Shown here: one piece after another, positions 1 to 64,000 of the stretch
How the letters are laid out: each line of letters opens with the position of its first letter
Numbering within the stretch: position 1 is the first letter of the stretch
NCBI RefSeq assembly: GCF_017306545.1
Contig: NZ_JAFKID010000015.1
Location: 1 to 64,000 of the forward strand
Direction: 5' to 3'
DNA from: Mesorhizobium sp.
Lineage (GTDB): Bacteria > Pseudomonadota > Alphaproteobacteria > Rhizobiales > Rhizobiaceae
DNA length: 64,000 bases
Made by a program: the position numbers and the translations under genes
Notes under the pieces: model-generated
Databases searched by the model: none
What the model saw: only the letters and a program-made list of their open reading frames with translations
Told to the model about the DNA's origin: nothing

Positions 1-372
1 ACGCCGATCATCCGCAAGGCGGACGAGAAGTCGCTGTCGGCGATCTCCAACGAGATGAAGGACCTGGCGGCGCGTGCCCGGTCGCGGAAACTGAAGCCGG
101 AGGAATACCAGGGCGGCACCACCGCCGTGTCCAATCTCGGCATGTTCGGAATCAAGGATTTCGCCGCCGTCATCAACCCGCCGCATGCGACGATCCTGGC
201 GGTCGGCGCCGGCGAGCAGCGGGCCGTGGTGAAGAACGGCGAGATCAAGGTCGCCACCGTCATGTCGGTGACGCTGTCGACCGACCACCGCGCCGTCGAC
301 GGCGCGCTCGGCGCCGAACTGCTCGGCGCCTTCAAGGCGCTCGTCGAAAACCCGATGGCGATGCTGGTGTAG
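1..372 (+). CDS. pdhC: Dihydrolipoamide acetyltransferase (E2 of pyruvate dehydrogenase), C-terminal part
   Basis: The gene enters from outside the window; only the last 123 residues are present, open from base 1. It is the end of the catalytic acyltransferase domain of a 2-oxoacid dehydrogenase E2, which moves the acetyl group from lipoamide to CoA. The signature STDHRAVDGA holds the catalytic His and Asp, and NLGMFGIKDF plus the INPPHATILAVG strand are typical of pyruvate E2. lpdA lies just downstream with one gene between, as in rhizobial pdhABC-lpdA clusters, which favours pyruvate over 2-oxoglutarate E2. Lipoyl and E1-binding domains lie outside the window. Confidence 0.93.
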   Translation, partial: TPIIRKADEKSLSAISNEMKDLAARARSRKLKPEEYQGGTTAVSNLGMFGIKDFAAVINPPHATILAVGAGEQRAVVKNGEIKVATVMSVTLSTDHRAVDGALGAELLGAFKALVENPMAMLV

Positions 373-381
373 GGCACGCCG

Positions 382-1020
382 GTGAAGACCGTCCTGTGCT
401 ACGGCGATTCCCTGACCTGGGGCCATGACCCGGCTTCTCGGGGCAGGCACGCGCTGGAAGACCGCTGGCCGAGCGTGTTGCAGACTGCACTCGGCGGCGG
501 CGTTCATGTCGTCGCCGAGGGGCTGAACGGCCGCACCACGGCCTTCGACGACCGGCTGGCCGGTGCCGACCGCAATGGCGCGCGCGTGCTGCCCACCGTG
601 CTGACCACCCATGCGCCGATCGATCTGATCGTCATGATGCTCGGCGCCAATGACATGAAGCCGTGGATTCACGGCAATCCCGTCGCCGCCACGCAGGGCA
701 TGCGCCGGCTGGTCGATATCGTGCGTGGGCACGACTATCCGGTCGAGCAACCGGCACCGCAGATCCTGCTCGTCGCGCCGCCGGCGGTCAGCCAGTCGGA
801 CGATGCCGAATACAGGATAATGTTCGCAGGCGGCGACGAGGCCTCGAAGCACCTGGCGCCGCTCTATGCGGGGCTTGCCGACGAGGCCGGATGCGGCTTC
901 TTCGACGCCGGCTCGGTGGCGACGACTTCGCCGCTCGACGGCGTCCACCTCGATGCAGAAAACACGCGCCGCATCGGCGCGGCATTGGCGCCGCTCGTGC
1001 GCGTCATGCTGGAACTCTAG
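382..1020 (+). CDS. SGNH/GDSL hydrolase (arylesterase-like)
   Basis: A 212-residue serine hydrolase of the SGNH family, probably an esterase; the natural substrate is unknown. Block I GDSLTWG with the nucleophile Ser is at residues 8-14, the block III Asn lies in LGANDMK near residue 95, and the C-terminal catalytic pair is DGVHLD. No signal peptide is visible, so it is probably cytoplasmic. The start is GTG at 382, ten bases after pdhC. It sits between the E2 and E3 genes of the pyruvate dehydrogenase cluster and is likely co-transcribed, but nothing in the sequence links it to that complex. Confidence 0.85.
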   Translation: MKTVLCYGDSLTWGHDPASRGRHALEDRWPSVLQTALGGGVHVVAEGLNGRTTAFDDRLAGADRNGARVLPTVLTTHAPIDLIVMMLGANDMKPWIHGNPVAATQGMRRLVDIVRGHDYPVEQPAPQILLVAPPAVSQSDDAEYRIMFAGGDEASKHLAPLYAGLADEAGCGFFDAGSVATTSPLDGVHLDAENTRRIGAALAPLVRVMLEL

Positions 1021-1034
1021 AACGGAGACAGACC

Positions 1035-2480
1035 GTGGCTGAGAATTACGACGTCATCATCATCGGTTCCGGACCCGGCGGCTATGTCACGGCGGTGCGT
1101 TCGGCGCAACTCGGCTTCAAGACGGCGATCGTCGAGCGCGAACATCTCGGCGGCATCTGCCTCAACTGGGGCTGCATCCCGACCAAGGCGCTGCTGCGTT
1201 CCGCCGAGATCAAGCACTATGCCGACCATCCCGAAGCTTACGGCCTGAAGATCGGCGGGCCGGTGACGGCGGATACGGCGGCTGTGGTCGACCGCTCCCG
1301 GAAAGTCTCGCTGCGCCTCAACGGCGGCGTCGGCTTCCTGATGAAGAAGAACAAGGTGGACGTGATCTGGGGCGAGGCGAAGCTTACCAAGCCGGGTGAA
1401 ATCGTCGTTTCCAAGACGGCCAAGAAGGCGATGGAGCCGCAGCCGCCGGCGCCGAAGGGCACCAAGGGCGAGGGCACCTACACGGCTAAGCACATCATCG
1501 TCGCCACCGGCGCGCGGCCGCGCGTGCTGCCCGGCATCGAGCCCGACGGCAAGCTGATCTGGACCTATTTCGAGGCGATGGTGCCGAAGGAGATGCCGAA
1601 GTCGCTGCTGGTCATGGGCTCCGGCGCCATCGGCATCGAGTTCGCCTATTTCTACCGCACCATGGGCGTCGACGTCACCGTGGTCGAGGTGATGCCGCAG
1701 GTGATGCCCGTCGAGGACGCCGAAGTTTCGAAATTCGCGCAGAAGCAGTTCGAGAAACAGGGCATGAAGATCCTGCTCGAAGCGAAAGTGACCAAGGTCG
1801 AGAAGGGCGCCAATTCCGTCACCGCCACCGTCGAGAAGAAGGACGGCTCGGTGGAGAAGATCACGGCAGACCGGATGATCTCGGCCGTCGGCGTGCAGGG
1901 CAATATCGAAAACCTCGGGCTGGAGGCGCTGGGCGTCAAGACCGACCGCGGCTGCGTGGTTGTAGACGGTCACGGCCGCACCAATGTGCCGGGCATCTAC
2001 GCCATCGGCGACGTCGCCGGTCCGCCGATGCTGGCCCACAAGGCCGAGCACGAGGGCGTCATCTGCATCGAGACGATCGCCGGCGTGCCGGGCGTGCATG
2101 GGCTGGACAAGAGCAAGATTCCAGGCTGCACCTATTGCAGCCCGCAGGTCGCCTCCGTCGGCCTGACGGAAGCGAAGGCCAAGGAGGCCGGCTACGATAT
2201 CCGCGTCGGCCGCTTCCAGTTCGGCGCCAACGGCAAGGCGATCGCGCTCGGCGAAGACCAGGGCTTCATCAAGACCGTCTTCGACAAGAAGACCGGCCAG
2301 CTTCTCGGTGCCCATATGGTCGGCGCCGAAGTCACCGAGTTGATCCAGGGTTACGTCGTGGCGATGAACCTCGAAACCACCGAGGAAGAGCTGATGCACA
2401 CCGTCTTCCCGCATCCGACCTTGTCGGAAATGATGAAGGAGAGCGTGCTCGACGCTTACGGCCGCGCTCTGAACGCATGA
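1035..2480 (+). CDS. lpdA: Dihydrolipoamide dehydrogenase (E3)
   Basis: A 481-residue flavoprotein that reoxidises dihydrolipoamide with NAD+ for the pyruvate dehydrogenase complex. The N-terminal FAD fold shows IIGSGPGGYV; the redox-active disulfide is GGICLNWGCIPTK near residues 40-50; the NAD-binding loop is VMGSGAIGIEFAY; the second FAD segment is YAIGDVAGPPMLAHKAEHEG; the C-terminal HPHPTLSE-type motif appears as FPHPTLSEMMKE and carries the active-site His. I chose GTG at 1035 (MAENYDV) behind an ACGGAGA Shine-Dalgarno sequence; the open frame extends further upstream through the neighbouring gene but that part is not protein-like. A Lys/Pro-rich insert at about 130-150 is slightly longer than in E. 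coli Lpd. Confidence 0.96.
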   Translation: MAENYDVIIIGSGPGGYVTAVRSAQLGFKTAIVEREHLGGICLNWGCIPTKALLRSAEIKHYADHPEAYGLKIGGPVTADTAAVVDRSRKVSLRLNGGVGFLMKKNKVDVIWGEAKLTKPGEIVVSKTAKKAMEPQPPAPKGTKGEGTYTAKHIIVATGARPRVLPGIEPDGKLIWTYFEAMVPKEMPKSLLVMGSGAIGIEFAYFYRTMGVDVTVVEVMPQVMPVEDAEVSKFAQKQFEKQGMKILLEAKVTKVEKGANSVTATVEKKDGSVEKITADRMISAVGVQGNIENLGLEALGVKTDRGCVVVDGHGRTNVPGIYAIGDVAGPPMLAHKAEHEGVICIETIAGVPGVHGLDKSKIPGCTYCSPQVASVGLTEAKAKEAGYDIRVGRFQFGANGKAIALGEDQGFIKTVFDKKTGQLLGAHMVGAEVTELIQGYVVAMNLETTEEELMHTVFPHPTLSEMMKESVLDAYGRALNA

Positions 2481-2573
2481 CGGCTTGCATGGCCGGCCGC
2501 AAGATGGAATCTCTTCTCTCGGCGGGTCATCAAGGGGTGCTGTCGCGCCCCGCAGCAGGCGAGGAGAACGCAA

Positions 2574-2831
2574 ATGGATGTCAACGGCGTGGGTTGGATT
2601 GCGGCCATCATTGTCGGCGGCTTGGCCGGATGGCTGGCCGAGATGGTCATGAAGAGCAACACCGGCATAGTCATGAACATTATCATGGGTATCGTCGGTG
2701 CGGTGGTGTTGAACGCCATCCTCGCGGCGCTGAAGCTGGAAAGTTTCGGTACCGGCTGGGTGGCTTACCTGATTACCGGTTTCATCGGCGCGTGCATCCT
2801 CATCTTCGCCGGCCGTCTGATCCGTCGCTAG
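2574..2831 (+). CDS. GlsB/YeaQ/YmgE family small membrane protein
   Basis: An 85-residue inner-membrane protein of the family often called transglycosylase-associated. It has three hydrophobic segments (about 7-23, 32-50 and 61-80), a glycine-rich pattern (GGLAGWLAE, GIVGAVVLN, TGFIGACILI) and a short RLIRR tail. Members are often stress-induced, but their molecular role is not established. A GGAGAA Shine-Dalgarno sequence precedes the ATG. It stands alone between lpdA and lipA. Confidence 0.85.
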   Translation: MDVNGVGWIAAIIVGGLAGWLAEMVMKSNTGIVMNIIMGIVGAVVLNAILAALKLESFGTGWVAYLITGFIGACILIFAGRLIRR

Positions 2832-2964
2832 GCGGCCGCTGGAGAGGCAATGCAACGGAGGCCGGGCTGGCATGCGCCGGCCGGCCTTTCGCTCCAGGTT
2901 GAAAATGCCTAAGTGAAGGCGAAGGCGGCCGCCTTAAAGGCGTGGCCGCAGGGGTAGGATCGAC

Positions 2965-3933
2965 ATGGTCACTGTACTCGACAGAACCGAGACTCCGGCG
3001 CCGCGCCCGCGTCATCCGGAAAAGGCCCATCGGCCGGACCAGGAGGTGCTGCGCAAGCCGGAATGGATCCGCGTCAAGGCGCCGGTGTCCAAAGGCTATG
3101 CCGAAACCCGCGAGATCGTGAAATCGCACAAGCTGGTGACGGTGTGTGAGGAAGCGGGCTGTCCCAACATCGGCGAATGCTGGGACAAGAAGCACGCCAC
3201 CTTCATGATCATGGGCGAGATCTGCACCCGCGCCTGCGCCTTCTGCAACGTCGCCACCGGCATTCCGCTGCCGCTCGACGCCGGCGAGCCGGGCCGTGTC
3301 GCCGATGCGGTCAAGACGATGGGGCTCACCCACGTCGTCATCACCTCGGTCGATCGCGACGACCTGCCGGACGGCGGCGCCGAGCACTTCGCCCAGGTGA
3401 TCCGCGCCATCCGCGCCGCAACGCCCGCCACCACCATCGAAATCCTGACGCCGGACTTCCTGCGCAAGGAAGGCGCATTGGAGGTCGTCGTCGCGGCCAA
3501 ACCCGACGTTTTCAATCACAACCTCGAAACGGTGCCGTCGAACTATCTCACCGTGCGTCCCGGCGCCCGGTATTTCCATTCGATCCGGCTGTTGCAGCGG
3601 GTAAAGGAACTCGATCCGTCGATCTTCACCAAGTCGGGCATCATGGTGGGGCTGGGCGAGGAGCGCAACGAGGTGCTGCAACTGATGGACGACCTGCGCT
3701 CCGCCCATGTCGACTTCATGACCATCGGCCAGTACCTCCAGCCGTCGAAGAAGCATCATCCGGTGGTGCGCTTCGTCACGCCGGACGAGTTCAAATCCTA
3801 CGAGACGGTCGGCAAGACCAAGGGTTTCCTGCTGATGGCGTCCAGCCCCCTGACGCGCTCTTCGCATCACGCCGGCGAGGATTTCGCGCGCCTGCGCGCC
3901 GCGCGCGAGGCACAGCTCGCCAAGTCGGCCTGA
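2965..3933 (+). CDS. lipA: Lipoyl synthase
   Basis: A 322-residue radical-SAM enzyme that inserts two sulfur atoms into protein-bound octanoate to make lipoyl groups, including those on the pyruvate dehydrogenase E2 encoded at the window start. The auxiliary 4Fe-4S cluster cysteines are in [13 protein letters not shown] and the radical-SAM cysteines in [13 protein letters not shown]. The C-terminal Arg-Ser-Ser motif that holds the auxiliary cluster is visible in [11 protein letters not shown]. Length matches the family. Its place 0.5 kb after lpdA is the usual rhizobial order and groups lipoyl biosynthesis with lipoyl-dependent enzymes. Confidence 0.97.
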
Positions 3934-3944
3934 GCGGCCGGTCG

Positions 3945-4394
3945 ATGCCGAAATTCGAAGCCACGCGCCGTGTCGCGCACACGCCGGACGAGATGTTCGC
4001 GCTGGTCGCCGATGTGGAGAAGTATCCGGAATTCCTGCCGTTGTGCGAACGGCTCTCCGTGCGCTCGCGCAAGGAGCGCGACGGCCGCACGGTGCTCGTG
4101 GCCGACATGAGCATCGGCTATAAGGCGATCCGCGAGACGTTCACCACCCAGGTGTTGCTCAAGCCGGCGGACCGGGCCATCGACGTCAAATACATCGACG
4201 GGCCGTTCAAATACCTCAGCAACATCTGGAGTTTCGAGCCGGCAAGCGACGGCTGCTTCGTGCGCTTCTTCATCGACTACGAGTTCAAGAGCCGCATCCT
4301 TGCGGCCCTCATGGGCACCATGTTCGACCGCGCCTTCCGCATGTTCGCCGAAGCGTTCGAGAAGCGGGCGGACGTGATCTACGGTCAAGGCTGA
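3945..4394 (+). CDS. Coq10/RatA-type START-domain protein
   Basis: A 149-residue single-domain polyketide cyclase/START-like protein related to mitochondrial Coq10 and bacterial RatA. Markers are the N-terminal AHTPDEMFALVADVEKYPEF and the VKYIDGPFKYLSNIWSFEP strand pattern. In alphaproteobacteria it is usually taken to bind ubiquinone-type lipids; the RatA ribosome-toxin name is inherited by similarity and unproven here. The start is ATG at 3945, eleven bases after the lipA stop, so the two are probably co-transcribed. It converges on the cinA-like gene. Confidence 0.85.
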   Translation: MPKFEATRRVAHTPDEMFALVADVEKYPEFLPLCERLSVRSRKERDGRTVLVADMSIGYKAIRETFTTQVLLKPADRAIDVKYIDGPFKYLSNIWSFEPASDGCFVRFFIDYEFKSRILAALMGTMFDRAFRMFAEAFEKRADVIYGQG

Positions 4395-4404
4395 CGGCAG
4401 TCGG

Positions 4405-4923
4405 TCAGCCGTCCAGCGCCTTCAGTCCCATCTCCAGCGCATGGCGAACCGTCTGGCGGCGGATATGGTCGCGGCCGCGATTTTCGAAGACACGCTTTTC
4501 AACGACGACCCGCTGCCCGGTCGTCGCGACGCCGAACCAGACCAGCCCGACCGGCTTGTCAGGCGAGCCGCCGTCCGGGCCGGCGATGCCGGTGACGGCA
4601 AGCGCGATGCCGGCGTGGGAGCGCGCCAGCGCCCCGGCCGCCATCTCCTGCGCGGTTTCTGCCGAGACTGCCCCATGCGCGTCGAGCGTGACGGGCGAGA
4701 CGCCGAGAAGTTCCATCTTCGCATCGTTGGAGTAGGTGACGAAACCGCGATCGACCATCGAAGAGGAACCGGGAATATCGGTCATCGCCGCGATGATGAG
4801 CCCGCCGGTACAGCTCTCTGCCGTCGCCGCAAGGATTTCGTGCTTGAGGCAGGCTTGCAGGAACCGGTTCGCCAGTTCGCCGACCTCGATCGGTTTCGTT
4901 TCGCTAATGCCCGCTTCGCTCAT
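4405..4923 (-). CDS. CinA C-terminal domain protein (nicotinamide-nucleotide amidase type)
   Basis: A 172-residue stand-alone CinA-C domain, the PncC type that deamidates nicotinamide mononucleotide to nicotinate mononucleotide in NAD salvage. Diagnostic stretches are [39 protein letters not shown] and [13 protein letters not shown]. The N-terminal molybdopterin-binding-like domain of full-length CinA is absent, which is normal for the short family. The ATG overlaps the ispDF stop as ATGA, so translation is probably coupled to ispDF. Confidence 0.9.
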
Positions 4924-6149
4924 TCCGGCACCTCTCCTGGGTAGATGACGCTGGCTGTCGCGATCGCCGCGATGCCTTCCTGTCTCCCTATGAAACCCAG
5001 TTTCTCGTTAGTGGTTGCCTTGATGGAGATGCGCTCGGGTGAAATGTGCAGCATTTCGGCCAACGCGGTCGTCATCGCCGGGCGGTGGGGACCGACCTTC
5101 GGCGCCTCGCAGATGAGGGTCACGTCGGCATTGGCGATGCGGCCGCCGCGCCCGCGCACGATTGCCGCCGCGTGTTCGACGAAGAGATGCGAGGCGGCCC
5201 CCTTCCATTGCGGATCGGAGGGCGGGAAGTGCGTGCCGATATCGCCGGCGCCGCAGGTCGCCAGCAGCGCGTCGGTCAGCGCGTGCAGGCCGACATCGGC
5301 GTCGGAATGGCCCGAAAGCTTCTTGTCGTGCGCGATCCGGACGCCGCACAGCATCACATGGTCGCCCGGCTCGAAGGCATGCACGTCGTAGCCGTTGCCG
5401 GTGCGGATATCGGGAAAATGCGGGCGCGCGCCGCCCAACCTCTGGTCTGCCATGGCGATATCCCTTGCCCAGGTGAGCTTGACGTTGTCGGGCGAGCCGG
5501 TGACGAGCCTGACCGGCATGCGCACCCATTCGGCGATTGCCGAATCGTCGGTGAAGTCGGTGCGGCCGGCCTCGTGCGCCTTTTCGTGTGCGGCCAGGAT
5601 CGGCCCGAAAGGAAACCCCTGCGGAGTTTGCGCCGCATAAAGCCCGGCGCGCGGCACTGTCTCGGCAACCGTCCCGTCGCGGGCCTCGCGCTTCAGCGTG
5701 TCGGCGATCGGCACGGCCGGCAGCGCTCCTTCACTCTGGTCGATGGTGGCGATGGTGCGGGCGATGAGGTCGGTATCCGCGAAGGGACGCACGGCGTCGT
5801 GGATCAGCACATGGGTCGGCGCATGTTCGGCCAATGCCAGAAGCCCCAGCCGCACCGACTGCTGCCGGGTCGGACCGCCCACCACGGTGATGATGCGCCC
5901 GGCGTCCAGGCCGGCGGCGAGGGCGAAGAGTTCGCGGTCGTCGGCATGGATGGCGACCGCCACCAGATCGACCAGCGGATGCGAAAGGAAGGTTTCGAGC
6001 GTGTGGGCGATGACCGCGCGGCCGCCGATCGGCCGGTACTGCTTGGGACCGTCGGCCTGCCCGGCGCGCTCGCCCCGGCCGGCCGCGACGATCACCGCCG
6101 CGACCTTTCGCCGTTTCGCTTCCGGACTGTTCGTGCCTGACTGCGCCAT
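4920..6149 (-). CDS. ispDF: Bifunctional IspD/IspF, MEP isoprenoid pathway
   Basis: A 409-residue fusion of two non-consecutive enzymes of the methylerythritol phosphate pathway. The N-terminal IspD cytidylyltransferase (about 1-240) has [12 protein letters not shown], the [10 protein letters not shown] lysine loop and HDAVRPF. The C-terminal IspF cyclodiphosphate synthase (about 250-409) has [13 protein letters not shown], with metal-binding Asp and His, and the [18 protein letters not shown] motif. Such fusions are common in alphaproteobacteria. I chose the ATG giving MAQSGTNS at 6149; a longer open frame to 6239 is not protein-like and would run over the divergent promoter shared with dusB. 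Confidence 0.95.
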
Positions 6150-6221
6150 CGAAAAAACGCTTAGTCGTGGTGTCTGCTGAAAACCAGTCCTTTCCCCGGA
6201 TAGATTTCGCGGACGGACGTT

Positions 6222-6238
6222 TTGCATTGCACAATGCA
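6222..6238. promoter_or_regulatory. Inverted repeat TGCATTG-CA-CAATGCA between ispDF and dusB
   Basis: A 7-bp inverted repeat with a 2-bp centre lies in the 140-bp divergent gap, about 50 bp before the dusB start. Within it is TGC-ATT-GCA. The 13 bases from 6222 (TTGCATTGCACAA) recur exactly upstream of the phasin gene. It looks like an operator for a dimeric regulator. The regulator is unknown; NtrC-type and PhaR-type sites are both conceivable. Confidence 0.4.
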
Positions 6239-6289
6239 CGCGGTATGGCTACGGATTATGCAGAACAGGAACATGCTTAGGTTTTGTGC

Positions 6290-7318
6290 ATGATCGATCT
6301 GGCGACCTTGGCAGAACCGCTCGAGATCGGCGGCGTGTCGATCCGCAACCGGGTTTTCCTGGCGCCGATGTCGGGCGTCACCGACGATCCGTTCCGGCGA
6401 CGCGCTTATGCGCATGGCGCCGGGCTGGTGGTTTCCGAAATGGTGGCCAGCGGCGAACTCGCGCGCGGCCGACAGGGTTTCGACCTGCGTATCCGCCATT
6501 CCGGGCTGCCTGTCCACATGGTGCAATTGGCCGGGCGCGAGGCGGCGCACATGGCCGAGGCGGCGCGGATCGCGGCAGGCGAGGGTGCCGACATCATCGA
6601 CATCAACATGGGCTGCCCCGCCAAGAAGGTGACGGGCGGCTACGCCGGCTCGGCGTTGATGCTCGACCTCGATCACGCGCTGTCGCTGATCGAGGCGGTG
6701 ATCGGCGCCGTCGATGTGCCTGTCACCGTCAAGATGCGGCTCGGCTGGGACGAGGGCGCGCTCAACGCGCCGACCCTCGCGCGCCGGGCCGAGCGGGCCG
6801 GGGTGAAAATGATCACCGTGCATGGCCGCACGCGCTGCCAGTTCTACAACGGCAAGGCGGACTGGGACGCCATTCGCCGCGTCCGGGAGGCGGTGTCCGT
6901 CCCGCTGGTAGCGAACGGCGACGTGGCGTCGTCCGAGGGTGCGGCGGAAATCCTTCGCCGGTCGGGCGCGGACGCCGTCATGGTCGGCCGCGCGCACTAC
7001 GGCGCGCCCTGGGTGGCGGGAGAGATTGCCGCGCAGGCGGCCGGCGCCGAAGCGCTGGACGTGCCGCGAGGTGGCGAGGCGCTGGCCGACTACATCGCGG
7101 CGCATTACGAGGATATGCTGGCGCTTTACGGCACCGAAAGCGGGCTGCGGCAGGCGCGCAAGCATCTCGGCTGGTACCTCGATCGCCACGCGCCCTCCGT
7201 CGCGCCCGACCTTCGCAAGACGATCCTGACGTCCTTCGATCCGGCCGTCGTCATGGCCGGAGTGCGCGAAGCTTTCACGCGCTCGCCAGTGGCACTGGGT
7301 TTGAGGAGCGCCGCATGA
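6290..7318 (+). CDS. dusB: tRNA-dihydrouridine synthase (DusB/NifR3 type)
   Basis: A 342-residue FMN enzyme that reduces uridines in the tRNA D-loop. The TIM-barrel start [15 protein letters not shown], the catalytic Cys in NMGCPAKKV near residue 103, VKMRLGW and the FMN-binding [12 protein letters not shown] are all present. It is first of dusB-ntrB-ntrC, the arrangement from which the old name nifR3 comes. The start is ATG at 6290; a TTG six bases earlier is less likely. Its stop overlaps the ntrB start (ATGA), showing translational coupling. Confidence 0.94.
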
Positions 7319-8444
7319 GCGCGCCTGTGCGCGACATGGCCGCTGCCGCTCAGATCGTGCTCAACACGATCCGCCGGCCGGTGGTCATGGTAGGGCCGGA
7401 AGGGTTCATTTCCTTCGCCAACGCCGATGCGGAAGACTTCTTCCGCTCCAGTGCCGCGATTCTTGCCCGCAACAGGCTGGAACAGCTTATCCCGTTCGGC
7501 AGCCCCCTGCTGGCGCTGGTCGATCAGGTGCGCGAGCGCGCCGCGCCGGTCAACGAATACAGGGTGGACGTGTCCTCGCCGCGCCTCGGCATCGAGAAGG
7601 TCGTGGATCTGTACGCGGCCCCCGTGCCGGAATTTCCGGGCTCCGTCGTGGTGATGTTCCAGGAGCGCTCCATGGCCGACAAGATCGACCGCCAGATGAC
7701 GCATCGCGGCGCCGCGCGCTCCGTTACCGGCCTGGCATCCATGCTGGCTCACGAAATCAAGAACCCTTTGTCCGGCATCAGGGGCGCGGCGCAGTTGCTG
7801 GAGCTTTCGGCCTCCGACGAGGATCGCGCGCTCACCCGGCTGATCACCGACGAAACCGACCGCATCGTGAAGCTGGTCGACCGCATGGAGGTATTTTCAG
7901 ACGAGCGGCCGATCGACCGCTATCCGGTCAACATCCACATCGTGCTCGACCATGTGAAGGCCGTCGCCGCAAACGGTTTTGCAAGCAGGATCAGGATCGT
8001 GGAGGACTACGACCCGTCTCTGCCCCCGGTCTATGCGAACCGCGATCAACTGGTGCAGGTGTTCCTCAATCTGGTCAAGAACGCCGCCGAGGCGATAGCG
8101 GCCGATCCGCAGGGCGAGATTACGCTGTCCACGGCTTTCCGGCCCGGCATCCGCGTTTCGGTGCCGGGAACGCAGGATCGCGTCTCGCTGCCGCTGGAAT
8201 TCTGCGTGCACGACAACGGGCCGGGCGTCTCGGACGATATCTTGCCGATCCTCTTCGATCCCTTCATCACCACCAAGCAGAACGGCTCCGGCCTCGGGCT
8301 GGCGCTGGTGGCCAAGATCGTCGGCGAGCACGGCGGCATCGTCGAATGCGAATCGACGCCGCGCGGTACGACCTTCCGCGTGCTCTTGCCGGCGTGGAAA
8401 GAGCCGTTGCCCGCATCGACGGCGGACGAAACTGGAGGCCGCCC

Positions 8445-8448
<4 letters not shown>
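7315..8448 (+). CDS. ntrB: Nitrogen regulation sensor histidine kinase NtrB
   Basis: A 377-residue cytoplasmic kinase that phosphorylates NtrC under nitrogen limitation, under PII control in well-studied relatives. It has an N-terminal PAS domain (about 15-125, [20 protein letters not shown]), an H-box [18 protein letters not shown] with the phospho-accepting His near 145, then N-box [11 protein letters not shown]1 box DNGPGVSDD and G2 box [11 protein letters not shown]. No membrane segment is visible. It overlaps dusB and ntrC by four bases each. Confidence 0.96.
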
Positions 8449-9905
<1,457 letters not shown>

Positions 9906-9949
9906 GCGGGCACGACCTGGGGATTAGCGGGCAAAAGATTTTCGCCGCA

Positions 9950-9965
9950 GGCGGCTTTGTTGCAT
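9950..9965 (+). promoter_or_regulatory. Possible sigma-54 (-24/-12) promoter of ntrYX
   Basis: GG at 9950-9951 and GC at 9962-9963 are exactly ten bases apart, and the -12 part reads TTGCA, matching the invariant GG-N10-GC of sigma-54 promoters. The -24 block is AGGCGG rather than TGGCAC, so the match is partial. Transcription would begin near 9975. Just downstream lies a TGCGTT-N10-AACGCA inverted repeat (9977-9998). Confidence 0.35.
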
Positions 9966-10002
9966 AATCGCCACAATGCGTTGCATAGATGTAACGCAAA
10001 TC

Positions 10003-12303
10003 ATGGCGACGAACGACGATATGACCCTTCAGGCCGCCTCATTGGCCGGACCGCTTTTCCGCAAGGCCGGTGCGCGCAGCGATGCGCGCCGGCTGCTCGC
10101 CATGCCTGGCGTCATCGCCATCATCGGCGCGCTGCTCACGGCGGCCGTGTCCTTCGCCATCCTGGTCGGCGTGACGCCGATCACGCCCGACGAGACGACG
10201 ACGCTGGTGCTGATCGGCGTCAACGCCGCCTTCATCCTTTGCCTCGTGGCGCTGATCGGGCGCGAAGTGCACCGCATCCTGATGGCGCGCCGTACCGGCC
10301 GCGCTGCGTCGCGCCTGCATGTGCGCATTGTCACGATGTTCGCGCTGGTGGCGGCGATCCCGGCGATCATGGTGGCCATCATCGCGTCCGTCACGCTCAA
10401 CATAGGCCTCGACCGCTGGTTCGAGATCCGCACCAAGACCATCATCAACTCCTCGCTGTCGATCGCCGACGCCTATGTGCAGGAAAACGCCCGCAACCTT
10501 CAGGGCACGACGCTGTCGATGGCCTACGACCTGGACAATGCGCGCCAGCTCTACGGCCTCGACCGCACCGGCTTCCTGGACCTGCTGAACAAGGAGGCTG
10601 TGGGCCGCGGACTCGCCCATGCGGCACTGGTGAAGCCGGACGGCTCCTTCGTCATGAGCGCCAAGACCGACGCCGATTTCGCCATGCCCGAGCCGCCTGA
10701 CGGCGCCGTCGCGGCGGCGGCGGACGGCAAGCCGCTGCTCATCGAACCCAAGACGCGCAACATCATGGGCGCCATCATCAAGCTGCACGAGCTTGACGGG
10801 CTTTACCTCTACACCATCCGGCTGGTCGACCCCGAGGTGATCAAGGCGCGCCAGATCGTGCGCGCCAACACCGACGAATACCGAGGCCTGGAGAAGAACC
10901 GCAGGACCTCGCAGGTCGCCTTCGCGCTGCCTTACCTGTCGCTGACGCTCATCATCATCCTGTCGGCCATCTGGACCGGCATTGCGGTGGCCGACCGGCT
11001 GGTGCGGCCGATCCGCCAGCTCATCGGCGCGGCGGCCGATGTGGCGACGGGCAACCTCGACGTGTCGGTACCGGTGCGGCCGTCCGACGGCGACGTCGCC
11101 TATCTCGGCGACACCTTCAACAAGATGCTGCACGAACTGAAAACCCAGCGCAACGAACTCTTGTCGGCCAAGGACCTGATCGACGAGCGCCGCCGCTTCT
11201 CCGAAGCCGTGCTGGCAGGCGTGACGGCCGGCGTCGTTGGCGTCGATTCGCTGGGCACCATCACCATCGTCAACCGCTCCGCCGAGGCGATGCTGGCCAC
11301 TTCGTCGGACCTTGCGGTCGGCCAGAAGCTCTCCGCCATCCTGCCGCATGTCGGGCAGGTGTTCGAGATCGGGCGCAACTCCGGCAAGCCGGTGCATCGC
11401 GAACAGGTCACGTTCTTCCGCGCCGGCGCCGAGCGCACCTTCAACGTGCAGGTGACGGTGGAACAGGCGGAAGACGACATCGACGACACCTCCTATGTCG
11501 TGACGGTGGACGACATCACCGATCTGGTCCAGGCGCAGCGCTCGTCGGCCTGGGCCGACGTCGCCCGCCGCATCGCCCACGAGATCAAGAACCCGCTGAC
11601 CCCGATCCAGCTCTCGGCCGAGCGCATCCGCCGCCGCTACGGCAAGGTCATTACCGAGGATCGCGAGGTGTTCGACCAGTGTACCGACACCATCATCCGC
11701 CAGGTCGAGGACATCGGCCGCATGGTCGACGAGTTCTCGTCCTTCGCCCGCATGCCGAAGCCTGAGATGAAGGCGATCGACCTGCGGGAGCCGCTGCGCG
11801 AGGCCTCTTTCCTGGTTGAAGTCAGCCGCTCCGATATCACATTCGAGCGGGATTTCGGCAACGAGCCGCTGAAGGGCACGTTCGACAGCCGGCTTTTGGC
11901 GCAGGCCTTCGGCAACGTCGTCAAGAATGCCGCCGAGGCGATGGAAGGGGTTACGTGGGAAAACGGCGGGCACGGCGTCATCCGCATCAGGGCGCGACAT
12001 GAAGCCGATACCTATCGTGTGGATGTTATGGACAACGGCAAGGGCCTGCCGCGCGAAAATCGCCAACGGCTGCTCGAGCCCTACATGACGACACGCGAGA
12101 AGGGCACCGGCCTGGGCCTCGCCATTGTCAAGAAAATCATCGAGGACCACGGCGGGCGGCTGGAACTCCATGATGCTCCGGCGGATTTCCATCAGGGGCG
12201 AGGGGCCATGATCAGCATGATCCTGCCGCCGGCCACGGCAACGGCCGGCGCGCGGGGACCCATGCAGCAACGAGAAACTGAAAAGGTCGACAATGGCGTC
12301 TGA
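10003..12303 (+). CDS. ntrY: Membrane sensor histidine kinase NtrY
   Basis: A 766-residue sensor kinase partnered with NtrX, linked in alphaproteobacteria to nitrogen, redox and envelope responses. Membrane helices are at about 34-57, 67-86, 107-131 and 310-332, with a periplasmic sensor loop of about 180 residues between the third and fourth. A HAMP linker (RLVRPIRQLIGAAADVA), a PAS domain and the H-box [21 protein letters not shown] follow, then N-box NVVKNAAEAM and G boxes DNGKGLPRE and GTGLGLAIVKK. I chose ATG at 10003; ATG at 9976 would lie right at the proposed transcription start. It overlaps ntrX by 11 bases. Confidence 0.93.
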   Translation: MATNDDMTLQAASLAGPLFRKAGARSDARRLLAMPGVIAIIGALLTAAVSFAILVGVTPITPDETTTLVLIGVNAAFILCLVALIGREVHRILMARRTGRAASRLHVRIVTMFALVAAIPAIMVAIIASVTLNIGLDRWFEIRTKTIINSSLSIADAYVQENARNLQGTTLSMAYDLDNARQLYGLDRTGFLDLLNKEAVGRGLAHAALVKPDGSFVMSAKTDADFAMPEPPDGAVAAAADGKPLLIEPKTRNIMGAIIKLHELDGLYLYTIRLVDPEVIKARQIVRANTDEYRGLEKNRRTSQVAFALPYLSLTLIIILSAIWTGIAVADRLVRPIRQLIGAAADVATGNLDVSVPVRPSDGDVAYLGDTFNKMLHELKTQRNELLSAKDLIDERRRFSEAVLAGVTAGVVGVDSLGTITIVNRSAEAMLATSSDLAVGQKLSAILPHVGQVFEIGRNSGKPVHREQVTFFRAGAERTFNVQVTVEQAEDDIDDTSYVVTVDDITDLVQAQRSSAWADVARRIAHEIKNPLTPIQLSAERIRRRYGKVITEDREVFDQCTDTIIRQVEDIGRMVDEFSSFARMPKPEMKAIDLREPLREASFLVEVSRSDITFERDFGNEPLKGTFDSRLLAQAFGNVVKNAAEAMEGVTWENGGHGVIRIRARHEADTYRVDVMDNGKGLPRENRQRLLEPYMTTREKGTGLGLAIVKKIIEDHGGRLELHDAPADFHQGRGAMISMILPPATATAGARGPMQQRETEKVDNGV

Positions 12304-13654
12304 TATTCTCATCGTCGATGACGAAGAAGACATCCGCGAACTGGTCGCCGGCATCCTGAGCGACGAGGGCCACGAAACACGCACCGCGTACGATGCCGAC
12401 AGCGCCCTGGCGGCGATCGCCGACCGCGCGCCGCGGCTCATCTTCCTGGACATCTGGCTGCAAGGCTCGCGGCTCGACGGGTTGGCGCTGCTGGACGAGA
12501 TCAAGACCCTGCACCCCAACCTGCCGGTGGTGATGATTTCCGGCCACGGCAATATCGAGACGGCCGTGTCGGCGATCCGTCGCGGTGCCTACGATTTCAT
12601 CGAGAAGCCGTTCAAGGCCGACCGCCTCATCCTGATTGCCGAGCGCGCGCTGGAAACCTCGAAGCTCAAGCGCGAAGTGTCCGACCTCAGGCAGCGCAGC
12701 GGCGAAACCTTCGACCTGATCGGCATGTCGTCGGCCATGAGCCAGTTGCGCCAGACCATCGAGCGCGTGTCGCCGACCAACAGCCGCGTCATGATCGTCG
12801 GCCCGTCCGGCTCGGGCAAGGAACTGACGGCGCGTGCCATCCATGCACTGTCCACCCGCAAGAGCGGTCCGTTCGTGACGCTGTCGGCCGCCACCATCAC
12901 GCCGGAGCGGATGGAAATCGAGCTGTTCGGCACCGAATCCAACGGCACCGAGCGCAAGGTGGGCGCGCTGGAAGAGGCGCATCGGGGCATCCTCTACATC
13001 GACGAGGTCGCCGACATGCCGCGCGAGACGCAAAACAAGATCCTGCGCGTTCTGGTCGAGCAGCAGTTCGAGCGGGTGGGCGGCACCAAGCGCGTCAAGG
13101 TGGACGTGCGCATCATCTCCTCGACCTCGCAGAACCTGGAAGCGATGATTGCCGAAGGCCGTTTCCGCGAGGACCTTTACCATCGCCTCGCCGTCGTGCC
13201 GGTTACGGTTCCGGGCCTTGCCGAGCGTCGCGAGGACATTCCCTACCTGGTCGACAATTTCATGAAGCAGATTGCCCGCCAGACGGGCATCCGGCCGCGC
13301 CGTATCGCCGACGACGCGATGGCCGTGCTGCAAGCCCATAACTGGCCGGGCAACGTGCGGCAGTTGCGCAACAATATCGAGCGGCTGATGATCCTGACGC
13401 GCGGCGACGACGTCGATGCGCCGATCACCGCCGACCTGTTGCCAGCCGAGATCGGCGACGTCATGCCGCGCACGCCCAACCAGTCGGACCAGCACATCAT
13501 GGCTCTGCCGCTGCGCGAAGCGCGCGAGCAGTTCGAAAAGGATTATCTGGTGGCGCAGATCAACCGTTTCGGCGGCAACATCTCCAAGACGGCCGAGTTC
13601 ATCGGCATGGAGCGCTCGGCGCTGCACCGGAAGCTGAAGTCGCTGGGCGTGTGA
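12293..13654 (+). CDS. ntrX: Response regulator NtrX
   Basis: A 453-residue NtrC-family regulator receiving phosphate from NtrY. The receiver has ILIVDDEEDIREL and the phospho-accepting Asp in FLDIWLQGS near residue 53. The AAA+ domain keeps Walker A GPSGSGKE and Walker B ILYIDEVADM, but where NtrC has GAFTGA the sequence reads FGTESNGTERKVGALEEA, so the sigma-54 contact loop is missing. The C-terminal Fis-type helix-turn-helix ISKTAEFIGMERSALHRKL is intact. It probably acts as a DNA-binding regulator at non-sigma-54 promoters, as I recall for other alphaproteobacterial NtrX proteins. Confidence 0.95.
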   Translation: MASDILIVDDEEDIRELVAGILSDEGHETRTAYDADSALAAIADRAPRLIFLDIWLQGSRLDGLALLDEIKTLHPNLPVVMISGHGNIETAVSAIRRGAYDFIEKPFKADRLILIAERALETSKLKREVSDLRQRSGETFDLIGMSSAMSQLRQTIERVSPTNSRVMIVGPSGSGKELTARAIHALSTRKSGPFVTLSAATITPERMEIELFGTESNGTERKVGALEEAHRGILYIDEVADMPRETQNKILRVLVEQQFERVGGTKRVKVDVRIISSTSQNLEAMIAEGRFREDLYHRLAVVPVTVPGLAERREDIPYLVDNFMKQIARQTGIRPRRIADDAMAVLQAHNWPGNVRQLRNNIERLMILTRGDDVDAPITADLLPAEIGDVMPRTPNQSDQHIMALPLREAREQFEKDYLVAQINRFGGNISKTAEFIGMERSALHRKLKSLGV

Positions 13655-13657
13655 GGG

Positions 13658-13750
13658 GGCGAATGGGAAGTCGCGAATAGGGGTGCTTTGCGCTGGCTTA
13701 TCCGCTTCGCCTTGCTGCCCGCTTCCCTATTCGCTACTCCCTTATTCGCC
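13658..13750. repeat. Long imperfect inverted repeat between ntrX and the aminotransferase gene
   Basis: The arms at 13658-13682 and 13725-13750 pair over about 25 bases with a few mismatches and one bulge; each contains GCGAATAGGG-like and GGCGAAT-like units. The loop is about 42 bases. It begins four bases after the ntrX stop and occupies most of the gap before the next gene. It could end transcription or stabilise the ntrYX mRNA end. The composition looks like a dispersed intergenic palindrome rather than a standard terminator, since no T-run follows. Confidence 0.6.
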
Positions 13751-13771
13751 ATTTGCTCATCAGGTGAGTCC

Positions 13772-14635
13772 ATGCCCCGCATCGCCTACGTCAACGGCCG
13801 CTATGTCCCGCACCGGGAAGCGGCGGTTCACATCGAGGACCGCGGCTATCAGTTCGCCGACAGCGTCTACGAAGTCTGCGAGGTGGCGCACGGCTTCGTC
13901 ATCGACGTCACCCGCCATCTCGACCGGCTGAACCGCTCGCTCGGCGAATTGTCGATTGCCTGGCCGATGGCGCGCAAGGCGCTGACGGTCGTCATGCGCG
14001 AGGTGATCCGGCGTAATCATGTTACCGACGGCCTTGTCTACCTCCAGGTGACGCGCGGCGTCGCCGGCCGCGATTTCGCCTTTCCGTCGCCGGATACCCC
14101 GCCGGCACTGGTGGTGATCGCGCGGAAATCCAATGCGGCCACGATTGCCAAGCGGGTCGAGAGCGGCATCAAGATCATTACGGTGCCGGAGAATCGATGG
14201 GACCGCGTCGATATCAAGACGACCGGCCTGCTGCCGAACGTGATGGCCAAGCAGAAGGCGAAGGAAGCCGGCTGCCAGGAGGCCTGGTTCGTCGACGAGG
14301 ACGGAAACGTCAAGGAAGGCGGCTCCTCCAACGCCTGGATCGTGACGCGCGACGGCGTGCTGGTGACGCGGCCGGCCGCACACGGCATTTTGCGCGGAAT
14401 CACCCGCACGAGCCTGTTCGACGTGGCCGAAAAGCTCGGCCTCAAGATCGAGGAGCGCAAGTTTTCCGTTGCCGAGGCCAAGGCCGCGCGCGAGGTTTTC
14501 ATCAGTTCGGCGACGACCATCGCCATGCCTGTGGTAGAGATCGACGGCACGACGGTTGCCAACGGACACCCTGGTTCTGTTACACTTTCGCTGCGGCAGG
14601 CGTTTTTTGACGTTGCGGAAAAAATTCCGGCCTGA
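13772..14635 (+). CDS. D-amino-acid aminotransferase (class IV PLP)
   Basis: A 287-residue fold-type IV aminotransferase, most like D-alanine aminotransferase, which makes D-Glu from D-Ala and 2-oxoglutarate. Features are YVNGRYVPHREAAVHIEDRGYQFADSVYEV at the N-terminus, the PLP-lysine segment KTTGLLPNVMAKQKAKEAG, and the cofactor-phosphate loop GGSSNAWIV. Branched-chain aminotransferase or aminodeoxychorismate lyase share the fold, but the RGYQFADSVYE start and position after ntrYX fit the D-amino-acid type. The start is ATG at 13772; the open frame extends upstream into the palindromic repeat, which is not coding. Confidence 0.85.
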   Translation: MPRIAYVNGRYVPHREAAVHIEDRGYQFADSVYEVCEVAHGFVIDVTRHLDRLNRSLGELSIAWPMARKALTVVMREVIRRNHVTDGLVYLQVTRGVAGRDFAFPSPDTPPALVVIARKSNAATIAKRVESGIKIITVPENRWDRVDIKTTGLLPNVMAKQKAKEAGCQEAWFVDEDGNVKEGGSSNAWIVTRDGVLVTRPAAHGILRGITRTSLFDVAEKLGLKIEERKFSVAEAKAAREVFISSATTIAMPVVEIDGTTVANGHPGSVTLSLRQAFFDVAEKIPA

Positions 14636-14778
14636 TAACCGCACAAGTGGAATGATCATCAATTTATCTCGTTCTGCTTGTCGTGAAGACGGCGAGATGT
14701 GTTTGCGTGCTTGACATGCGCCCGGTATTTTGGCGCACTGGCCTGCAAACCGAAGGGGATCGGCGAAAGACAAGAACA

Positions 14779-15024
14779 ATGGCGGAGCGTTCGCAAAATC
14801 TTCAGGACCTGTTCCTGAATTCTGTTCGCAAGAGCAAGAATCCACTCACGATTTTTCTCATCAACGGCGTCAAGCTGACCGGGGTAGTGACTTCGTTCGA
14901 CAATTTCTGCGTGCTGTTGCGCCGCGACGGCCATTCGCAGCTTGTCTACAAGCATGCCATCTCCACGATCATGCCGAGCCAACCGGTTCAGATGTTCGAT
15001 GCCGAGGAAAGCCAAGGCGGCTAA
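14779..15024 (+). CDS. hfq: RNA chaperone Hfq
   Basis: An 81-residue Sm-like protein that pairs small RNAs with mRNAs; in rhizobia it also affects nitrogen metabolism. The Sm1 motif ([26 protein letters not shown]) and Sm2 motif ([10 protein letters not shown]) are intact, including the Gln-Asn-Leu-Gln start of the proximal RNA-binding face. A TTGACA box at 14710-14715 may be a -35 element, with no clear -10. It follows the aminotransferase and abuts hflX, the conserved hfq-hflX pair. Confidence 0.97.
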
Positions 15025-16425
15025 TTGACATCACGTCACGACGACCCGGTCCGTGAGGGCCGTTCCGCATCGGCACAGGATACGGGCGCCGACCGCAAGG
15101 GACCGACGCGCGCCGTCGTCATTGTGCCGGTCCTGCCGCGTCAGGCGCGCGAGGGCGACGACGATGCCGCCCGCCCGCGCCTTGCCCGTTCCGCCGACGC
15201 CCGCCGTGACGAGGCGGTGGGGCTGACCCGCGCCATCGACCTCGATCCCGTTCATGCGGCGGTGGTGCAGGTCAACGATCCGCGCCCGGCGACGCTTCTG
15301 GGCAGCGGCAAGGTTGCCGAATTCGCGCAGATCGTGAAGGACAGTCACGCCGAACTGGTGATCGTCGACCATCCGCTGACGCCGGTGCAGCAGCGCAACC
15401 TCGAAAAAGAGCTGAACACCAAGGTGCTCGACCGCACCGGGTTGATCCTCGAAATCTTCGGCGAGCGCGCGCGCACCAAGGAAGGCACCCTTCAGGTCGA
15501 GCTTGCTCACCTGAACTACCAGAAGGGGCGGCTGGTGCGCTCCTGGACCCACTTGGAGCGCCAGCGCGGCGGCGCGGGCTTCCTCGGCGGCCCTGGCGAA
15601 ACGCAGATCGAGGCCGACCGCCGCGTCTTGCAGGACAAGATCGTCAAGCTGAAGCGCGAACTGGAAACGGTGCGGCGCACCCGCGACCTGCACCGCGCCA
15701 AGCGCAAGAAGGTGCCGTTTCCGGTGGTCGCCATCGTCGGCTACACCAATGCCGGCAAGTCGACGCTGTTCAACAAGCTGACAGGGGCAGGGGTGCTGGC
15801 CGAGAACATGCTGTTCGCCACGCTCGACCCGACCTTGCGGCGCCTGCGCTTGCCGCACGGCACGCCGGTCATCCTGTCGGATACGGTCGGTTTCATCTCC
15901 GACCTGCCGACCCATCTCGTTGCCGCCTTCCGCGCCACGCTGGAAGAGGTTGTCGAGGCCGACCTCGTTCTGCATGTGCGCGATATTTCCGACCCCGACA
16001 CCGTCGCGCAGGCCGAGGACGTGGAGCAGATCCTCGCCGATCTCGGCGTCGATGCGCACGATCCACGCCGTGTCGTGGAGGTCTGGAACAAGATCGATCT
16101 TCTGGACGAGGGCAACCGCGAGCGCCTGCTGTCCGGCGGCACCGAGCGCAAACAGCCGCCGGTCGCCATATCGGCGATCACCGGCGAGGGGCTGGATACG
16201 CTGGCGGAAGTGATCGAAACGCATGTCTCCGGCGAACTCAGCCCGCTCTCGGTGACGCTCCAGCCCGCCCAACTCGGCATGGTCGACTGGCTCTACCGCA
16301 ACGGCGACGTTACCAAACGCGTCGACAATGAGGACGGCAGCGTCACGCTGTCGCTGCTCGCCACCCAAAGCGCGCGTGAAGAGATCGAAAGCCGGCTGCG
16401 CAACGGAAACGGACGCGGCCGGTAG
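15025..16425 (+). CDS. hflX: GTPase HflX
   Basis: A 466-residue ribosome-associated GTPase that splits stalled ribosomes in well-studied relatives. The N-terminal HflX domain has DPRPATLLGSGKV and the GGPGETQIEADRR loop; the G domain shows G1 GYTNAGKST, G3 DTVGFISDLP and G4 NKIDL. The proposed start is TTG at 15025, directly after the hfq stop; the first 40 residues are low-complexity and poorly conserved, so a later start is possible, although no convincing ATG or Shine-Dalgarno decides it. Likely one transcript with hfq. Confidence 0.93.
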   Translation: MTSRHDDPVREGRSASAQDTGADRKGPTRAVVIVPVLPRQAREGDDDAARPRLARSADARRDEAVGLTRAIDLDPVHAAVVQVNDPRPATLLGSGKVAEFAQIVKDSHAELVIVDHPLTPVQQRNLEKELNTKVLDRTGLILEIFGERARTKEGTLQVELAHLNYQKGRLVRSWTHLERQRGGAGFLGGPGETQIEADRRVLQDKIVKLKRELETVRRTRDLHRAKRKKVPFPVVAIVGYTNAGKSTLFNKLTGAGVLAENMLFATLDPTLRRLRLPHGTPVILSDTVGFISDLPTHLVAAFRATLEEVVEADLVLHVRDISDPDTVAQAEDVEQILADLGVDAHDPRRVVEVWNKIDLLDEGNRERLLSGGTERKQPPVAISAITGEGLDTLAEVIETHVSGELSPLSVTLQPAQLGMVDWLYRNGDVTKRVDNEDGSVTLSLLATQSAREEIESRLRNGNGRGR

Positions 16426-16445
16426 CCGGCTCGGGGAGCCGCCGG

Positions 16446-16871
16446 TTATCCGCGCGCGAGCGCGGCCTTGATCTTCTCGGCGTTCGCCGCGAGTACCTCC
16501 GGCTTTTCCATCTCGCCGCTATGCGGCTTCAGCGGCACGCCTTCGAAGCGCGGAATGACATGGACATGCAGATGGTAGACCGTCTGGCCGGATGCCGGTT
16601 CGTTGAATTGCATGACGACGACGCCGTCCGCGTTGAACGCGACCTTCACCGCCCTGGCCAGCTTCTGTACCGTCGCGAACAGCGCTCCGAAGATGGCCGG
16701 ATCGGCGTCGAGCAGGTTGCGTGACGGCGCTTTCGGCAGCACCAGCGTGTGACCGGGGCCTTGCGGCATCAGGTCCATGAAGGCGACCGTCGCCTCGTCC
16801 TCGTAGACACGATGCGCGGGAAGTTCGCCGCGCAGGATCTTTGCGAAAATGTTGGTATCGTCGTAGCTCAT
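16446..16871 (-). CDS. HIT-family nucleotide hydrolase
   Basis: A 141-residue histidine-triad protein (Hint type), hydrolysing AMP-linked phosphoramidates or similar nucleotides. The defining triad HLHVHVIPRF is near residue 97, with IFAKILRGELPAHRVYEDE and DLMPQGPGHTLVLPK before it. I chose MSYDDTN at 16871; a longer open frame to 16931 is not family-like. It is single and convergent with hflX. Confidence 0.92.
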   Translation of the reverse strand: MSYDDTNIFAKILRGELPAHRVYEDEATVAFMDLMPQGPGHTLVLPKAPSRNLLDADPAIFGALFATVQKLARAVKVAFNADGVVVMQFNEPASGQTVYHLHVHVIPRFEGVPLKPHSGEMEKPEVLAANAEKIKAALARG

Positions 16872-16977
16872 TCTCTGCCTCTCGCCGTCCCGGCTGCGCT
16901 GTCTTATGGATGAGTTATAGCCTTCCGGCACGCGGCATCAACCGATCGTGCGTGAGACAGGCTCGGCGAGAAACCGC

Positions 16978-17313
16978 ATGGCCTGGAACTACCTCTATCT
17001 GCTGGTCGCCATCGTCTTCGAGGTTCTGGCGACGACGGCCTTGAAGGAAACGCAGGGTTTCACGCGACTGGTCCCTTCGCTGGCGACGGTGGTCGGCTAC
17101 GGGCTCGCCTTCTATTTCCTGTCGCTGCCGCTGCGCACGATGCCGGTCGGCATCGTCTACGCGCTGTGGTGCGGCGCCGGCATCATCCTTATCACCGCAA
17201 TCGGCTGGCTATGGTTCCGCCAGCAGCTTGATCTGCCGGCGCTGGCCGGCATGGCGCTCATCATGGCGGGCGTCGTCGTCATCAACCTGTTTTCGAAGAC
17301 GGTGGCGCACTGA
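16978..17313 (+). CDS. SMR-family small multidrug transporter
   Basis: A 111-residue four-helix inner-membrane protein of the EmrE/QacE/SugE superfamily. The membrane-embedded Glu essential for proton-coupled export is at residue 15 (AIVFEVLATTALK). Helices are about 3-22, 32-50, 58-79 and 86-106, and YALWCGAGIILI corresponds to the conserved helix-3 GX-G region. Substrates cannot be read from the sequence; quaternary cations are typical. It stands alone, divergent from the HIT gene and convergent with the FemAB-like gene. Confidence 0.9.
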   Translation: MAWNYLYLLVAIVFEVLATTALKETQGFTRLVPSLATVVGYGLAFYFLSLPLRTMPVGIVYALWCGAGIILITAIGWLWFRQQLDLPALAGMALIMAGVVVINLFSKTVAH

Positions 17314-17317
17314 AGCG

Positions 17318-18535
17318 TCAGGTTTCGCCGGGCGCCTCGCCCTTGCGGAACGGCGTGTGCTCGTCGAGATAGTCGCTCATCGCGGCCACTTCCGCACGCT
17401 CGCGCCTCAGATAGTCGGCAACCGCCCGGCGCAGGCCTGGATGCGCGATGTAGTGAGCCGAGTGCATCGTCACCGGCCGATAGCCGCGCGCCAGCTTGTG
17501 CTCGCCTTGCGCGCCGGCCTCGACCACCGCCAGCTTGCGTTCGATGGCGAAGTCGATCGCCTGGTGATAGCAGACCTCGAAATGCAGGAAAGGGTGGTCC
17601 TCGATGCAGCCCCAGTTGCGGCCGTAGAGCGCGTCCGAACCGATGAAGTTGATGGCGCCGGCGATATAGCGGCCCTCGCGCTTGGCCATCACCAGAAGGA
17701 TGTCGTCGGCCATGCGCTCGCCGATCAGCGAGAAGAATTTTCGGTTGAGGTAAGGGCGGCCCCACTTGCGGCCCCCGGTGTCCATGTAGAAGGCGAAGAA
17801 ATCGTCCCAGGCGCGCTCGGTGATGGCCTTGCCCGTCAGCCGCTCGATGGTGATGCCGCCGGCGAGCGCCTCGCGCCGCTCCTTCTTCAGCGCCTTGCGC
17901 TTGCGCGAGGCCAGCGTGGCAAGGAAGTCGTCATAGCTGGAAAAGCCCTCGTTGAAGAAATGGAACTGCTTGTCCGTGCGATGCAGGTAGCCGGCCGCTT
18001 CCAGCGTCGGGATATCGCCTTGCGGCGCGAAGGTGACGTGCGCCGACGAAACGCCGAGCCGGTCCGTCACCGTCTTCAGCGCCGCCGCGAGTCCGGCCTT
18101 GACCGTCGCCTCGTCCTCGCCCTGCCGGACCAGAAGCCTCGGACCGGTGACGGGGGTGAACGGCACCGAGCATTGCAGCTTCGGATAGTAGTTGCCGCCG
18201 GCCCGCTCGAAGGCGTCGGCCCAGCCGTGGTCGAACACATATTCGCCCTGGCTGTGCGACTTGGCATAACAGGGCAGGGCGCCGAGCAGCCTGCCGCCGC
18301 CCGTCTCCAGCCGCAGGTGATGCCCCTGCCAGCCGGTCTGCCGCACGGCGCAGCCGGAATCTTCCAGCGCGCTCAGAAAGTCGAAGGAAAGGAACGGGTT
18401 ATAGCCGGACGTCGATGTTTTCGTCGTGCCGCCGAAACTGTCCCATTCCTCGCGCGTGAAGGCGCCGATGCCGGCGGCGATCCGCACGGCATACTCCGTC
18501 GCCGCCGTCCCGAAAGTCTCCTCGCCCTGATCCAT
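17318..18535 (-). CDS. FemAB-like GNAT protein (DUF482 / PF04339 family)
   Basis: A 405-residue protein of the family formerly called DUF482, often annotated as putative peptidoglycan biosynthesis N-acetyltransferase. Recognisable segments are NPFLSFDFLSALEDSGC near the N-terminus, a conserved middle HWGDWAF-like region seen as VFDHGWADAFERAG, and the GNAT-like C-terminal half FFAFYMDTGGRKWGRPYLNRKFFS. The acceptor is unknown. It is last in the set RidA-GDPD-this gene on the minus strand. Confidence 0.8.
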   Translation of the reverse strand: MDQGEETFGTAATEYAVRIAAGIGAFTREEWDSFGGTTKTSTSGYNPFLSFDFLSALEDSGCAVRQTGWQGHHLRLETGGGRLLGALPCYAKSHSQGEYVFDHGWADAFERAGGNYYPKLQCSVPFTPVTGPRLLVRQGEDEATVKAGLAAALKTVTDRLGVSSAHVTFAPQGDIPTLEAAGYLHRTDKQFHFFNEGFSSYDDFLATLASRKRKALKKERREALAGGITIERLTGKAITERAWDDFFAFYMDTGGRKWGRPYLNRKFFSLIGERMADDILLVMAKREGRYIAGAINFIGSDALYGRNWGCIEDHPFLHFEVCYHQAIDFAIERKLAVVEAGAQGEHKLARGYRPVTMHSAHYIAHPGLRRAVADYLRRERAEVAAMSDYLDEHTPFRKGEAPGET

Positions 18536-18608
18536 TAGCCTTACTTAAGCCGGGCCGCGAGCCGTACAAGTCTCGCGGCGCCCGAAGCCGCGCCGATCCG
18601 CCGGCTCG

Positions 18609-19337
18609 TCAGGCAAGCCGCATCGTTTCCGGTTCGAATCCCTCGAAGGTCATCTGGTCGGCATGGCGGAACGTCAGGTCGATCGCCGGCTGGTCGCGGA
18701 TGGTCCAGGTGATGACCGGCATCTTCAGCTTTTCGCGCACGAACGTCACGAACGGGTTGGGAAGGTCGCCGGCGGCATAGGAGGTGAAGGCGATCCCGTG
18801 CGCCAGCATGGAGAAATGCGCCTCGATCAGCTTGTTCTCCCGGCCGTAGGCGGTGAGCCCGCCGGGAATGCCGGGGGCGTCCTTGGCGAAGTCGCGGATC
18901 AGCCAGTGGTCGAACGACATGATGGCCGCCTTGCCCTTGTAGCTTTTCAGGAGCCGGCCCACGCTCGCCACCAGCCCGGCGTCGTGGCCGGGCGTGCCCT
19001 TGATCTCGATCACCAGCGGCACGCGCCCGGCCACCAGAGCCAGCACCTCGGACAGCGTCGGCACATGGTCGGCCGTGCCGCCGACGCGCAAGGCGGCAAG
19101 CTCCGCCACCGTGCGCTGCCAAACGTAGCCGTCCGTCCCGGTGAGCCGTTTCAGGTCGTCGTCGTGGATGACGACGGGCACGTTGTCGGCCGACAGGTGC
19201 ACGTCGCATTCGATGGCGTAGCCGCGCTCGGCCGCTGCCGCGAAGGCCGACAGCGTGTTCTCCCAGCGCTTGTCGTTGAGGTCGTGGTAGCCGCGATGCG
19301 CCACCGGCTTGGCGGTCAGCCAGGAAAGATCGCTCAT
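18609..19337 (-). CDS. Glycerophosphodiester phosphodiesterase
   Basis: A 242-residue GDPD-family TIM barrel that releases glycerol 3-phosphate from glycerophosphodiesters. The catalytic and metal residues are in VAHRGYHDLNDKRWENTL and ECDVHLSADNVPVVIHDDDL; the second Glu lies in PLVIEIKG. No signal peptide, so cytoplasmic (UgpQ-like). It lies six bases after the RidA gene stop and 74 bases before the FemAB-like gene start, so co-expression with RidA is likely. Confidence 0.92.
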   Translation of the reverse strand: MSDLSWLTAKPVAHRGYHDLNDKRWENTLSAFAAAAERGYAIECDVHLSADNVPVVIHDDDLKRLTGTDGYVWQRTVAELAALRVGGTADHVPTLSEVLALVAGRVPLVIEIKGTPGHDAGLVASVGRLLKSYKGKAAIMSFDHWLIRDFAKDAPGIPGGLTAYGRENKLIEAHFSMLAHGIAFTSYAAGDLPNPFVTFVREKLKMPVITWTIRDQPAIDLTFRHADQMTFEGFEPETMRLA

Positions 19338-19343
19338 CGGCGC

Positions 19344-19808
19344 CTACTCGACCTCGAGGACGGCTTCGATCTCGACCGCCGCATTGAGCGGCAGCGCGGC
19401 CATGCCGACGGCAACGCGCGCATGCTTGCCGCGCTCGCCGAGCGCCTTGGCGAACAGGTCGGACGCGCCGTTGCCGACAAGGTGCTGCTCGGTGAAGTTC
19501 GGTGCGGAAGCGACGTAGATGTTGATCTTCACCAGCCGGCGGATCTTTTCGAGGTCGCCGAGCGCGGCCTTCGCCTGCGCCAGCACGTTGATGGCGCATA
19601 GTCGCGCCGCTTCCTGGCCGGCGGCGGTGTCGAGGTCGCGGCCGAGCACGCCGGTCACGGCCAGCTTGCCGTCCTTGATCGGCAGTTGGCCGGACGGAAA
19701 CAGGAGGTTGCCGCTGCGCACGAAGGGCACGTAGTTGGCGGCGGGAGCCGCGGCGGCCGGAATGACGATGCCCAGTTCGCTCAGCCGCTTTTCGATTGTT
19801 TCGCCCAT
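19344..19808 (-). CDS. RidA-family (YjgF/UK114) protein
   Basis: A 154-residue trimeric protein of the RidA family; the founding members hydrolyse reactive enamines and imines made by PLP enzymes. Residues include the conserved Arg-bearing segment LGERGKHARVAVGMAALPLNAAVEIE, which holds the substrate-carboxylate Arg, and NYVPFVRSGNLLFPSGQLP. It is longer at the N-terminus than E. coli RidA and belongs to a sister subgroup, so the exact activity is uncertain. First gene of the minus-strand RidA-GDPD pair. Confidence 0.85.
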   Translation of the reverse strand: MGETIEKRLSELGIVIPAAAAPAANYVPFVRSGNLLFPSGQLPIKDGKLAVTGVLGRDLDTAAGQEAARLCAINVLAQAKAALGDLEKIRRLVKINIYVASAPNFTEQHLVGNGASDLFAKALGERGKHARVAVGMAALPLNAAVEIEAVLEVE

Positions 19809-19946
19809 GTGAATTTCCTATTGCTTGATGACGCCAGCGTCGGCTGGGCCGAAATTGCTATTTTTGCCTCGCTTCCGCCATGACTTTTTTTAAGCTGGAC
19901 CACCTTTCCCCGGCGGCTGCCACCAGTCGCAAGACCGGAGTTCTCC

Positions 19947-20780
19947 ATGCGCGCATCGCGCCTTGCATTCCTCGCCGTCCTTGCCGGCAGCACCGTTCCG
20001 CTGGCGCCGGCATGGGCGGTGGTGCCGTTGCAGCCGCACCGCGCCGTCTATGACCTGTCGCTTCAAAAGGCGACCGACCGCTCCGGCATCACCGGCATCA
20101 CCGGCCGCATGGTGTATGAGTTCAACGGCTCGGCCTGCGAAGGCTATACGGTGAAATTCCGCTTCGTCACCCAGATCAACACCGGCGATACCTCGCGGCT
20201 GACCGACCAGCAGACCACGACGTTCGAGGACGCGCAGGGCAAGACGTTCTCCTTCGTGACGAAATCCTTCGTCGACCAGGCGCTGGACAAGGAAGTGAAG
20301 GGCACCGCCACGCGCGAGCCGAACGGCCTCAAGGTCAAGCTGGACAAGCCGCAGAAGAACACCATCGAACTCGCTCCCACGCAGTTTCCGACCCAGCATC
20401 TGGTGGAACTGATCGGTAAGGCCGAGAAGGGTGAAACCTTCTACCAGACGAACCTGTTCGACGGTTCCGAGGACGCCGACAAGGTGATGACCACCACTGT
20501 CATCGTCGGCAAGCCGGCTGACGCCGCCAAGGACGATCCCGAGCGTCCGGCGCTGGCCAAGCTTTCCACGGACAAAGTCTGGCCGGTCGACATCGCCTAT
20601 TTCGACGACAGCAAGAAGGACAGCGGCGAGGAGCTTCCCGAGTACCGCATCTCCTTCAAGCTGCACGAGAACGGCATCACCCGCGACCTGGTGATGGATT
20701 ACGGCGAGTTTTCCATGACCGGAAAGCTAGTCAACCTGTCGCTCTTCGATCCGGCGCCGCAGAAGAACTGCAACCAGTAG
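19947..20780 (+). CDS. eipB: Cell-envelope integrity protein EipB (DUF1849)
   Basis: A 277-residue periplasmic protein of the EipB family, needed for envelope integrity in Brucella. The signal peptide is about 1-24 (MRASRLAFLAVLAGS with Ala-rich cleavage at APAWA). It forms a beta-rich spiral in the known family member. Two cysteines, near 64 (SACEGYTV) and 275 (KNCNQ), match the conserved disulfide linking the two ends of the fold. Markers include PHRAVYDLSL and the MDYGEFSMTGKLVNLSLF end. It is divergent from the RidA gene. Confidence 0.88.
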   Translation: MRASRLAFLAVLAGSTVPLAPAWAVVPLQPHRAVYDLSLQKATDRSGITGITGRMVYEFNGSACEGYTVKFRFVTQINTGDTSRLTDQQTTTFEDAQGKTFSFVTKSFVDQALDKEVKGTATREPNGLKVKLDKPQKNTIELAPTQFPTQHLVELIGKAEKGETFYQTNLFDGSEDADKVMTTTVIVGKPADAAKDDPERPALAKLSTDKVWPVDIAYFDDSKKDSGEELPEYRISFKLHENGITRDLVMDYGEFSMTGKLVNLSLFDPAPQKNCNQ

Positions 20781-20792
20781 CGCCCGCGGCCC

Positions 20793-21071
20793 ATGGCGGT
20801 TTATGTCGACGCCGCGATCTGGAACTATGCCGGGCGGCGCTGGTGTCATCTGCTCGCCGACGACATGGACGAGTTGCACCGGTTTGCTTCGCTGCTCGGC
20901 GTGAAGCAGTCGTCCTACCAGGGGCCGCCCAAGACTTCGGCACCGCACTACGATATAACCGGCTTCGAGCGCGACCGGGCCGTCAGGCTCGGCGCCATAG
21001 AATGCAGCCGCGACGAGATCGTGGCGGTGTTTCGTAGGGTCAGGGTGAAAAACGGAAAGATAAGGTCATGA
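20793..21071 (+). CDS. DUF4031 domain protein
   Basis: A 92-residue protein matching DUF4031: it starts AVYVDAAIWNYAGRRWCHLLAD and contains DELHRFASLLGV and the His-Tyr-Asp segment PHYDITGFERDRAVRLGA. Function is unknown. It follows eipB by 12 bases and overlaps the LysE-type gene by four (ATGA), so all three are probably one transcript. Confidence 0.85.
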   Translation: MAVYVDAAIWNYAGRRWCHLLADDMDELHRFASLLGVKQSSYQGPPKTSAPHYDITGFERDRAVRLGAIECSRDEIVAVFRRVRVKNGKIRS

Positions 21072-21679
21072 CACTGGCTTCGTTCCTGACCTACTGCGTC
21101 GCCATCGCGCTGGCGGCCGCAACGCCCGGTCCGGCGATGTTCGCTGTCATCGCCAACGGCGTGTCGCGCGGCTTCCTGCGCGCTTTCATGGTGGGCGTCG
21201 GCGTCGCGGCAGGCGATTCCGTCCTCGTCACCCTGGCGCTGCTGGGGCTGGTCGCGCTGGCGCAGACGTTCGAATGGGTGTTCCTCGTCGTCAAGTATGC
21301 CGGCGCCGCCTATCTGGTCTTCCTCGGCATCAGGATGTGGCGCGCCGCCGCCACGCAGGCGCATGCAGAAGGGGCGGAAAGGACCCGGTTGTCCAGGTCG
21401 GTCGCGCTCGGCACGTCGATTGCGCTCGGCAATCCGAAGGCGATCCTGTTCCATGCGTCCATCATGCCGCTGATCCTCAACCTTAGCACGCTCACGCTGC
21501 CCGACGGGCTGGCCATCGTCGCGACCGTCATCACCGTCAACATCGTCACCATGGGCATCTATGCAGCGCTGGCCGGGCGCGCGGCGCACTGGTTCCGCTC
21601 CCCCGGACGGATGCGGTTGATGAACCGCGTCGCCGGCGGCACGCTGATCGGCACCGGCGTGCTGGTCGCCAGCCGCTGA
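21068..21679 (+). CDS. LysE-family amino-acid exporter
   Basis: A 203-residue inner-membrane protein of the LysE/RhtB translocator family, six helices. The family signature ATPGPAMFAVIANGVSRG is at about 17-34, and KYAGAAYLVFLGIRMWR and GNPKAILFHASIMP follow. The exported substrate is not predictable. Translation start overlaps the DUF4031 gene. Confidence 0.92.
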   Translation: MTLASFLTYCVAIALAAATPGPAMFAVIANGVSRGFLRAFMVGVGVAAGDSVLVTLALLGLVALAQTFEWVFLVVKYAGAAYLVFLGIRMWRAAATQAHAEGAERTRLSRSVALGTSIALGNPKAILFHASIMPLILNLSTLTLPDGLAIVATVITVNIVTMGIYAALAGRAAHWFRSPGRMRLMNRVAGGTLIGTGVLVASR

Positions 21680-21745
21680 CGTCACAGGCCCGCAGGAGGG
21701 TTTTGCAAGGGAAGCGGCCGGGCCGGGTTGCCCGCATCCTTCTTG

Positions 21746-22267
21746 TCATAGCGTGATGGGCTGAAGCGTGCAGGTCGCGGCGGTGAAGGCTCCGTCGGCC
21801 TGGCGCATGATGATGTCGAAGGCTGCGTCTTTCTCGTCGTCGGCCGTCACCTGGGTCAGCGACACGCTGTTGCCGCCTGAAGTGAAGCCGCCGAGCGGCC
21901 CGAGCCAGGCCACCTCGCCGTTCGGATCGATCTGGTAGTTGTAGCCTTGCGCGACCCTGCCGCCGTAGGTCGGCCCGCTATAGACGTTGCCCTTGATGGT
22001 GATGGTGCCGAGATCGAGGAACAGGCCGAGCAGATAAGCTTCGCAATGATAGGGACCGTCCGGCAGTTGACCATTTGCGATGCCGGCGCGGGAACTGCCC
22101 GGCTGCGCCACCAGCAACATGGCGGCCGTGCAGAGGGCCAGGCCCGGTCGTCCGCTCTGCGTGATCGTCGCCAATTTCGCACCCGCTCTGCTGCGGGGAG
22201 CCGTGAGCCTGTTGTCGAGAGACGGTTTCATCGTTTCGGCCAGTTGCATTATCCTTTGCTTGGCCAT
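21746..22267 (-). CDS. Hypothetical exported protein
   Basis: A 173-residue protein I do not recognise. After about 35 basic, mostly polar residues comes a hydrophobic stretch (LALCTAAMLLVAQPGSSRAG) that could be a signal peptide with an unusually long n-region, or indicate that translation begins later. The rest (about 95 residues) is rich in Gly, Tyr and Thr, with paired Cys in DGPYHCEAY and ATCTLQP that may form a disulfide. I chose ATG at 22267; the Shine-Dalgarno is weak. Coding looks real because of the consistent codon use, but no function can be assigned. Confidence 0.55.
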   Translation of the reverse strand: MAKQRIMQLAETMKPSLDNRLTAPRSRAGAKLATITQSGRPGLALCTAAMLLVAQPGSSRAGIANGQLPDGPYHCEAYLLGLFLDLGTITIKGNVYSGPTYGGRVAQGYNYQIDPNGEVAWLGPLGGFTSGGNSVSLTQVTADDEKDAAFDIIMRQADGAFTAATCTLQPITL

Positions 22268-22405
22268 GGTGAGTCGGCCGCTTTTTTCGAGTCCGGTTGG
22301 GGGCAGTTCGAGAAGGAAGCGACGGCAAGCTCCGCGCAAGCGCCCGTTCCTAGAATCCCTCAAGATCTGTGTTGGTTCAACGCTTGGAATGGGGGCATTT
22401 CACCG

Positions 22406-22585
22406 ATGGAGCGTTTTGTCGAAGACTATCAGAAGCGGCGGCTGACCGACCGTTTCGACATCCTGACGGCCATCAACATCCTGAAATCGCGTGGCTTTGA
22501 CGACGACGACCTGATCGCCGAGATCACCCGCGCCTTCTACGTCGATCTCGACGCCTACAACGAGATCGTCCAGGCGGCGGCCTGA
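22406..22585 (+). CDS. Small conserved acidic hypothetical protein
   Basis: A 59-residue protein, helical and acidic (MERFVEDYQKRRLTDRFDIL, then DDDDLIAEITRAFYVDLDAYNEIVQAAA). No membrane or signal segment. It resembles small uncharacterised proteins of rhizobia and may be a regulator or adaptor, but this is not established. It is divergent from the exported-protein gene and convergent with DUF930. The longer open frame upstream is not protein-like. Confidence 0.6.
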   Translation: MERFVEDYQKRRLTDRFDILTAINILKSRGFDDDDLIAEITRAFYVDLDAYNEIVQAAA

Positions 22586-22645
22586 GCGACCCTGCTGCCG
22601 TCGAACAGGGGCGTCGTCCGGCGAAAGACGCTCTTTGCACGGACT

Positions 22646-23035
22646 TCAATCGTAGAGATTGTATTTCGACCACTCGTCCTTCGGGATTTGCGCCCCGATG
22701 CGGTAGCGGAAATCGATGACCTTCATATGGTCGGGCGCTGTGTGGCACTTGAATTTCAGCCGATACCATTCCCCTCGGCTGCGAAAGGCCGCTCCCGGAC
22801 TGCGGATCGAATCCTGATGCATTTCGGGCGTAGCGAAGGCGTAGGCGACCACCCGGTCGGCCTTGTAGTCCCGGTTGTCGTGCGTGATGCGGTCGAGCAC
22901 CTCTGCGTCGCAGCGTTGTTCCAGGCGCGTCTGGGGATCGAGCTTCAAGAGGCCGGCGCGCAAGGCGTTGTCCATCGCATTCGCCGAAGAGGCGGCCGCC
23001 AGTCCGATTACGACCGCGAAACAAAGGGTTCTCAT
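22646..23035 (-). CDS. DUF930 family exported protein
   Basis: A 129-residue protein with a clear signal peptide (MRTLCFAVVIGLAAASSANA) and a DUF930 domain: LLKLDPQTRLEQRCDAEVLDRI, then AYAFATPEM and the C-terminal WYRLKFKCHTAPDHMKV. Two cysteines probably form a disulfide in the periplasm. Function unknown; the family is mostly found in Hyphomicrobiales. Start taken at the second Met of the open frame because the signal peptide begins there. Confidence 0.85.
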   Translation of the reverse strand: MRTLCFAVVIGLAAASSANAMDNALRAGLLKLDPQTRLEQRCDAEVLDRITHDNRDYKADRVVAYAFATPEMHQDSIRSPGAAFRSRGEWYRLKFKCHTAPDHMKVIDFRYRIGAQIPKDEWSKYNLYD

Positions 23036-23204
23036 GGCGCGAAAAGCGACCATATTCGAGGCCCGAAATCAACCCGGCGGACCGATCACGACTGCGTTTG
23101 CGTACGGAATTGGCACAACTGCCCAGTGTCGACTTACCGGTCGTCCGTCCGATTGGCGGAATGAGATGCAGCCCGACGAGTGCTGATTGCTTGAAAAGGC
23201 CCGA

Positions 23205-23227
23205 CGCTTCGTGCATGGAACGAAGCG
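23205..23227. repeat. Perfect 8-bp hairpin just before the cut tRNA-Ser
   Basis: CGCTTCGT (23205-23212) and ACGAAGCG (23220-23227) form a perfect stem with a 7-base loop, ending two bases before the tRNA-Ser fragment. No T-run follows, so it is not a standard terminator. It may be part of the tRNA promoter region or a recombination-associated structure. Confidence 0.4.
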
Positions 23228-23229
23228 AC

Positions 23230-23268
23230 GGAGGGATGGCCGAGCGGTTTAAGGCACCGGTCTTGAAA
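23230..23268 (+). pseudogene. tRNA-Ser 5' half, cut at the anticodon loop
   Basis: The 39 bases match the first half of a tRNA-Ser(TGA): acceptor 5' strand GGAGGGA, the D arm GGCCGAGCGG and the anticodon loop CTTGAAA. After the loop the sequence turns into unrelated DNA and no 3' half follows. Bases 23238-23268 repeat 24786-24816 in the intact tRNA-Ser with two mismatches over 31. This is what remains when an element integrates at a tRNA anticodon loop and supplies its own replacement half. Confidence 0.8.
23238..23268 (+). repeat. Left copy of 31-bp direct repeat (probable att core)
   Basis: Twenty-nine of 31 bases are identical to 24786-24816. The longest exact run is GGTTTAAGGCAC, followed after one mismatch by GGTCTTGAAA. 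The copies bound about 1.55 kb holding a broken integrase gene, as expected of attL and attR of a tRNA-targeted element. Confidence 0.65.
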
Positions 23269-23787
23269 TTCGCTTTTCTGCGTCTTCTGCTGTCTCGCTT
23301 CGTCCCATTAAGTGCCATATTTTCAGGGCGTTAAGACGGTTGGTGAACCCTTCTGTACCAACCTATCTTATGTCATGCTACGCAATCGCGTTGCAAAAAT
23401 CGTAGCAGCCTGTTCTCTAGGTGTTCCGCGCCTGACAATCTAGCATTGACGCTCCCGCATGCCGGCGCGAGATTGCGGCAATGCCGCGCTTTACGGCATT
23501 TGCCGCTCAACTTGCCATCGGCATCTATTGGGCGGCGGTCTGATTTGAGGGCTGTCGGAAGCGGCGCGGCGGGCGAAAGGCGCAGATGGGAAGATCGTCC
23601 AGGCTGATATGCTGCCGGCGGGAGAGCGCGAGCCACCGTGAAGGTGCCAACCGTAAGACCGTGTGCCAGCGTCGTCTGCATGGAAGTGGTATGGCGATAG
23701 GATGATCGGCCGCATCGCCTTTCTGGTCGTGTTCACGATATGATTCGGGATCGGCAGCGCGCTAGATCGCACCGAATGGAGGATGGA
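23269..23787. other. Gene-poor stretch inside the integration remnant
   Basis: These 519 bases between the cut tRNA and the first small ORF show no coding region I can support on either strand: the open frames present are short, low-complexity and without Shine-Dalgarno sequences. Composition is less GC-rich than the flanks, especially 23269-23400. I read it as decayed element DNA. Confidence 0.5.
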
Positions 23788-23952
23788 ATGACGAAGACAC
23801 TGACGGCGGTGGGAGTGATTGTGCTGGCGATCCTTGTGGCCGCGATGGCGACCATTGGCGTCGTTACGGTGTTGCTCCCAATCGCGTTCGTCGCTTCTGC
23901 GGGAGTGCTGGCAACGATGTTTGCTGTCGCATCGAGCCGGAATGCCTATTGA
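23788..23952 (+). CDS. Small one/two-helix membrane protein
   Basis: A 54-residue hydrophobic protein starting MTKTLTAVGVIVLAILVAA and continuing through a second hydrophobic run (TVLLPIAFVASAGVLATMF), ending in a short polar tail. A strong Shine-Dalgarno (GGAGG) lies eight bases before the ATG, which supports real translation. No family is recognised. It lies within the integration remnant. Confidence 0.5.
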   Translation: MTKTLTAVGVIVLAILVAAMATIGVVTVLLPIAFVASAGVLATMFAVASSRNAY

Positions 23953-23967
23953 TACGCCTGTCAATGA

Positions 23968-24087
23968 CTACCTCGGCCGCCCCTTGAGCCTCCCGAGAAC
24001 CACGATCATCGCCATCAACAGCGCCACGACCAGACTGACCCCGGCCAAAGTGGCGAACAGGATGGAAATGGCTTCGGTTTCAGGCAT
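23968..24087 (-). CDS. Tiny membrane protein ORF
   Basis: A 39-residue reading frame starting MPETEAISILFATLAGVSLV, with one membrane helix (about 8-32) and a basic tail (GRLKGRPR), fitting the positive-inside rule. It lacks a clear Shine-Dalgarno, so translation is uncertain. It converges on the 54-residue protein. Confidence 0.35.
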   Translation of the reverse strand: MPETEAISILFATLAGVSLVVALLMAMIVVLGRLKGRPR

Positions 24088-24284
24088 AGCGACAGCTTGA
24101 TCAGATCGCAGTCGCCTGTCAATTCAAATGGATCGAGCGAGCCGGAAACGCGAAAGCCTTTCAGCAAGCCGGTTACGGACCGGAAACGAAATCCAGCCCG
24201 AGCGACAATTGGCGGAAACGCGATTGTGGCACCCTCTACATGGGTAGGGGATTGGATGGACAGCCATCCGCAAAGGGTGTCGCC

Positions 24285-24368
24285 ATGGTCGACAAACTCG
24301 TACTCCTGCTAATGCTCGCAGCCGGTTTCTGGGCAAGTCTGGCGTTGGCATGGTTGCTGGTGCGCTGA
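24285..24368 (+). CDS. Tiny membrane protein ORF
   Basis: A 27-residue frame starting MVDKLVLLLMLAAGFWASLA and ending in a single Arg, almost entirely one membrane helix. A weak AAGGG lies about nine bases upstream. It may be a membrane micropeptide or chance; recorded because two other tiny membrane ORFs are close by. Confidence 0.25.
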   Translation: MVDKLVLLLMLAAGFWASLALAWLLVR

Positions 24369-24398
24369 AGCGAAAAATTCACGATCAGCGTTGTAGGC

Positions 24399-24867
<469 letters not shown>

Positions 24868-24916
24868 GAATTTCGCCATTACCGTTCCGTGAGAAGCGCG
24901 TCGTCGTCGGAGCCTC

Positions 24917-24955
24917 CGATGGCAAAGGGGCGGTCGAAACCGCCCCCATCGTTTT
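24917..24955 (+). terminator. Rho-independent terminator after tRNA-Ser
   Basis: GGGGCGGT (24927-24934) and ACCGCCCC (24939-24946) form an 8-bp stem with a CGAA loop; outer CGATG/CATCG can extend it, and TTTT follows. It sits about 50 bases after the tRNA 3' end. A second hairpin (24971-24992, GAGGCGGC/GCCGCCTC) lies just beyond and may serve the convergent DUF899 gene. Confidence 0.7.
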
Positions 24956-25021
24956 GAAATCGATACAGGCGAGGCGGCTGTGATGCCGCCTCTCCCGTTT
25001 CAAGGATTCAGGTCGGGGCGC

Positions 25022-25798
25022 TTATTTCCGGAAAGCGGCTTCGCCGGCGTCCGATACTTCCACCCACTTCGGGTCGGGCGCCGCGACGGGATCGTAACTG
25101 TCGTTCCAGTTCCACCATTTGTACGGCCGGTCCTTTGGGTATCCTTCCGGTAAATCTTCCCAGGTTTCCTGGCGTCCGAGCGCGGTCATGTCGAGATAGC
25201 TCCAGACAGTGCCCATCGCCTCGTCGCCGCGCCAGTTGATGAAATAGGTGCGGTAGACGCGGTCCCCGTCGCGGATGAACGCGTTGTGGCCGTGCCATTC
25301 GTCCACGCCGAAATCGGCATCGAAGCCGTCGGCGATGGTGTACCAGGGAATTTTCCCCCATCCCATCTTTGCCTTCAGGCGCTGGATGTCGGCTTGCGGC
25401 GCGCGCGAAGCGTAGGCCAGCGTGGTGTCGCGGGCATTCAGATGCACCAGGTTGGAAACCTGGTCGGCGCCGAGCGAGCAGCCGATGCAGGCATGGTCCG
25501 GCCAGCCATGCACGCCGGGCTCGAAGAAGGCGCGGTAGACGATCATCTGCCTGCGTCCTTCGAACAGGTCGAGCAGGCTGACGCGGCCCTCCGGCCCCTC
25601 GAACGCATAGGCCTTGTCCACCGCCATCCACGGCATCCGGCGTCGTTCCGCGGCCAGCGCGTCATGGGCGCGCATCTGCGCCTTTTCCTTGACGAGAAGG
25701 CGCTTACGCGCGGCTTCCCATTCTTGCGGCGAGACGACCGGCGGCGTGTCCATTCCGCGCAGTCCCTCATTTCGTCCGGTCTCGATCGATGCAGTCAT
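25022..25798 (-). CDS. DUF899 family thioredoxin-like protein
   Basis: A 258-residue member of DUF899 (AHSA/thioredoxin-like). Recognised by PPVVSPQEWEAARKRLLVKEK, RRMPWMAVDKAYAFEGPEG, the CxxC-like CIGCSLGAD, AYASRAPQADIQRLKAKMGW and the aromatic end YKWWNWNDSYD. Function is unknown; a redox or dioxygenase-linked role is sometimes supposed. The start at 25798 is set by a strong AGGAGG; the frame remains open to 26044 but is not protein-like there. Confidence 0.9.
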   Translation of the reverse strand: MTASIETGRNEGLRGMDTPPVVSPQEWEAARKRLLVKEKAQMRAHDALAAERRRMPWMAVDKAYAFEGPEGRVSLLDLFEGRRQMIVYRAFFEPGVHGWPDHACIGCSLGADQVSNLVHLNARDTTLAYASRAPQADIQRLKAKMGWGKIPWYTIADGFDADFGVDEWHGHNAFIRDGDRVYRTYFINWRGDEAMGTVWSYLDMTALGRQETWEDLPEGYPKDRPYKWWNWNDSYDPVAAPDPKWVEVSDAGEAAFRK

Positions 25799-26104
25799 GG
25801 CTTTTGAAACCTCCTGGCCTGGCGCGGAATCCGCGCTTGCTGTTCGTTCGCAGGCCAAACTAGGCACCGTGGGGCAGACAGCGTGAGTTACAATTCTGTC
25901 GGGATTTTCTGCTCTGGAGACCGATCTCGCTCCGGCAGCAGCAGCCGGCGTGTCCATCACTGGTCGCAATGTTGCCGGCTTGCCGCCATAATCGGTTAAT
26001 TGCGTGATAAACAATTCCTGCGCACAAGGGAGCGGAGCGGGCATCGATGTCCTTGTGACGCGACGGCCTGGATCGGGTCGGCATCAGCGCATCGGCCCTC
26101 GTGA

Positions 26105-27343
26105 ATGGCAGGGGACGATCAGGACATGCAGACCAGGGGGCGCAAGCCACTTCGCCGTGCGTCGACCTATCTGGTCCTGGCTGCCGCGGCCGGCATGCTG
26201 GCCGCCTGCGCGACGCCCGAACCCAAGGCGACCGTGCACAAGAAGCGCTCCAAGGAATATTTTTCCGAATCCGAATACGGCGTGAAGGCGAGCCCCTATG
26301 TCGGCAACCGCCGGCTGATCGGTCGCGACCAGATCGGCAAGCCCTATCAGGTGCGGGGCAAGTGGTATTACCCCAAGGAAGACAGGAAATACGCCAAGGT
26401 GGGCACCGCCTCCTGGTATGGCGACGCCTTTCACGGCCGACTGACCGCCAACGGCGAAGTCTATAATGTGACCGACATCACCGCAGCGCATCCAACCATG
26501 CCGTTGCCCAGTTATGCGCGCGTCACCAATCTCGCCAACGGCAGCTCCCTGATCGTGCGCGTCAACGATCGCGGCCCCTATCATGACGGGCGGCTGATCG
26601 ATCTGTCGAAACGCGCAGCCGACATGCTGGGGTATTCCGCGATCGGCACCGCCAGGGTGAAGGTCGAATTCGTCGGCCGCGCGCCGCTGGCTGGGCATGA
26701 CGAACAGTATCTGGTGGCGTCCTATCGTCCCGGCAACCGGGCGCCCGACCCGTCGGACGGCCTGCCGACGGGCGTGATGATCGCCATGGACGGCTCTTCT
26801 CCCAGCCGGCCGGCCGGCGTGGAGGCGGTGCCGTTTCCGGGACAGTTGCGAAACCCGGCGCCGGTCGCGCCCATGCGACCTGTCATGACGGCGGATGCGG
26901 AATTGGCCAGCTTTCCCGTCCTGCCGGATTTCGGCCCGATCGTGCAGCCGCGGCCCGATGCCGACATGCCCTCCCAGATCCCGTTCTCGATCGCCTCGCT
27001 GTCCTACGCGGACGAGCGGGTAGGGCAGGCGGCGCAGGCTTTCGCGGCGCTTGATACGACGATGACCTCAGGCGACGTGGCGCAGGCCTGGAAGCGGTTG
27101 AATCCCGGTTCTGCCGTTTCGAGCGACTATGTCGCGGCCGGTTCTTACCCGGACGCCGGCGCGGCGCGCGCTGTCGCCGATCAGCTTTCCGCCTTTGGCA
27201 AGGTGGAAATCCAGCGGTCCAGCCTCGACGGCCGCGAGTGGTATTCGGTCAATCTTTATCCGGACGGTCGCGGCGACCTCGACGATCTGCTCCAGGCGGC
27301 GTGGGCGCACGGCGCACCGGATGCGCTGGCCGTGCGCGGCTAG
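26105..27343 (+). CDS. rlpA: RlpA-like septal lytic transglycosylase, lipoprotein
   Basis: A 412-residue outer-membrane lipoprotein predicted to cleave denuded peptidoglycan. The lipobox is MLAACATPE with Cys near residue 36. The double-psi beta-barrel has GTASWYGDAFHGRLTANGE with the conserved His, and VRVNDRGPYHDGRLIDLSKRAA with the catalytic Asp. A long Pro-rich middle leads to a C-terminal SPOR-like domain (YVAAGSYPDAGAARAVADQL and WYSVNLYPDG). ATG at 26126 (MQTRGRK) is an equally possible start and gives a more typical signal peptide. A PBP5-like gene follows. Confidence 0.9.
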   Translation: MAGDDQDMQTRGRKPLRRASTYLVLAAAAGMLAACATPEPKATVHKKRSKEYFSESEYGVKASPYVGNRRLIGRDQIGKPYQVRGKWYYPKEDRKYAKVGTASWYGDAFHGRLTANGEVYNVTDITAAHPTMPLPSYARVTNLANGSSLIVRVNDRGPYHDGRLIDLSKRAADMLGYSAIGTARVKVEFVGRAPLAGHDEQYLVASYRPGNRAPDPSDGLPTGVMIAMDGSSPSRPAGVEAVPFPGQLRNPAPVAPMRPVMTADAELASFPVLPDFGPIVQPRPDADMPSQIPFSIASLSYADERVGQAAQAFAALDTTMTSGDVAQAWKRLNPGSAVSSDYVAAGSYPDAGAARAVADQLSAFGKVEIQRSSLDGREWYSVNLYPDGRGDLDDLLQAAWAHGAPDALAVRG

Positions 27344-27452
27344 GCAGCGATGTGGCCGCCGGACCGCGACGACGCTCCAGGCGGTTGATCGTGCCGGTAA
27401 GCCTGATAGCTTTGCCGATGTGCCGCCAGTACGGCCGAACGGGGCCTTTCCG

Positions 27453-28619
27453 ATGATGTTTCGCTCGTCCCTGCCGCTTGTCGCGGCGCTCAGCGTCGCC
27501 CTGGCCATGGTTGGCGTCTCGCGGGCCGCCGCCCAGCTTTTCGAAACCAAGGCCGCGCAGGCCTACATGATCGACGCCGAAACCGGCACCGTGCTGTTTT
27601 CCAAGGACGCCGATGCGCCGATCCAGCCCGCCTCGCTGGCCAAGCTGATGACGCTGGAAGTGACCTTCAATGCCGTCAAATCCGGCCGTCTCAAGCTGGA
27701 CGACACCTTCGTCGTTTCCGAACACGCCTGGCGAACCGGCGGCGCGCCCTCCGGCACCTCGACCATGTTTGCCGCACTCAAATCGACGATCCGGCTGGAG
27801 GATCTCATCCAGGGCGTCGCGGTGCAGGCCGCCAACGACGGCTGCATCGTCATCGCCGAAGGCATGGCAGGTTCGGAACAGAATTTCGCCTTGCAGATGA
27901 CGGAGCGCGCACACCAGATCGGCCTGACCGCGTCGACTTTCGTCAACGCCACCGGCCTGCCGGCGGACGGCCAGCAGACCACGGTGCGCGACCTGACCAA
28001 CCTCGCTCTGCACCTGTGGCGGGATTACCCGGACCTCTATCACTATTTCGGCCAGAAGGATTTTCTCTGGAACAAGATCAGGCAGCAGAACCGCAACCCG
28101 CTGCTCAGCACGGATAGCGGCGGCGACGGGTTGGCGGTCGGCGCCAGCGAGCAGAACGGCTTCGGCATCGTCGGTTCGATCGCCAAGGACGGCAAGCGCG
28201 TGATTGCGGCGATGAGCGGCCTCGCCAACGACCGCGAACGTGCCGAAGAAGCGCGCAAGCTGATGGAATGGGGGCTGCGCTCCTTCGAGAAGACCGAGAT
28301 TTTCGCCAAGGACGAAGTGGTCGGCGAGGCTGAAGTCTTCGGTGGCGAGAAGTCCGGCGTGGCGTTGAAGGCCAAGGGGCCGGTGGACATCTTCCTGCCG
28401 ATCACCAACCGCGACAAGATGACGGCGCGCATCGTCTACAACGGACCGCTGCCGGCGCCGGTAGAGGAAGGCCAGCAGGTCGGCGCGCTCAAGGTGTGGA
28501 TCGGCGATACGCTCAGCCAGGAAACGCCGCTCTATGCCGCCGAAACCATCGGCGTCGGCTCCCTGCCGCGTCGCGCGCTCGATGCCGCCGAGGAACTGGC
28601 CGTCGGCTGGCTGCGTTGA
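27453..28619 (+). CDS. PBP5-like D-alanyl-D-alanine carboxypeptidase family protein with degenerate motifs
   Basis: A 388-residue exported protein (signal peptide about 1-28, ending SRAAAQ) with the peptidase S11 fold and the PBP5 C-terminal beta domain. The nucleophile motif SxxK is intact (PASLAKLMT). The second motif, normally SxN, reads AAN (VQAANDG), and the third, normally KTG, reads AVG (DGLAVGASEQNG). The enzyme may therefore be weak, specialised or non-catalytic. A second S11 protein at 41250 has all motifs. It sits between rlpA and tmk, suggesting a cell-wall role. Confidence 0.85.
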   Translation: MMFRSSLPLVAALSVALAMVGVSRAAAQLFETKAAQAYMIDAETGTVLFSKDADAPIQPASLAKLMTLEVTFNAVKSGRLKLDDTFVVSEHAWRTGGAPSGTSTMFAALKSTIRLEDLIQGVAVQAANDGCIVIAEGMAGSEQNFALQMTERAHQIGLTASTFVNATGLPADGQQTTVRDLTNLALHLWRDYPDLYHYFGQKDFLWNKIRQQNRNPLLSTDSGGDGLAVGASEQNGFGIVGSIAKDGKRVIAAMSGLANDRERAEEARKLMEWGLRSFEKTEIFAKDEVVGEAEVFGGEKSGVALKAKGPVDIFLPITNRDKMTARIVYNGPLPAPVEEGQQVGALKVWIGDTLSQETPLYAAETIGVGSLPRRALDAAEELAVGWLR

Positions 28620-28678
28620 AGCGTGGATTTTTCGGCGCGCCGAGACTATGACGGCGTGCGCGAGGTACGGAAACCACA

Positions 28679-29347
28679 GTGGCCAAGGGATTCTTCATCA
28701 CGTTCGAAGGCGGGGAGGGGGCCGGCAAGTCGACGCAGATCGAACGGCTGGCCCGAAAGCTCCGCGCCAAGAAGTACGACGTGGTCGTCACCCGCGAACC
28801 CGGTGGCTCGCCCGGCGCCGAGGCGGTGCGGCACGTCCTGCTTTCGGGCGCGGCCGAGCCGTTCGGCCCGAAGATGGAGGCGCTGCTGTTCGCCGCCGCC
28901 CGCTCCGACCATGTCGAGCAGGTCATATGGCCGGCGGTGGAGCGCGGCGCCATCGTGCTGTGCGACCGCTTCATGGACTCTTCGCGCGTCTACCAGGGCG
29001 TGACCGGCGGGCTCGATGCGGCCTTCATGCAGGACCTTGAAGCCGTCGCGATCAACGGCATGGTGCCGGACCTGACGCTTATCCTCGACATTGATGCGGC
29101 AGAAGGCCTGCGTCGCGCCACGGCCCGGCGTGCCGCCGCCGATGGGCCGGATCGCTTCGAGAAGGAAACGCTGTCCATTCACCAGCGCCGCCGCGAAGCC
29201 TTCCTGGCGATCGCCAGGGCCGAGCCGGAGCGCTGCAAGGTGATCGACGCGGCGGCGAACGCCGATGTCGTCGAAGACGCCATCACCGACAGCGTGTTCG
29301 CGGCGCTGGCGGCGAGAGCGCCGGCCCGTCAGGTGGCGCCGGCATGA
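28679..29347 (+). CDS. tmk: Thymidylate kinase
   Basis: A 222-residue kinase making dTDP from dTMP. P-loop [11 protein letters not shown], the DR-motif [13 protein letters not shown] and the LID segment follow the family; [14 protein letters not shown] is the conserved substrate loop. The start is GTG at 28679 ([11 protein letters not shown]). It overlaps holB by four bases (ATGA), the standard tmk-holB pair. Confidence 0.96.
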
Positions 29348-30417
29348 TCGGCGAACGTCTCGCCCCGCCGCAGCACGACACGCTGGACGGTGTGCTCGAA
29401 CCGGCCGAGAATCCTCGGCTGGTCGGTCACGCCGCCGTCACGTCGATGCTGGCGCAGGCTTACCGCACCGGCAAACTGCCCCACGCGCTGATCCTCGCCG
29501 GGCCGCCCGGTATCGGCAAGGCGACGCTGGCCTTCCATCTGGCGCACCATCTTTTGAAATACCCGAAAGCCGCCGATGCGCCGGCCGAGTTGACGGCGCC
29601 GGATCCGGCTTCCTCGCTGTTCCGCCAGATTGCCAGCGGCGCGCATCCTTCGATGCTGCACCTGACGCGGCCGTTCGATGAGAAGAACAAGCGTTTCAAG
29701 ACGGTCGTAGCCGTCGACGAGATCCGCAAGGTCGGCCAATTCCTGTCGCTGACCTCGCATGACGGCGGGCACAGGGTCGTCATCGTCGATCCGGCGGACG
29801 ACATGAACACCAACGCTGCCAATGCGTTGCTGAAGAATCTTGAAGAGCCGCCCGCCCGCACGATCTTTATCCTGATCGTCCATGCGCCGGGCAGTCTGCT
29901 GCCGACGATTCGTTCGCGTTGTCAGATGGTGCGGCTCGGTCCGCTCGGCGAGCAAGACCTGCTGTCCGTGCTGGAAGCAACCGAGGCGCCGCCGCCGGAC
30001 GATCCGGCTGCTCGCGCCGCGCTGGCCGAGCGGGCAGGGGGCAGCGCGCGCGCCGCCATCCTGCTCACGCAGTATGGCGGGCTGGAGATCGCGCAGGCGC
30101 TGGACGCGCTGGCGGATGCGAGGCGGCCGGACGTTGCCGGCGCGCACCGGTTGGCGGATGCCGTCGCCGGCCGCGACCAGGCGATCCAGTTCGATATCTT
30201 CAATCGCCGCGTCCTCGACCTTCTGGCGGACAATGCCAGTCAGGCGGCGCTTGCCGGCGACCTGTCGCGGGCGAAATCGCTGTCCGACGCTTGGCACGAG
30301 GCGGCAAATGCCATATCTGAAACCGAGACGTACAATCTCGACAAGAAGCAGCACGCACTCGGCATGATCGACCGCCTGAACTCCGCAATGCGCCTGGGTT
30401 TCTCGGAGCGAATGTGA
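29344..30417 (+). CDS. holB: DNA polymerase III delta-prime subunit
   Basis: A 357-residue clamp-loader subunit. The AAA+ part has [38 protein letters not shown] (Walker B/sensor region) and [11 protein letters not shown]. The Walker A has GIGKAT rather than GKT/S, consistent with a subunit that does not hydrolyse ATP; I cannot see an intact zinc-finger. Translationally coupled to tmk. Confidence 0.93.
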
Positions 30418-30499
30418 CGCTCTCGCCGGGATGGCAATAGCCGTCCCGATGCGATACTCCACGCTCACCCTTCCTTCAGGCTTTCATGACGGCTTCTTC

Positions 30500-32053
30500 A
30501 TGTCCCGCGAAACCTTCTACATCACCACGGCCATTTCCTATCCGAACGGCAAGCCGCATATCGGCCATGCCTACGAGTTGATCGCCACCGACGCGCTGGC
30601 CCGCTTCCAGCGCCTCGACGGCAAGGACGTATTCTTCCTGACCGGCACAGACGAGCACGGCATCAAGATGCTCCAGACGGCGCGCAAGGAGGGCATTTCG
30701 GCGCGCGAACTGGCTGACCGCAACGCTGCCGAGTTTCAGCGCATGGGCAAGGTGCTGAACGCCTCCAACGACGACTTCATCCGCACCACGGAAAAGCGCC
30801 ACTACGCCGCCTCGCAGGCGATCTGGAAGGCGATGGCCGCCAACGGCGACATCTACAAGGGTGGCTATGCCGGCTGGTATTCCGTGCGCGACGAAGCCTA
30901 TTACGGCGAGGAGGAAACGGAAGTCCGTGCGGACAACGTGCGCTACGGTCCGCAGGGCACGCCGGTGGAGTGGGTGGAGGAGGAAAGCTATTTCTTCCGC
31001 CTGTCCGCCTATCAGGACCGGCTCTTGGCTCTCTATGAGAGTCAGCCGGACTTCATCGGTCCGGTCGAGCGCCGCAACGAGGTCGTCTCCTTCGTCAAGG
31101 CCGGCCTGAAGGATCTCTCGATTTCCCGTACCACCTTCGACTGGGGCGTGCCGGTGCCCGGCGACGAGAAACACGTGATGTATGTGTGGGTCGACGCCCT
31201 CACGAATTACATCACCGCTGCTGGGTATCCAGATGAAAACGCTGATAAATGGCGTTTTTGGCCAGCGGACGCCCACATCATCGGCAAGGATATCGTGCGC
31301 TTCCACGCCGTCTACTGGCCGGCCTTTTTGATGTCGGCCGGCATCGAGTTGCCCAAGCGCGTCTTCGGCCACGGCTTCCTGTTCAACCGCGGCGAGAAGA
31401 TGTCGAAGTCGCTCGGCAACGTCATCGACCCGTTCACCATGGTCGAGCACTACGGGCTCGATCAGGTGCGCTATTTCTTCCTGCGCGAAGTGCCGTTCGG
31501 CCAGGACGGCAGCTACAGCCATGAGGCGATCGTCAATCGCACCAACGCCGACCTTGCCAACGACCTCGGCAACCTGGCGCAGCGCTCGCTGTCGATGATC
31601 GCCAAGAACTGCGGCAGTGTCGTGCCGAAGCGGGGCGAACTTGCCGACGCCGACAAGGCGATCCTCGCCCAAGCGGATGCCGCGCTCGTCACGGCGCGCG
31701 AAGCGATGGCCGGGCAGGGCATCCATCATGCGCTGGCGGCCATCTTCGGCGTCGTGGCGGAGGCCAACCGATATTTCGCCGCGCAGGAACCGTGGGCGCT
31801 GAAGAAGACCGACCCGGCGCGCATGGAAACGGTGCTGTGGACGACCGCGGAAACGATCCGGCGCGTGGGAATTCTTTGCCAGCCTTACATTCCGGGCTCG
31901 GCCGCCAAGCTGCTCGATCTGCTGGCGGTGCCGACCGATGCACGCGATTTCGCGCATCTGACGGCGGATCACGCACTGGTGCCCGGCGCGCCGCTGCCGG
32001 CCCCGCAGCCGGTGTTTCCGCGCTATGTCGAGCAGGCGGAAGCGAGCGCGTGA
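30500..32053 (+). CDS. metG: Methionyl-tRNA synthetase
   Basis: A 517-residue class I synthetase. The HIGH motif is in [16 protein letters not shown] and KMSKS in EKMSKSLGN. It lacks the zinc-knuckle cysteines and C-terminal tRNA-binding domain of E. coli MetG, as usual for the short alphaproteobacterial form. The start at 30500 ([10 protein letters not shown]) is chosen over the open frame from 30431. Bases about 31214-31265 use AT-ending codons unlike the rest of the gene and contain an AAAACGC/GCGTTTT hairpin. The stop overlaps the tatD-like ATG (TGATG). Confidence 0.96.
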
Positions 32054-32862
32054 TGCTGGTTGACAGCCATTGCCATCTCGACTTTCCGGACTTTGCCGAG
32101 GAGCGGGCGGCGATCGTCGCCCGCGCCCTCGCCGCCGGAGTCGGGCGCATGGTGACGATCTCGACGCGCGTGAAGCGGTTCGCGCAGCTCCTTGAAATCG
32201 CCGACTCTTACGACGAAGTCTATTGCTCCGTCGGCACCCATCCGCATAACGCCGCCGAGGAATTCGACGTCACCACGGAGGACCTCGTACGGCTTTCCGC
32301 GCACCCGAAGGTCGTCGCCATCGGCGAGGTCGGGCTCGACTATCACTACGACTACGGGCCGCGCGAGGCGCAGGCGGCCGGCTTTCGCACGCATATTGCT
32401 GCCGCGCGCCAGACCGGCCTGCCTCTGGTCATCCACGCGCGCAGCGCCGACGACGACGTCGCCGCAATCCTCGAAGACGAGACAGGGAAGGGGGCTTTCC
32501 CCTTTATCCTGCATTGCTTTTCCTCCGGTCGCCGGCTGGCCGAGGTAGGCGTGGCACTGGGCGGCTACGTCTCCTTCTCCGGCATCCTGACCTTCAAGAA
32601 TTCGGCCGACCTGCGTGCCATCGCCGCCGCCGTGCCGCGCGACCGGCTGCTGGTGGAAACGGACGCGCCTTATCTGGCGCCGGTGCCGCATCGCGGCCAG
32701 CGCAACGAACCGTCCTTCGTGGTGGAAACGGCCAAGGTGCTCGCCGAAACGATCGGCGTCACGACCGACGAAGTCGCCGCGCTCACCACGGAAAACTTCT
32801 TCCGCCTGTTCTCGAAAATGCCGAAGCCGTCCATATCCGGACCGGGCGGGCAGGGCGCCTGA
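32053..32862 (+). CDS. TatD-family metal-dependent DNase
   Basis: A 269-residue TIM-barrel hydrolase of the TatD/YcfH group. Metal ligands are visible in VDSHCHLDF, the EVGLDYHYD strand, VIHAR, FILHCFSSG and LLVETDAPYLAP. Members have 3'-5' exonuclease activity; a tRNA or repair role has been suggested for some. It is coupled to metG and followed by the MBL-fold gene three bases later. Confidence 0.93.
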   Translation: MLVDSHCHLDFPDFAEERAAIVARALAAGVGRMVTISTRVKRFAQLLEIADSYDEVYCSVGTHPHNAAEEFDVTTEDLVRLSAHPKVVAIGEVGLDYHYDYGPREAQAAGFRTHIAAARQTGLPLVIHARSADDDVAAILEDETGKGAFPFILHCFSSGRRLAEVGVALGGYVSFSGILTFKNSADLRAIAAAVPRDRLLVETDAPYLAPVPHRGQRNEPSFVVETAKVLAETIGVTTDEVAALTTENFFRLFSKMPKPSISGPGGQGA

Positions 32863-32864
32863 GC

Positions 32865-33680
32865 ATGGTCGACCGCCTGCGCCTGACCATCCTAGGCTGC
32901 GGCTCCTCGCCCGGCACGCCGCGCATCACCGGCGACTGGGGCAATTGCGACCCGGCCAACCCGAAGAACCGCCGCATGCGCTGCGCGGCCATGGCCGAGC
33001 GCATTTCGGCAAACGGCGCCACGCGCGTCGTCATCGATACCGGCCCGGATTTCCGCCAGCAGATGCTGATGGCCAGCGTCCGCCAGATCGACTCGGTGGT
33101 CTACACCCATCCCCACGCCGACCACATCCACGGTATCGACGACCTGCGCAGCTTCGTGCTGGAACAGCGCCGGATGATGGACATTCACGCGGACAAGCCG
33201 ACGCTGGAACGGCTGCGCGAAGGTTTCGGCTATTGCTTCGAGACGCCACCGGGCAGTTCCTATCCGCCGATCCTGCTGGCCCATACGATCGCGCACGATC
33301 GGCCGGTCGTGCTGGAAGGAGAGGGGGGTCCCCTCGCCTTCGAGCCGCTGCCGCAGGTCCACGGCGATATCGTGTCGCTCGGCTTTCGCATCGGCAATCT
33401 GGCCTATTGCCCCGATGTCAGCGCCTATCCAGAAACCACTGCCGCGCGCCTGACGGGGTTAGATGTTCTGGTGATCGATGCGCTGCAATACAAGCCGCAT
33501 CCCAGCCATTTCTCGCTCGGCGAAGCGCTCGAATGGATCGGCAGGCTGGCGCCGAAACGGGCCGTGCTGACCCACATGCACGTTCCGCTGGACTATGCGA
33601 CCGTGATGGCGGAAACGCCTGCCAACGTCGAGCCTGCCTATGATGGCATGACGATCGAAATCCCTTATGAATCAGAATGA
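32865..33680 (+). CDS. MBL-fold metal-dependent hydrolase (PhnP-like)
   Basis: A 271-residue metallo-beta-lactamase-fold protein of the RNase Z/PhnP-like group. The HxHxDH motif is THPHADHIHG near residue 83; DTGPDFRQQ precedes it, and distal ligands lie in VLVIDAL and THMHVPLDY. An N-terminal GCGSSPGTPR loop and CDP segment resemble PhnP, a cyclic phosphodiesterase. The true substrate is unknown. Last of metG-tatD-MBL. Confidence 0.88.
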   Translation: MVDRLRLTILGCGSSPGTPRITGDWGNCDPANPKNRRMRCAAMAERISANGATRVVIDTGPDFRQQMLMASVRQIDSVVYTHPHADHIHGIDDLRSFVLEQRRMMDIHADKPTLERLREGFGYCFETPPGSSYPPILLAHTIAHDRPVVLEGEGGPLAFEPLPQVHGDIVSLGFRIGNLAYCPDVSAYPETTAARLTGLDVLVIDALQYKPHPSHFSLGEALEWIGRLAPKRAVLTHMHVPLDYATVMAETPANVEPAYDGMTIEIPYESE

Positions 33681-33695
33681 AGGACGGGACTCCTC

Positions 33696-34166
33696 ATGGT
33701 CGGTAGCATCGAGCGTGTGACCAAAGCCGCGGCGGATGCCGGCCTCTCCATCGAGATCAAGCGCATGGGCGCGTCCACGCGCACCGCCGAGGAAGCCGCG
33801 GAACAATGCGGCTGCACGGTCGCCCAGATCGTCAAATCGCTGGTGTTCCAGGGCGAGACGAGCGGCAAGCTGTTCCTGTTCCTTGTATCCGGCGTCAACC
33901 AGCTCGATCTTGGCAAGGCCGCGGCATTGGCCGGCGAGCCATTGAAGCGCGCCGATCCGCGCCATATCCGCGACGAAACGGGCTTCGCCATCGGCGGCGT
34001 TTCGCCGCTCGGCCATCTCATCGCCATTCCGGCCTTCGCCGACAGTTCTCTGCTGGCGTTCGATGTGGTGTGGGCGGCGGCCGGCGCTCACGACGCGGTC
34101 TTCGCCGCCGAACCGAACGCGCTGATCGACGCCGCGCATGCGAAGGCGGCGGACCTGGCAGCGTAA
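33696..34166 (+). CDS. YbaK/EbsC-family aminoacyl-tRNA deacylase
   Basis: A 156-residue protein of the YbaK/ProX family, which hydrolyses mischarged Cys- or Ala-tRNA(Pro)-type substrates. Typical segments are EEAAEQCGCTVAQIVKSLVF with the conserved Lys, LFLVSGVNQLDLGKAAALAG and the GGVSPLGH loop. Substrate specificity cannot be told. It is 16 bases after the MBL gene and may share its transcript. Confidence 0.9.
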   Translation: MVGSIERVTKAAADAGLSIEIKRMGASTRTAEEAAEQCGCTVAQIVKSLVFQGETSGKLFLFLVSGVNQLDLGKAAALAGEPLKRADPRHIRDETGFAIGGVSPLGHLIAIPAFADSSLLAFDVVWAAAGAHDAVFAAEPNALIDAAHAKAADLAA

Positions 34167-34251
34167 GACAGCCACGGCATCAGCCATCCGAACGATCCGA
34201 TTTCGCGCGGTGGCCGAGCCGAACCGTGGAATTCCCGCATTTCCGGACATG

Positions 34252-34272
34252 AGATAGTTCCATAATCTATCT
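34252..34272. promoter_or_regulatory. AGATAG-N9-CTATCT inverted repeat upstream of the aminotransferase gene
   Basis: A perfect 6-bp dyad with a 9-bp centre in an AT-rich patch, 130 bases before the aminotransferase start. The 235-base gap contains no other feature. The size is that of an operator for a dimeric repressor or activator, but no regulator gene is nearby to test it. Confidence 0.3.
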
Positions 34273-34401
34273 TATGCGACTTTTATGTATGCAAAAGCCG
34301 AGGCCCGAAGGCGCTGGCGCAACCGCGTCGATTTGCGTATCAAGCGCTGCACCCAACCGGCGCACCGTCGCGCGATGCGCATAATGCCGAGAAGCCTCTC
34401 C

Positions 34402-35586
34402 ATGTTCGAAGATCTGAAGCCCGCCCCTGCCGACAAGATCCTGGCCCTGATCGGGCTCTACCGCGCCGATCCGCGCCCCAACAAGGTCGATCTCGGCGTC
34501 GGCGTCTATAAGGACAGTGCCGGCAACACGCCCGTCATGCGCGCCGTGCGCGAAGCCGAGAAGCGGCTGCTCGCCGGCCAGGACAGCAAATCCTATCTCG
34601 GCCTTGCCGGCGACATGGCTTTCAATGACGCGATTGCGAAACTGGTCTTCGGCGCCGATGCCGATACAGCGCGCATCCGTGCCGCACAGACGCCGGGCGG
34701 CTCCGGCGCGCTCAGGCTCGTTGCCGACCTGTTGAAGCGTGCCCGGCCCGACGCGACCGTCTGGGTATCGGACCCGACATGGACGAACCATGTGGCGATC
34801 CTGCGCGCCGCCGGTCTTCAGGTCCGCGAGTATCCTTATTTCGATGCGGATGCCGGAATGGTTTGCTTCGATGCCATGCTGGCGGCGTTGAGAGGCGCTC
34901 CCGCCGGTGACGTCGTGCTCCTGCACGGGTGCTGCCACAACCCGACGGGCGCCAATCTCGACGTCAGGCAATGGGCGGCCGTTGCCGATCTGCTGGTCGA
35001 AAAAGACCTGCTGCCGTTCATCGACATCGCCTATCAGGGGTTTGGCGACGGCCTCGATGCCGATGCCGAGGGCCTGCGTATCGTCGCCGCCAAGGTGCCG
35101 GAAATGGTTGTGGCGGCAAGCTGCTCGAAGAACTTCGCCGTCTATCGCGACCGTGTCGGCGCCGCCATGGTTATGACGGCTAAGCGCGAACAGGCCGACG
35201 CCACCATGAGCCAGATGCTCGTCGGTGCCCGCACGCTGTATTCCATGCCGCCAGATCACGCCGCGGCCGCCGTGCGAATCGTTTTGCAGGACCCTGCCCT
35301 GCGCGCCGACTGGCAGGCGGAGTTGGAAGAAATGCGGCTGCGGATGCTGTCGCTGCGCCAGCGTTTCGCCGAGGCGCTGCGGCGGCAGTCCAATTCCGAC
35401 CGTTTCGACTTCGTCGCCGGCCATCGCGGCATGTTCTCGCGGCTCGGCCTGACCGAAAGCCAGGTGGAGCGCCTGCGCGACGAGCATGCCGTCTATATGG
35501 TCGGCGACAGCCGCATCAACGTCGCCGGCCTGCCGGAAGACGGTCTGGACGAACTGGCCAAGGCCATCGTCTCGGTTCTCGACTGA
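34402..35586 (+). CDS. Aromatic/aspartate aminotransferase
   Basis: A 394-residue class I aminotransferase of the tyrosine/aspartate (subgroup Ia-beta) type, like TatA/TyrB. The start MFEDLKPAPADKIL and KVDLGVGVYKDSAGNTPV are classic; TPGGSGALRLVADLL, HGCCHNPTGANLD, the PLP-binding Lys in ASCSKNFAVYRDRVG, and the substrate Arg near the C-terminus are present. Probably acts on aromatic amino acids and aspartate. The start is set by homology at 34402; the frame upstream is not family-like. Confidence 0.93.
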   Translation: MFEDLKPAPADKILALIGLYRADPRPNKVDLGVGVYKDSAGNTPVMRAVREAEKRLLAGQDSKSYLGLAGDMAFNDAIAKLVFGADADTARIRAAQTPGGSGALRLVADLLKRARPDATVWVSDPTWTNHVAILRAAGLQVREYPYFDADAGMVCFDAMLAALRGAPAGDVVLLHGCCHNPTGANLDVRQWAAVADLLVEKDLLPFIDIAYQGFGDGLDADAEGLRIVAAKVPEMVVAASCSKNFAVYRDRVGAAMVMTAKREQADATMSQMLVGARTLYSMPPDHAAAAVRIVLQDPALRADWQAELEEMRLRMLSLRQRFAEALRRQSNSDRFDFVAGHRGMFSRLGLTESQVERLRDEHAVYMVGDSRINVAGLPEDGLDELAKAIVSVLD

Positions 35587-35668
35587 TACCGTCGGCGGCT
35601 GTGGACAACATGGCCGCCGCCGTCGCTCTGTGATGGCCGGACGGCGGGTGCCGCGATAGCATCCGCCG

Positions 35669-36493
35669 ATGGAGCCTTCCCGCGACATTTCCCGGCTGAT
35701 CGAGATCATGGCGGCGCTGCGCGCGCCGGGCACCGGTTGTCCCTGGGACGTGGAGCAGACCTTTTCCACCATCGCGCCTTATACGATCGAGGAGGCCTAT
35801 GAGGTGGCCGACGCGATCGCCCGCAATGATTTCGACAATCTGCGAGAGGAAGTCGGCGACCTTCTGTTGCAGGTGGTCTACCACGCCCGCATGGCCGAGG
35901 AAGCCGGCGAGTTCGCCTTTCCCGATGTCGTGGAAGCGATCACCGGGAAGATGATCCGTCGTCATCCGCACGTCTTCGGAGATGAAAAGGCGCGCGGCGC
36001 CGGCATGGCCAAGGGCATGTGGGAAAAGATCAAGGCCGAGGAGAAGGCCGAGACTCGCGCCGCCCGCCTCGCCCGTGGCCTCGATCCGGAAGACCACGGC
36101 AAGGGTTTTCTGGATTCCGTGCCGGTCGCCCTGCCCTCTTTGACACGCGCGCTCAAACTACAGGAAAAAGCCGCCCGCGTCGGCTTCGACTGGAGCGAGG
36201 CAGCACCCATCCTCGACAAGATCGAGGAGGAGATCGGCGAGTTACGCGAGGCTCTGGCGGGTGGAAAGGCGGCCGCCGTCAAGGACGAATTCGGCGACAT
36301 GCTGTTTGCCGTCGTCAATCTGGGGCGTCACCTGAAGGTCGATTCGGAAGCAGCCCTCGCCGGCACCAACGAGAAATTCCGCTCCCGCTTCCATCATGTC
36401 GAACAGGCGCTGGAAGCCTCCGGCCGCTCGCTCGACGAAGCGACGCTGGAGGAGATGGAAGCGCTTTGGCAGGAGGCCAAAACGACGGAATAG
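35669..36493 (+). CDS. mazG: Nucleoside triphosphate pyrophosphohydrolase
   Basis: A 274-residue protein with two tandem MazG domains. The first has CPWDVEQTF, EEAYEVADAI and LREEVGDLLLQVVYHA; the second has DKIEEEIGELREAL and KDEFGDMLFAVVNLGRHL. The E-x-x-E...E-x-x-D magnesium sites are present in both. It hydrolyses NTPs and (p)ppGpp-linked pools to monophosphates in relatives. Single gene, convergent with the PAP2 gene. Confidence 0.95.
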   Translation: MEPSRDISRLIEIMAALRAPGTGCPWDVEQTFSTIAPYTIEEAYEVADAIARNDFDNLREEVGDLLLQVVYHARMAEEAGEFAFPDVVEAITGKMIRRHPHVFGDEKARGAGMAKGMWEKIKAEEKAETRAARLARGLDPEDHGKGFLDSVPVALPSLTRALKLQEKAARVGFDWSEAAPILDKIEEEIGELREALAGGKAAAVKDEFGDMLFAVVNLGRHLKVDSEAALAGTNEKFRSRFHHVEQALEASGRSLDEATLEEMEALWQEAKTTE

Positions 36494-36502
36494 CCGGCGG
36501 GG

Positions 36503-37462
36503 TCAACCGCGTTGGGACCCCTTTGCCAACTCCGAGCCGGTCAAAGCAGCCGTAATGGCCATCGAAGGAGCACTCTCGGCGCCGCATGTGCGGCTTGCCG
36601 CCCACCAGCACACAAGCGTCAGCGCGGCACCACCGAACACGTCCGCGAGATGATGCCCGCCGATGACGAGGATCGACGGCAGGGTTATCGCTTGCATGGC
36701 CGCGAAAACGTAGTTCACGGGCCGGTAGGGCCATACCGCCGCCATACCGAAAAGCAGCATGATGGTATGGAACGAGGGAAATCCGACCAAACCGCTGAAA
36801 TCGGGGCCGGTAAGATCGGTGACGCCATTACGGAAAATCCGGTAAAGCTCAAGTGCGTGCTCGGATCCGTTCGACGGATGGACGATCCGCTCCACCTCTG
36901 GGCTCAGAAATTGCAGCGCAGACGGCCCTGCGGTCGGAAACAGCGCCCATATGAACAGGGTTCCGAGCGAAGCGTATGTCGTGCCGAGTATGACCGTGTA
37001 GAGTCTTTTGCGATCAGTCGTCAAAGCCAGGAAGACGATGGAGATCATCAAAAGAGGAAAGGTAAGCTTATAGGTCTGCCACAGAATGTCGCTCAGCAGC
37101 GGGACGCTGGCGACCCACGCGCAGGCTGCTTGCCAAGAATAGCCGAAATAGGAATCGAAGACGACCAGCTGCGCATCGACCGGATCGTTTCCCAGTGGAA
37201 GCAGCAACATGTTCAGCAGCGAACACGGCCCTGAGAACAGTGCCGACAGGCCGACTGCATTGGCTATCAACTCCACACGGCCGTTGGGCCAATAGCGGCG
37301 CAGGACCTGGCCTAGGAGCAGGACACCGCCCGCAAACGCCAGCGGAGACGCCACGTAGCGGAATGTGACGGTAATGTCCTTAAGCCAGATCAGATAGGTG
37401 TTCACCGCGACGAGGGCAAAGCAGATGCCCAGGACGATGCGTTCTGCGCGACAGAATTTCAT
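36503..37462 (-). CDS. PAP2-superfamily membrane protein
   Basis: A 319-residue integral membrane protein with about six or more helices. The phosphatase motifs are reduced to the PAP2_3-type set: GFPSFHTIM with the active-site Ser-x-x-His region, and GGHHLADVFGG with the second catalytic His. The family includes inositolphosphotransferase-like and lipid-phosphatase-like proteins; the exact substrate is unknown. No operon partner. Confidence 0.82.
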   Translation of the reverse strand: MKFCRAERIVLGICFALVAVNTYLIWLKDITVTFRYVASPLAFAGGVLLLGQVLRRYWPNGRVELIANAVGLSALFSGPCSLLNMLLLPLGNDPVDAQLVVFDSYFGYSWQAACAWVASVPLLSDILWQTYKLTFPLLMISIVFLALTTDRKRLYTVILGTTYASLGTLFIWALFPTAGPSALQFLSPEVERIVHPSNGSEHALELYRIFRNGVTDLTGPDFSGLVGFPSFHTIMLLFGMAAVWPYRPVNYVFAAMQAITLPSILVIGGHHLADVFGGAALTLVCWWAASRTCGAESAPSMAITAALTGSELAKGSQRG

Positions 37463-37533
37463 CCGGAAACCTGCGAAATTTTCGACAGAATCTAGCGCGC
37501 CCGGGTAAATTTCTGTTGAACGGCGACGGCCGC

Positions 37534-37561
37534 AAAAAAAGCCCCGTTTCCGGGGCTTTTT
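37534..37561 (-). terminator. Strong terminator after clpA (bidirectional)
   Basis: AAAAAGCCCCG and CGGGGCTTTTT form an 11-bp stem around TTTC. On the minus strand it ends in a run of T 20-45 bases after the clpA stop. The A/T symmetry would also work on the plus strand, but no plus-strand gene ends here. Confidence 0.9.
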
Positions 37562-37579
37562 CGACGGCGAGCAGAGGGG

Positions 37580-40045
37580 TCAATTCTTTCTGGGCAATTG
37601 CGGCACCAGGCTGCGCTTGCCGCCGTCCCTGCCTTTCGGGTCCGGCTTCTTCGCAACGGCCTTGGCGGCCGCGGCCTTCTTCGCCGGAGCCTTGCGGGCG
37701 GTTTTCGGCCGATCCGCCGGCTCTTCCTTCTTCGGCTTCACCGGCGTTTCGTCGGCCAGCGATTCGAGCTTCAGGCCGGTTTCGCCCGTCTCCTTCTTCT
37801 CGACGCTGATGCGCACGGTGCCGCCCTTCTTGAGCTTGCCGAACAGCACCTCGTCGGCCAGCGGCTTCTTGATGTGCTCCTGGATGACGCGCCCGAGCGG
37901 ACGGGCGCCCATGCGCTCGTCGTAGCCCTTGTCGGCCAGCCAGGCGATCGCCTCCGGCGCCAGCTCGAAGGTGACGCCGCGGTCGGCGAGCTGGGCCTCC
38001 AACTGCATGACGAACTTCTGCACCACCTGATGCACGACCGGAACCGGCAGCGAGCCGAACGGGATGATGGCATCGAGACGGTTGCGGAACTCCGGCGTGA
38101 ACAGACGGTTGATCGCCTCCACGTCGTCGCCCTCGCGCTTGGTCGAACCGAAGCCGATTGCCGCCCTGGCCATGTCGGACGCACCCGCATTCGTCGTCAT
38201 GATCAGGATGACGTTTCGGAAGTCGATCTGCTTGCCGTTATGGTCGGTCAGCTTGCCGTGGTCCATCACCTGCAACAGGATGTTGAAAAGGTCCGGATGC
38301 GCCTTCTCCACCTCGTCCAGCAACAGCACGCAGTGAGGATGCTGGTCGACGCCATCGGTCAACAGGCCGCCCTGGTCGAAGCCGACATAGCCGGGAGGCG
38401 CGCCGATCAGCCGCGAAACGGTGTGGCGCTCCATGTATTCCGACATGTCGAAGCGGATCAGTTCGACGCCGAGCGAGGCGGCCAACTGCTTGGCGACTTC
38501 GGTCTTGCCGACACCGGTCGGGCCGGAGAACAGATAGGAGCCAATCGGCTTTTCCGGTTCGCGCAGGCCGGCGCGCGCCAGCTTGATCGCGGACGTGAGC
38601 GCTGTGATCGCGGTATCCTGGCCGTAGACGACGCGCTTCAGTTCGACCTCCAGGCCGGACAGCACCTTCTCGTCATCGGCCGAAACGGTCTTCGGCGGAA
38701 TGCGGGCCATGGTGGCGATGGTCGCCTCGATCTCCTTGATGCCGATGGTCTTCTTGCGCTTCGGCTCGGGCAGCAGCATCTGCGAGGCGCCCGTCTCGTC
38801 GATCACGTCGATCGCCTTGTCCGGCAGCTTGCGGTCGCTGATGTAGCGCGCGGAAAGCTCGACCGCGCCCTTGATGGCGTCGGCCGTGTACTTGACCTTG
38901 TGGAATTCCTCGAAATAGGGCTTCAGCCCCTTCATGATCTCGATGGCGTCCTCAATGGTCGGCTCGTTGACGTCGATCTTCTGGAAGCGCCGCACCAGCG
39001 CGCGATCCTTCTCGAAGAACTGGCGGAATTCCTTGTAGGTGGTCGAGCCGATGCACCGGATGGCACCGGACGACAGCGCCGGCTTCAACAGGTTGGAGGC
39101 ATCCATGGCGCCGCCGGAGGTGGCCCCTGCCCCGATCACCGTGTGGATCTCGTCGATGAACAGGACGGCGCCCGGATAGTCCTCCAGTTCCTTGACGACC
39201 TGCTTCAGCCGCTCCTCGAAATCGCCGCGATAGCGCGTGCCGGCCAGCAGCGTGCCCATGTCGAGCGCGAAGATCGTGGCGTCGAGCAGCACTTCCGGCA
39301 CGTCGCCCTCGACGATGCGTTTGGCCAGCCCCTCGGCGATCGCCGTCTTGCCGACGCCGGGGTCGCCGACATAGAGCGGGTTGTTCTTCGAGCGCCGGCA
39401 CAGCACCTGGATGGTGCGGTTGATTTCCGGCGCACGGCCGATCAGCGGGTCGATCTTGCCGGACCGTGCCTTCTGGTTCAGGTTGACGCAATAGGCGGTC
39501 AGCGCGTCCTGCTGCTTCTTTTTGCCGCCGTCTTCCTGGTCAGCACCTGGCGCGCCGCCCTGCTCTTCCTCGGCGCCGCGCGGCGAGCGGTTCTCGGAGG
39601 AACCGGGGCGCTTGGCAATGCCGTGCGAGATGTAGTTGACCGCGTCGTAGCGGGTCATCTGCTGTTCTTGCAGGAAATAGGCGGCGTGGCTCTCGCGCTC
39701 GGCGAAGATGGCGACCAGCACGTTGGCGCCGGACACTTCCTCGCGGCCGGAGGACTGGACGTGGATGACGGCGCGCTGGATGACGCGCTGGAAACCGGCC
39801 GTCGGCTTGGAATCCTCGTCGTAACCGGTGACGAGATTGTCCAGCTCGGTGTCTATGTAGGTCAGCACGGTCTGTTTCAGGTCGTCGAGATCGACGTTGC
39901 AGGCTCGCATGACGGCAGCCGCTTCGTTGTCGTCGATCAGCGCCAGAAGAAGGTGCTCAAGCGTTGCGTATTCGTGGTGCCGTTCGTTGGCGAAAGTCAG
40001 CGCCTGGTGCAGCGCCTTTTCCAGCCCTTGCGAAAATGCAGGCAT
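37580..40045 (-). CDS. clpA: ATP-dependent Clp protease ATPase ClpA
   Basis: An 821-residue unfoldase feeding ClpP. The N-terminal Clp-N repeats ([25 protein letters not shown]) lead to D1 with Walker A GDPGVGKT and Walker [10 protein letters not shown], then D2 with [21 protein letters not shown], and the ClpP-binding loop region. It ends in a Lys/Ala/Pro-rich tail of about 55 residues beyond the usual ClpA end. ATG at 40045 is preferred to a TTG three bases upstream. ClpS, its adaptor, is seven bases upstream. Confidence 0.96.
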
Positions 40046-40052
40046 CAAATCC

Positions 40053-40379
40053 TCACTTCTTTTCCATCACGCATTGCAGCGGATGTTGGTTCTGTCGGGC
40101 GAAATCCATGACCTGAGACACCTTCGTCTCGGCCACTTCGTAGGTATAGACCCCGCACTCGCCCACCCCATGATTGTGCACATGGAGCATGATGCGTGTG
40201 GCAGCTTCGCGATCCTTCTGGAAAAAACGCTCCAGCACGTGAACCACGAACTCCATCGGAGTGTAGTCGTCGTTGAGGATGAGGACGCGGTAAAGGCTGG
40301 GCTTCTTCGTCTTGGTGCGGGTGCGCGTGATGACGGCCGTACCGCGCCCGGTTCCATTGCCGTCGCTGCCGTTCTGCAT
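40053..40379 (-). CDS. clpS: ClpS adaptor (N-end rule)
   Basis: A 108-residue adaptor that hands N-degron substrates to ClpA. The core [25 protein letters not shown] includes the substrate pocket Asn-Asp and Met, followed by [19 protein letters not shown] and the end [12 protein letters not shown] chose MQNGSDGNG at 40379; an ATG at 40445 would add 22 residues and cannot be excluded, since neither has a strong Shine-Dalgarno. Paired with clpA. Confidence 0.93.
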
Positions 40380-40568
40380 GCGCACAGCGCTGCCCGTGGC
40401 TGTCAGACCGATGCTCACGTTGTCCTGTCCTGCCCGAATCCTCATGCGAACCCGACATGTAGGTGTTCGATGCCGGATTTTAAGCCCTTCTGTTTAGCTG
40501 ACAATATGGCTAGGTCGCCATTGCGGGGGGATTTTCGCGATCGTGAATTGAAGTGTCGCCAAGGCACG

Positions 40569-40600
40569 AAAAAACCCGGCATCGCGCGGGCGAGCCGGGT
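40569..40600 (-). terminator. Terminator after the phasin gene
   Basis: On the minus strand ACCCGGC and GCCGGGT form a stem with a 13-base GC-rich loop, followed by TTTTTT. It lies about 45 bases after the phasin stop. Confidence 0.85.
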
Positions 40601-40642
40601 CTGGCGCGGGCCGAAACGGCCCGCGAACCGATCGAAATGGCG

Positions 40643-40972
40643 TTACTTCGCCGTGGCGACCAGCGATTCGAAAGGCTTGTAGGCGTCGCGGGCGAGATCG
40701 GCGTAAAGCTCACCGAACTTCGTGGCCTCGGCGACGAAGGATTCGTAGGACTGCTTGACGTAGTCGGTCTGGATCTCGACGGCATTCTCGAACGACTTGG
40801 CCGACAACAGCTTTTCGAAGAAGGCGGAGCCGTTCTCGAAGCTCTTCTTGGTGTAATCGGTCGTCTCGACGGCCAGCGCCTGCGCGCTCTTCGAGAGCGA
40901 GGCGAAGCTCTTCAGGCCGGTGTCGGCGAATTCCTTGCCGTATTTGCTGAAATCTTCATAGGTCTGGGTCAT
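40643..40972 (-). CDS. Phasin (PHA granule-associated protein)
   Basis: A 109-residue amphipathic, helical protein of the phasin_2 family, coating polyhydroxyalkanoate granules. Markers are YEDFSKYGKEFADTGLKSFASLSKSAQALAVE and the coiled pattern VEIQTDYVKQSYESFVAEATKF; it has no cysteine. The start MTQTYEDF at 40972 follows an AAAGGGA Shine-Dalgarno. It indicates PHA storage. The upstream region carries the TGC-ATT-GCA element described separately. Confidence 0.92.
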   Translation of the reverse strand: MTQTYEDFSKYGKEFADTGLKSFASLSKSAQALAVETTDYTKKSFENGSAFFEKLLSAKSFENAVEIQTDYVKQSYESFVAEATKFGELYADLARDAYKPFESLVATAK

Positions 40973-41030
40973 GTGCATCCCTTTCGAATGGTTCCTGCAC
41001 GCTGCCTTGTGCGGTGCCAAAATAAATATA

Positions 41031-41043
41031 TTGCATTGCACAA
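41031..41043. promoter_or_regulatory. TTGCATTGCACAA element upstream of the phasin gene
   Basis: The 13-mer contains TGC-ATT-GCA, the symmetry of TGC-N3-GCA sites bound by PhaR-type regulators of phasin genes. It lies about 60 bases before the phasin start in a strongly AT-rich promoter patch (41021-41052). The same 13 bases occur at 6222-6234, upstream of dusB-ntrBC. Confidence 0.5.
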
Positions 41044-41249
41044 AAAATCAAGGCGCCAAATTACGCCACCGGTGGATGCCTTCGTCGCAAGCCACGAAAA
41101 ATCGCATAAAAAGCGGCGTAAATGCGCCTGAAATAGTGAACGCCACAGTTACCATAAACGGATTGGTAACGCTGTGCGGGCTAGCTTGCCCGAAACAGGA
41201 GGCAGGACCTTTGCCGCCTCCGGGCAACGAAAATCCAAAGGAAGTAACA

Positions 41250-42599
41250 GTGCGTCAGGCGTTGTCGGCCATCGTTTCGAAATCGGTCTTCTCCCTCAGG
41301 TCGGTCATGGTTCTCACCCTCGCGGCGGCGGTCGTCGTTGCCGACGTGGGCGTGTCGCTCGCAGCGCAGTATGCGGCGATCGTGGTCGACGCCAGGACGG
41401 GCAAGACGCTCTATTCGAAAGATGCCAACGGACGCCGCTATCCGGCTTCGCTGACCAAGATGATGACGCTCTATCTCACCTTCGAGGCGCTGGCGAAGGG
41501 ACGCATCAACAAGGACACCCCCGTGATCTTCTCCGCCAACGCGGCTGCGGAGCCGCCGACCAAGCTCGGCGTGCGCAAGGGCGGTGCGGTCACGGTCGAT
41601 ACGGCGATCCTGTCCATGGTGACAAAGTCGGCCAATGATTCCGCCACGGCTCTCGGCGAACTGCTGGGCGGTTCGGAAAGCAGCTTCGCCCGCATGATGA
41701 CCGCCAAGGCGCGCAAGCTCGGCATGAACGGCACGGTCTTCCGCAACGCCAACGGCCTGCCTGATCCCGGCCAGTTCACCACGGCCCACGACATGGCCGT
41801 GCTCGGCCTCGCCCTGCGCGAGCATTTCCCACAATACTACGGCTATTTCTCGCAGCGCTCGTTCCGCTACGGCAAGCGCGTCATCAACGGGCACAACCGC
41901 CTGCTCGGCCGCATCAAGGGCGTCGACGGCATCAAGACCGGCTATACCCGCGCTTCCGGCTACAATCTGGTAAGTTCCGTCGCCATCGACGGACGTCGCC
42001 TCGTTGCCGTCGTCATGGGCGGCGCCACTGGCGCGTCCCGCGACAACCAGATGGCCGGGCTGATCAATACCTATCTGCCCAAGGCTTCGTCGCGTGGCGG
42101 TGGCGGCGCGCTCGTTGCGGCGGACGATTCGGATTCCGCGCCGGTCGATGCCCAGCCGGTGAAGGCTATCGCCGCGGCGATGTTGCCCAAGCGCGACGCA
42201 CCTACGCCTGATCCCAAGCCCGTCGTCGTCGCCGAGGCCAACACCGAAGTCGCCGACACCAGCGTCGATACGGCATCGGCCAAGGCAGCGACCGTAAGCG
42301 CCTATGCCGAAGCATCCGAGGTCGATCCCCTGCCCACCGCGTCCGTATCGTCTGGAAGCTGGGTCGTGCAGATCGCCTCTTCGCCGAAGCGCGACGAGGC
42401 CAAGGCTTTCCTTGCAAAAGCGTCCAAGGAAGCGCCGCGCGTGCTGGCCGACGCCTCCGGCTTCACCGTGGCATTCGAAAAGGGCGGCGTGACGTATTAC
42501 CGCGCCCGCTTCGGCGGTTTCGGCTCGCAGGATGCGGCGCTGAAAGCCTGCAAATCACTGAAAAAGAAGAAGATCGATTGCTACGCCGTGCAGCAGTAG
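41250..42599 (+). CDS. D-alanyl-D-alanine carboxypeptidase (PBP5 type) with SPOR domain
   Basis: A 449-residue exported enzyme trimming peptidoglycan stem peptides. The signal peptide spans about 1-39 (ending VSLAA). All three S11 motifs are intact: PASLTKMMT, KSANDSA and DGIKTGYT. After a linker rich in Ala, Val and Asp comes a C-terminal SPOR domain (SWVVQIASSPKRDEAKAFLAKA and YYRARFGGF), which targets proteins to septal, denuded glycan. The start is GTG at 41250 after an AAGGAAG Shine-Dalgarno. Compare the degenerate paralogue at 27453. Confidence 0.94.
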   Translation: MRQALSAIVSKSVFSLRSVMVLTLAAAVVVADVGVSLAAQYAAIVVDARTGKTLYSKDANGRRYPASLTKMMTLYLTFEALAKGRINKDTPVIFSANAAAEPPTKLGVRKGGAVTVDTAILSMVTKSANDSATALGELLGGSESSFARMMTAKARKLGMNGTVFRNANGLPDPGQFTTAHDMAVLGLALREHFPQYYGYFSQRSFRYGKRVINGHNRLLGRIKGVDGIKTGYTRASGYNLVSSVAIDGRRLVAVVMGGATGASRDNQMAGLINTYLPKASSRGGGGALVAADDSDSAPVDAQPVKAIAAAMLPKRDAPTPDPKPVVVAEANTEVADTSVDTASAKAATVSAYAEASEVDPLPTASVSSGSWVVQIASSPKRDEAKAFLAKASKEAPRVLADASGFTVAFEKGGVTYYRARFGGFGSQDAALKACKSLKKKKIDCYAVQQ

Positions 42600-42639
42600 C
42601 CGGCAATCACTCCGGAACAGTCCCCGCGTCGAAGGAGAG

Positions 42640-43335
42640 CTAGTCGTGATCGGAGAGAAGAACGTCCTTGGCTTCGTTGATACGCGCCGCCAAGAACGAG
42701 GTGCGCTCGACATCGGGGTTCAGGCGCTGCATCAGGCGGCGGTGCGCCTTGCGGACATCCGCCGCGGCGGCTCCCGCCTCAAGACCAAGGACCTTGTAGG
42801 CCTCCTCCTTAGTCATGGCGCCCGTACGTGGCGCAATTCCCAGCCCCTTGCCGTGGTGCGCCTGCATGTCGTGGCGCCAGGCGGGAAAGCGGCCGTCAAG
42901 ATACGTCTCGAGTAGTTGCCGGCTCTCCGCGTCGAGCGAGAGTTCGCGGTAAACCTGGCGCAGTTCGCCAAGGTTCATGGCGCCGAGCGTCCTGCCTTCG
43001 GCGCTGCCGGCAAGCACCAAACCTTCCAGGGCCCCGGTGTCGTGGTCGAGTTCCATCTCGAGGGCCGCGGTGCGGACCATCGAACGCTGGCCGGGAAGCG
43101 GGCGCACTGTGGTGCGGCGCTTCAGGAAAACCCACCAGGCGAGCGCGGCCAGCAGGACCGGACCGCCGATGCCGGCGCGGCCCGCGACTGCTGCCGCTAT
43201 TCCCGAAAGCCCGAGGGTAAGCGGGCCGACTGCTCTCAGGCTTTCCGCCAGATACCGCGGATCGGCGCGTAGGAAGAGCGCAAGCGTGCCAAGCAGCACC
43301 GCCAGCAAAGCCACGAAAACCATCAGCACGGCCAT
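42640..43335 (-). CDS. Membrane-anchored J-domain-like protein
   Basis: A 231-residue protein with N-terminal hydrophobic segments (about 1-22, 36-52 and 55-70), a soluble middle and a C-terminal J-like domain (EEAYKVLGLEAGAAAADVRKAHRRLMQRLNPDV and FLAARINEAKDVLL). The invariant HPD of DnaJ partners reads NPD. It resembles the Tim14/DjlA-like proteins of alphaproteobacteria, but without the His it may not stimulate DnaK. Confidence 0.85.
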   Translation of the reverse strand: MAVLMVFVALLAVLLGTLALFLRADPRYLAESLRAVGPLTLGLSGIAAAVAGRAGIGGPVLLAALAWWVFLKRRTTVRPLPGQRSMVRTAALEMELDHDTGALEGLVLAGSAEGRTLGAMNLGELRQVYRELSLDAESRQLLETYLDGRFPAWRHDMQAHHGKGLGIAPRTGAMTKEEAYKVLGLEAGAAAADVRKAHRRLMQRLNPDVERTSFLAARINEAKDVLLSDHD

Positions 43336-43507
43336 CGCTCGTTCTGCCTGTCCTTCCGACCGTCGCCAGCATAGGTGCGTCTTCGTTGCGCCTGCAACGC
43401 TTTCGTCAGTTCGCCGACGATGGCGCTCTACGCTTCCGACCGTTAAGCGGCAATCATGACTTTGGAAGGGCCGTAGCGAACGCCCCGAACGGTCGAGGGA
43501 CGGTTCC

Positions 43508-43945
43508 TCACAGCAGGCCGAGTTCGGCGAGTTCCTGCCTCAATTTCGGCGGCATGGCGACCAGCCCAGCCTTGCCCTGCCCGAGATCGCGCGGCGCGTC
43601 GGCCGGCTTCAGGTAGCGCCAGCCCTGGAAGGCGCGGCGCGGCTGCCATTCGGTGCGCACCACCTGCGGGTCGAGGACGAGATGGCAGCGGCCGATGCCC
43701 TGCGGATCGGTGAAGGGCCGGATTTCGGTGATGCGCTGGCGGCATTGCACCGAACCCTTGATGACCCAGTAGAGCGAGCCGCCGTCGACGATCTCGGCGC
43801 TGCGCGTCGGTACCATGCGCGTGGTGTGCCATTGCTCGACCGGCTCGCCGGCCCGCCGCCGCTCATCGAGCTTGAAGGCGATCCATTCCTCGAGGTCTTC
43901 GACGCTGTCGCTGCCGACGCACAATTTCAGGAGATTGAGAGCCAT
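43508..43945 (-). CDS. DUF1489 family protein
   Basis: A 145-residue protein matching DUF1489: LNLLKLCVGSDSVEDLEEWI, TRMVPTRSAEIVDGGSLYWVIKG and LVLDPQVVRTEWQPRRAFQGWRYL. Function is unknown; the family is near-universal in Hyphomicrobiales and was thought to be RNA-linked in some annotations, which I cannot confirm. Single gene. Confidence 0.9.
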   Translation of the reverse strand: MALNLLKLCVGSDSVEDLEEWIAFKLDERRRAGEPVEQWHTTRMVPTRSAEIVDGGSLYWVIKGSVQCRQRITEIRPFTDPQGIGRCHLVLDPQVVRTEWQPRRAFQGWRYLKPADAPRDLGQGKAGLVAMPPKLRQELAELGLL

Positions 43946-44035
43946 GGCCTGAATTTAGCGACCGACCCGCCGGCATTCAACGACGAGGAAAGTTTTGCAC
44001 AGGCAGCTTTCCCACACATTGACGGGCGAAGGAAC

Positions 44036-45439
44036 TCAGCACTCCACGACATTGACGGCCAGACCGCCGAGGCTGGTTTCCTTGTACTTTTCGCTCATGT
44101 CCATGCCGGTCTGGCGCATGGTTTCGACAGCAGCGTCGAGCGGTACGAAATGCGTGCCGTCACCTTTGATCGCAAGCGAGGCGGCGGTGACGGCCTTCAC
44201 CGCGCCCAGCGCGTTGCGCTCGATGCAGGGCACCTGCACCAGCCCGCCGACCGGATCGCAGGTCATGCCGAGATGATGTTCCAGCGCGATTTCGGCGGCG
44301 TTCTCCACCTGTTCGGGCGTGCCGCCCATGACGGCGCACAGGCCCGCCGCCGCCATCGCCGAGGCCGAGCCGACCTCGCCCTGGCAGCCGACTTCGGCGC
44401 CGGAAATGGAAGCATTGGTCTTGATGATGCCGCCGATAGCCGCCGCGGTCAGCAGGAAGTCGCGGATCGAGGCCTGGTCGGCTTCCGGATGGAAATGCAG
44501 CCAGTAGCGCAGCACCGCCGGCACGACGCCGGCCGCGCCGTTGGTCGGCGCCGTGACGACGCGACCGCCGGCGGCATTCTCCTCGTTGACGGCCATGGCG
44601 TAGATCGACAGCCAGTCGTTGGCGAGCAGCGGGTTCGGCCGGTTCTGCTGCCATTGCTCCTGCAGACGGTCATGAAGTTGGCGGGCGCGGCGACGCACCT
44701 TCAGACCGCCCGGCATGATGCCTTCCTGGCTGAGGCCGCGGTCGATACAGCCTTTCATGGCGTCCCAGATGGCGTCCAGCCCCGCGTCGAGTTCCGCGCG
44801 CGTCTGCTGCGTCTCCTCGTTGACGCGCTTCATATCAGCGATGGATAGGCCGCTTTTTGCCGCCATGGCCAGCATGTCGGCGGCGGTCTTGAAGGGATAA
44901 GGAACTTTCTTGCCTTCGGTCGTCACCGAGCCGCGCGCCTTCATGCGCTGCAATTCTTCTTCCGAAACAACGAAGCCGCCGCCGATGGAATAATAGATGC
45001 GTTTCAACAGCAGCCGGCCGCCGGCATCGTAGGCGTAAAAGGCCATGCCGTTGGCGTGGCCCGTCAGCGGCGTCTTCTTGTCGAGAACGAGATCGGTCTT
45101 CGGATCGAAGCGATAGGGCGGGTGCCCCGGTGGTGAGACGCGCTTTTCGGCGGTGATGGCGGCCACCATGGCGTCGATTTTGTCGGGGTCGACCGTCAGC
45201 GGCGTCTCGCCGGCGAGGCCGAGGACCACGGCGCGGTCGGAACCGTGGCCGATGCCGGTATAGGCGAGCGACCCGTGCAGGCTTGCCCCGAGGCGGTCCA
45301 CCACGGCGCCGGCCGGGCGCGGCCAGTCGTTGCCCGCCACTTCGTCGAGGAAACGACGCGCCGCCGTCATCGGCCCCATCGTGTGCGAGCTCGACGGGCC
45401 GATGCCGATCTTGAACAGGTCGAAAACCGAGAGAAACAC
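44036..45439 (-). CDS. sdaA: L-serine ammonia-lyase (L-serine deaminase)
   Basis: A 467-residue iron-sulfur enzyme converting L-serine to pyruvate and ammonia, single-chain type. The beta domain starts [17 protein letters not shown]; the catalytic alpha part has [42 protein letters not shown] and [19 protein letters not shown], which hold the Fe-S cysteines. The start is GTG at 45439 (MFLSVFDLF). The open frame upstream is not protein-like. Confidence 0.96.
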
Positions 45440-45576
45440 GCTGGCCTGCCTTCTGCGGACAATTCCGCACCAATCATATAGGAGATCGTGTGATCTTTTC
45501 CGCCGTTTTGCCTGTGCCGGCCCTGCATTGGCCGACTTTGCCTGCTCAGCGCGCGACATGGCGGCCGCCACCGCTG

Positions 45577-46386
45577 TTACCGCGTGGACGTTCCAGGCCC
45601 CGGAAACGGCGAATCGATCCTGCCGGTGAGCCAATAGGCGAACAGGCCGATCCATTCGCGGACGGCGACGGTCGTGACCCGCAGCGCGTTGGCGGCATCG
45701 TCTGTGAAAAAGTCGACGCCTTCGATGCCCGACGTCTGGTAGTCGACCGGCCATGGCACCGTGGCGAAACCGACCTTGTCGAACAGCGCCTTGGAGCGCG
45801 GCATATGGAAAGCGGAAGTCACGAGCAGCCACGTCTCGCCGGGTTTCGGCGTGACCAGCGCTTTCGTGAAGACCGCGTTCTCGTAGGTGTTGCGCGACTT
45901 GTCCTCCATGACGAGGCGCTCCGGCGCGACGCCGAGGGCCGTCAGCAGGCGCGGCGCGGTGTCGCCGTCCCCTTCTCCTTCCTGGATCAGCGTGCCGATG
46001 CCGCCGGTCACGACCACTTTCGCTTGCGGGTAACGCCGTGCAAGGATCGCCGCTTCGACAAAGCGATCGCCGCTTGAATTCAGCTCATAGCCGCCGCGCA
46101 CGGCGTTGATCGCGCCCTCGAAGCCGCCGCCCAGCACGACGATGCCGGCGACCTGCTCGGGCGGAACCGCCGGGCGGCCGAAACGATCCTCCAGCGGCCT
46201 GATCAGCAAGGCGCCGAACGATGTCCAGGCCGCGAGCGCAAGAATGAGAAATGCGGCGACCGGCCCGGCAATAGCCAGCCTGCGGCGTCCGAACGCCGCC
46301 GCGATGCCGCCGGCCAGCAGCAGGAAAATTGCCAGATTGAGCGGCTGGACGAAGAACCAGAGGATTTTCGAGAGATAGAAGAACAC
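45577..46386 (-). CDS. YdcF/ElyC/SanA-family membrane protein
   Basis: A 269-residue protein with two N-terminal helices (about 5-30 and 38-56) and a YdcF domain: GIVVLGGGFEGAINAVRGG, VVVTGGIGTL, ESRNTYEN-like DKSRNTYENAVFTK and LLVTSAFHMPRSKALF. The family includes ElyC, which acts in envelope lipid-carrier metabolism. The start is GTG at 46386. It follows gatA by 37 bases. Confidence 0.85.
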   Translation of the reverse strand: MFFYLSKILWFFVQPLNLAIFLLLAGGIAAAFGRRRLAIAGPVAAFLILALAAWTSFGALLIRPLEDRFGRPAVPPEQVAGIVVLGGGFEGAINAVRGGYELNSSGDRFVEAAILARRYPQAKVVVTGGIGTLIQEGEGDGDTAPRLLTALGVAPERLVMEDKSRNTYENAVFTKALVTPKPGETWLLVTSAFHMPRSKALFDKVGFATVPWPVDYQTSGIEGVDFFTDDAANALRVTTVAVREWIGLFAYWLTGRIDSPFPGPGTSTR

Positions 46387-46423
46387 GCTATGATACCCCT
46401 GAGGGCGAACGTGCCCGCTTCGT

Positions 46424-47905
46424 TTACCACCACCCCTGCGGCTGGAAGCGCCCCGCCGCCTGTTCGATGACATGGGCGGTCTGGAACAGCGCTTCCTCGT
46501 CGAAAGGGCGGCCGATCAGTTGCAGGCCGAGCGGCAGGCCGTTGGCGTCCAGCCCGGCCGGCACGGCGATGCCCGGCAGGCCGGCCATGTTCACCGTTAC
46601 CGTGAAAATGTCGTTGAGGTACATTTTCACCGGGTCGGCGTTCATGTCCTGGTCGGCAATGCCGAAGGCGGCCGAAGGGGTTGCCGGCGTCAGGATGACA
46701 TCGACGCCGGCGTGGAAGGCGTCCTCGAAATCCTTCTTGATCAGCGTGCGCACCTTCTGCGCTTGAAGGTAATAGGCGTCGTAGTAGCCGGCCGACAGCA
46801 CATAGGTGCCGATCATGATGCGACGCTTCACTTCGCGGCCGAAGCCGGCGGCGCGGGTGTTCTCGTACAACTCCACGATATCCTTGCCCGGCACGCGCAG
46901 GCCATAGCGCACGCCGTCGTAGCGGGCGAGGTTCGAAGAGGCTTCCGCAGGCGCCACGATGTAGTAGGCCGGCAGCGCATATTTCGTGTGCGGCAAGGAA
47001 ATATCGACGATCTCGGCGCCGGCTTCCTTCAGCCAGGCGATGCCCTTCTGCCACAGCGCCTCGATCTCCTGAGGCATGCCGTCCATGCGGTATTCCTTCG
47101 GGATGCCGACCTTCATGCCCTTGACCGGACGGCCGATCGCCGCCTCGTAGTCGGGGACCGGACGGTCGACCGAGGTGGTGTCCTTGGCATCGACCGAAGC
47201 CATGGATTTCAGAAGGATGGCGGCGTCGCGCACGTCGCGGGCGATGGGACCCGCCTGGTCGAGCGACGAGGCGAAGGCGATTGTGCCCCAGCGCGAGCAG
47301 CGGCCGTAGGTCGGCTTGATGCCGACGGTGCCGGTGAACGCCGCCGGCTGGCGGATAGAGCCGCCGGTGTCGGTGGCGGTGGCGCCGGCGCACAGGAAGC
47401 CGGAAACGGCCGCGGCCGAGCCGCCGGAGGAGCCGCCCGGCACGAGCTGCTTGTTGGAGCCGGCGGCGCGCCACGGATTGACGACCGGGCCGTAGTAGGA
47501 CGTCTCGTTGGACGAGCCCATAGCGAACTCGTCCATGTTGAGCTTGCCCAGCATGACGGCGCCATCCGCCCAGAGATTCGCTGTCACAGTCGATTCATAG
47601 CGCGGCTTGAAGCCGTCGAGCACATGGCTCGCCGCCTGGGTGTGAACGCCTTCGGTGGCGAACAGGTCCTTGATGCCGAGCGGAATGCCCTCCAGCGCGC
47701 CGGTGTCGCCCTTGGCCAGCTTCGCGTCGGAAGCCTTGGCCATGGCGCGCGCCTTGTCGTGGGTGACGGCGACATAAGCGTTGAGCGAGGGATTGGCCGC
47801 ATCGATGGCCGCGAGATAGGCGTCGGTCAGCTCGGCTGCCGTGAAGTCCTTGGCGTGCAGCTTGGCCCGCGCTTCGGCGATCGTCAGTCTGGTCAGGTCG
47901 GTCAT
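46424..47905 (-). CDS. gatA: Glutamyl-tRNA(Gln)/Asp-tRNA(Asn) amidotransferase subunit A
   Basis: A 493-residue amidase that produces ammonia from glutamine for tRNA-dependent amidation. The Ser-cisSer-Lys triad is visible: Lys in [14 protein letters not shown], and the serines in the [11 protein letters not shown] and [11 protein letters not shown] loops. Length is standard. The GNAT gene stop shares its T with the gatA ATG (TGATG). gatB is not in this window. Confidence 0.96.
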
Positions 47906-48372
47906 CAGGCAAGCTTCTTTTCGTAGAACCGGGAAAAACCGGAATCGGGATAATCGAGTACCGCGCCGCAACGGGTGAAGCCGCCGCGTTCGTAGACGCG
48001 CCAGGCCGGTTCGAAGCCTTGCGCTTCGCCGGTCTCCAGCACCAGCCGCGCCATCTCCCTGCCCCGCGCCAGCGCCTCGATGCGCTCGAGGATGCGGGCG
48101 CCGACGCGCTGGCCGCGGATCTCGGGCTGCGTGAACATGCGCTTGACCTCGCCGAGCCCTGCGCCGTGGTCCTTCAGCGCCCCCATGCCGACGCAGCCGC
48201 CATCGGCCTCGCGGGCGACGAACAGGGTCACGTCCGGTTCCGCCATCTGCTCGACGGTGAGTTGGAACTGAAACTCGCGCGGCGTCAGCGGCGTCATGGT
48301 GGCGTTGAGCGCCGCGACCATGGTCCGCACGTCCTCCTGAAGCGGGGTTTCGATGGCGATCTCCACCGCCAA
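47905..48372 (-). CDS. GNAT-family N-acetyltransferase
   Basis: A 155-residue acetyltransferase. The acetyl-CoA loop is [23 protein letters not shown], preceded by [19 protein letters not shown] and followed by [23 protein letters not shown]. It is close to small-molecule or antibiotic-type GNATs. Its place between gatC and gatA, overlapping gatA, suggests co-expression; the substrate is unknown. Confidence 0.9.
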
Positions 48373-48377
48373 GGCCG

Positions 48378-48665
48378 TTACTCCACCACCTTCGGCACGA
48401 GGAAGAAATCCTCTTCGGTCGCCGGCGCGTTGGCGATGATGTCGGCGGCCTTGTCGCCGTCGGTGACGACGTCCTCGCGTTTCTTCATCGCCATCGGCGT
48501 CACCGAGGTCATCGGCTCGACGCCGGACACGTCCACTTCGTTCAGTTGCTCGACGAAGCCGAGGATGGCGTTCAACTCGCCGGTCATGCGCTGGGCGTCG
48601 TCCTCGCTCACCGCAATGCGGGCAAGGCGCGCGACGCGCTTCACGGTCTGGACATCGACTGACAT
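48378..48665 (-). CDS. gatC: Glutamyl-tRNA(Gln)/Asp-tRNA(Asn) amidotransferase subunit C
   Basis: A 95-residue small subunit that stabilises GatA in the GatCAB complex. Features: [42 protein letters not shown] and the [10 protein letters not shown] end. First gene of gatC-GNAT-gatA-ydcF. Confidence 0.95.
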
Positions 48666-48758
48666 GGCTGTGGCCCGGAAGTGAAAGAAAACCTTGGCTG
48701 CGGCTATAGCGGCGGCGCGTGCGCCGCGCAACCGGGCGAACGCGCGGCGCGCCTCGCC

Positions 48759-49466
48759 TTAGAGGGAAATCGTGCCGCCGACCTTGGGCAGCGCGACCTT
48801 GACGCCCGAGCCTTCCATGCCGGCGACGAACTTGTCGGCGCTCTGGTCGATGATCGGGAACGTGCCGAAATGGCAGGGAACGACCGTCTCGAACTTGAAG
48901 AAGCGCCGGCAGGCAAGCGCCGCCACCGCGCCGCCCATGGTGAAGCGGTCGCCGATCGGCACGATGCCGATCTTAGGCTCGTGCAGTTCGTTGATCAGCG
49001 CCATGTCGGAGAAGATGTCGGTGTCGCCCATATGATAGAGCGTCTCGTCGTCGGGAAAATGCAGCACCAGCCCGCCGGGATTGCCGAGATAGGTGTTGCC
49101 GCCGCCGCCGGTCTGCGACGAGGACGAATGCAGCGCCTGCACGAATGTCGTGGTGAAGTCGCCGCAATCGACCGTGCCACCGATGTTGCCGGGATTGATC
49201 TTCTTATCGCTGACGCCCTTGCCGACGAGAAACATGCAGATCTCGAAATTCGCCACCAGCATCGCGCCGGTTTTCTTGAGCACCTCGACGGCGCCGCTGA
49301 TGTGGTCGTCATGGCCGTGGGTCAACAGCACATGCGTGACGCCCTCTGCCGGCCCCTCCCATCCCCCCTGCCAGGACGGATTGCCGACCAGATACGGATC
49401 GATGAGGATATTGGCCTTGCCCGTCTCGATGCGGAAGGCGGAATGGCCGTACCAGGTGAGTTTCAT
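48759..49466 (-). CDS. UPF0173 metal-dependent hydrolase (MBL fold)
   Basis: A 235-residue metallo-beta-lactamase-fold protein of the UPF0173/YtkL group. It starts MKLTWYGHSAFRIET, and has the HxHxDH motif THGHDDHISGA, the phosphohydrolase-like YHMGDTDIFSDM and PCHFGTFPII. Substrate unknown. It is divergent from ruvX, with about 70 bases between the starts. Confidence 0.93.
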   Translation of the reverse strand: MKLTWYGHSAFRIETGKANILIDPYLVGNPSWQGGWEGPAEGVTHVLLTHGHDDHISGAVEVLKKTGAMLVANFEICMFLVGKGVSDKKINPGNIGGTVDCGDFTTTFVQALHSSSSQTGGGGNTYLGNPGGLVLHFPDDETLYHMGDTDIFSDMALINELHEPKIGIVPIGDRFTMGGAVAALACRRFFKFETVVPCHFGTFPIIDQSADKFVAGMEGSGVKVALPKVGGTISL

Positions 49467-49538
49467 GGACGTCTCCTCGATTTCTGTCGCCTCGAAGGAT
49501 AGAACGCCGGCAGGCCAAGTCAAAGGAAAGCCCCGCGC

Positions 49539-50033
49539 ATGACCGTCATCGCCATCGAGGATATTGCCGGCCGTCTCGCGCCGGGGCAGGCGCTGGCGGG
49601 GCTGGACCTCGGCGACAAGACGATCGGCATCGCTGTTTCCGACGCGCGTCTCTCCTTCGCCCATCCGCGCCCGGTCATCCTCCGGAAAAAATTCACGCTG
49701 GATGCGGCGGCCCTGCTCGCCCAGTTCGAGAAGGACAATGTCGGCGCCGCCGTCATCGGCCTGCCCGTCAACATGGACGGCTCGGAAGGGCCGCGCGCGC
49801 AGAAATCGCGCGCCTTCGTGCGCAACATGGCGCCGCTCAGTCCCCTGCCCTTCGCCTTCTGGGACGAGCGGCTGTCCACGGTGGCGGCCGAGCGGACGTT
49901 GATCGAAATGGATTTTTCCCGCGCCAAGCGCGCCGGTAAGATCGATTCGGCGGCGGCGGCCTTTATTCTGCAGGGAGCCTTGGACCGGCTTCGTGCGTTG
50001 AATGCGAGGTCCAGCGTGCCTGGACAGCCTTGA
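49539..50033 (+). CDS. ruvX: Holliday-junction-resolvase-like / pre-16S rRNA nuclease YqgF
   Basis: A 164-residue RNase H-fold nuclease. The active-site pattern is [17 protein letters not shown] (first Asp), [33 protein letters not shown] (Glu/Asp) and [16 protein letters not shown] (last Asp). In E. coli the homologue matures the 16S rRNA 5' end. It converges on, and overlaps by 71 bases, the DUF6105 gene. Confidence 0.93.
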
Positions 50034-50295
50034 GCCAGCCGGCAATCGTGCGGCGGCGGCGAAAAGCCCAGATCGCCGCGACGAGGAGCGAATCGAACAT
50101 GCACGCCCTGGCGATCAAAGGCGGAATCTCTTTCGGGTCCATGCCGAGCATGTTCCCGTAGAGCTGGAAGACGAAGTCGTGCAGTTGCCGGCTGAGGATC
50201 AGATAGCCGAAATTGATGTCGTTGAGGGACAGGAAGTACCAGCCCCAGAACAGCACCAGCGGCAGCGCCCAGAGGGTCAGCAGCGTGCGCATCAT
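49963..50295 (-). CDS. DUF6105 family membrane protein
   Basis: A 110-residue protein of the rhizobial DUF6105 family, with one or two helices: [20 protein letters not shown] at 3-23 and a weaker segment at about 65-80. Its 3' end overlaps ruvX. A second Met at 50292 is possible. It overlaps the preceding membrane protein gene by four bases, so they are coupled. Function unknown. Confidence 0.75.
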
Positions 50296-50837
50296 GATTG
50301 CGCCCCCGAATCCGTACGGCCGGATATGCGCGACAGCAGCGAGGCGTGGGCCGCGCCCTTGGCCATGACGCGCGCGGCGCCTCGGCTCGCAAGCGCCGTC
50401 GAACCCTTGGCGTGAGGCGACATCAGGCGCTCGCCCACGATCACCAGATAGGAAACCGCCAGCGCCGCCAGTTGGGCGGCCGACGGAAGGAAAAGCCCGC
50501 CGATGCCCTGCGTGGTGCCGTACACCAGCACCGACAGGTAAACGCCCCCGGCCGCGATGAAGGCGATCTTGAAGACGCCTTCCGCACTGTCCGTCCTCTC
50601 TCCGAGGAAGGTTTCGATCAGCGCCCAGCAAAAAAGCGCCGCCACGATCAGGAAGGCGGAGGCGAGCGGCGCCGTCACCATCGCTCCGTCGAAGCGTACG
50701 GTTCCGGTTCCGTGATGCCCGGTGCCGATGCTCGCCAGAATGTCCTGCATTCCGGCGCTGCCGATGCACACGAACGCCAGCAGGGCGAAAACCACCGCCC
50801 AATGCAAGGCCAGGAATGAAGTCAGGAGATGGCGCAT
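50292..50837 (-). CDS. Multi-pass membrane protein, unknown family
   Basis: A 181-residue protein with about four helices (around 6-30, 50-75, 90-110 and 120-140) and a soluble basic tail. I recognise no family. I chose MRHLLTSF at 50837; an upstream start at 50888 would add a polar segment. Coupled to the DUF6105 gene. Confidence 0.65.
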   Translation of the reverse strand: MRHLLTSFLALHWAVVFALLAFVCIGSAGMQDILASIGTGHHGTGTVRFDGAMVTAPLASAFLIVAALFCWALIETFLGERTDSAEGVFKIAFIAAGGVYLSVLVYGTTQGIGGLFLPSAAQLAALAVSYLVIVGERLMSPHAKGSTALASRGAARVMAKGAAHASLLSRISGRTDSGAQS

Positions 50838-50985
50838 GATGATCCCGCTCGTTAACGACAAATTGGCTCCGGCGGCCTTCGCCGGCAACGGAAACCATTT
50901 GTTAAGGTTAACGGCTGTTCACAGGCTGCTCGACACCGCCGCATCGGGGGGCTTGTGCGGGTGTTTCGGCCCGGTCCTATCGCGG

Positions 50986-52614
50986 TCAGCTTGCCGGATA
51001 GAGCGTGTCGAGGATCAGGCGCGCGTCATGGCGCGAATCGAGCATGCCGTAGGTGGTGCGCCATTGGCCTGCCAGCCGCGTCTCGACGAAAGCGTCGGCG
51101 ATGCGCCCTGCCCCCAGCCGCCTGAGTTCCGCGGCGGCCGCAGCCAGCGCCAGTTGTTCGGTGAGCAGCCGTGCCGAACCCTCGTCGGTGGCTGCCACCT
51201 GCATGGCCGCCTTGAGCACGCCGATGGTGCCGCGCCCGCTTGCGCCGAGGTCGCGGTCGATGCCGGCCAGGACTTCCTCGAACAAGCCCGGCGCCCGCGC
51301 CAGAACGCGCAGCACGTCGAGCGCCATGACGTTGCCGGACCCTTCCCAGATCGCATTGACGGGCGCTTCGCGATAGTAGCGCGCCAGCGGCGCTTCCTCG
51401 ACATAGCCGTTGCCGCCCAGGCACTCCATCGCCTCGTAGAGCAGCGGCGGCGCCATCTTGCACACCCAGTATTTGACCACCGGCGTCATGGCCCGCGCGA
51501 AGGCTGCTTCGCCCCGGTCGCTTGCCGCATCGTCGAAGGAGCGCGCCAGCCGAAACGACAGCGCGGTCGCGGCCGCGACGTCCAGCGCCATGTCGGCCAG
51601 CACCCGCTGCATCAGCGGCTGGTCGATCAGGTTCGTGCCGAACACCTTGCGGTGGCGCGTATGGTTGACCGCCTCGGCAAGCCCGGCCCGCATGAGGGCT
51701 GACGAGGCCACGGCGCAGTCGAGCCGAGTCAGCGTCACCATGTCCATGATCGTCTTCACGCCGGCGCCGGGGTCGCCCACCATTTCGCCGATGGCGCCGT
51801 CGAACTCCACTTCCGAGGAAGCGTTGGAGCGATTGCCGAGCTTGTCCTTCAGCCGCTGGAAGCGGAAACCGTTTCCGGAGCCGTCGCCGAGGATGCGTGG
51901 CACCATGAAACAGGACAGGCCCTCGGCCGCTTGCGCCAGCACCAGGAAAGCGTCCGACATCGGCGCCGACATGAACCATTTATGGCCGCTGATGCGATAG
52001 AAGCCGCTGGAGCCGGCGCGCTCGGCCTTGGTCGTGTTGGCGCGCACGTCCGTGCCGCCCTGCTTTTCCGTCATGCCCATGCCAAGCGTCAGCCCGGTCT
52101 TTTCGACCGGCGGCTTCTGGCTCTGGTCGTATTTGCGCGTCGTCACGCGCGGCGCCCATTCCCGAAACAGCTTCGGATTGCCCATCAGTGCGGCGAGCGA
52201 TGCGCTGGTCATGGTGATCGGGCACAGATGCCCGGCCTCGAGCTGGGCCATGAGATAGAAGCGCGCCGCCCGCACCTGGTGGCGCCGGCCGGTCTCGGCC
52301 TCGCCGTTCTCCCATACGGAGGAATGCAGGCCGATCGCCACCGAGCGCCGCATCAGGGCGTGGTAGGCCGGATGATATTCGACAAGGTCGATGCGCCGGC
52401 CCTGCCGGTCGTGCGTGCGCAGCACCGGCGTGTCGGTGTTGGCGAGCCGCGCCAGGTCCTGCGCCTCCTGCGTCAGCACGAAGCGTCCGAGCCCGTCGAG
52501 GTCCTTGCGCACGGGTTCGGAAAACCGCTCGGCAAGCTGGATCAGCAGCGGATCGCAGCGCCAGGCATTGCCGCCGGTCAGCGGTGGGGACTGGTTCGAT
52601 ACCTCGTCTGTCAC
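50986..52614 (-). CDS. AidB-like acyl-CoA dehydrogenase
   Basis: A 542-residue flavoprotein of the AidB/isovaleryl-CoA-dehydrogenase-like branch. The N-terminal NQSPPLTGGNAWRCDPLL is typical of AidB proteins; LGMGMTEKQGGTDVRANTT and GHKWFMSAPMSDAFLVLA are the FAD/substrate strand motifs, and RYYREAPVNAIWEGSGNVMALDVLR holds the usual C-terminal region. AidB responds to alkylation damage in E. coli, but the role here is unproven. The start is GTG at 52614. Divergent from pyrB. Confidence 0.9.
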   Translation of the reverse strand: MTDEVSNQSPPLTGGNAWRCDPLLIQLAERFSEPVRKDLDGLGRFVLTQEAQDLARLANTDTPVLRTHDRQGRRIDLVEYHPAYHALMRRSVAIGLHSSVWENGEAETGRRHQVRAARFYLMAQLEAGHLCPITMTSASLAALMGNPKLFREWAPRVTTRKYDQSQKPPVEKTGLTLGMGMTEKQGGTDVRANTTKAERAGSSGFYRISGHKWFMSAPMSDAFLVLAQAAEGLSCFMVPRILGDGSGNGFRFQRLKDKLGNRSNASSEVEFDGAIGEMVGDPGAGVKTIMDMVTLTRLDCAVASSALMRAGLAEAVNHTRHRKVFGTNLIDQPLMQRVLADMALDVAAATALSFRLARSFDDAASDRGEAAFARAMTPVVKYWVCKMAPPLLYEAMECLGGNGYVEEAPLARYYREAPVNAIWEGSGNVMALDVLRVLARAPGLFEEVLAGIDRDLGASGRGTIGVLKAAMQVAATDEGSARLLTEQLALAAAAAELRRLGAGRIADAFVETRLAGQWRTTYGMLDSRHDARLILDTLYPAS

Positions 52615-52776
52615 GCCTCGTCCTTTGTCTGTGCCGCCGGACCCGCGAATCCGCCGCGGTTGCCGGGTTATAGCGGAGGCCCGGCGCGGGCGCGACGAAA
52701 ATACCGGTGGAAAGCCACGCTATCCCGTGTCGGCGCTTGCGATGCCACGCCCCGCACAATATAGCAGCGCTTTGAG

Positions 52777-53739
52777 ATGATCGACGCTTCGCCTCTGCCG
52801 CTTTTCCCGCACCGCCATCTGCTCGGCATCAGCGGGCTTTCTCCTCCTGACATCGAACTTTTGCTGGAACGCGCCGACCGCGCGGTGGCCATTTCGCGCC
52901 AGTCGGAGAAGAAGACGACGGCGCTGCGCGGCCGCACGCAGATCAACCTGTTCTACGAAGCCTCGACGCGCACGCAATCGTCCTTCGAACTGGCGGGCAA
53001 GCGCCTTGGCGCCGACGTCATGAACATGGCGGTGGCAAGCTCCTCCGTGAAGAAGGGCGAGACGCTGATCGACACCGCCATGACGCTCAACGCCATGCGG
53101 CCGGATATCCTCGTCATCCGCCATCAGTTTGCCGGGGCCGCCGCCCTGCTCGCCCAGAAGGTCGGCTGCTCGGTGGTGAATGCCGGCGACGGCACGCATG
53201 AGCACCCGACGCAGGCGCTGCTCGACGCGCTGACCATCCGCCGTGCCAAGGGGCCGCTGTCGAAGCTGATCGTGGCGATCTGCGGCGATATACTGCATTC
53301 GCGTGTCGCCCGCTCCAACATCATCCTTTTGAACGCGCTGGGCGCGCAGGTGCGCGTCGTGGCGCCTTCCACTCTGCTGCCGTCGGGTATCGAGAAGATG
53401 GGCGTCATCGTCCATCGCTCCATGGCCGAGGGCCTGAAGGACGCCGATGTGGTGATGATGTTGCGCTTGCAGCGCGAGCGCATGGAGGGTGCCTTCGTCC
53501 CGTCCATACGCGAATATTTCCGCTATTTCGGCCTCGATGCCGCAAAACTGAAGGCCGCCAAGCCAGATGCGTTGGTCATGCACCCCGGCCCGATGAACCG
53601 CGGCGTCGAGATCGCCTCCGAGATTGCCGACGGGCCGCAAAGCGTCATCCAGGAGCAGGTCGAGATGGGGGTGGCCGTGCGCATGGCGGTGATGGAAGCC
53701 CTGCTCGACCCAAGGCGGAACGAAGGACGGGCGGCATGA
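52777..53739 (+). CDS. pyrB: Aspartate carbamoyltransferase catalytic subunit
   Basis: A 320-residue transcarbamoylase of pyrimidine synthesis. Carbamoyl phosphate site [20 protein letters not shown], the [14 protein letters not shown] loop, and the aspartate-binding [12 protein letters not shown] are present. No regulatory pyrI follows; instead a dihydroorotase-like gene overlaps its stop, indicating a PyrB/PyrC' complex. Confidence 0.97.
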
Positions 53740-55022
53740 CGATCACCGTTTTCGAGCGCGCCCGTGTCGTCGATCCGTCGCGCGGCATCGATGAGATCGG
53801 TACCGTCGTCGTCGACGGGAAGAAGATCGCGGCGGCGGGCAAGGCAGCGCTCAATCAGGGAAGACCGGAAGGCGCGACGGTCATCGACTGCGCCGGCAAG
53901 GCGATCCTTCCGGGTTTGGTCGATTCTCGGGTCTTCATCGGCGAGCCCGGTGCCGAACATCGCGAAACGATCGCTTCGGCCAGCGTCGCGGCCGCTGCCG
54001 GCGGCGTCACGTCTCTCGTCATGATGCCGGACACCGATCCGGTGATCGACGACGTGGCGCTGGTCGAGTTCGTATTGCGCACGGCACGCGACACGGCCTC
54101 GGTCAACGTCTTTCCGGCGGCGGCCGTCACCCGCAGGCTTGCCGGGCGCGAGATGACCGAATTCGGCCTGCTGCGCGAGGCGGGTGCCGTCGCCTTCACC
54201 GACGGCCGCCACACCATCGCCAGTTCGCTGGTGATGCGCCGGGCGCTGACTTATGCGCGCGACTTCGGCGCCGTCATCGCGCATGAGACGCAGGACGCCG
54301 ACCTCGGCGGCGCCGGCGTGATGAACGAGGGGCTTTACGCAAGCTGGCTCGGCCTGCCCGGTATTCCGCGCGAGGCGGAGACGATTCCGCTGGAGCGCGA
54401 CCTGGCGCTGGCGCGGCTGACGCGCGGCGCCTACCACGCCGCCAAGATTTCCACCGAGGCAGCGGCGAATGCCGTGCGCCGCGCCAAAAGCGACGGCGCC
54501 AGCGTGACGGCCGGTGTGGCGATCCACAACCTCGCGCTCAACGAGAACGACGTCGGCGAATATCGCACCTTCTTTCGCCTGATGCCGCCGCTGCGCGCCG
54601 AAGAAGATCGGCTGGCGATGATCGAGGCACTGCGCGACGGCACGGCGGACGTGGTCGTCTCCTCGCACGATCCGCAGGACGTCGACACCAAGCGCCTGCC
54701 CTTCGCCGATGCGGCGGCCGGCGCGATCGGGCTGGAAACGCTGCTTTCGGTGGCGCTGCGGCTTTATCACAATGAAGACCTTTCCCTGCTTCGGCTGGTC
54801 GAAACGCTGTCCACCGCGCCGGCAAAGCTGTTCGGCTTGCCCGGCGGGCGGCTGGCGCCCGGCGCGCCGGCGGACCTGATCGTCGTCGACCTGGACGAGC
54901 CTTGGATCGTCAGCGAATCCGGCATCCGCTCGCGTTCCAAAAACACCTGTTTCGAAGGCGCGCGGCTGCAAGGCAAGGTCTTGCAAACACTGGTTGCGGG
55001 CCGCACAGTGTTTTCCGCCTGA
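53736..55022 (+). CDS. Dihydroorotase-like PyrC' (probably non-catalytic)
   Basis: A 428-residue protein of the amidohydrolase family. In true dihydroorotase the first zinc ligands are in a DxHxH segment; here the position reads [13 protein letters not shown], with no His. The later Lys and His ligands are also not recognisable ([23 protein letters not shown]). This matches the inactive PyrC' of pseudomonads, which is needed to assemble the aspartate transcarbamoylase. The start overlaps pyrB by four bases. An active dihydroorotase must be elsewhere. Confidence 0.88.
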
Positions 55023-55023
55023 C

Positions 55024-55091
55024 CGCCACCGGCGGCGGCAGGAAACGGGGGAAACCCAACCAGCGCCACCGGCGGCGGGAAATGGGGGAAG
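55024..55091. repeat. Imperfect tandem duplication before plsY
   Basis: The unit CGCCACCGGCGGCGG plus an AT-flanked G run occurs at 55024-55053 and again at 55064-55091 with small differences. The second copy ends in the GGGGGAAG that serves as the plsY ribosome-binding site, so the duplication may give two alternative Shine-Dalgarno-like stretches. It fills the pyrC'-plsY gap. Confidence 0.5.
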
Positions 55092-55092
55092 A

Positions 55093-55680
55093 ATGACGCT
55101 GTTTCCAATCGTGGCACTCATCGCCGGCTATGTGTGCGGCTCGATCCCCTTCGGCCTGCTGCTGACCCGCGCTGCCGGCCTGGGCGACGTACGCGCCATT
55201 GGCTCGGGCAACATCGGCGCCACCAACGTGCTGCGTACCGGCAACAAAGGCCTCGCCGCCGCCACTCTGGTTCTCGACGCGCTCAAGGGCACGATCCCGG
55301 CGCTGGTCGCCGTGCGCTACGGGCCGGAAACCGGCGCACTCGCCGGCTTCGGCGCTTTCGTCGGCCATCTTTTCCCGGTCTGGCTGGGCTTCAAGGGCGG
55401 CAAGGGCGTCGCCACCTATCTCGGCGTGCTGATCGGCCTCGCCTGGAATATCGCGCTGGTCTTCGCCGCCGTCTGGCTGATCATGGCGCTGATCTTCCGC
55501 TTTTCCTCGCTGGCAGCACTTTCCGCCTGCGTCGTCGTGCCGGTGGTGCTTTACCTGACGGGGCAAGGCGAGTTCGCCGTCGCTTTCCTGATCATGAGCG
55601 CCCTGGTGTTCTATCGCCACCGCGCCAATATCGAGCGGCTGATGGCCGGCACGGAAGGCAGGATCGGAGCCAAGGGATGA
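55093..55680 (+). CDS. plsY: Acyl-phosphate:glycerol-3-phosphate acyltransferase
   Basis: A 195-residue inner-membrane enzyme starting phospholipid synthesis from acyl-phosphate. Conserved loops are [43 protein letters not shown] and RHRANIERL. Start ATG at 55093 by the Shine-Dalgarno GGGGGAAG. Overlaps dprA by four bases. Confidence 0.96.
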
Positions 55681-56756
55681 ACGTCCCCGCCGGTCCGCGC
55701 CTCAGCGACCGGCAGCGGCTTGCCTGGCTTCGCCTCATCCGTACGCCCAATGTCGGGCCGGCGTCTTTTCGGGATCTCGTCAACCGCTTCGGTTCGGCCG
55801 AAATCGCACTGGAAATGTTGCCTGAACTGGCGATCTCCGGCGGCGCGGCGCGTATCCAGCGCATTCCCTCGCTCGCCGAAGCGGAAACGGAGATGGAAGC
55901 TGCGCGCAAGGCCGGTGCCCGCTTCGTGGCCGTCGGCGAGCCGGACTATCCGCCGCTGCTGCGCGGCATGGAACATCCGCCGCCGCTGCTGGCGATCAAG
56001 GGGCAGGGCACGGTGTTCCGCCTGCCGGCCGTCGCCATCGTCGGCGCCCGCAATGCCTCGCTTGCCGGCATCAAGATGGCGCGCACGCTGGCTGCCGAAC
56101 TCGGCGCCAGGGGCTACGGCATCGTCTCCGGGCTGGCGCGCGGCATCGATACCGCCGCACACCAAGGCAGTCTGGCAAGCGGAACAGTCGGCGTGCTGGC
56201 CGGAGGTCTGGACCAGCCCTACCCCGCGGAAAATATCGGTCTGTGCGAGGAGATCGCCGAACGTGGCGGCGCCATCCTTTCGGAAATGCCGTTCGGGTGG
56301 CAGCCGCGCGCGCAGGATTTCCCGCGCCGCAACCGCATCGTCGCCGGTATGGCGCTCGGGCTGGTCGTGGTCGAGGCGGCGCAGCGGTCCGGCTCGCTCA
56401 TCAGCGCGCGCCTCGCCGGCGAGATGGGACGGCTGGTATTCGCCGTGCCGGGTTCGCCGCTCGATCCGCGCGCCGGCGGCACCAACGGTTTGCTGAAGGA
56501 CGGCGCCATTCTCGTCACCGAGGCTGCCGATGTCATGGACGCACTGGCGCCGTTGGCCGGCCTGCCCGCGCCGTCCTTCGGCCCGCTGAAGGAGTCGCCG
56601 GATTTCTCGGCAACGGCGCCGCCCGGCGAAGACGACCGCGCGCGCATTGTCGAGGCGCTGGGACCGGTTCCGGTGGCGGTCGACGAGATCATCCGCCATA
56701 CCGGCCTGCATCCCGCCCAGGTCTTCATGGTGCTCCTGGAACTCGACCTGGTGTAG
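55677..56756 (+). CDS. dprA: DNA-processing protein DprA, C-terminally truncated
   Basis: A 359-residue single-strand-DNA-binding RecA loader. The Rossmann-fold core has GSGKARNA-like [36 protein letters not shown] and [23 protein letters not shown]. The C-terminal winged helix begins ([22 protein letters not shown]) but stops at a TAG right after, where family members run on about 15-20 more residues (AGRVxRxxGG-type wing). The stop is supplied by the adjoining prophage end, so the gene is cut by insertion. Confidence 0.9.
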
Positions 56757-56759
56757 CGC

Positions 56760-56799
56760 GCAAATTCACTTGGCACAAAAACGCAAGTTCACTTGGCAC
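56760..56799 (+). repeat. Paired direct repeats at the prophage end
   Basis: GCAAATTCACTTGGCAC begins at 56760 and GCAAGTTCACTTGGCAC at 56783, one mismatch over 17 bases with a period of 23. They are framed by the inverted pair CGCGCAAA (56757-56764) and TTTGCGCG (56806-56813). TTCACTTG followed by AC and A-rich bases resembles the MuA-binding consensus. They may be transposase sites at the phage end. Confidence 0.6.
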
Positions 56800-56836
56800 C
56801 AACTTTTTGCGCGCCGGGCCTCCTAAACCACCGCCA

Positions 56837-57298
56837 TCAGCCCGTGTGCGGCCTCGGGCTATCAAGCCGGCAGCCATATGCCGACACCACGATATTCGCC
56901 CGCCCGCGGCAGTCGTAGCACGGCTCCTCGCAGCGCTCCGTTTCACGACGCCGACAGATCATCAACGCTACCTCGTCACGCGTCGGCTTTGACTGCTCTG
57001 CGACCAACCTTGAGGCGACAATCGCTGCTGTCGCCGGCGTCAGGATCACCCGCTTGCCTGCGTTGGCGCGCCCTGAAATCCAGCACGCCAGCTCGAACAG
57101 GTCTCGCCAGCGGCGGTTTGGCGCCGGCTCCGGCCGCCGTCGATCGACTTCGCCCGCGATCTTCGCCGCAGCCGCGCTATCGAGCCCCTCGGGCCTTTTC
57201 GGATTGTGGCTCAAAACTGCCTCCATCAACTGAAGGCCCCAGCGATTCTCAAAGAGCACGCCGGGCGCGCACAGGCAAGCGCGCTCGACGAACGTCAC
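56837..57298 (-). CDS. Phage hypothetical protein with clustered cysteines
   Basis: A 153-residue protein of unknown function, last gene before the prophage end. The C-terminal part has four close cysteines (ICRRR, then CEEPCYDC), able to bind zinc. The middle is helical and basic. It starts with GTG that overlaps the methyltransferase stop (GTGA), so it is coupled to it. In Mu the equivalent position holds com/mom, and Com is a small zinc-binding translation regulator; the likeness is positional only. Confidence 0.55.
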   Translation of the reverse strand: MTFVERACLCAPGVLFENRWGLQLMEAVLSHNPKRPEGLDSAAAAKIAGEVDRRRPEPAPNRRWRDLFELACWISGRANAGKRVILTPATAAIVASRLVAEQSKPTRDEVALMICRRRETERCEEPCYDCRGRANIVVSAYGCRLDSPRPHTG

Positions 57299-58098
57299 CC
57301 TGACCTCACGATCAATTCCTCTGCCGGCCGCGCGCCGCCGCCGGCGCCGTAGTGCAGCTCGACGTGCTCCATGGCGAAGGCCGCAAATATCTCGCGGATC
57401 TCGGGTACGTCGTTAATGGACAGGATAAACCGCCCCTTCAGGTAACCGAGGCGCTCGGCCATGATGGCAAATTGGGCGCGGTCGAACAGCTCGCGGCCGT
57501 AGTAGCCCTCCGAGCCCCAATAGGGCGGATCGAGGTAGAAGAGCGTGTCCGGGCGATCGTAGCGGTCGATGAAGGCGATCCAGTCAAGGCGCTCTATCGT
57601 GACGCCGGAGAGGCGGTCGTAGATGTCGGCCAGCAGCGGCTCCAGCCGGGACAGATTGAAGCCGGCCGAGGCGCCGACGTCGACGCCGAAGTGCTGGCCA
57701 TTGACCTTGCCGCCGAAGGCGAGGCGCTGGAGGTAGAGAAAACGGCCGGCGCGCTCCAGGTCAGTCAATGTCGCTGGATCGCTAACCTTAAGCCGGTCGA
57801 ACTCTTTGCGGCCGCTGAGCTGCCAGCGCAGCGTGTCGATGAACTGGGGGTAGTGGCGCTGGAGTATCCGAAAGAGGTTGGCAACCTCGCCGTTGCGGTC
57901 GTTGATGACCTCGGAAACAGGGCGCAGCCGGCGCCGGAAGAAGATGCCGCCCATGCCAACGAAGACCTCCGCGAAGGTGCGGTGCGGAACCGCCTCTATG
58001 CCGGCGATCAGCTTTGCGGCGAGCCGCCGCTTGCCGCCGATATAGCCCGCCGGCGGGCGAACGGGATCAATGGGTGTGAAAGGCGCTTCAAAGGTCAT
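57295..58098 (-). CDS. D12-class (Dam-type) adenine-N6 DNA methyltransferase
   Basis: A 267-residue methyltransferase. Motif X is AGYIGGKRRLA (about 17-27), motif I is EVFVGMGGIFFR, and motif IV DPPYWG is at 190-195, the order of Dam/D12 enzymes. No restriction partner is visible, so it probably modifies phage or host DNA for protection or gene control. It lies between the tail-fibre gene and the small Cys-rich gene. Confidence 0.92.
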   Translation of the reverse strand: MTFEAPFTPIDPVRPPAGYIGGKRRLAAKLIAGIEAVPHRTFAEVFVGMGGIFFRRRLRPVSEVINDRNGEVANLFRILQRHYPQFIDTLRWQLSGRKEFDRLKVSDPATLTDLERAGRFLYLQRLAFGGKVNGQHFGVDVGASAGFNLSRLEPLLADIYDRLSGVTIERLDWIAFIDRYDRPDTLFYLDPPYWGSEGYYGRELFDRAQFAIMAERLGYLKGRFILSINDVPEIREIFAAFAMEHVELHYGAGGGARPAEELIVRSG

Positions 58099-58208
58099 TT
58101 AAGGCTCTGCGAGAATCGGTCACAGTCCAGCCGCCCGAAAGGGCCGGACGCGACGGTTATCTCTGATCGCTGTCGGGCGGGTTGTTGCTGTCCAGGCTGG
58201 CCCGCCGT

Positions 58209-58226
58209 CCGGAGCGCGAGCTCCGG
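58209..58226. repeat. Perfect hairpin with GCGA tetraloop after the SGNH gene
   Basis: CCGGAGC and GCTCCGG form a 7-bp stem around GCGA, a GNRA-type loop, 13 bases after the tail-fibre stop. No T-run follows on the minus strand, so it is more likely a stabilising or pausing structure before the methyltransferase gene than a terminator. Confidence 0.45.
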
Positions 58227-58238
58227 CCGTCCGTCTCG

Positions 58239-59906
58239 TTACGTCAGCGCCACCCAGCGCCGGATGTAGGGGACCACCATGCCCGAGATTTTGACGTGGC
58301 CAGGCCCGTACGGGTGCAGCCCGTCCGACAGGTCGCGGCCAGGGCCGATCGTCCCATCGGGGTCCCAAACCTCGAAGTCCTTGACAATCCCAGCTTCGGC
58401 CGCGCCGTCGGCGACCTCGAAGCCGTAACGCCTGGCAATCGCGCTCAGCCCGTCGGCGAGAGGCTGCATCAGGGTCGGCTCGATATCGGCGCGCTGGATA
58501 GGCAACATGCAGAGACGCCGGGCGTTGGGCCAGTGTATGTTGATCGTCCACATCGCCCAGCGCGCCGCTTCGAGCGTCTTGGATCGGTCGAGCGTTTCGC
58601 GCGTGGTCTTGCTCATGGCGGTGGCATAATTGCCGAGGTCCGGCAGGCCCGTCGCATAATCGTTCGTGCCGGCCGCCAGGATGAAGATGTTGGCCTGCCG
58701 ACCGTCCGCGTATAGGCGGGATATCTGGTTGGATATCTTCTGCATGTCGTCCTGGCCGTCGTACTCGCGGAAGGACGCGCCCGCCGTGGCGTAGTTGTAC
58801 CAGTCCTCGATGCCGAGCTCCGCCATCGCATAGTTCGGCCAGTTGTTCCGGGGGCCGGGCGTATAGCTTCCGTACATGTCGACCGTCGCCGTCTGCGCGA
58901 TCGAATCGCCCGCGATCGCCACAGCCGGCGAGACCGGGATCGGCGTCGGAATGCCGTCGATCGCCACGACCCGCTCGGTGTAGTTTTCGGCGGCGGTCGC
59001 GAAGGTGCCGTATTCGAGCTGGATGCCGTAGCTCGGGGCGTTAGGGTTCCGCTGCCTGGGCGAAAATTGAAACCATCTGGCGGACGCCGGCCGCAGGATC
59101 ACCAGCGGCGCCGTCATCGCCGCGAGCAGATTGACGGTATCGACGACCGTCGTCTTGTCGGCGGCCAGCCACCGCCCCCACGGTCCTGCCGTCGATCCCG
59201 ATTGCAGGCCGCGAATGGTCAGGGTCGCGTGGGCGCCGACATAGATCATCTCCGAGATCGCCGAATCGGCCTCGTCGAAAATCTCGCCGGTCGGATAGAC
59301 CTCCGACCCCTCGACCACCGCCAGATAGTTGAAGAGGTTCTTGGTGCCGCCCAACATCTTTGACGGCCGCGCGCCGGCGCCAAGGACGATGAACGGATAG
59401 GTGGTGCTCGCCGCGTCGGCAGTGCACATCCATGTCGTCTGGCCCCATTTTGTGCCGCCGGCGACATAGACGGCCAGGCCGACGAGCTCGGCGACCGAGT
59501 CGGCGTCGGGATGACGCGTCCAGGGGCCTGCGCCCGTGACATACACCCCGTTCTGGGATTCATCGATCTGCGCCGGCACGAGCACCGTTGAAGCAGACGT
59601 CGTCACCGTCGTGTCGAGGGTCTGCTCGCCCGACAGGGTGATGTTGGTCGTCGCCGCCACCGCCACCTCGATCTGCCTGTCCATCCGGCTCGCCGCGATC
59701 GCCTCGACCTCGGTCAGCCCTTCCTCGAGGTTGGCGATGCGGGAACGTAGCGACATGAAGGAGGTCGAGCTGAGGAGGGCCTGGGCCGCATTGGCGATGG
59801 AGAGCGGGCGCGGGCCGACGCGCTGGCCGTCGACCGTCGTCATGCCGAACAGATAATCGACGGCGGACAGCGGCTCCTTGTCGACTGCGCGTATGCCTAT
59901 GGTCAT
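58239..59906 (-). CDS. Phage tail-fibre-type protein with SGNH hydrolase domain
   Basis: A 555-residue protein. The N-terminal part is helical, then a beta domain at about 85-175 (LSGEQTLDTTVTTSAST and DESQNGVYV...WTRHPDADSVAELVG) common in phage fibres. The C-terminal third is an SGNH hydrolase: IAGDSIAQ with nucleophile Ser 335, LAAGTNDYATG with Asn 415, and SDGLHPYG with the Asp/His pair. It could deacetylate or cleave a surface polysaccharide used as receptor. It follows the TipJ gene by 13 bases. Confidence 0.88.
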   Translation of the reverse strand: MTIGIRAVDKEPLSAVDYLFGMTTVDGQRVGPRPLSIANAAQALLSSTSFMSLRSRIANLEEGLTEVEAIAASRMDRQIEVAVAATTNITLSGEQTLDTTVTTSASTVLVPAQIDESQNGVYVTGAGPWTRHPDADSVAELVGLAVYVAGGTKWGQTTWMCTADAASTTYPFIVLGAGARPSKMLGGTKNLFNYLAVVEGSEVYPTGEIFDEADSAISEMIYVGAHATLTIRGLQSGSTAGPWGRWLAADKTTVVDTVNLLAAMTAPLVILRPASARWFQFSPRQRNPNAPSYGIQLEYGTFATAAENYTERVVAIDGIPTPIPVSPAVAIAGDSIAQTATVDMYGSYTPGPRNNWPNYAMAELGIEDWYNYATAGASFREYDGQDDMQKISNQISRLYADGRQANIFILAAGTNDYATGLPDLGNYATAMSKTTRETLDRSKTLEAARWAMWTINIHWPNARRLCMLPIQRADIEPTLMQPLADGLSAIARRYGFEVADGAAEAGIVKDFEVWDPDGTIGPGRDLSDGLHPYGPGHVKISGMVVPYIRRWVALT

Positions 59907-59919
59907 GGTGAGGCTCCAG

Positions 59920-62900
59920 CTAGATGACGGTTACGGTGATATCCGCGCTCTGCGGGCCGGCCTGGCCGTCCTCGTTGAGCGGTTCGAGCTTGTACGTGTG
60001 GTCGCCCTGGGAGAGGCATGCGGCCGTCTCCTCGTAGAGCACGACGTCGTCCAGCGAGCCGTTGAAGGCGGCGTCGGCCGAGAACATCAGGTTGACCGGC
60101 GTCGTGCCGGCGACGATGCGGAACAGAAAGCGGCCATTGGCGGTCACCGCCGGCGCCGACACCGTGGCCGCGCCGTGGAGCTTGGCAGTGATGGAGCCTG
60201 CCGATCGACCCGAGACGGTCGCCGCGCCGCGATAGGCCTTGCCGGCCGTCATCGGCACCGTCTGGTAGAGATCGGATGCCGTCCCGGCCGCATGTGTGGC
60301 GACGCCGCCGGCCACCGACCAGCCGGCCCCTAACGCCCACCACGAACTGGATTCAAAAGTGCCGTTGTGGATCAGATCGGTGCGCGTCGAATCGCCGTCG
60401 ATTCGGCCGAAGGTCCCGTTCGGCGACACCGGCACCGTGGCCGGCAACGCGACCCCGTCGCGATAGATGCGGACGGCGTCGGTGTACGGGTCCGGGCCGG
60501 TGGCGAACGTGATCTCTGCCTGACCGAGCTTGCCGACGATCTGGATGGCGGACGCCGGCAACGCGGCCGGCAACACCGTCCCCTCGAGCGTCAGCGTGAC
60601 GACGGCGCCCCACAGGCCGACCGTATCCCAAACGGAGGTCGCCTGCGCTTGCAGCTCCAGCGCGTCGCCGACATTGTAGCCGGCCAGCTCGACCATGGCG
60701 CTCGCCGCCGTCGAAGTCGCCGTCGACCAGGCACCGGCGCCGGAAAGGCGATGGCGAAGCGTATAGGTGGCGACGTCGACGACGTCGCCGGTCGCCTGCT
60801 CCAGCCGCACATAGGTCTTGCCGGTCCCGGCGTCCTTGCGCACCCACACGATACGCGGCGCCGAGGGCTGGATGCCCGACAGGTCGGCGACCTCGCCCAC
60901 CTTGCCGTCCCATGCCGGGATGACTGCCGCGTCGGTCAGTTCGTCGATCTGCGGGGCGGCCGGCAGGAGCGTCAGGTCGGAGCCGCCGTCCTCGCGGCGC
61001 TGGATGCCCGTCAGGATGAGCGGGATGCTCTCCGATCCATACTCGCCGAGCATGATGATGGCGCCGGGCTCCGGCGTCAGGCCCTCGCCGTCCAGCACGA
61101 CCGCGCGCGTCTCCCCGTCGAAGCCCACGACGCGCCGCACCATATGCTGGCCGAGCGGGTTTGCCGCCGCCTCCGCCTCGGTGGCCGGCAATACGCGAAA
61201 ACCGACCGCATAGGCGGTGCCGGCCCGCATGGTCCACAGCTCGTCCACTTCGACGACGTTGTCTCGCACCCGCTTGACGCGGCCGGAGGCCATGGTCCGC
61301 CGCAGGATGTCCTTGGAGGCAAGCACGAGGTCGCCGCGCGTTGCCGAGCGGGCGATGCCGTCTTGTGTCGCGCGATAGACGACGTTCCGATATTGCAGCT
61401 CGTAGAAGCGACGGATGGCCTCGCGGTAGATCTCGGCCGGATCGGTTTTGCCCGGCATTTCCATCGCTTCCGTCGTCATGACGGGGCCGACCAGGCCGGG
61501 ACGGCGCACGATGCGCTCGGCCGGCTGATAGTCGTTCTGCGCGTCCTGGAACTTGATCCGGAGTGCATCCGGCAGCTCGGCATAGGCGACCTCGAACGTG
61601 ACGTTGGAGGCGTTGCGCGGCGTGATGACATCGATCGGCGTCTCGCGCGGCTTGTCGATGATGACGGTCCAGCGCGAGCCGTCGAAATAGACCGAGGCGC
61701 GGCCGGCCGCACCGATCATCTTGAGGGTATCGCCGAGCGACTGGCGCCCCTCTACGACCAGGTCGAACTTGAGGCCCTTGGCGGCGCAGAAATCGCGCCA
61801 CTCGATAAACTTCGCCCAGTCGATACGGGCGGACGCCTCCGGACGATAGAGGCCGGGGCCGAGCAGCGCGAAGAGCGCCGAGGTCGCCGGATTGCGCGGC
61901 TGGTCGGTCGGCCAGCCCTTGCCGAAATCGTCCGTCACCCGCCGCGTCATGCAGTTGTACGTCTGCACCTGGCCATTCATTTGGTAGGTCGCCTTGACAC
62001 GCATGGCGGTGAGGCAGAGCGGCACGGACGTATTAAACGGGTACTCCGGCCGGAAGGTCTGAAGCACCGCCCAGGTGCAGGTGAGCGCCATCGTCTCCTT
62101 CGCGTCGTCCTTAGCCTCGGAGAGCGTGTTGCGGGTGAGTTCGATCTCCCAGGCGGCGCGCTCCGGAAAGTCGACGCGGATGGCACGGTAGAAGCCGGCG
62201 AATTTTTTGGCGGTGAAGTCGATATCGGGCTGCGCGATCCACACGTCCGTCCCCGCCTTGCGGATGCGCATGGAGATGTTGATGCCTTGCGATTTTTTGT
62301 TGCCGTTTCCCGAAATCCAGCCGAGGCCCTGCGGAAACTGAAGGATGATGACGGCGTGCGTGGCGTTGTGGCCGGTCGAGCGCTTGACCGGCTTTTTGGG
62401 GTCCATCGTGTCGAGCTGATTGCCGGCGTCGTCGCGCTCGTACTGCCAGACGAGTTCGGTGCCGATCGAATCCTCAATAACCTGCTGGGTGTAGAGGCTG
62501 AACGGCTCGGAGCTGTCCGGATGGCCGACCGCGCCGCGATGCTCGATCTGGAATTCGTCGTAGTCGTCGATCGACGTATCGCCGATCTTGTGATCCCACA
62601 GATCGAGCTGGCCGAGGCCGTGGCAGAAGACGGCGCGGTTATAAAGGATGTCTCCGACCACCTCTATGTAGGAGGCTGCGGCGAACGGCGGCGAGTGGCG
62701 GATTTCGCCGAACGGGACCGGCACCGGTTCGTCCTGACGGTACTCGTTCTGCCAGCCGTCGATGACGAAGCTGTCCTTTTCCTGTTTTTGCTTTTTGGGC
62801 TGAAACAGGGCGTTGATGAGCACCCCGCCGATCGCGGTGATGCCGAAGCCAATGATGGTGGACCAGGCGCCGGCCGAGAGGCCGAGCGTGCCGGCGAGCG

Positions 62901-63657
62901 CGCCGCCGAGGCTGTTGGAGATCGCGGTCGCCGCCATCTGTACAAGCAGGGTCAGCGCCCCGGCACCGTGACCGATGGTGATGACGACGCTGGTCGACGG
63001 ATACGGGCGGACCAACCGCCAATTCCACAGTGGAATGACGGCCGTCCCTTTAACCGAGACAAGCGTCACCCGCACGCGCGGCAGCGCCGTCTCAGGCAAG
63101 TCCGGCAGCACCATGGCGACGATCTCGGCGACGGTCAGGCCAGCCGGAACGATGATCTCCTCGCGGCGCCGGTCGATGTCCATCGCATAGGGCGCTACGA
63201 CGACGCGCGAGCCGGCGACCGGCGGCGGTGCCGGCTCCGCCGAAACTCTAACGCTGTCGTCGCCGACCCAGCGGTAGGCGCCGACGAAGCGGCCGCGCCA
63301 GGGCGCGATATCGTAGCGGCCGATCTTGGCGTAATCGCCCTTGATGGTGTGCAACATCTGGCCGGGGGCGACATAGATGCCGACGTGGCTGTCATGGCCG
63401 CCGACTGTGAACAGCAGGAGGTCGAAGAGGCGCGGCTCCTCTACTTTTTGCCAACGCCCCGCCACCTTCTCGCGGCCGGCGATCGCGGCGATCTCGGCGG
63501 CGTCGCGATCGTCCAGGTACTCGGCCGCATGGTCCGGCAGATCGATGCCGAGCTCCTCGCGATAGACCAGCATGGCCAGTCCCCAGCAATCGGCGCCGTC
63601 ACGCGTGCGGCCCTTGGCGAGATCGGGGATGCCGACGTATGGAGCCACCCACCTCAT
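59920..63657 (-). CDS. NlpC/P60 peptidase fused to TipJ-type tail-tip protein
   Basis: A 1245-residue protein. Residues 1-130 are an NlpC/P60 (C40) domain with the nucleophile in GADCWGLAM (Cys 24) and catalytic His in GGHDSHVGIYV (His 91). From about 150 a TipJ/host-specificity domain follows (RVVVAPYAMDIDRRREEIIVPAG, a hydrophobic pore-like stretch at 265-305, VPFGEIRHSPPFAAASYIEVVGD). The C-terminal 400 residues carry fibronectin-like repeats and a carbohydrate-binding-like module (TDLIHNGTFESSSWW). The start ATG overlaps the DUF1833 stop. Usually these are two genes. Confidence 0.9.
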   Translation of the reverse strand: MRWVAPYVGIPDLAKGRTRDGADCWGLAMLVYREELGIDLPDHAAEYLDDRDAAEIAAIAGREKVAGRWQKVEEPRLFDLLLFTVGGHDSHVGIYVAPGQMLHTIKGDYAKIGRYDIAPWRGRFVGAYRWVGDDSVRVSAEPAPPPVAGSRVVVAPYAMDIDRRREEIIVPAGLTVAEIVAMVLPDLPETALPRVRVTLVSVKGTAVIPLWNWRLVRPYPSTSVVITIGHGAGALTLLVQMAATAISNSLGGALAGTLGLSAGAWSTIIGFGITAIGGVLINALFQPKKQKQEKDSFVIDGWQNEYRQDEPVPVPFGEIRHSPPFAAASYIEVVGDILYNRAVFCHGLGQLDLWDHKIGDTSIDDYDEFQIEHRGAVGHPDSSEPFSLYTQQVIEDSIGTELVWQYERDDAGNQLDTMDPKKPVKRSTGHNATHAVIILQFPQGLGWISGNGNKKSQGINISMRIRKAGTDVWIAQPDIDFTAKKFAGFYRAIRVDFPERAAWEIELTRNTLSEAKDDAKETMALTCTWAVLQTFRPEYPFNTSVPLCLTAMRVKATYQMNGQVQTYNCMTRRVTDDFGKGWPTDQPRNPATSALFALLGPGLYRPEASARIDWAKFIEWRDFCAAKGLKFDLVVEGRQSLGDTLKMIGAAGRASVYFDGSRWTVIIDKPRETPIDVITPRNASNVTFEVAYAELPDALRIKFQDAQNDYQPAERIVRRPGLVGPVMTTEAMEMPGKTDPAEIYREAIRRFYELQYRNVVYRATQDGIARSATRGDLVLASKDILRRTMASGRVKRVRDNVVEVDELWTMRAGTAYAVGFRVLPATEAEAAANPLGQHMVRRVVGFDGETRAVVLDGEGLTPEPGAIIMLGEYGSESIPLILTGIQRREDGGSDLTLLPAAPQIDELTDAAVIPAWDGKVGEVADLSGIQPSAPRIVWVRKDAGTGKTYVRLEQATGDVVDVATYTLRHRLSGAGAWSTATSTAASAMVELAGYNVGDALELQAQATSVWDTVGLWGAVVTLTLEGTVLPAALPASAIQIVGKLGQAEITFATGPDPYTDAVRIYRDGVALPATVPVSPNGTFGRIDGDSTRTDLIHNGTFESSSWWALGAGWSVAGGVATHAAGTASDLYQTVPMTAGKAYRGAATVSGRSAGSITAKLHGAATVSAPAVTANGRFLFRIVAGTTPVNLMFSADAAFNGSLDDVVLYEETAACLSQGDHTYKLEPLNEDGQAGPQSADITVTVI

Positions 63658-64000
63658 CGATGCAGCCCCGGAAAGCGCTCTTTGGTCATCCTGACGGCCG
63701 GAAACGGCTCGTCGTAGAGGTCCTCCATGCTGAATTGCAGGACGATCTGGCCCCAATCGCCGCTTGTGTTCTTCAGCTGAAGGCCGGACGTTTCCAATTC
63801 CACAAGGTCAGGAGTCGACGCCTTGACGACGGCGATGCGGGCTTTTGCGGGCACCGTGGTCGACGTCAGGACGCCGACGATGTCACTGTCCAGGACATCG
63901 AGAACCAACCGCGACGTCGGTTCGGTATCTTCCTCGTCGTCCGGCGGGATGACCAGCATGCCGGTGTAATAGAAGCGCTTCGGCGTTACCTTTTCAGGTC
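63654..64000 (-). CDS. DUF1833 tail-assembly protein, partial
   Basis: The gene continues beyond the window; about 114 C-terminal residues are visible. The segment RFYYTGMLVIPPDDEEDTEP, the DVLDSDIVGVL strand and the end SMEDLYDEPFPAVRMTKERFPGLHR match DUF1833 (tail proteins upstream of NlpC/P60 in siphoviral tail modules). The frame is open to base 64000. It overlaps the peptidase-TipJ start as ATGA. Confidence 0.88.
   Translation of the reverse strand, partial: PEKVTPKRFYYTGMLVIPPDDEEDTEPTSRLVLDVLDSDIVGVLTSTTVPAKARIAVVKASTPDLVELETSGLQLKNTSGDWGQIVLQFSMEDLYDEPFPAVRMTKERFPGLHR

Follow-up and report, generated by a model that had tools for sequence, protein, structure and literature searches.

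A predicted 40.8-kb Mu-like transposable prophage in dprA of a Mesorhizobium genome and a phased 10-bp array at its repressor end

The dprA gene in this Mesorhizobium contig is interrupted by what is almost certainly a 40.8-kb transposable prophage of the Mu-like type, whose tail-gene (right) end lies in the gene and which, judged from its sequence, would have entered it by DDE transposition. The window, meaning the whole stretch of DNA analysed, covers bases 1-64,000 of a contig 138,425 bp long and shares its numbering. The prophage occupies contig positions 56752-97581 (40,830 bp), with TG...CA termini and a 5-bp target-site duplication, CCTGG; this span follows from the far junction, which reads ...GGGGTACA up to the terminus and CCTGGCC from there on. 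The features of the insertion site are as follows.

55677..56756, plus strand: dprA, truncated by the insertion (Pfam DprA_N, DNA_processg_A and DprA_WH; restored frame)
56747..56751, no strand: target-site duplication CCTGG, second copy at contig 97582-97586, on both prophage flanks
56752..64000, no strand: portion of the prophage within the window, continuing to contig 97581

The earlier note had placed the end of a Mu-type prophage inside dprA, cut at the point where DNA beginning TGTAG sets in, and both statements held. The dprA frame stops at 56754-56756, within the TGTAG that begins at 56752, and the DprA_WH domain of the truncated gene breaks off at position 51 of 61 of its Pfam profile. 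The truncated DprA has lost its last 18 residues (AGRLERHAGGAVSLVFAD) and gained one V. A six-frame search of 124 kb of the contig located the lost C-terminus at 97586, and joining the two flanks yields a single frame ending in ELDLAGRLERHAGGAVSLVFAD. Together with the ends, the duplication and the transposition and Mu head genes described below, this restored frame bears out the placement. A dprA match is present in 59 of the 61 family genomes, and the gene is uninterrupted at the insertion point in all 11 relatives whose loci were read. The flanks searched held 1,540 TG/CA pairs with a 5-bp duplication, and of these the pair assigned here has the highest terminal similarity (20/28, the next reaching 18).

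A tRNA-Lys(TTT) gene downstream of dprA (contig 97664-97738) starts 83 bp beyond the prophage end, a position that would suit a site-specific, integrase-type prophage lying by chance in dprA or beside the tRNA gene. The earlier note had regarded a tyrosine or serine integrase with a tRNA att site as incompatible with its view. No tyrosine or serine recombinase occurs among the 33 distinct ORFs, of 56 candidate prophage ORFs, covered by the profile scans, and the tRNA-Lys gene is intact. The TG...CA ends with their 5-bp duplication, and the fact that the duplications differ among relatives, also speak against a site-specific prophage, to which we attach next to no credence. dprA as a specific target of the element was considered as well and found unsupported, the duplications varying from relative to relative.

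The transposable reading is further specified by the tail-side end, whose repeats are listed here.

56759..56776, plus strand: R1, outer transposase-site-like repeat, at the same offset in the right ends of relatives
56782..56799, plus strand: R2, second transposase-site-like repeat, 23 bp further in, recovered in relatives when held out
56756..56814, no strand: framing 9-bp inverted repeat, arms GCGCGCAAA (56756-56764) and TTTGCGCGC (56806-56814)

Two direct repeats of 17 bases with a 23-base period had been described at this end. The pair and its period were borne out, while the unit proved to be 18 bp long (CGCAARTTCACTTGGCAC), its copies being identical at 17 of 18 positions. The sequence TTCACTTGGCAC has exactly two copies in the 4.82-Mb genome, both at R1/R2, and its reversed control pattern has none, which answers the concern that such repeats might be spread over the genome. 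With two mismatches allowed, contig positions 1-124000 hold two more matches, one in host DNA at 11247 and one at the opposite prophage end. Within the window alone, this tolerance gives 3 matches against 3.25 expected by chance; it is therefore the exact tandem pair, not the mismatch-tolerant matches, that exceeds chance. Read inward, the two prophage ends are TGTAGCGCGCAAATTCACTTGGCAC on the tail-gene side and TGTACCCCGCAAGAACACTTGGCAC on the repressor side, carrying the same site at the same offset.

The repeats are most likely R1/R2-like docking sites for the transposase, a reading based on the end layout conserved in relatives and not on any likeness to the Mu consensus. That likeness, which the earlier note had offered as support, carries little weight: in Mu L1, TTCACTTG stands at position 9 rather than 14, and other cores, such as TCAAATGGCA, occur in relatives of the prophage, so that the similarity to the sites of Mu itself seems to be a coincidence. 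The prophage encodes several DNA-binding regulators, and the repeats could in principle be operators of one of them, located at the end by chance while the transposase uses other sites. Against this, both termini carry the site at one and the same offset, and relatives with changed cores retain that offset; together these make operators highly improbable. As for the framing inverted repeat, previously given as 8 bp, it exists and spans 9 bp, but is probably incidental. It is absent from the other right ends compared (72 bp each), and a functional hairpin was discarded, the fold being no better than that of shuffled sequences (z -0.83).

Relatives of the transposase were identified in 37 of the 397 genomes sampled from the order, its own included, the other 36 all lying outside its own family. 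To locate their ends, TG...CA pairs were sought that have similar termini and are flanked by a 5-bp duplication. Twenty of the 36 were taken, three of which (G070, G060 and G254) came without the right-hand stretch, giving n=17, and four of six further relatives were taken from the class. Matching ends with 5-bp duplications, which differ from one another, were found in 15 of the 17 order relatives and in all four class relatives examined. All 19 have a TGTAGCGCG end on the tail side, where two sites are spaced by 22-23 bp, and a single site on the repressor side; for five of these (G326, G238, G354, G063 and G378) the end pair was tied with chance pairs in terminal similarity and chosen by the TGT...ACA and tandem pattern. 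G207 has recognisable ends without a 5-bp duplication, and G365 was given no call because its sequence ends at the contig end.

Self-match of the right ends at 22-23 bp amounts to 12-17 of 18 positions in the prophage and 12 relatives, compared with a shuffle mean of 8.8 and values of at least 13 in 0.4% of shuffles. A model trained on L1 and R1 recovered the held-out R2 at offset 29-30 in all 16 right ends (own and 15 order relatives) and placed L2 at 119-156 bp from the left end in all 16, inverted in one; the prophage's own L2 lies at contig 97421-97439. The end motif was not found at a Paracoccus solventivorans locus matched in the contig scan. In G594, the 16-base tip TGTAGCGCGCCACATG of the tail-side end is doubled in tandem.

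The genes of the prophage that lie within the window are given below.

56837..57298, minus strand: ORF with no family match
57295..58098, minus strand: D12-class N6-adenine DNA methyltransferase (Pfam PF02086, E 1.3e-19)
58239..59906, minus strand: GDSL-lipase-domain protein, end of the tail genes (Pfam PF00657, E 4.7e-8)
59920..63669, minus strand: NlpC/P60 and gpJ-like tail tip region (Pfam PF00877, PF24801 and PF13550)
63654..63959, minus strand: minor tail protein, frame running upstream beyond the window (phrog_396, E 1.1e-10)

A modification gene had been expected near the end, as in Mu; one is present, although it is a D12-type adenine methyltransferase and not Mom. Within it, 57 bases (window 57347-57403) are 81% identical to a stretch of another contig of the same genome (C66:68064-68119). 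Past 64000, the contig contains the MuA-type transposase, MuB and Mor-like activator that the earlier note had suggested looking for, as well as the inverted opposite end with the 5-bp repeat that restores dprA. The transposase matches rve (3.3e-12), HTH_Tnp_Mu_1 (1.3e-7) and phrog_310 (6.7e-96), with Mu-transpos_C at 19.1 bits, below the Pfam cut-off of 21.7; it resembles the Mu transposase in short stretches only (29% over 80 residues). MuB adjoins it (AAA_22 2.6e-11, phrog_296 1.5e-33). Further matches define a repressor-like protein (phrog_3037, 7.6e-7), a Ner-like protein (HTH_35, 1.8e-24), a ParB-like protein (phrog_3264, 4.4e-35), GemA (1.2e-29) and a Mor-type activator (phrog_836, 1.8e-19), and the Mu head module comprises the Phage_Mu_Gp27 small terminase, Portal_Mu, Phage_Mu_F and Phage_tail_S.

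From the repressor side, the order is repressor-like, Ner-like and ParB-like proteins, a regulator (phrog_2345), MuA, MuB, a second regulator (phrog_2030), DUF3164, an HNH nuclease, GemA, the Mor-type activator, a GH108 lysin, the gp27 small terminase, terminase, Mu portal, a Mu F-PBECR2 fusion, Phage_tail_S, a capsid E-type protein, connector proteins, tape measure, gpJ/NlpC tail tip, GDSL-lipase protein and D12 methyltransferase. The fusion (contig 75481-76731, minus strand) couples a Mu F-like head protein with a nuclease domain of the PBECR2 family (Barnase/EndoU/ColicinE5/RelE-like), which may be a toxin that travels in the head. The prophage has siphophage-type tail genes, and its particle presumably has the corresponding shape.

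These features agree with membership in the Mu-like transposable phages (proposed Saltoviridae): the prophage has TG...CA ends with a 5-bp target duplication, a DDE transposase with a Mu-type N-terminal DNA-binding domain, an adjoining MuB-type ATPase, Mu-type head and packaging genes and, at the sequence level, paired transposase sites inverted between the ends. Assignment to Muvirus (Mu proper), characterized by a contractile tail and Mom, is not indicated, no sheath being present among the 33 ORFs scanned. The same 33 ORFs gave no grounds for an integrase-type prophage.

By analogy with Mu, the MuA-type transposase would bind one repressor-side site (L1, with L2 further in) and two adjacent tail-side sites (R1 and R2); MuA binding to R1, R2 and L1 is likewise presumed here. 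It would then pair the prophage ends and cut at TG...CA, the cut ends would be joined to a target opened with a 5-bp stagger, and gap repair after joining would produce the CCTGG duplication. The prophage presumably replicates by transposition and is presumably still active. It could instead be a fixed remnant, unable to move or to form particles, as its single insertion and one gene neighbourhood with overlapping small ORFs might suggest; this is rather unlikely, given that MuA has no internal stop (in the transposase relative search) and that both ends and the main gene modules are in place.

The earlier note had also held that a rhizobial Mu-like siphophage of this type was little described, which did not hold: StopSmel, Aussie and RR1-B are already in GenBank and in print, and the prophage adds one more to the known rhizobial Mu-like phages. 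StopSmel and Aussie (OR786374 and OR786373), published as Mu-like phages of S. meliloti (by the title of a paper cited in PMC12429752), have siphophage-type tail genes, Ner, transposase A and B, GemA and Mor. Their D12 methyltransferase shares 73% DNA identity with the prophage over 8% of the query, whereas their transposase belongs to another subfamily (absent from the transposase matches) and their end sequences differ.

Of the transposases in the phage collection, the nearest (35% identity over 98%) is that of Rhodobacter phage RC1 and Rhodovulum phage RS1 (NC_020839 and NC_020866), which have the same gene order as the prophage and TGTA ends with two sites at one end and one at the other. 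Their two-site end, however, is on the repressor side, opposite to the prophage, its 19 relatives and ThpS-P1. These two distant isolates are 99.995% identical with different attached host DNA, the homology being bounded exactly at TGTA; host DNA at virion ends is seen for these relatives only. The accessible part of one publication groups RC1, RS1, RcapMu and RR1-B as Mu-like (PMC10783043), and the RcapMu record contains annotated attL repeats.

The Roseobacter phages vB_ThpS-P1 and vB_PeaS-P1 (KT381864 and KT381865) have a comparable gene order that includes Mu head and ParB genes, but their transposase was not found by tblastn at 1e-5. ThpS-P1 resembles the prophage in its tail-side two-site end and phased array. 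For both phages, no host DNA >1 kb at virion ends is reported in the available text of their description (PMC5488378). In the vB_ThpS-P1 record, 61 bases (1-61) precede the TGTAGCGTGACAG end and are possibly packaged host DNA.

Mu (NC_000929) shares with the prophage the end logic, MuA, MuB, Ner, GemA, Mor, gp27, portal, F and G, and a phased array at nt 31-70 of its left end, but has a contractile tail, Mom/Com and an unrelated site core. B3 (NC_006548), a siphophage of Pseudomonas, likewise has a gp27-type small terminase and a phased array, although it is absent from the transposase matches and its termini differ. It is also named as a siphophage among Mu-like phages in the portion available of PMC8705779.

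The array shared by these phages consists of GGCGGGATTA-like decamers at a 10-bp period between L1 and L2 at the repressor (left) end; that of the prophage lies at contig 97512-97554. Across nt 26-75 of the left ends of 13 family members, mean self-match reaches 0.56 and 0.52 at lags 10 and 20, whereas the remaining lags between 5 and 21 give 0.22-0.37; lag-10 controls gave 0.25 for the inner left stretch and 0.29 for right ends. The array was first spotted in these 13 members, and their p-values are therefore post hoc. Twelve IMG/VR ends picked by the L1 pattern alone, representing 11 contigs, some of them alike, gave a lag-10 self-match of 0.52 and p <=0.0425 in all 12.

In a scan-corrected test, the array is significant in 28 of 29 left ends of the gp27 group (counted with G207 and G365 set aside), including Mu, D108, SfMu, B3, HS6 and ThpS-P1; the HS6 left end was placed from position only. 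Among right ends 1 of 23, and among inner left stretches 1 of 29, was significant. MuM16-1, a gp27 phage, has no significant array in this test, nor do D3112, DMS3, RcapMu and RcWaterboi, while the DUF1804 terminase group yields 2 of 6 (RR1-B and KS10). An unscanned window test (values in brackets) was not significant for MuM16-1 (0.26), StopSmel (0.11), Aussie (0.37) or RR1-B (0.07), and was significant for 2 of 18 right ends, G354 (0.003) and G382 (0.048). The sets Mu/D108/SfMu, StopSmel/Aussie and D3112/DMS3 are not independent, and SuMu (record without a TG start), PeaS-P1 (left end not found) and 3927AP2 were left out of the array test.

Terminase type was tested with Pfam for the prophage, Mu, B3, MuM16-1, HS6, RC1, ThpS-P1, StopSmel, RR1-B, D3112 and RcapMu; assumed by kinship for D108, SfMu, Aussie, the 19 genome relatives, DMS3 and RcWaterboi; and taken from the record's note for KS10. 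Terminase type as the sole cause of the array is weakened by KS10, RR1-B and MuM16-1. KS10 is described as having four direct-repeat sites (PMC2628397, accessible portion). RC1 and RS1 lack a CGGGA array on the repressor side and have a 10-bp-phased A-rich version on the tail side; in RC1, phasing gives p 0.001 at the tail-side single-site end and p 0.715 on the repressor side. We found no earlier account of the array in the accessible literature, a scope that excludes most subscription journals, and one may be in print.

The array may be a packaging start (pac), wrapped by a ring of the gp27-type small terminase with one contact per helical turn, a plausible if tentative reading. The pac site of Mu presumably lies about where the array stands, and 28 of the 29 gp27-group ends carry the array. 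According to the text available, the SPP1-like small terminase is a ring whose neighbouring helix-turn-helix motifs lie about one DNA turn apart, and it has been proposed to select bent pac DNA (PMC4737164). On the other side, 2 of 6 members of the DUF1804 terminase group (RR1-B and KS10) have the array too, the gp27 phage MuM16-1 is not significant, and the RC1 array is at the tail-gene end.

The array may equally serve as a bendable transpososome spacer, wrapped by HU or MuA, which we hold just as tentatively. It stands between L1 and L2 and accompanies the single-site end even in RC1 and KS10; its position corresponds to the 74-bp spacer between L1 and L2 in Mu, and HU is published as binding site-specifically within the Mu transpososome (PMC3820752, part available). 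However, D3112, DMS3, RcapMu and RcWaterboi are transposable and show no significant array, and a mere bend would not require the CGGGA motif. Packaging start and transpososome bend are about equally likely, and both may hold. We propose, at slightly under an even chance, that transposable phages widely share the array (consensus near GGCGGGATTA, at least four turns, just inside the single-site end) as a cis-element, read by shape and sequence by a small-terminase ring or by HU/MuA wrapping and marking the start end for packaging and/or transpososome assembly, the asymmetric ends of RC1/RS1 having traded places with respect to the gene order.

The prophage belongs to the alphaproteobacterial Mu-like group and is delimited in full. 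Prediction programs often delimit such prophages badly (PMC8705779, accessible text); the end rule is simple, so they can be mapped exactly. The truncated dprA is a ready-made natural experiment on the importance of the final 18 residues of DprA. Worth pursuing are the left-end array and the exchange of ends in RC1/RS1. If true, the array would span alphaproteobacterial prophages, E. coli Mu and Pseudomonas B3, and it offers a precise, testable candidate for what marks the end where packaging or synapsis begins.
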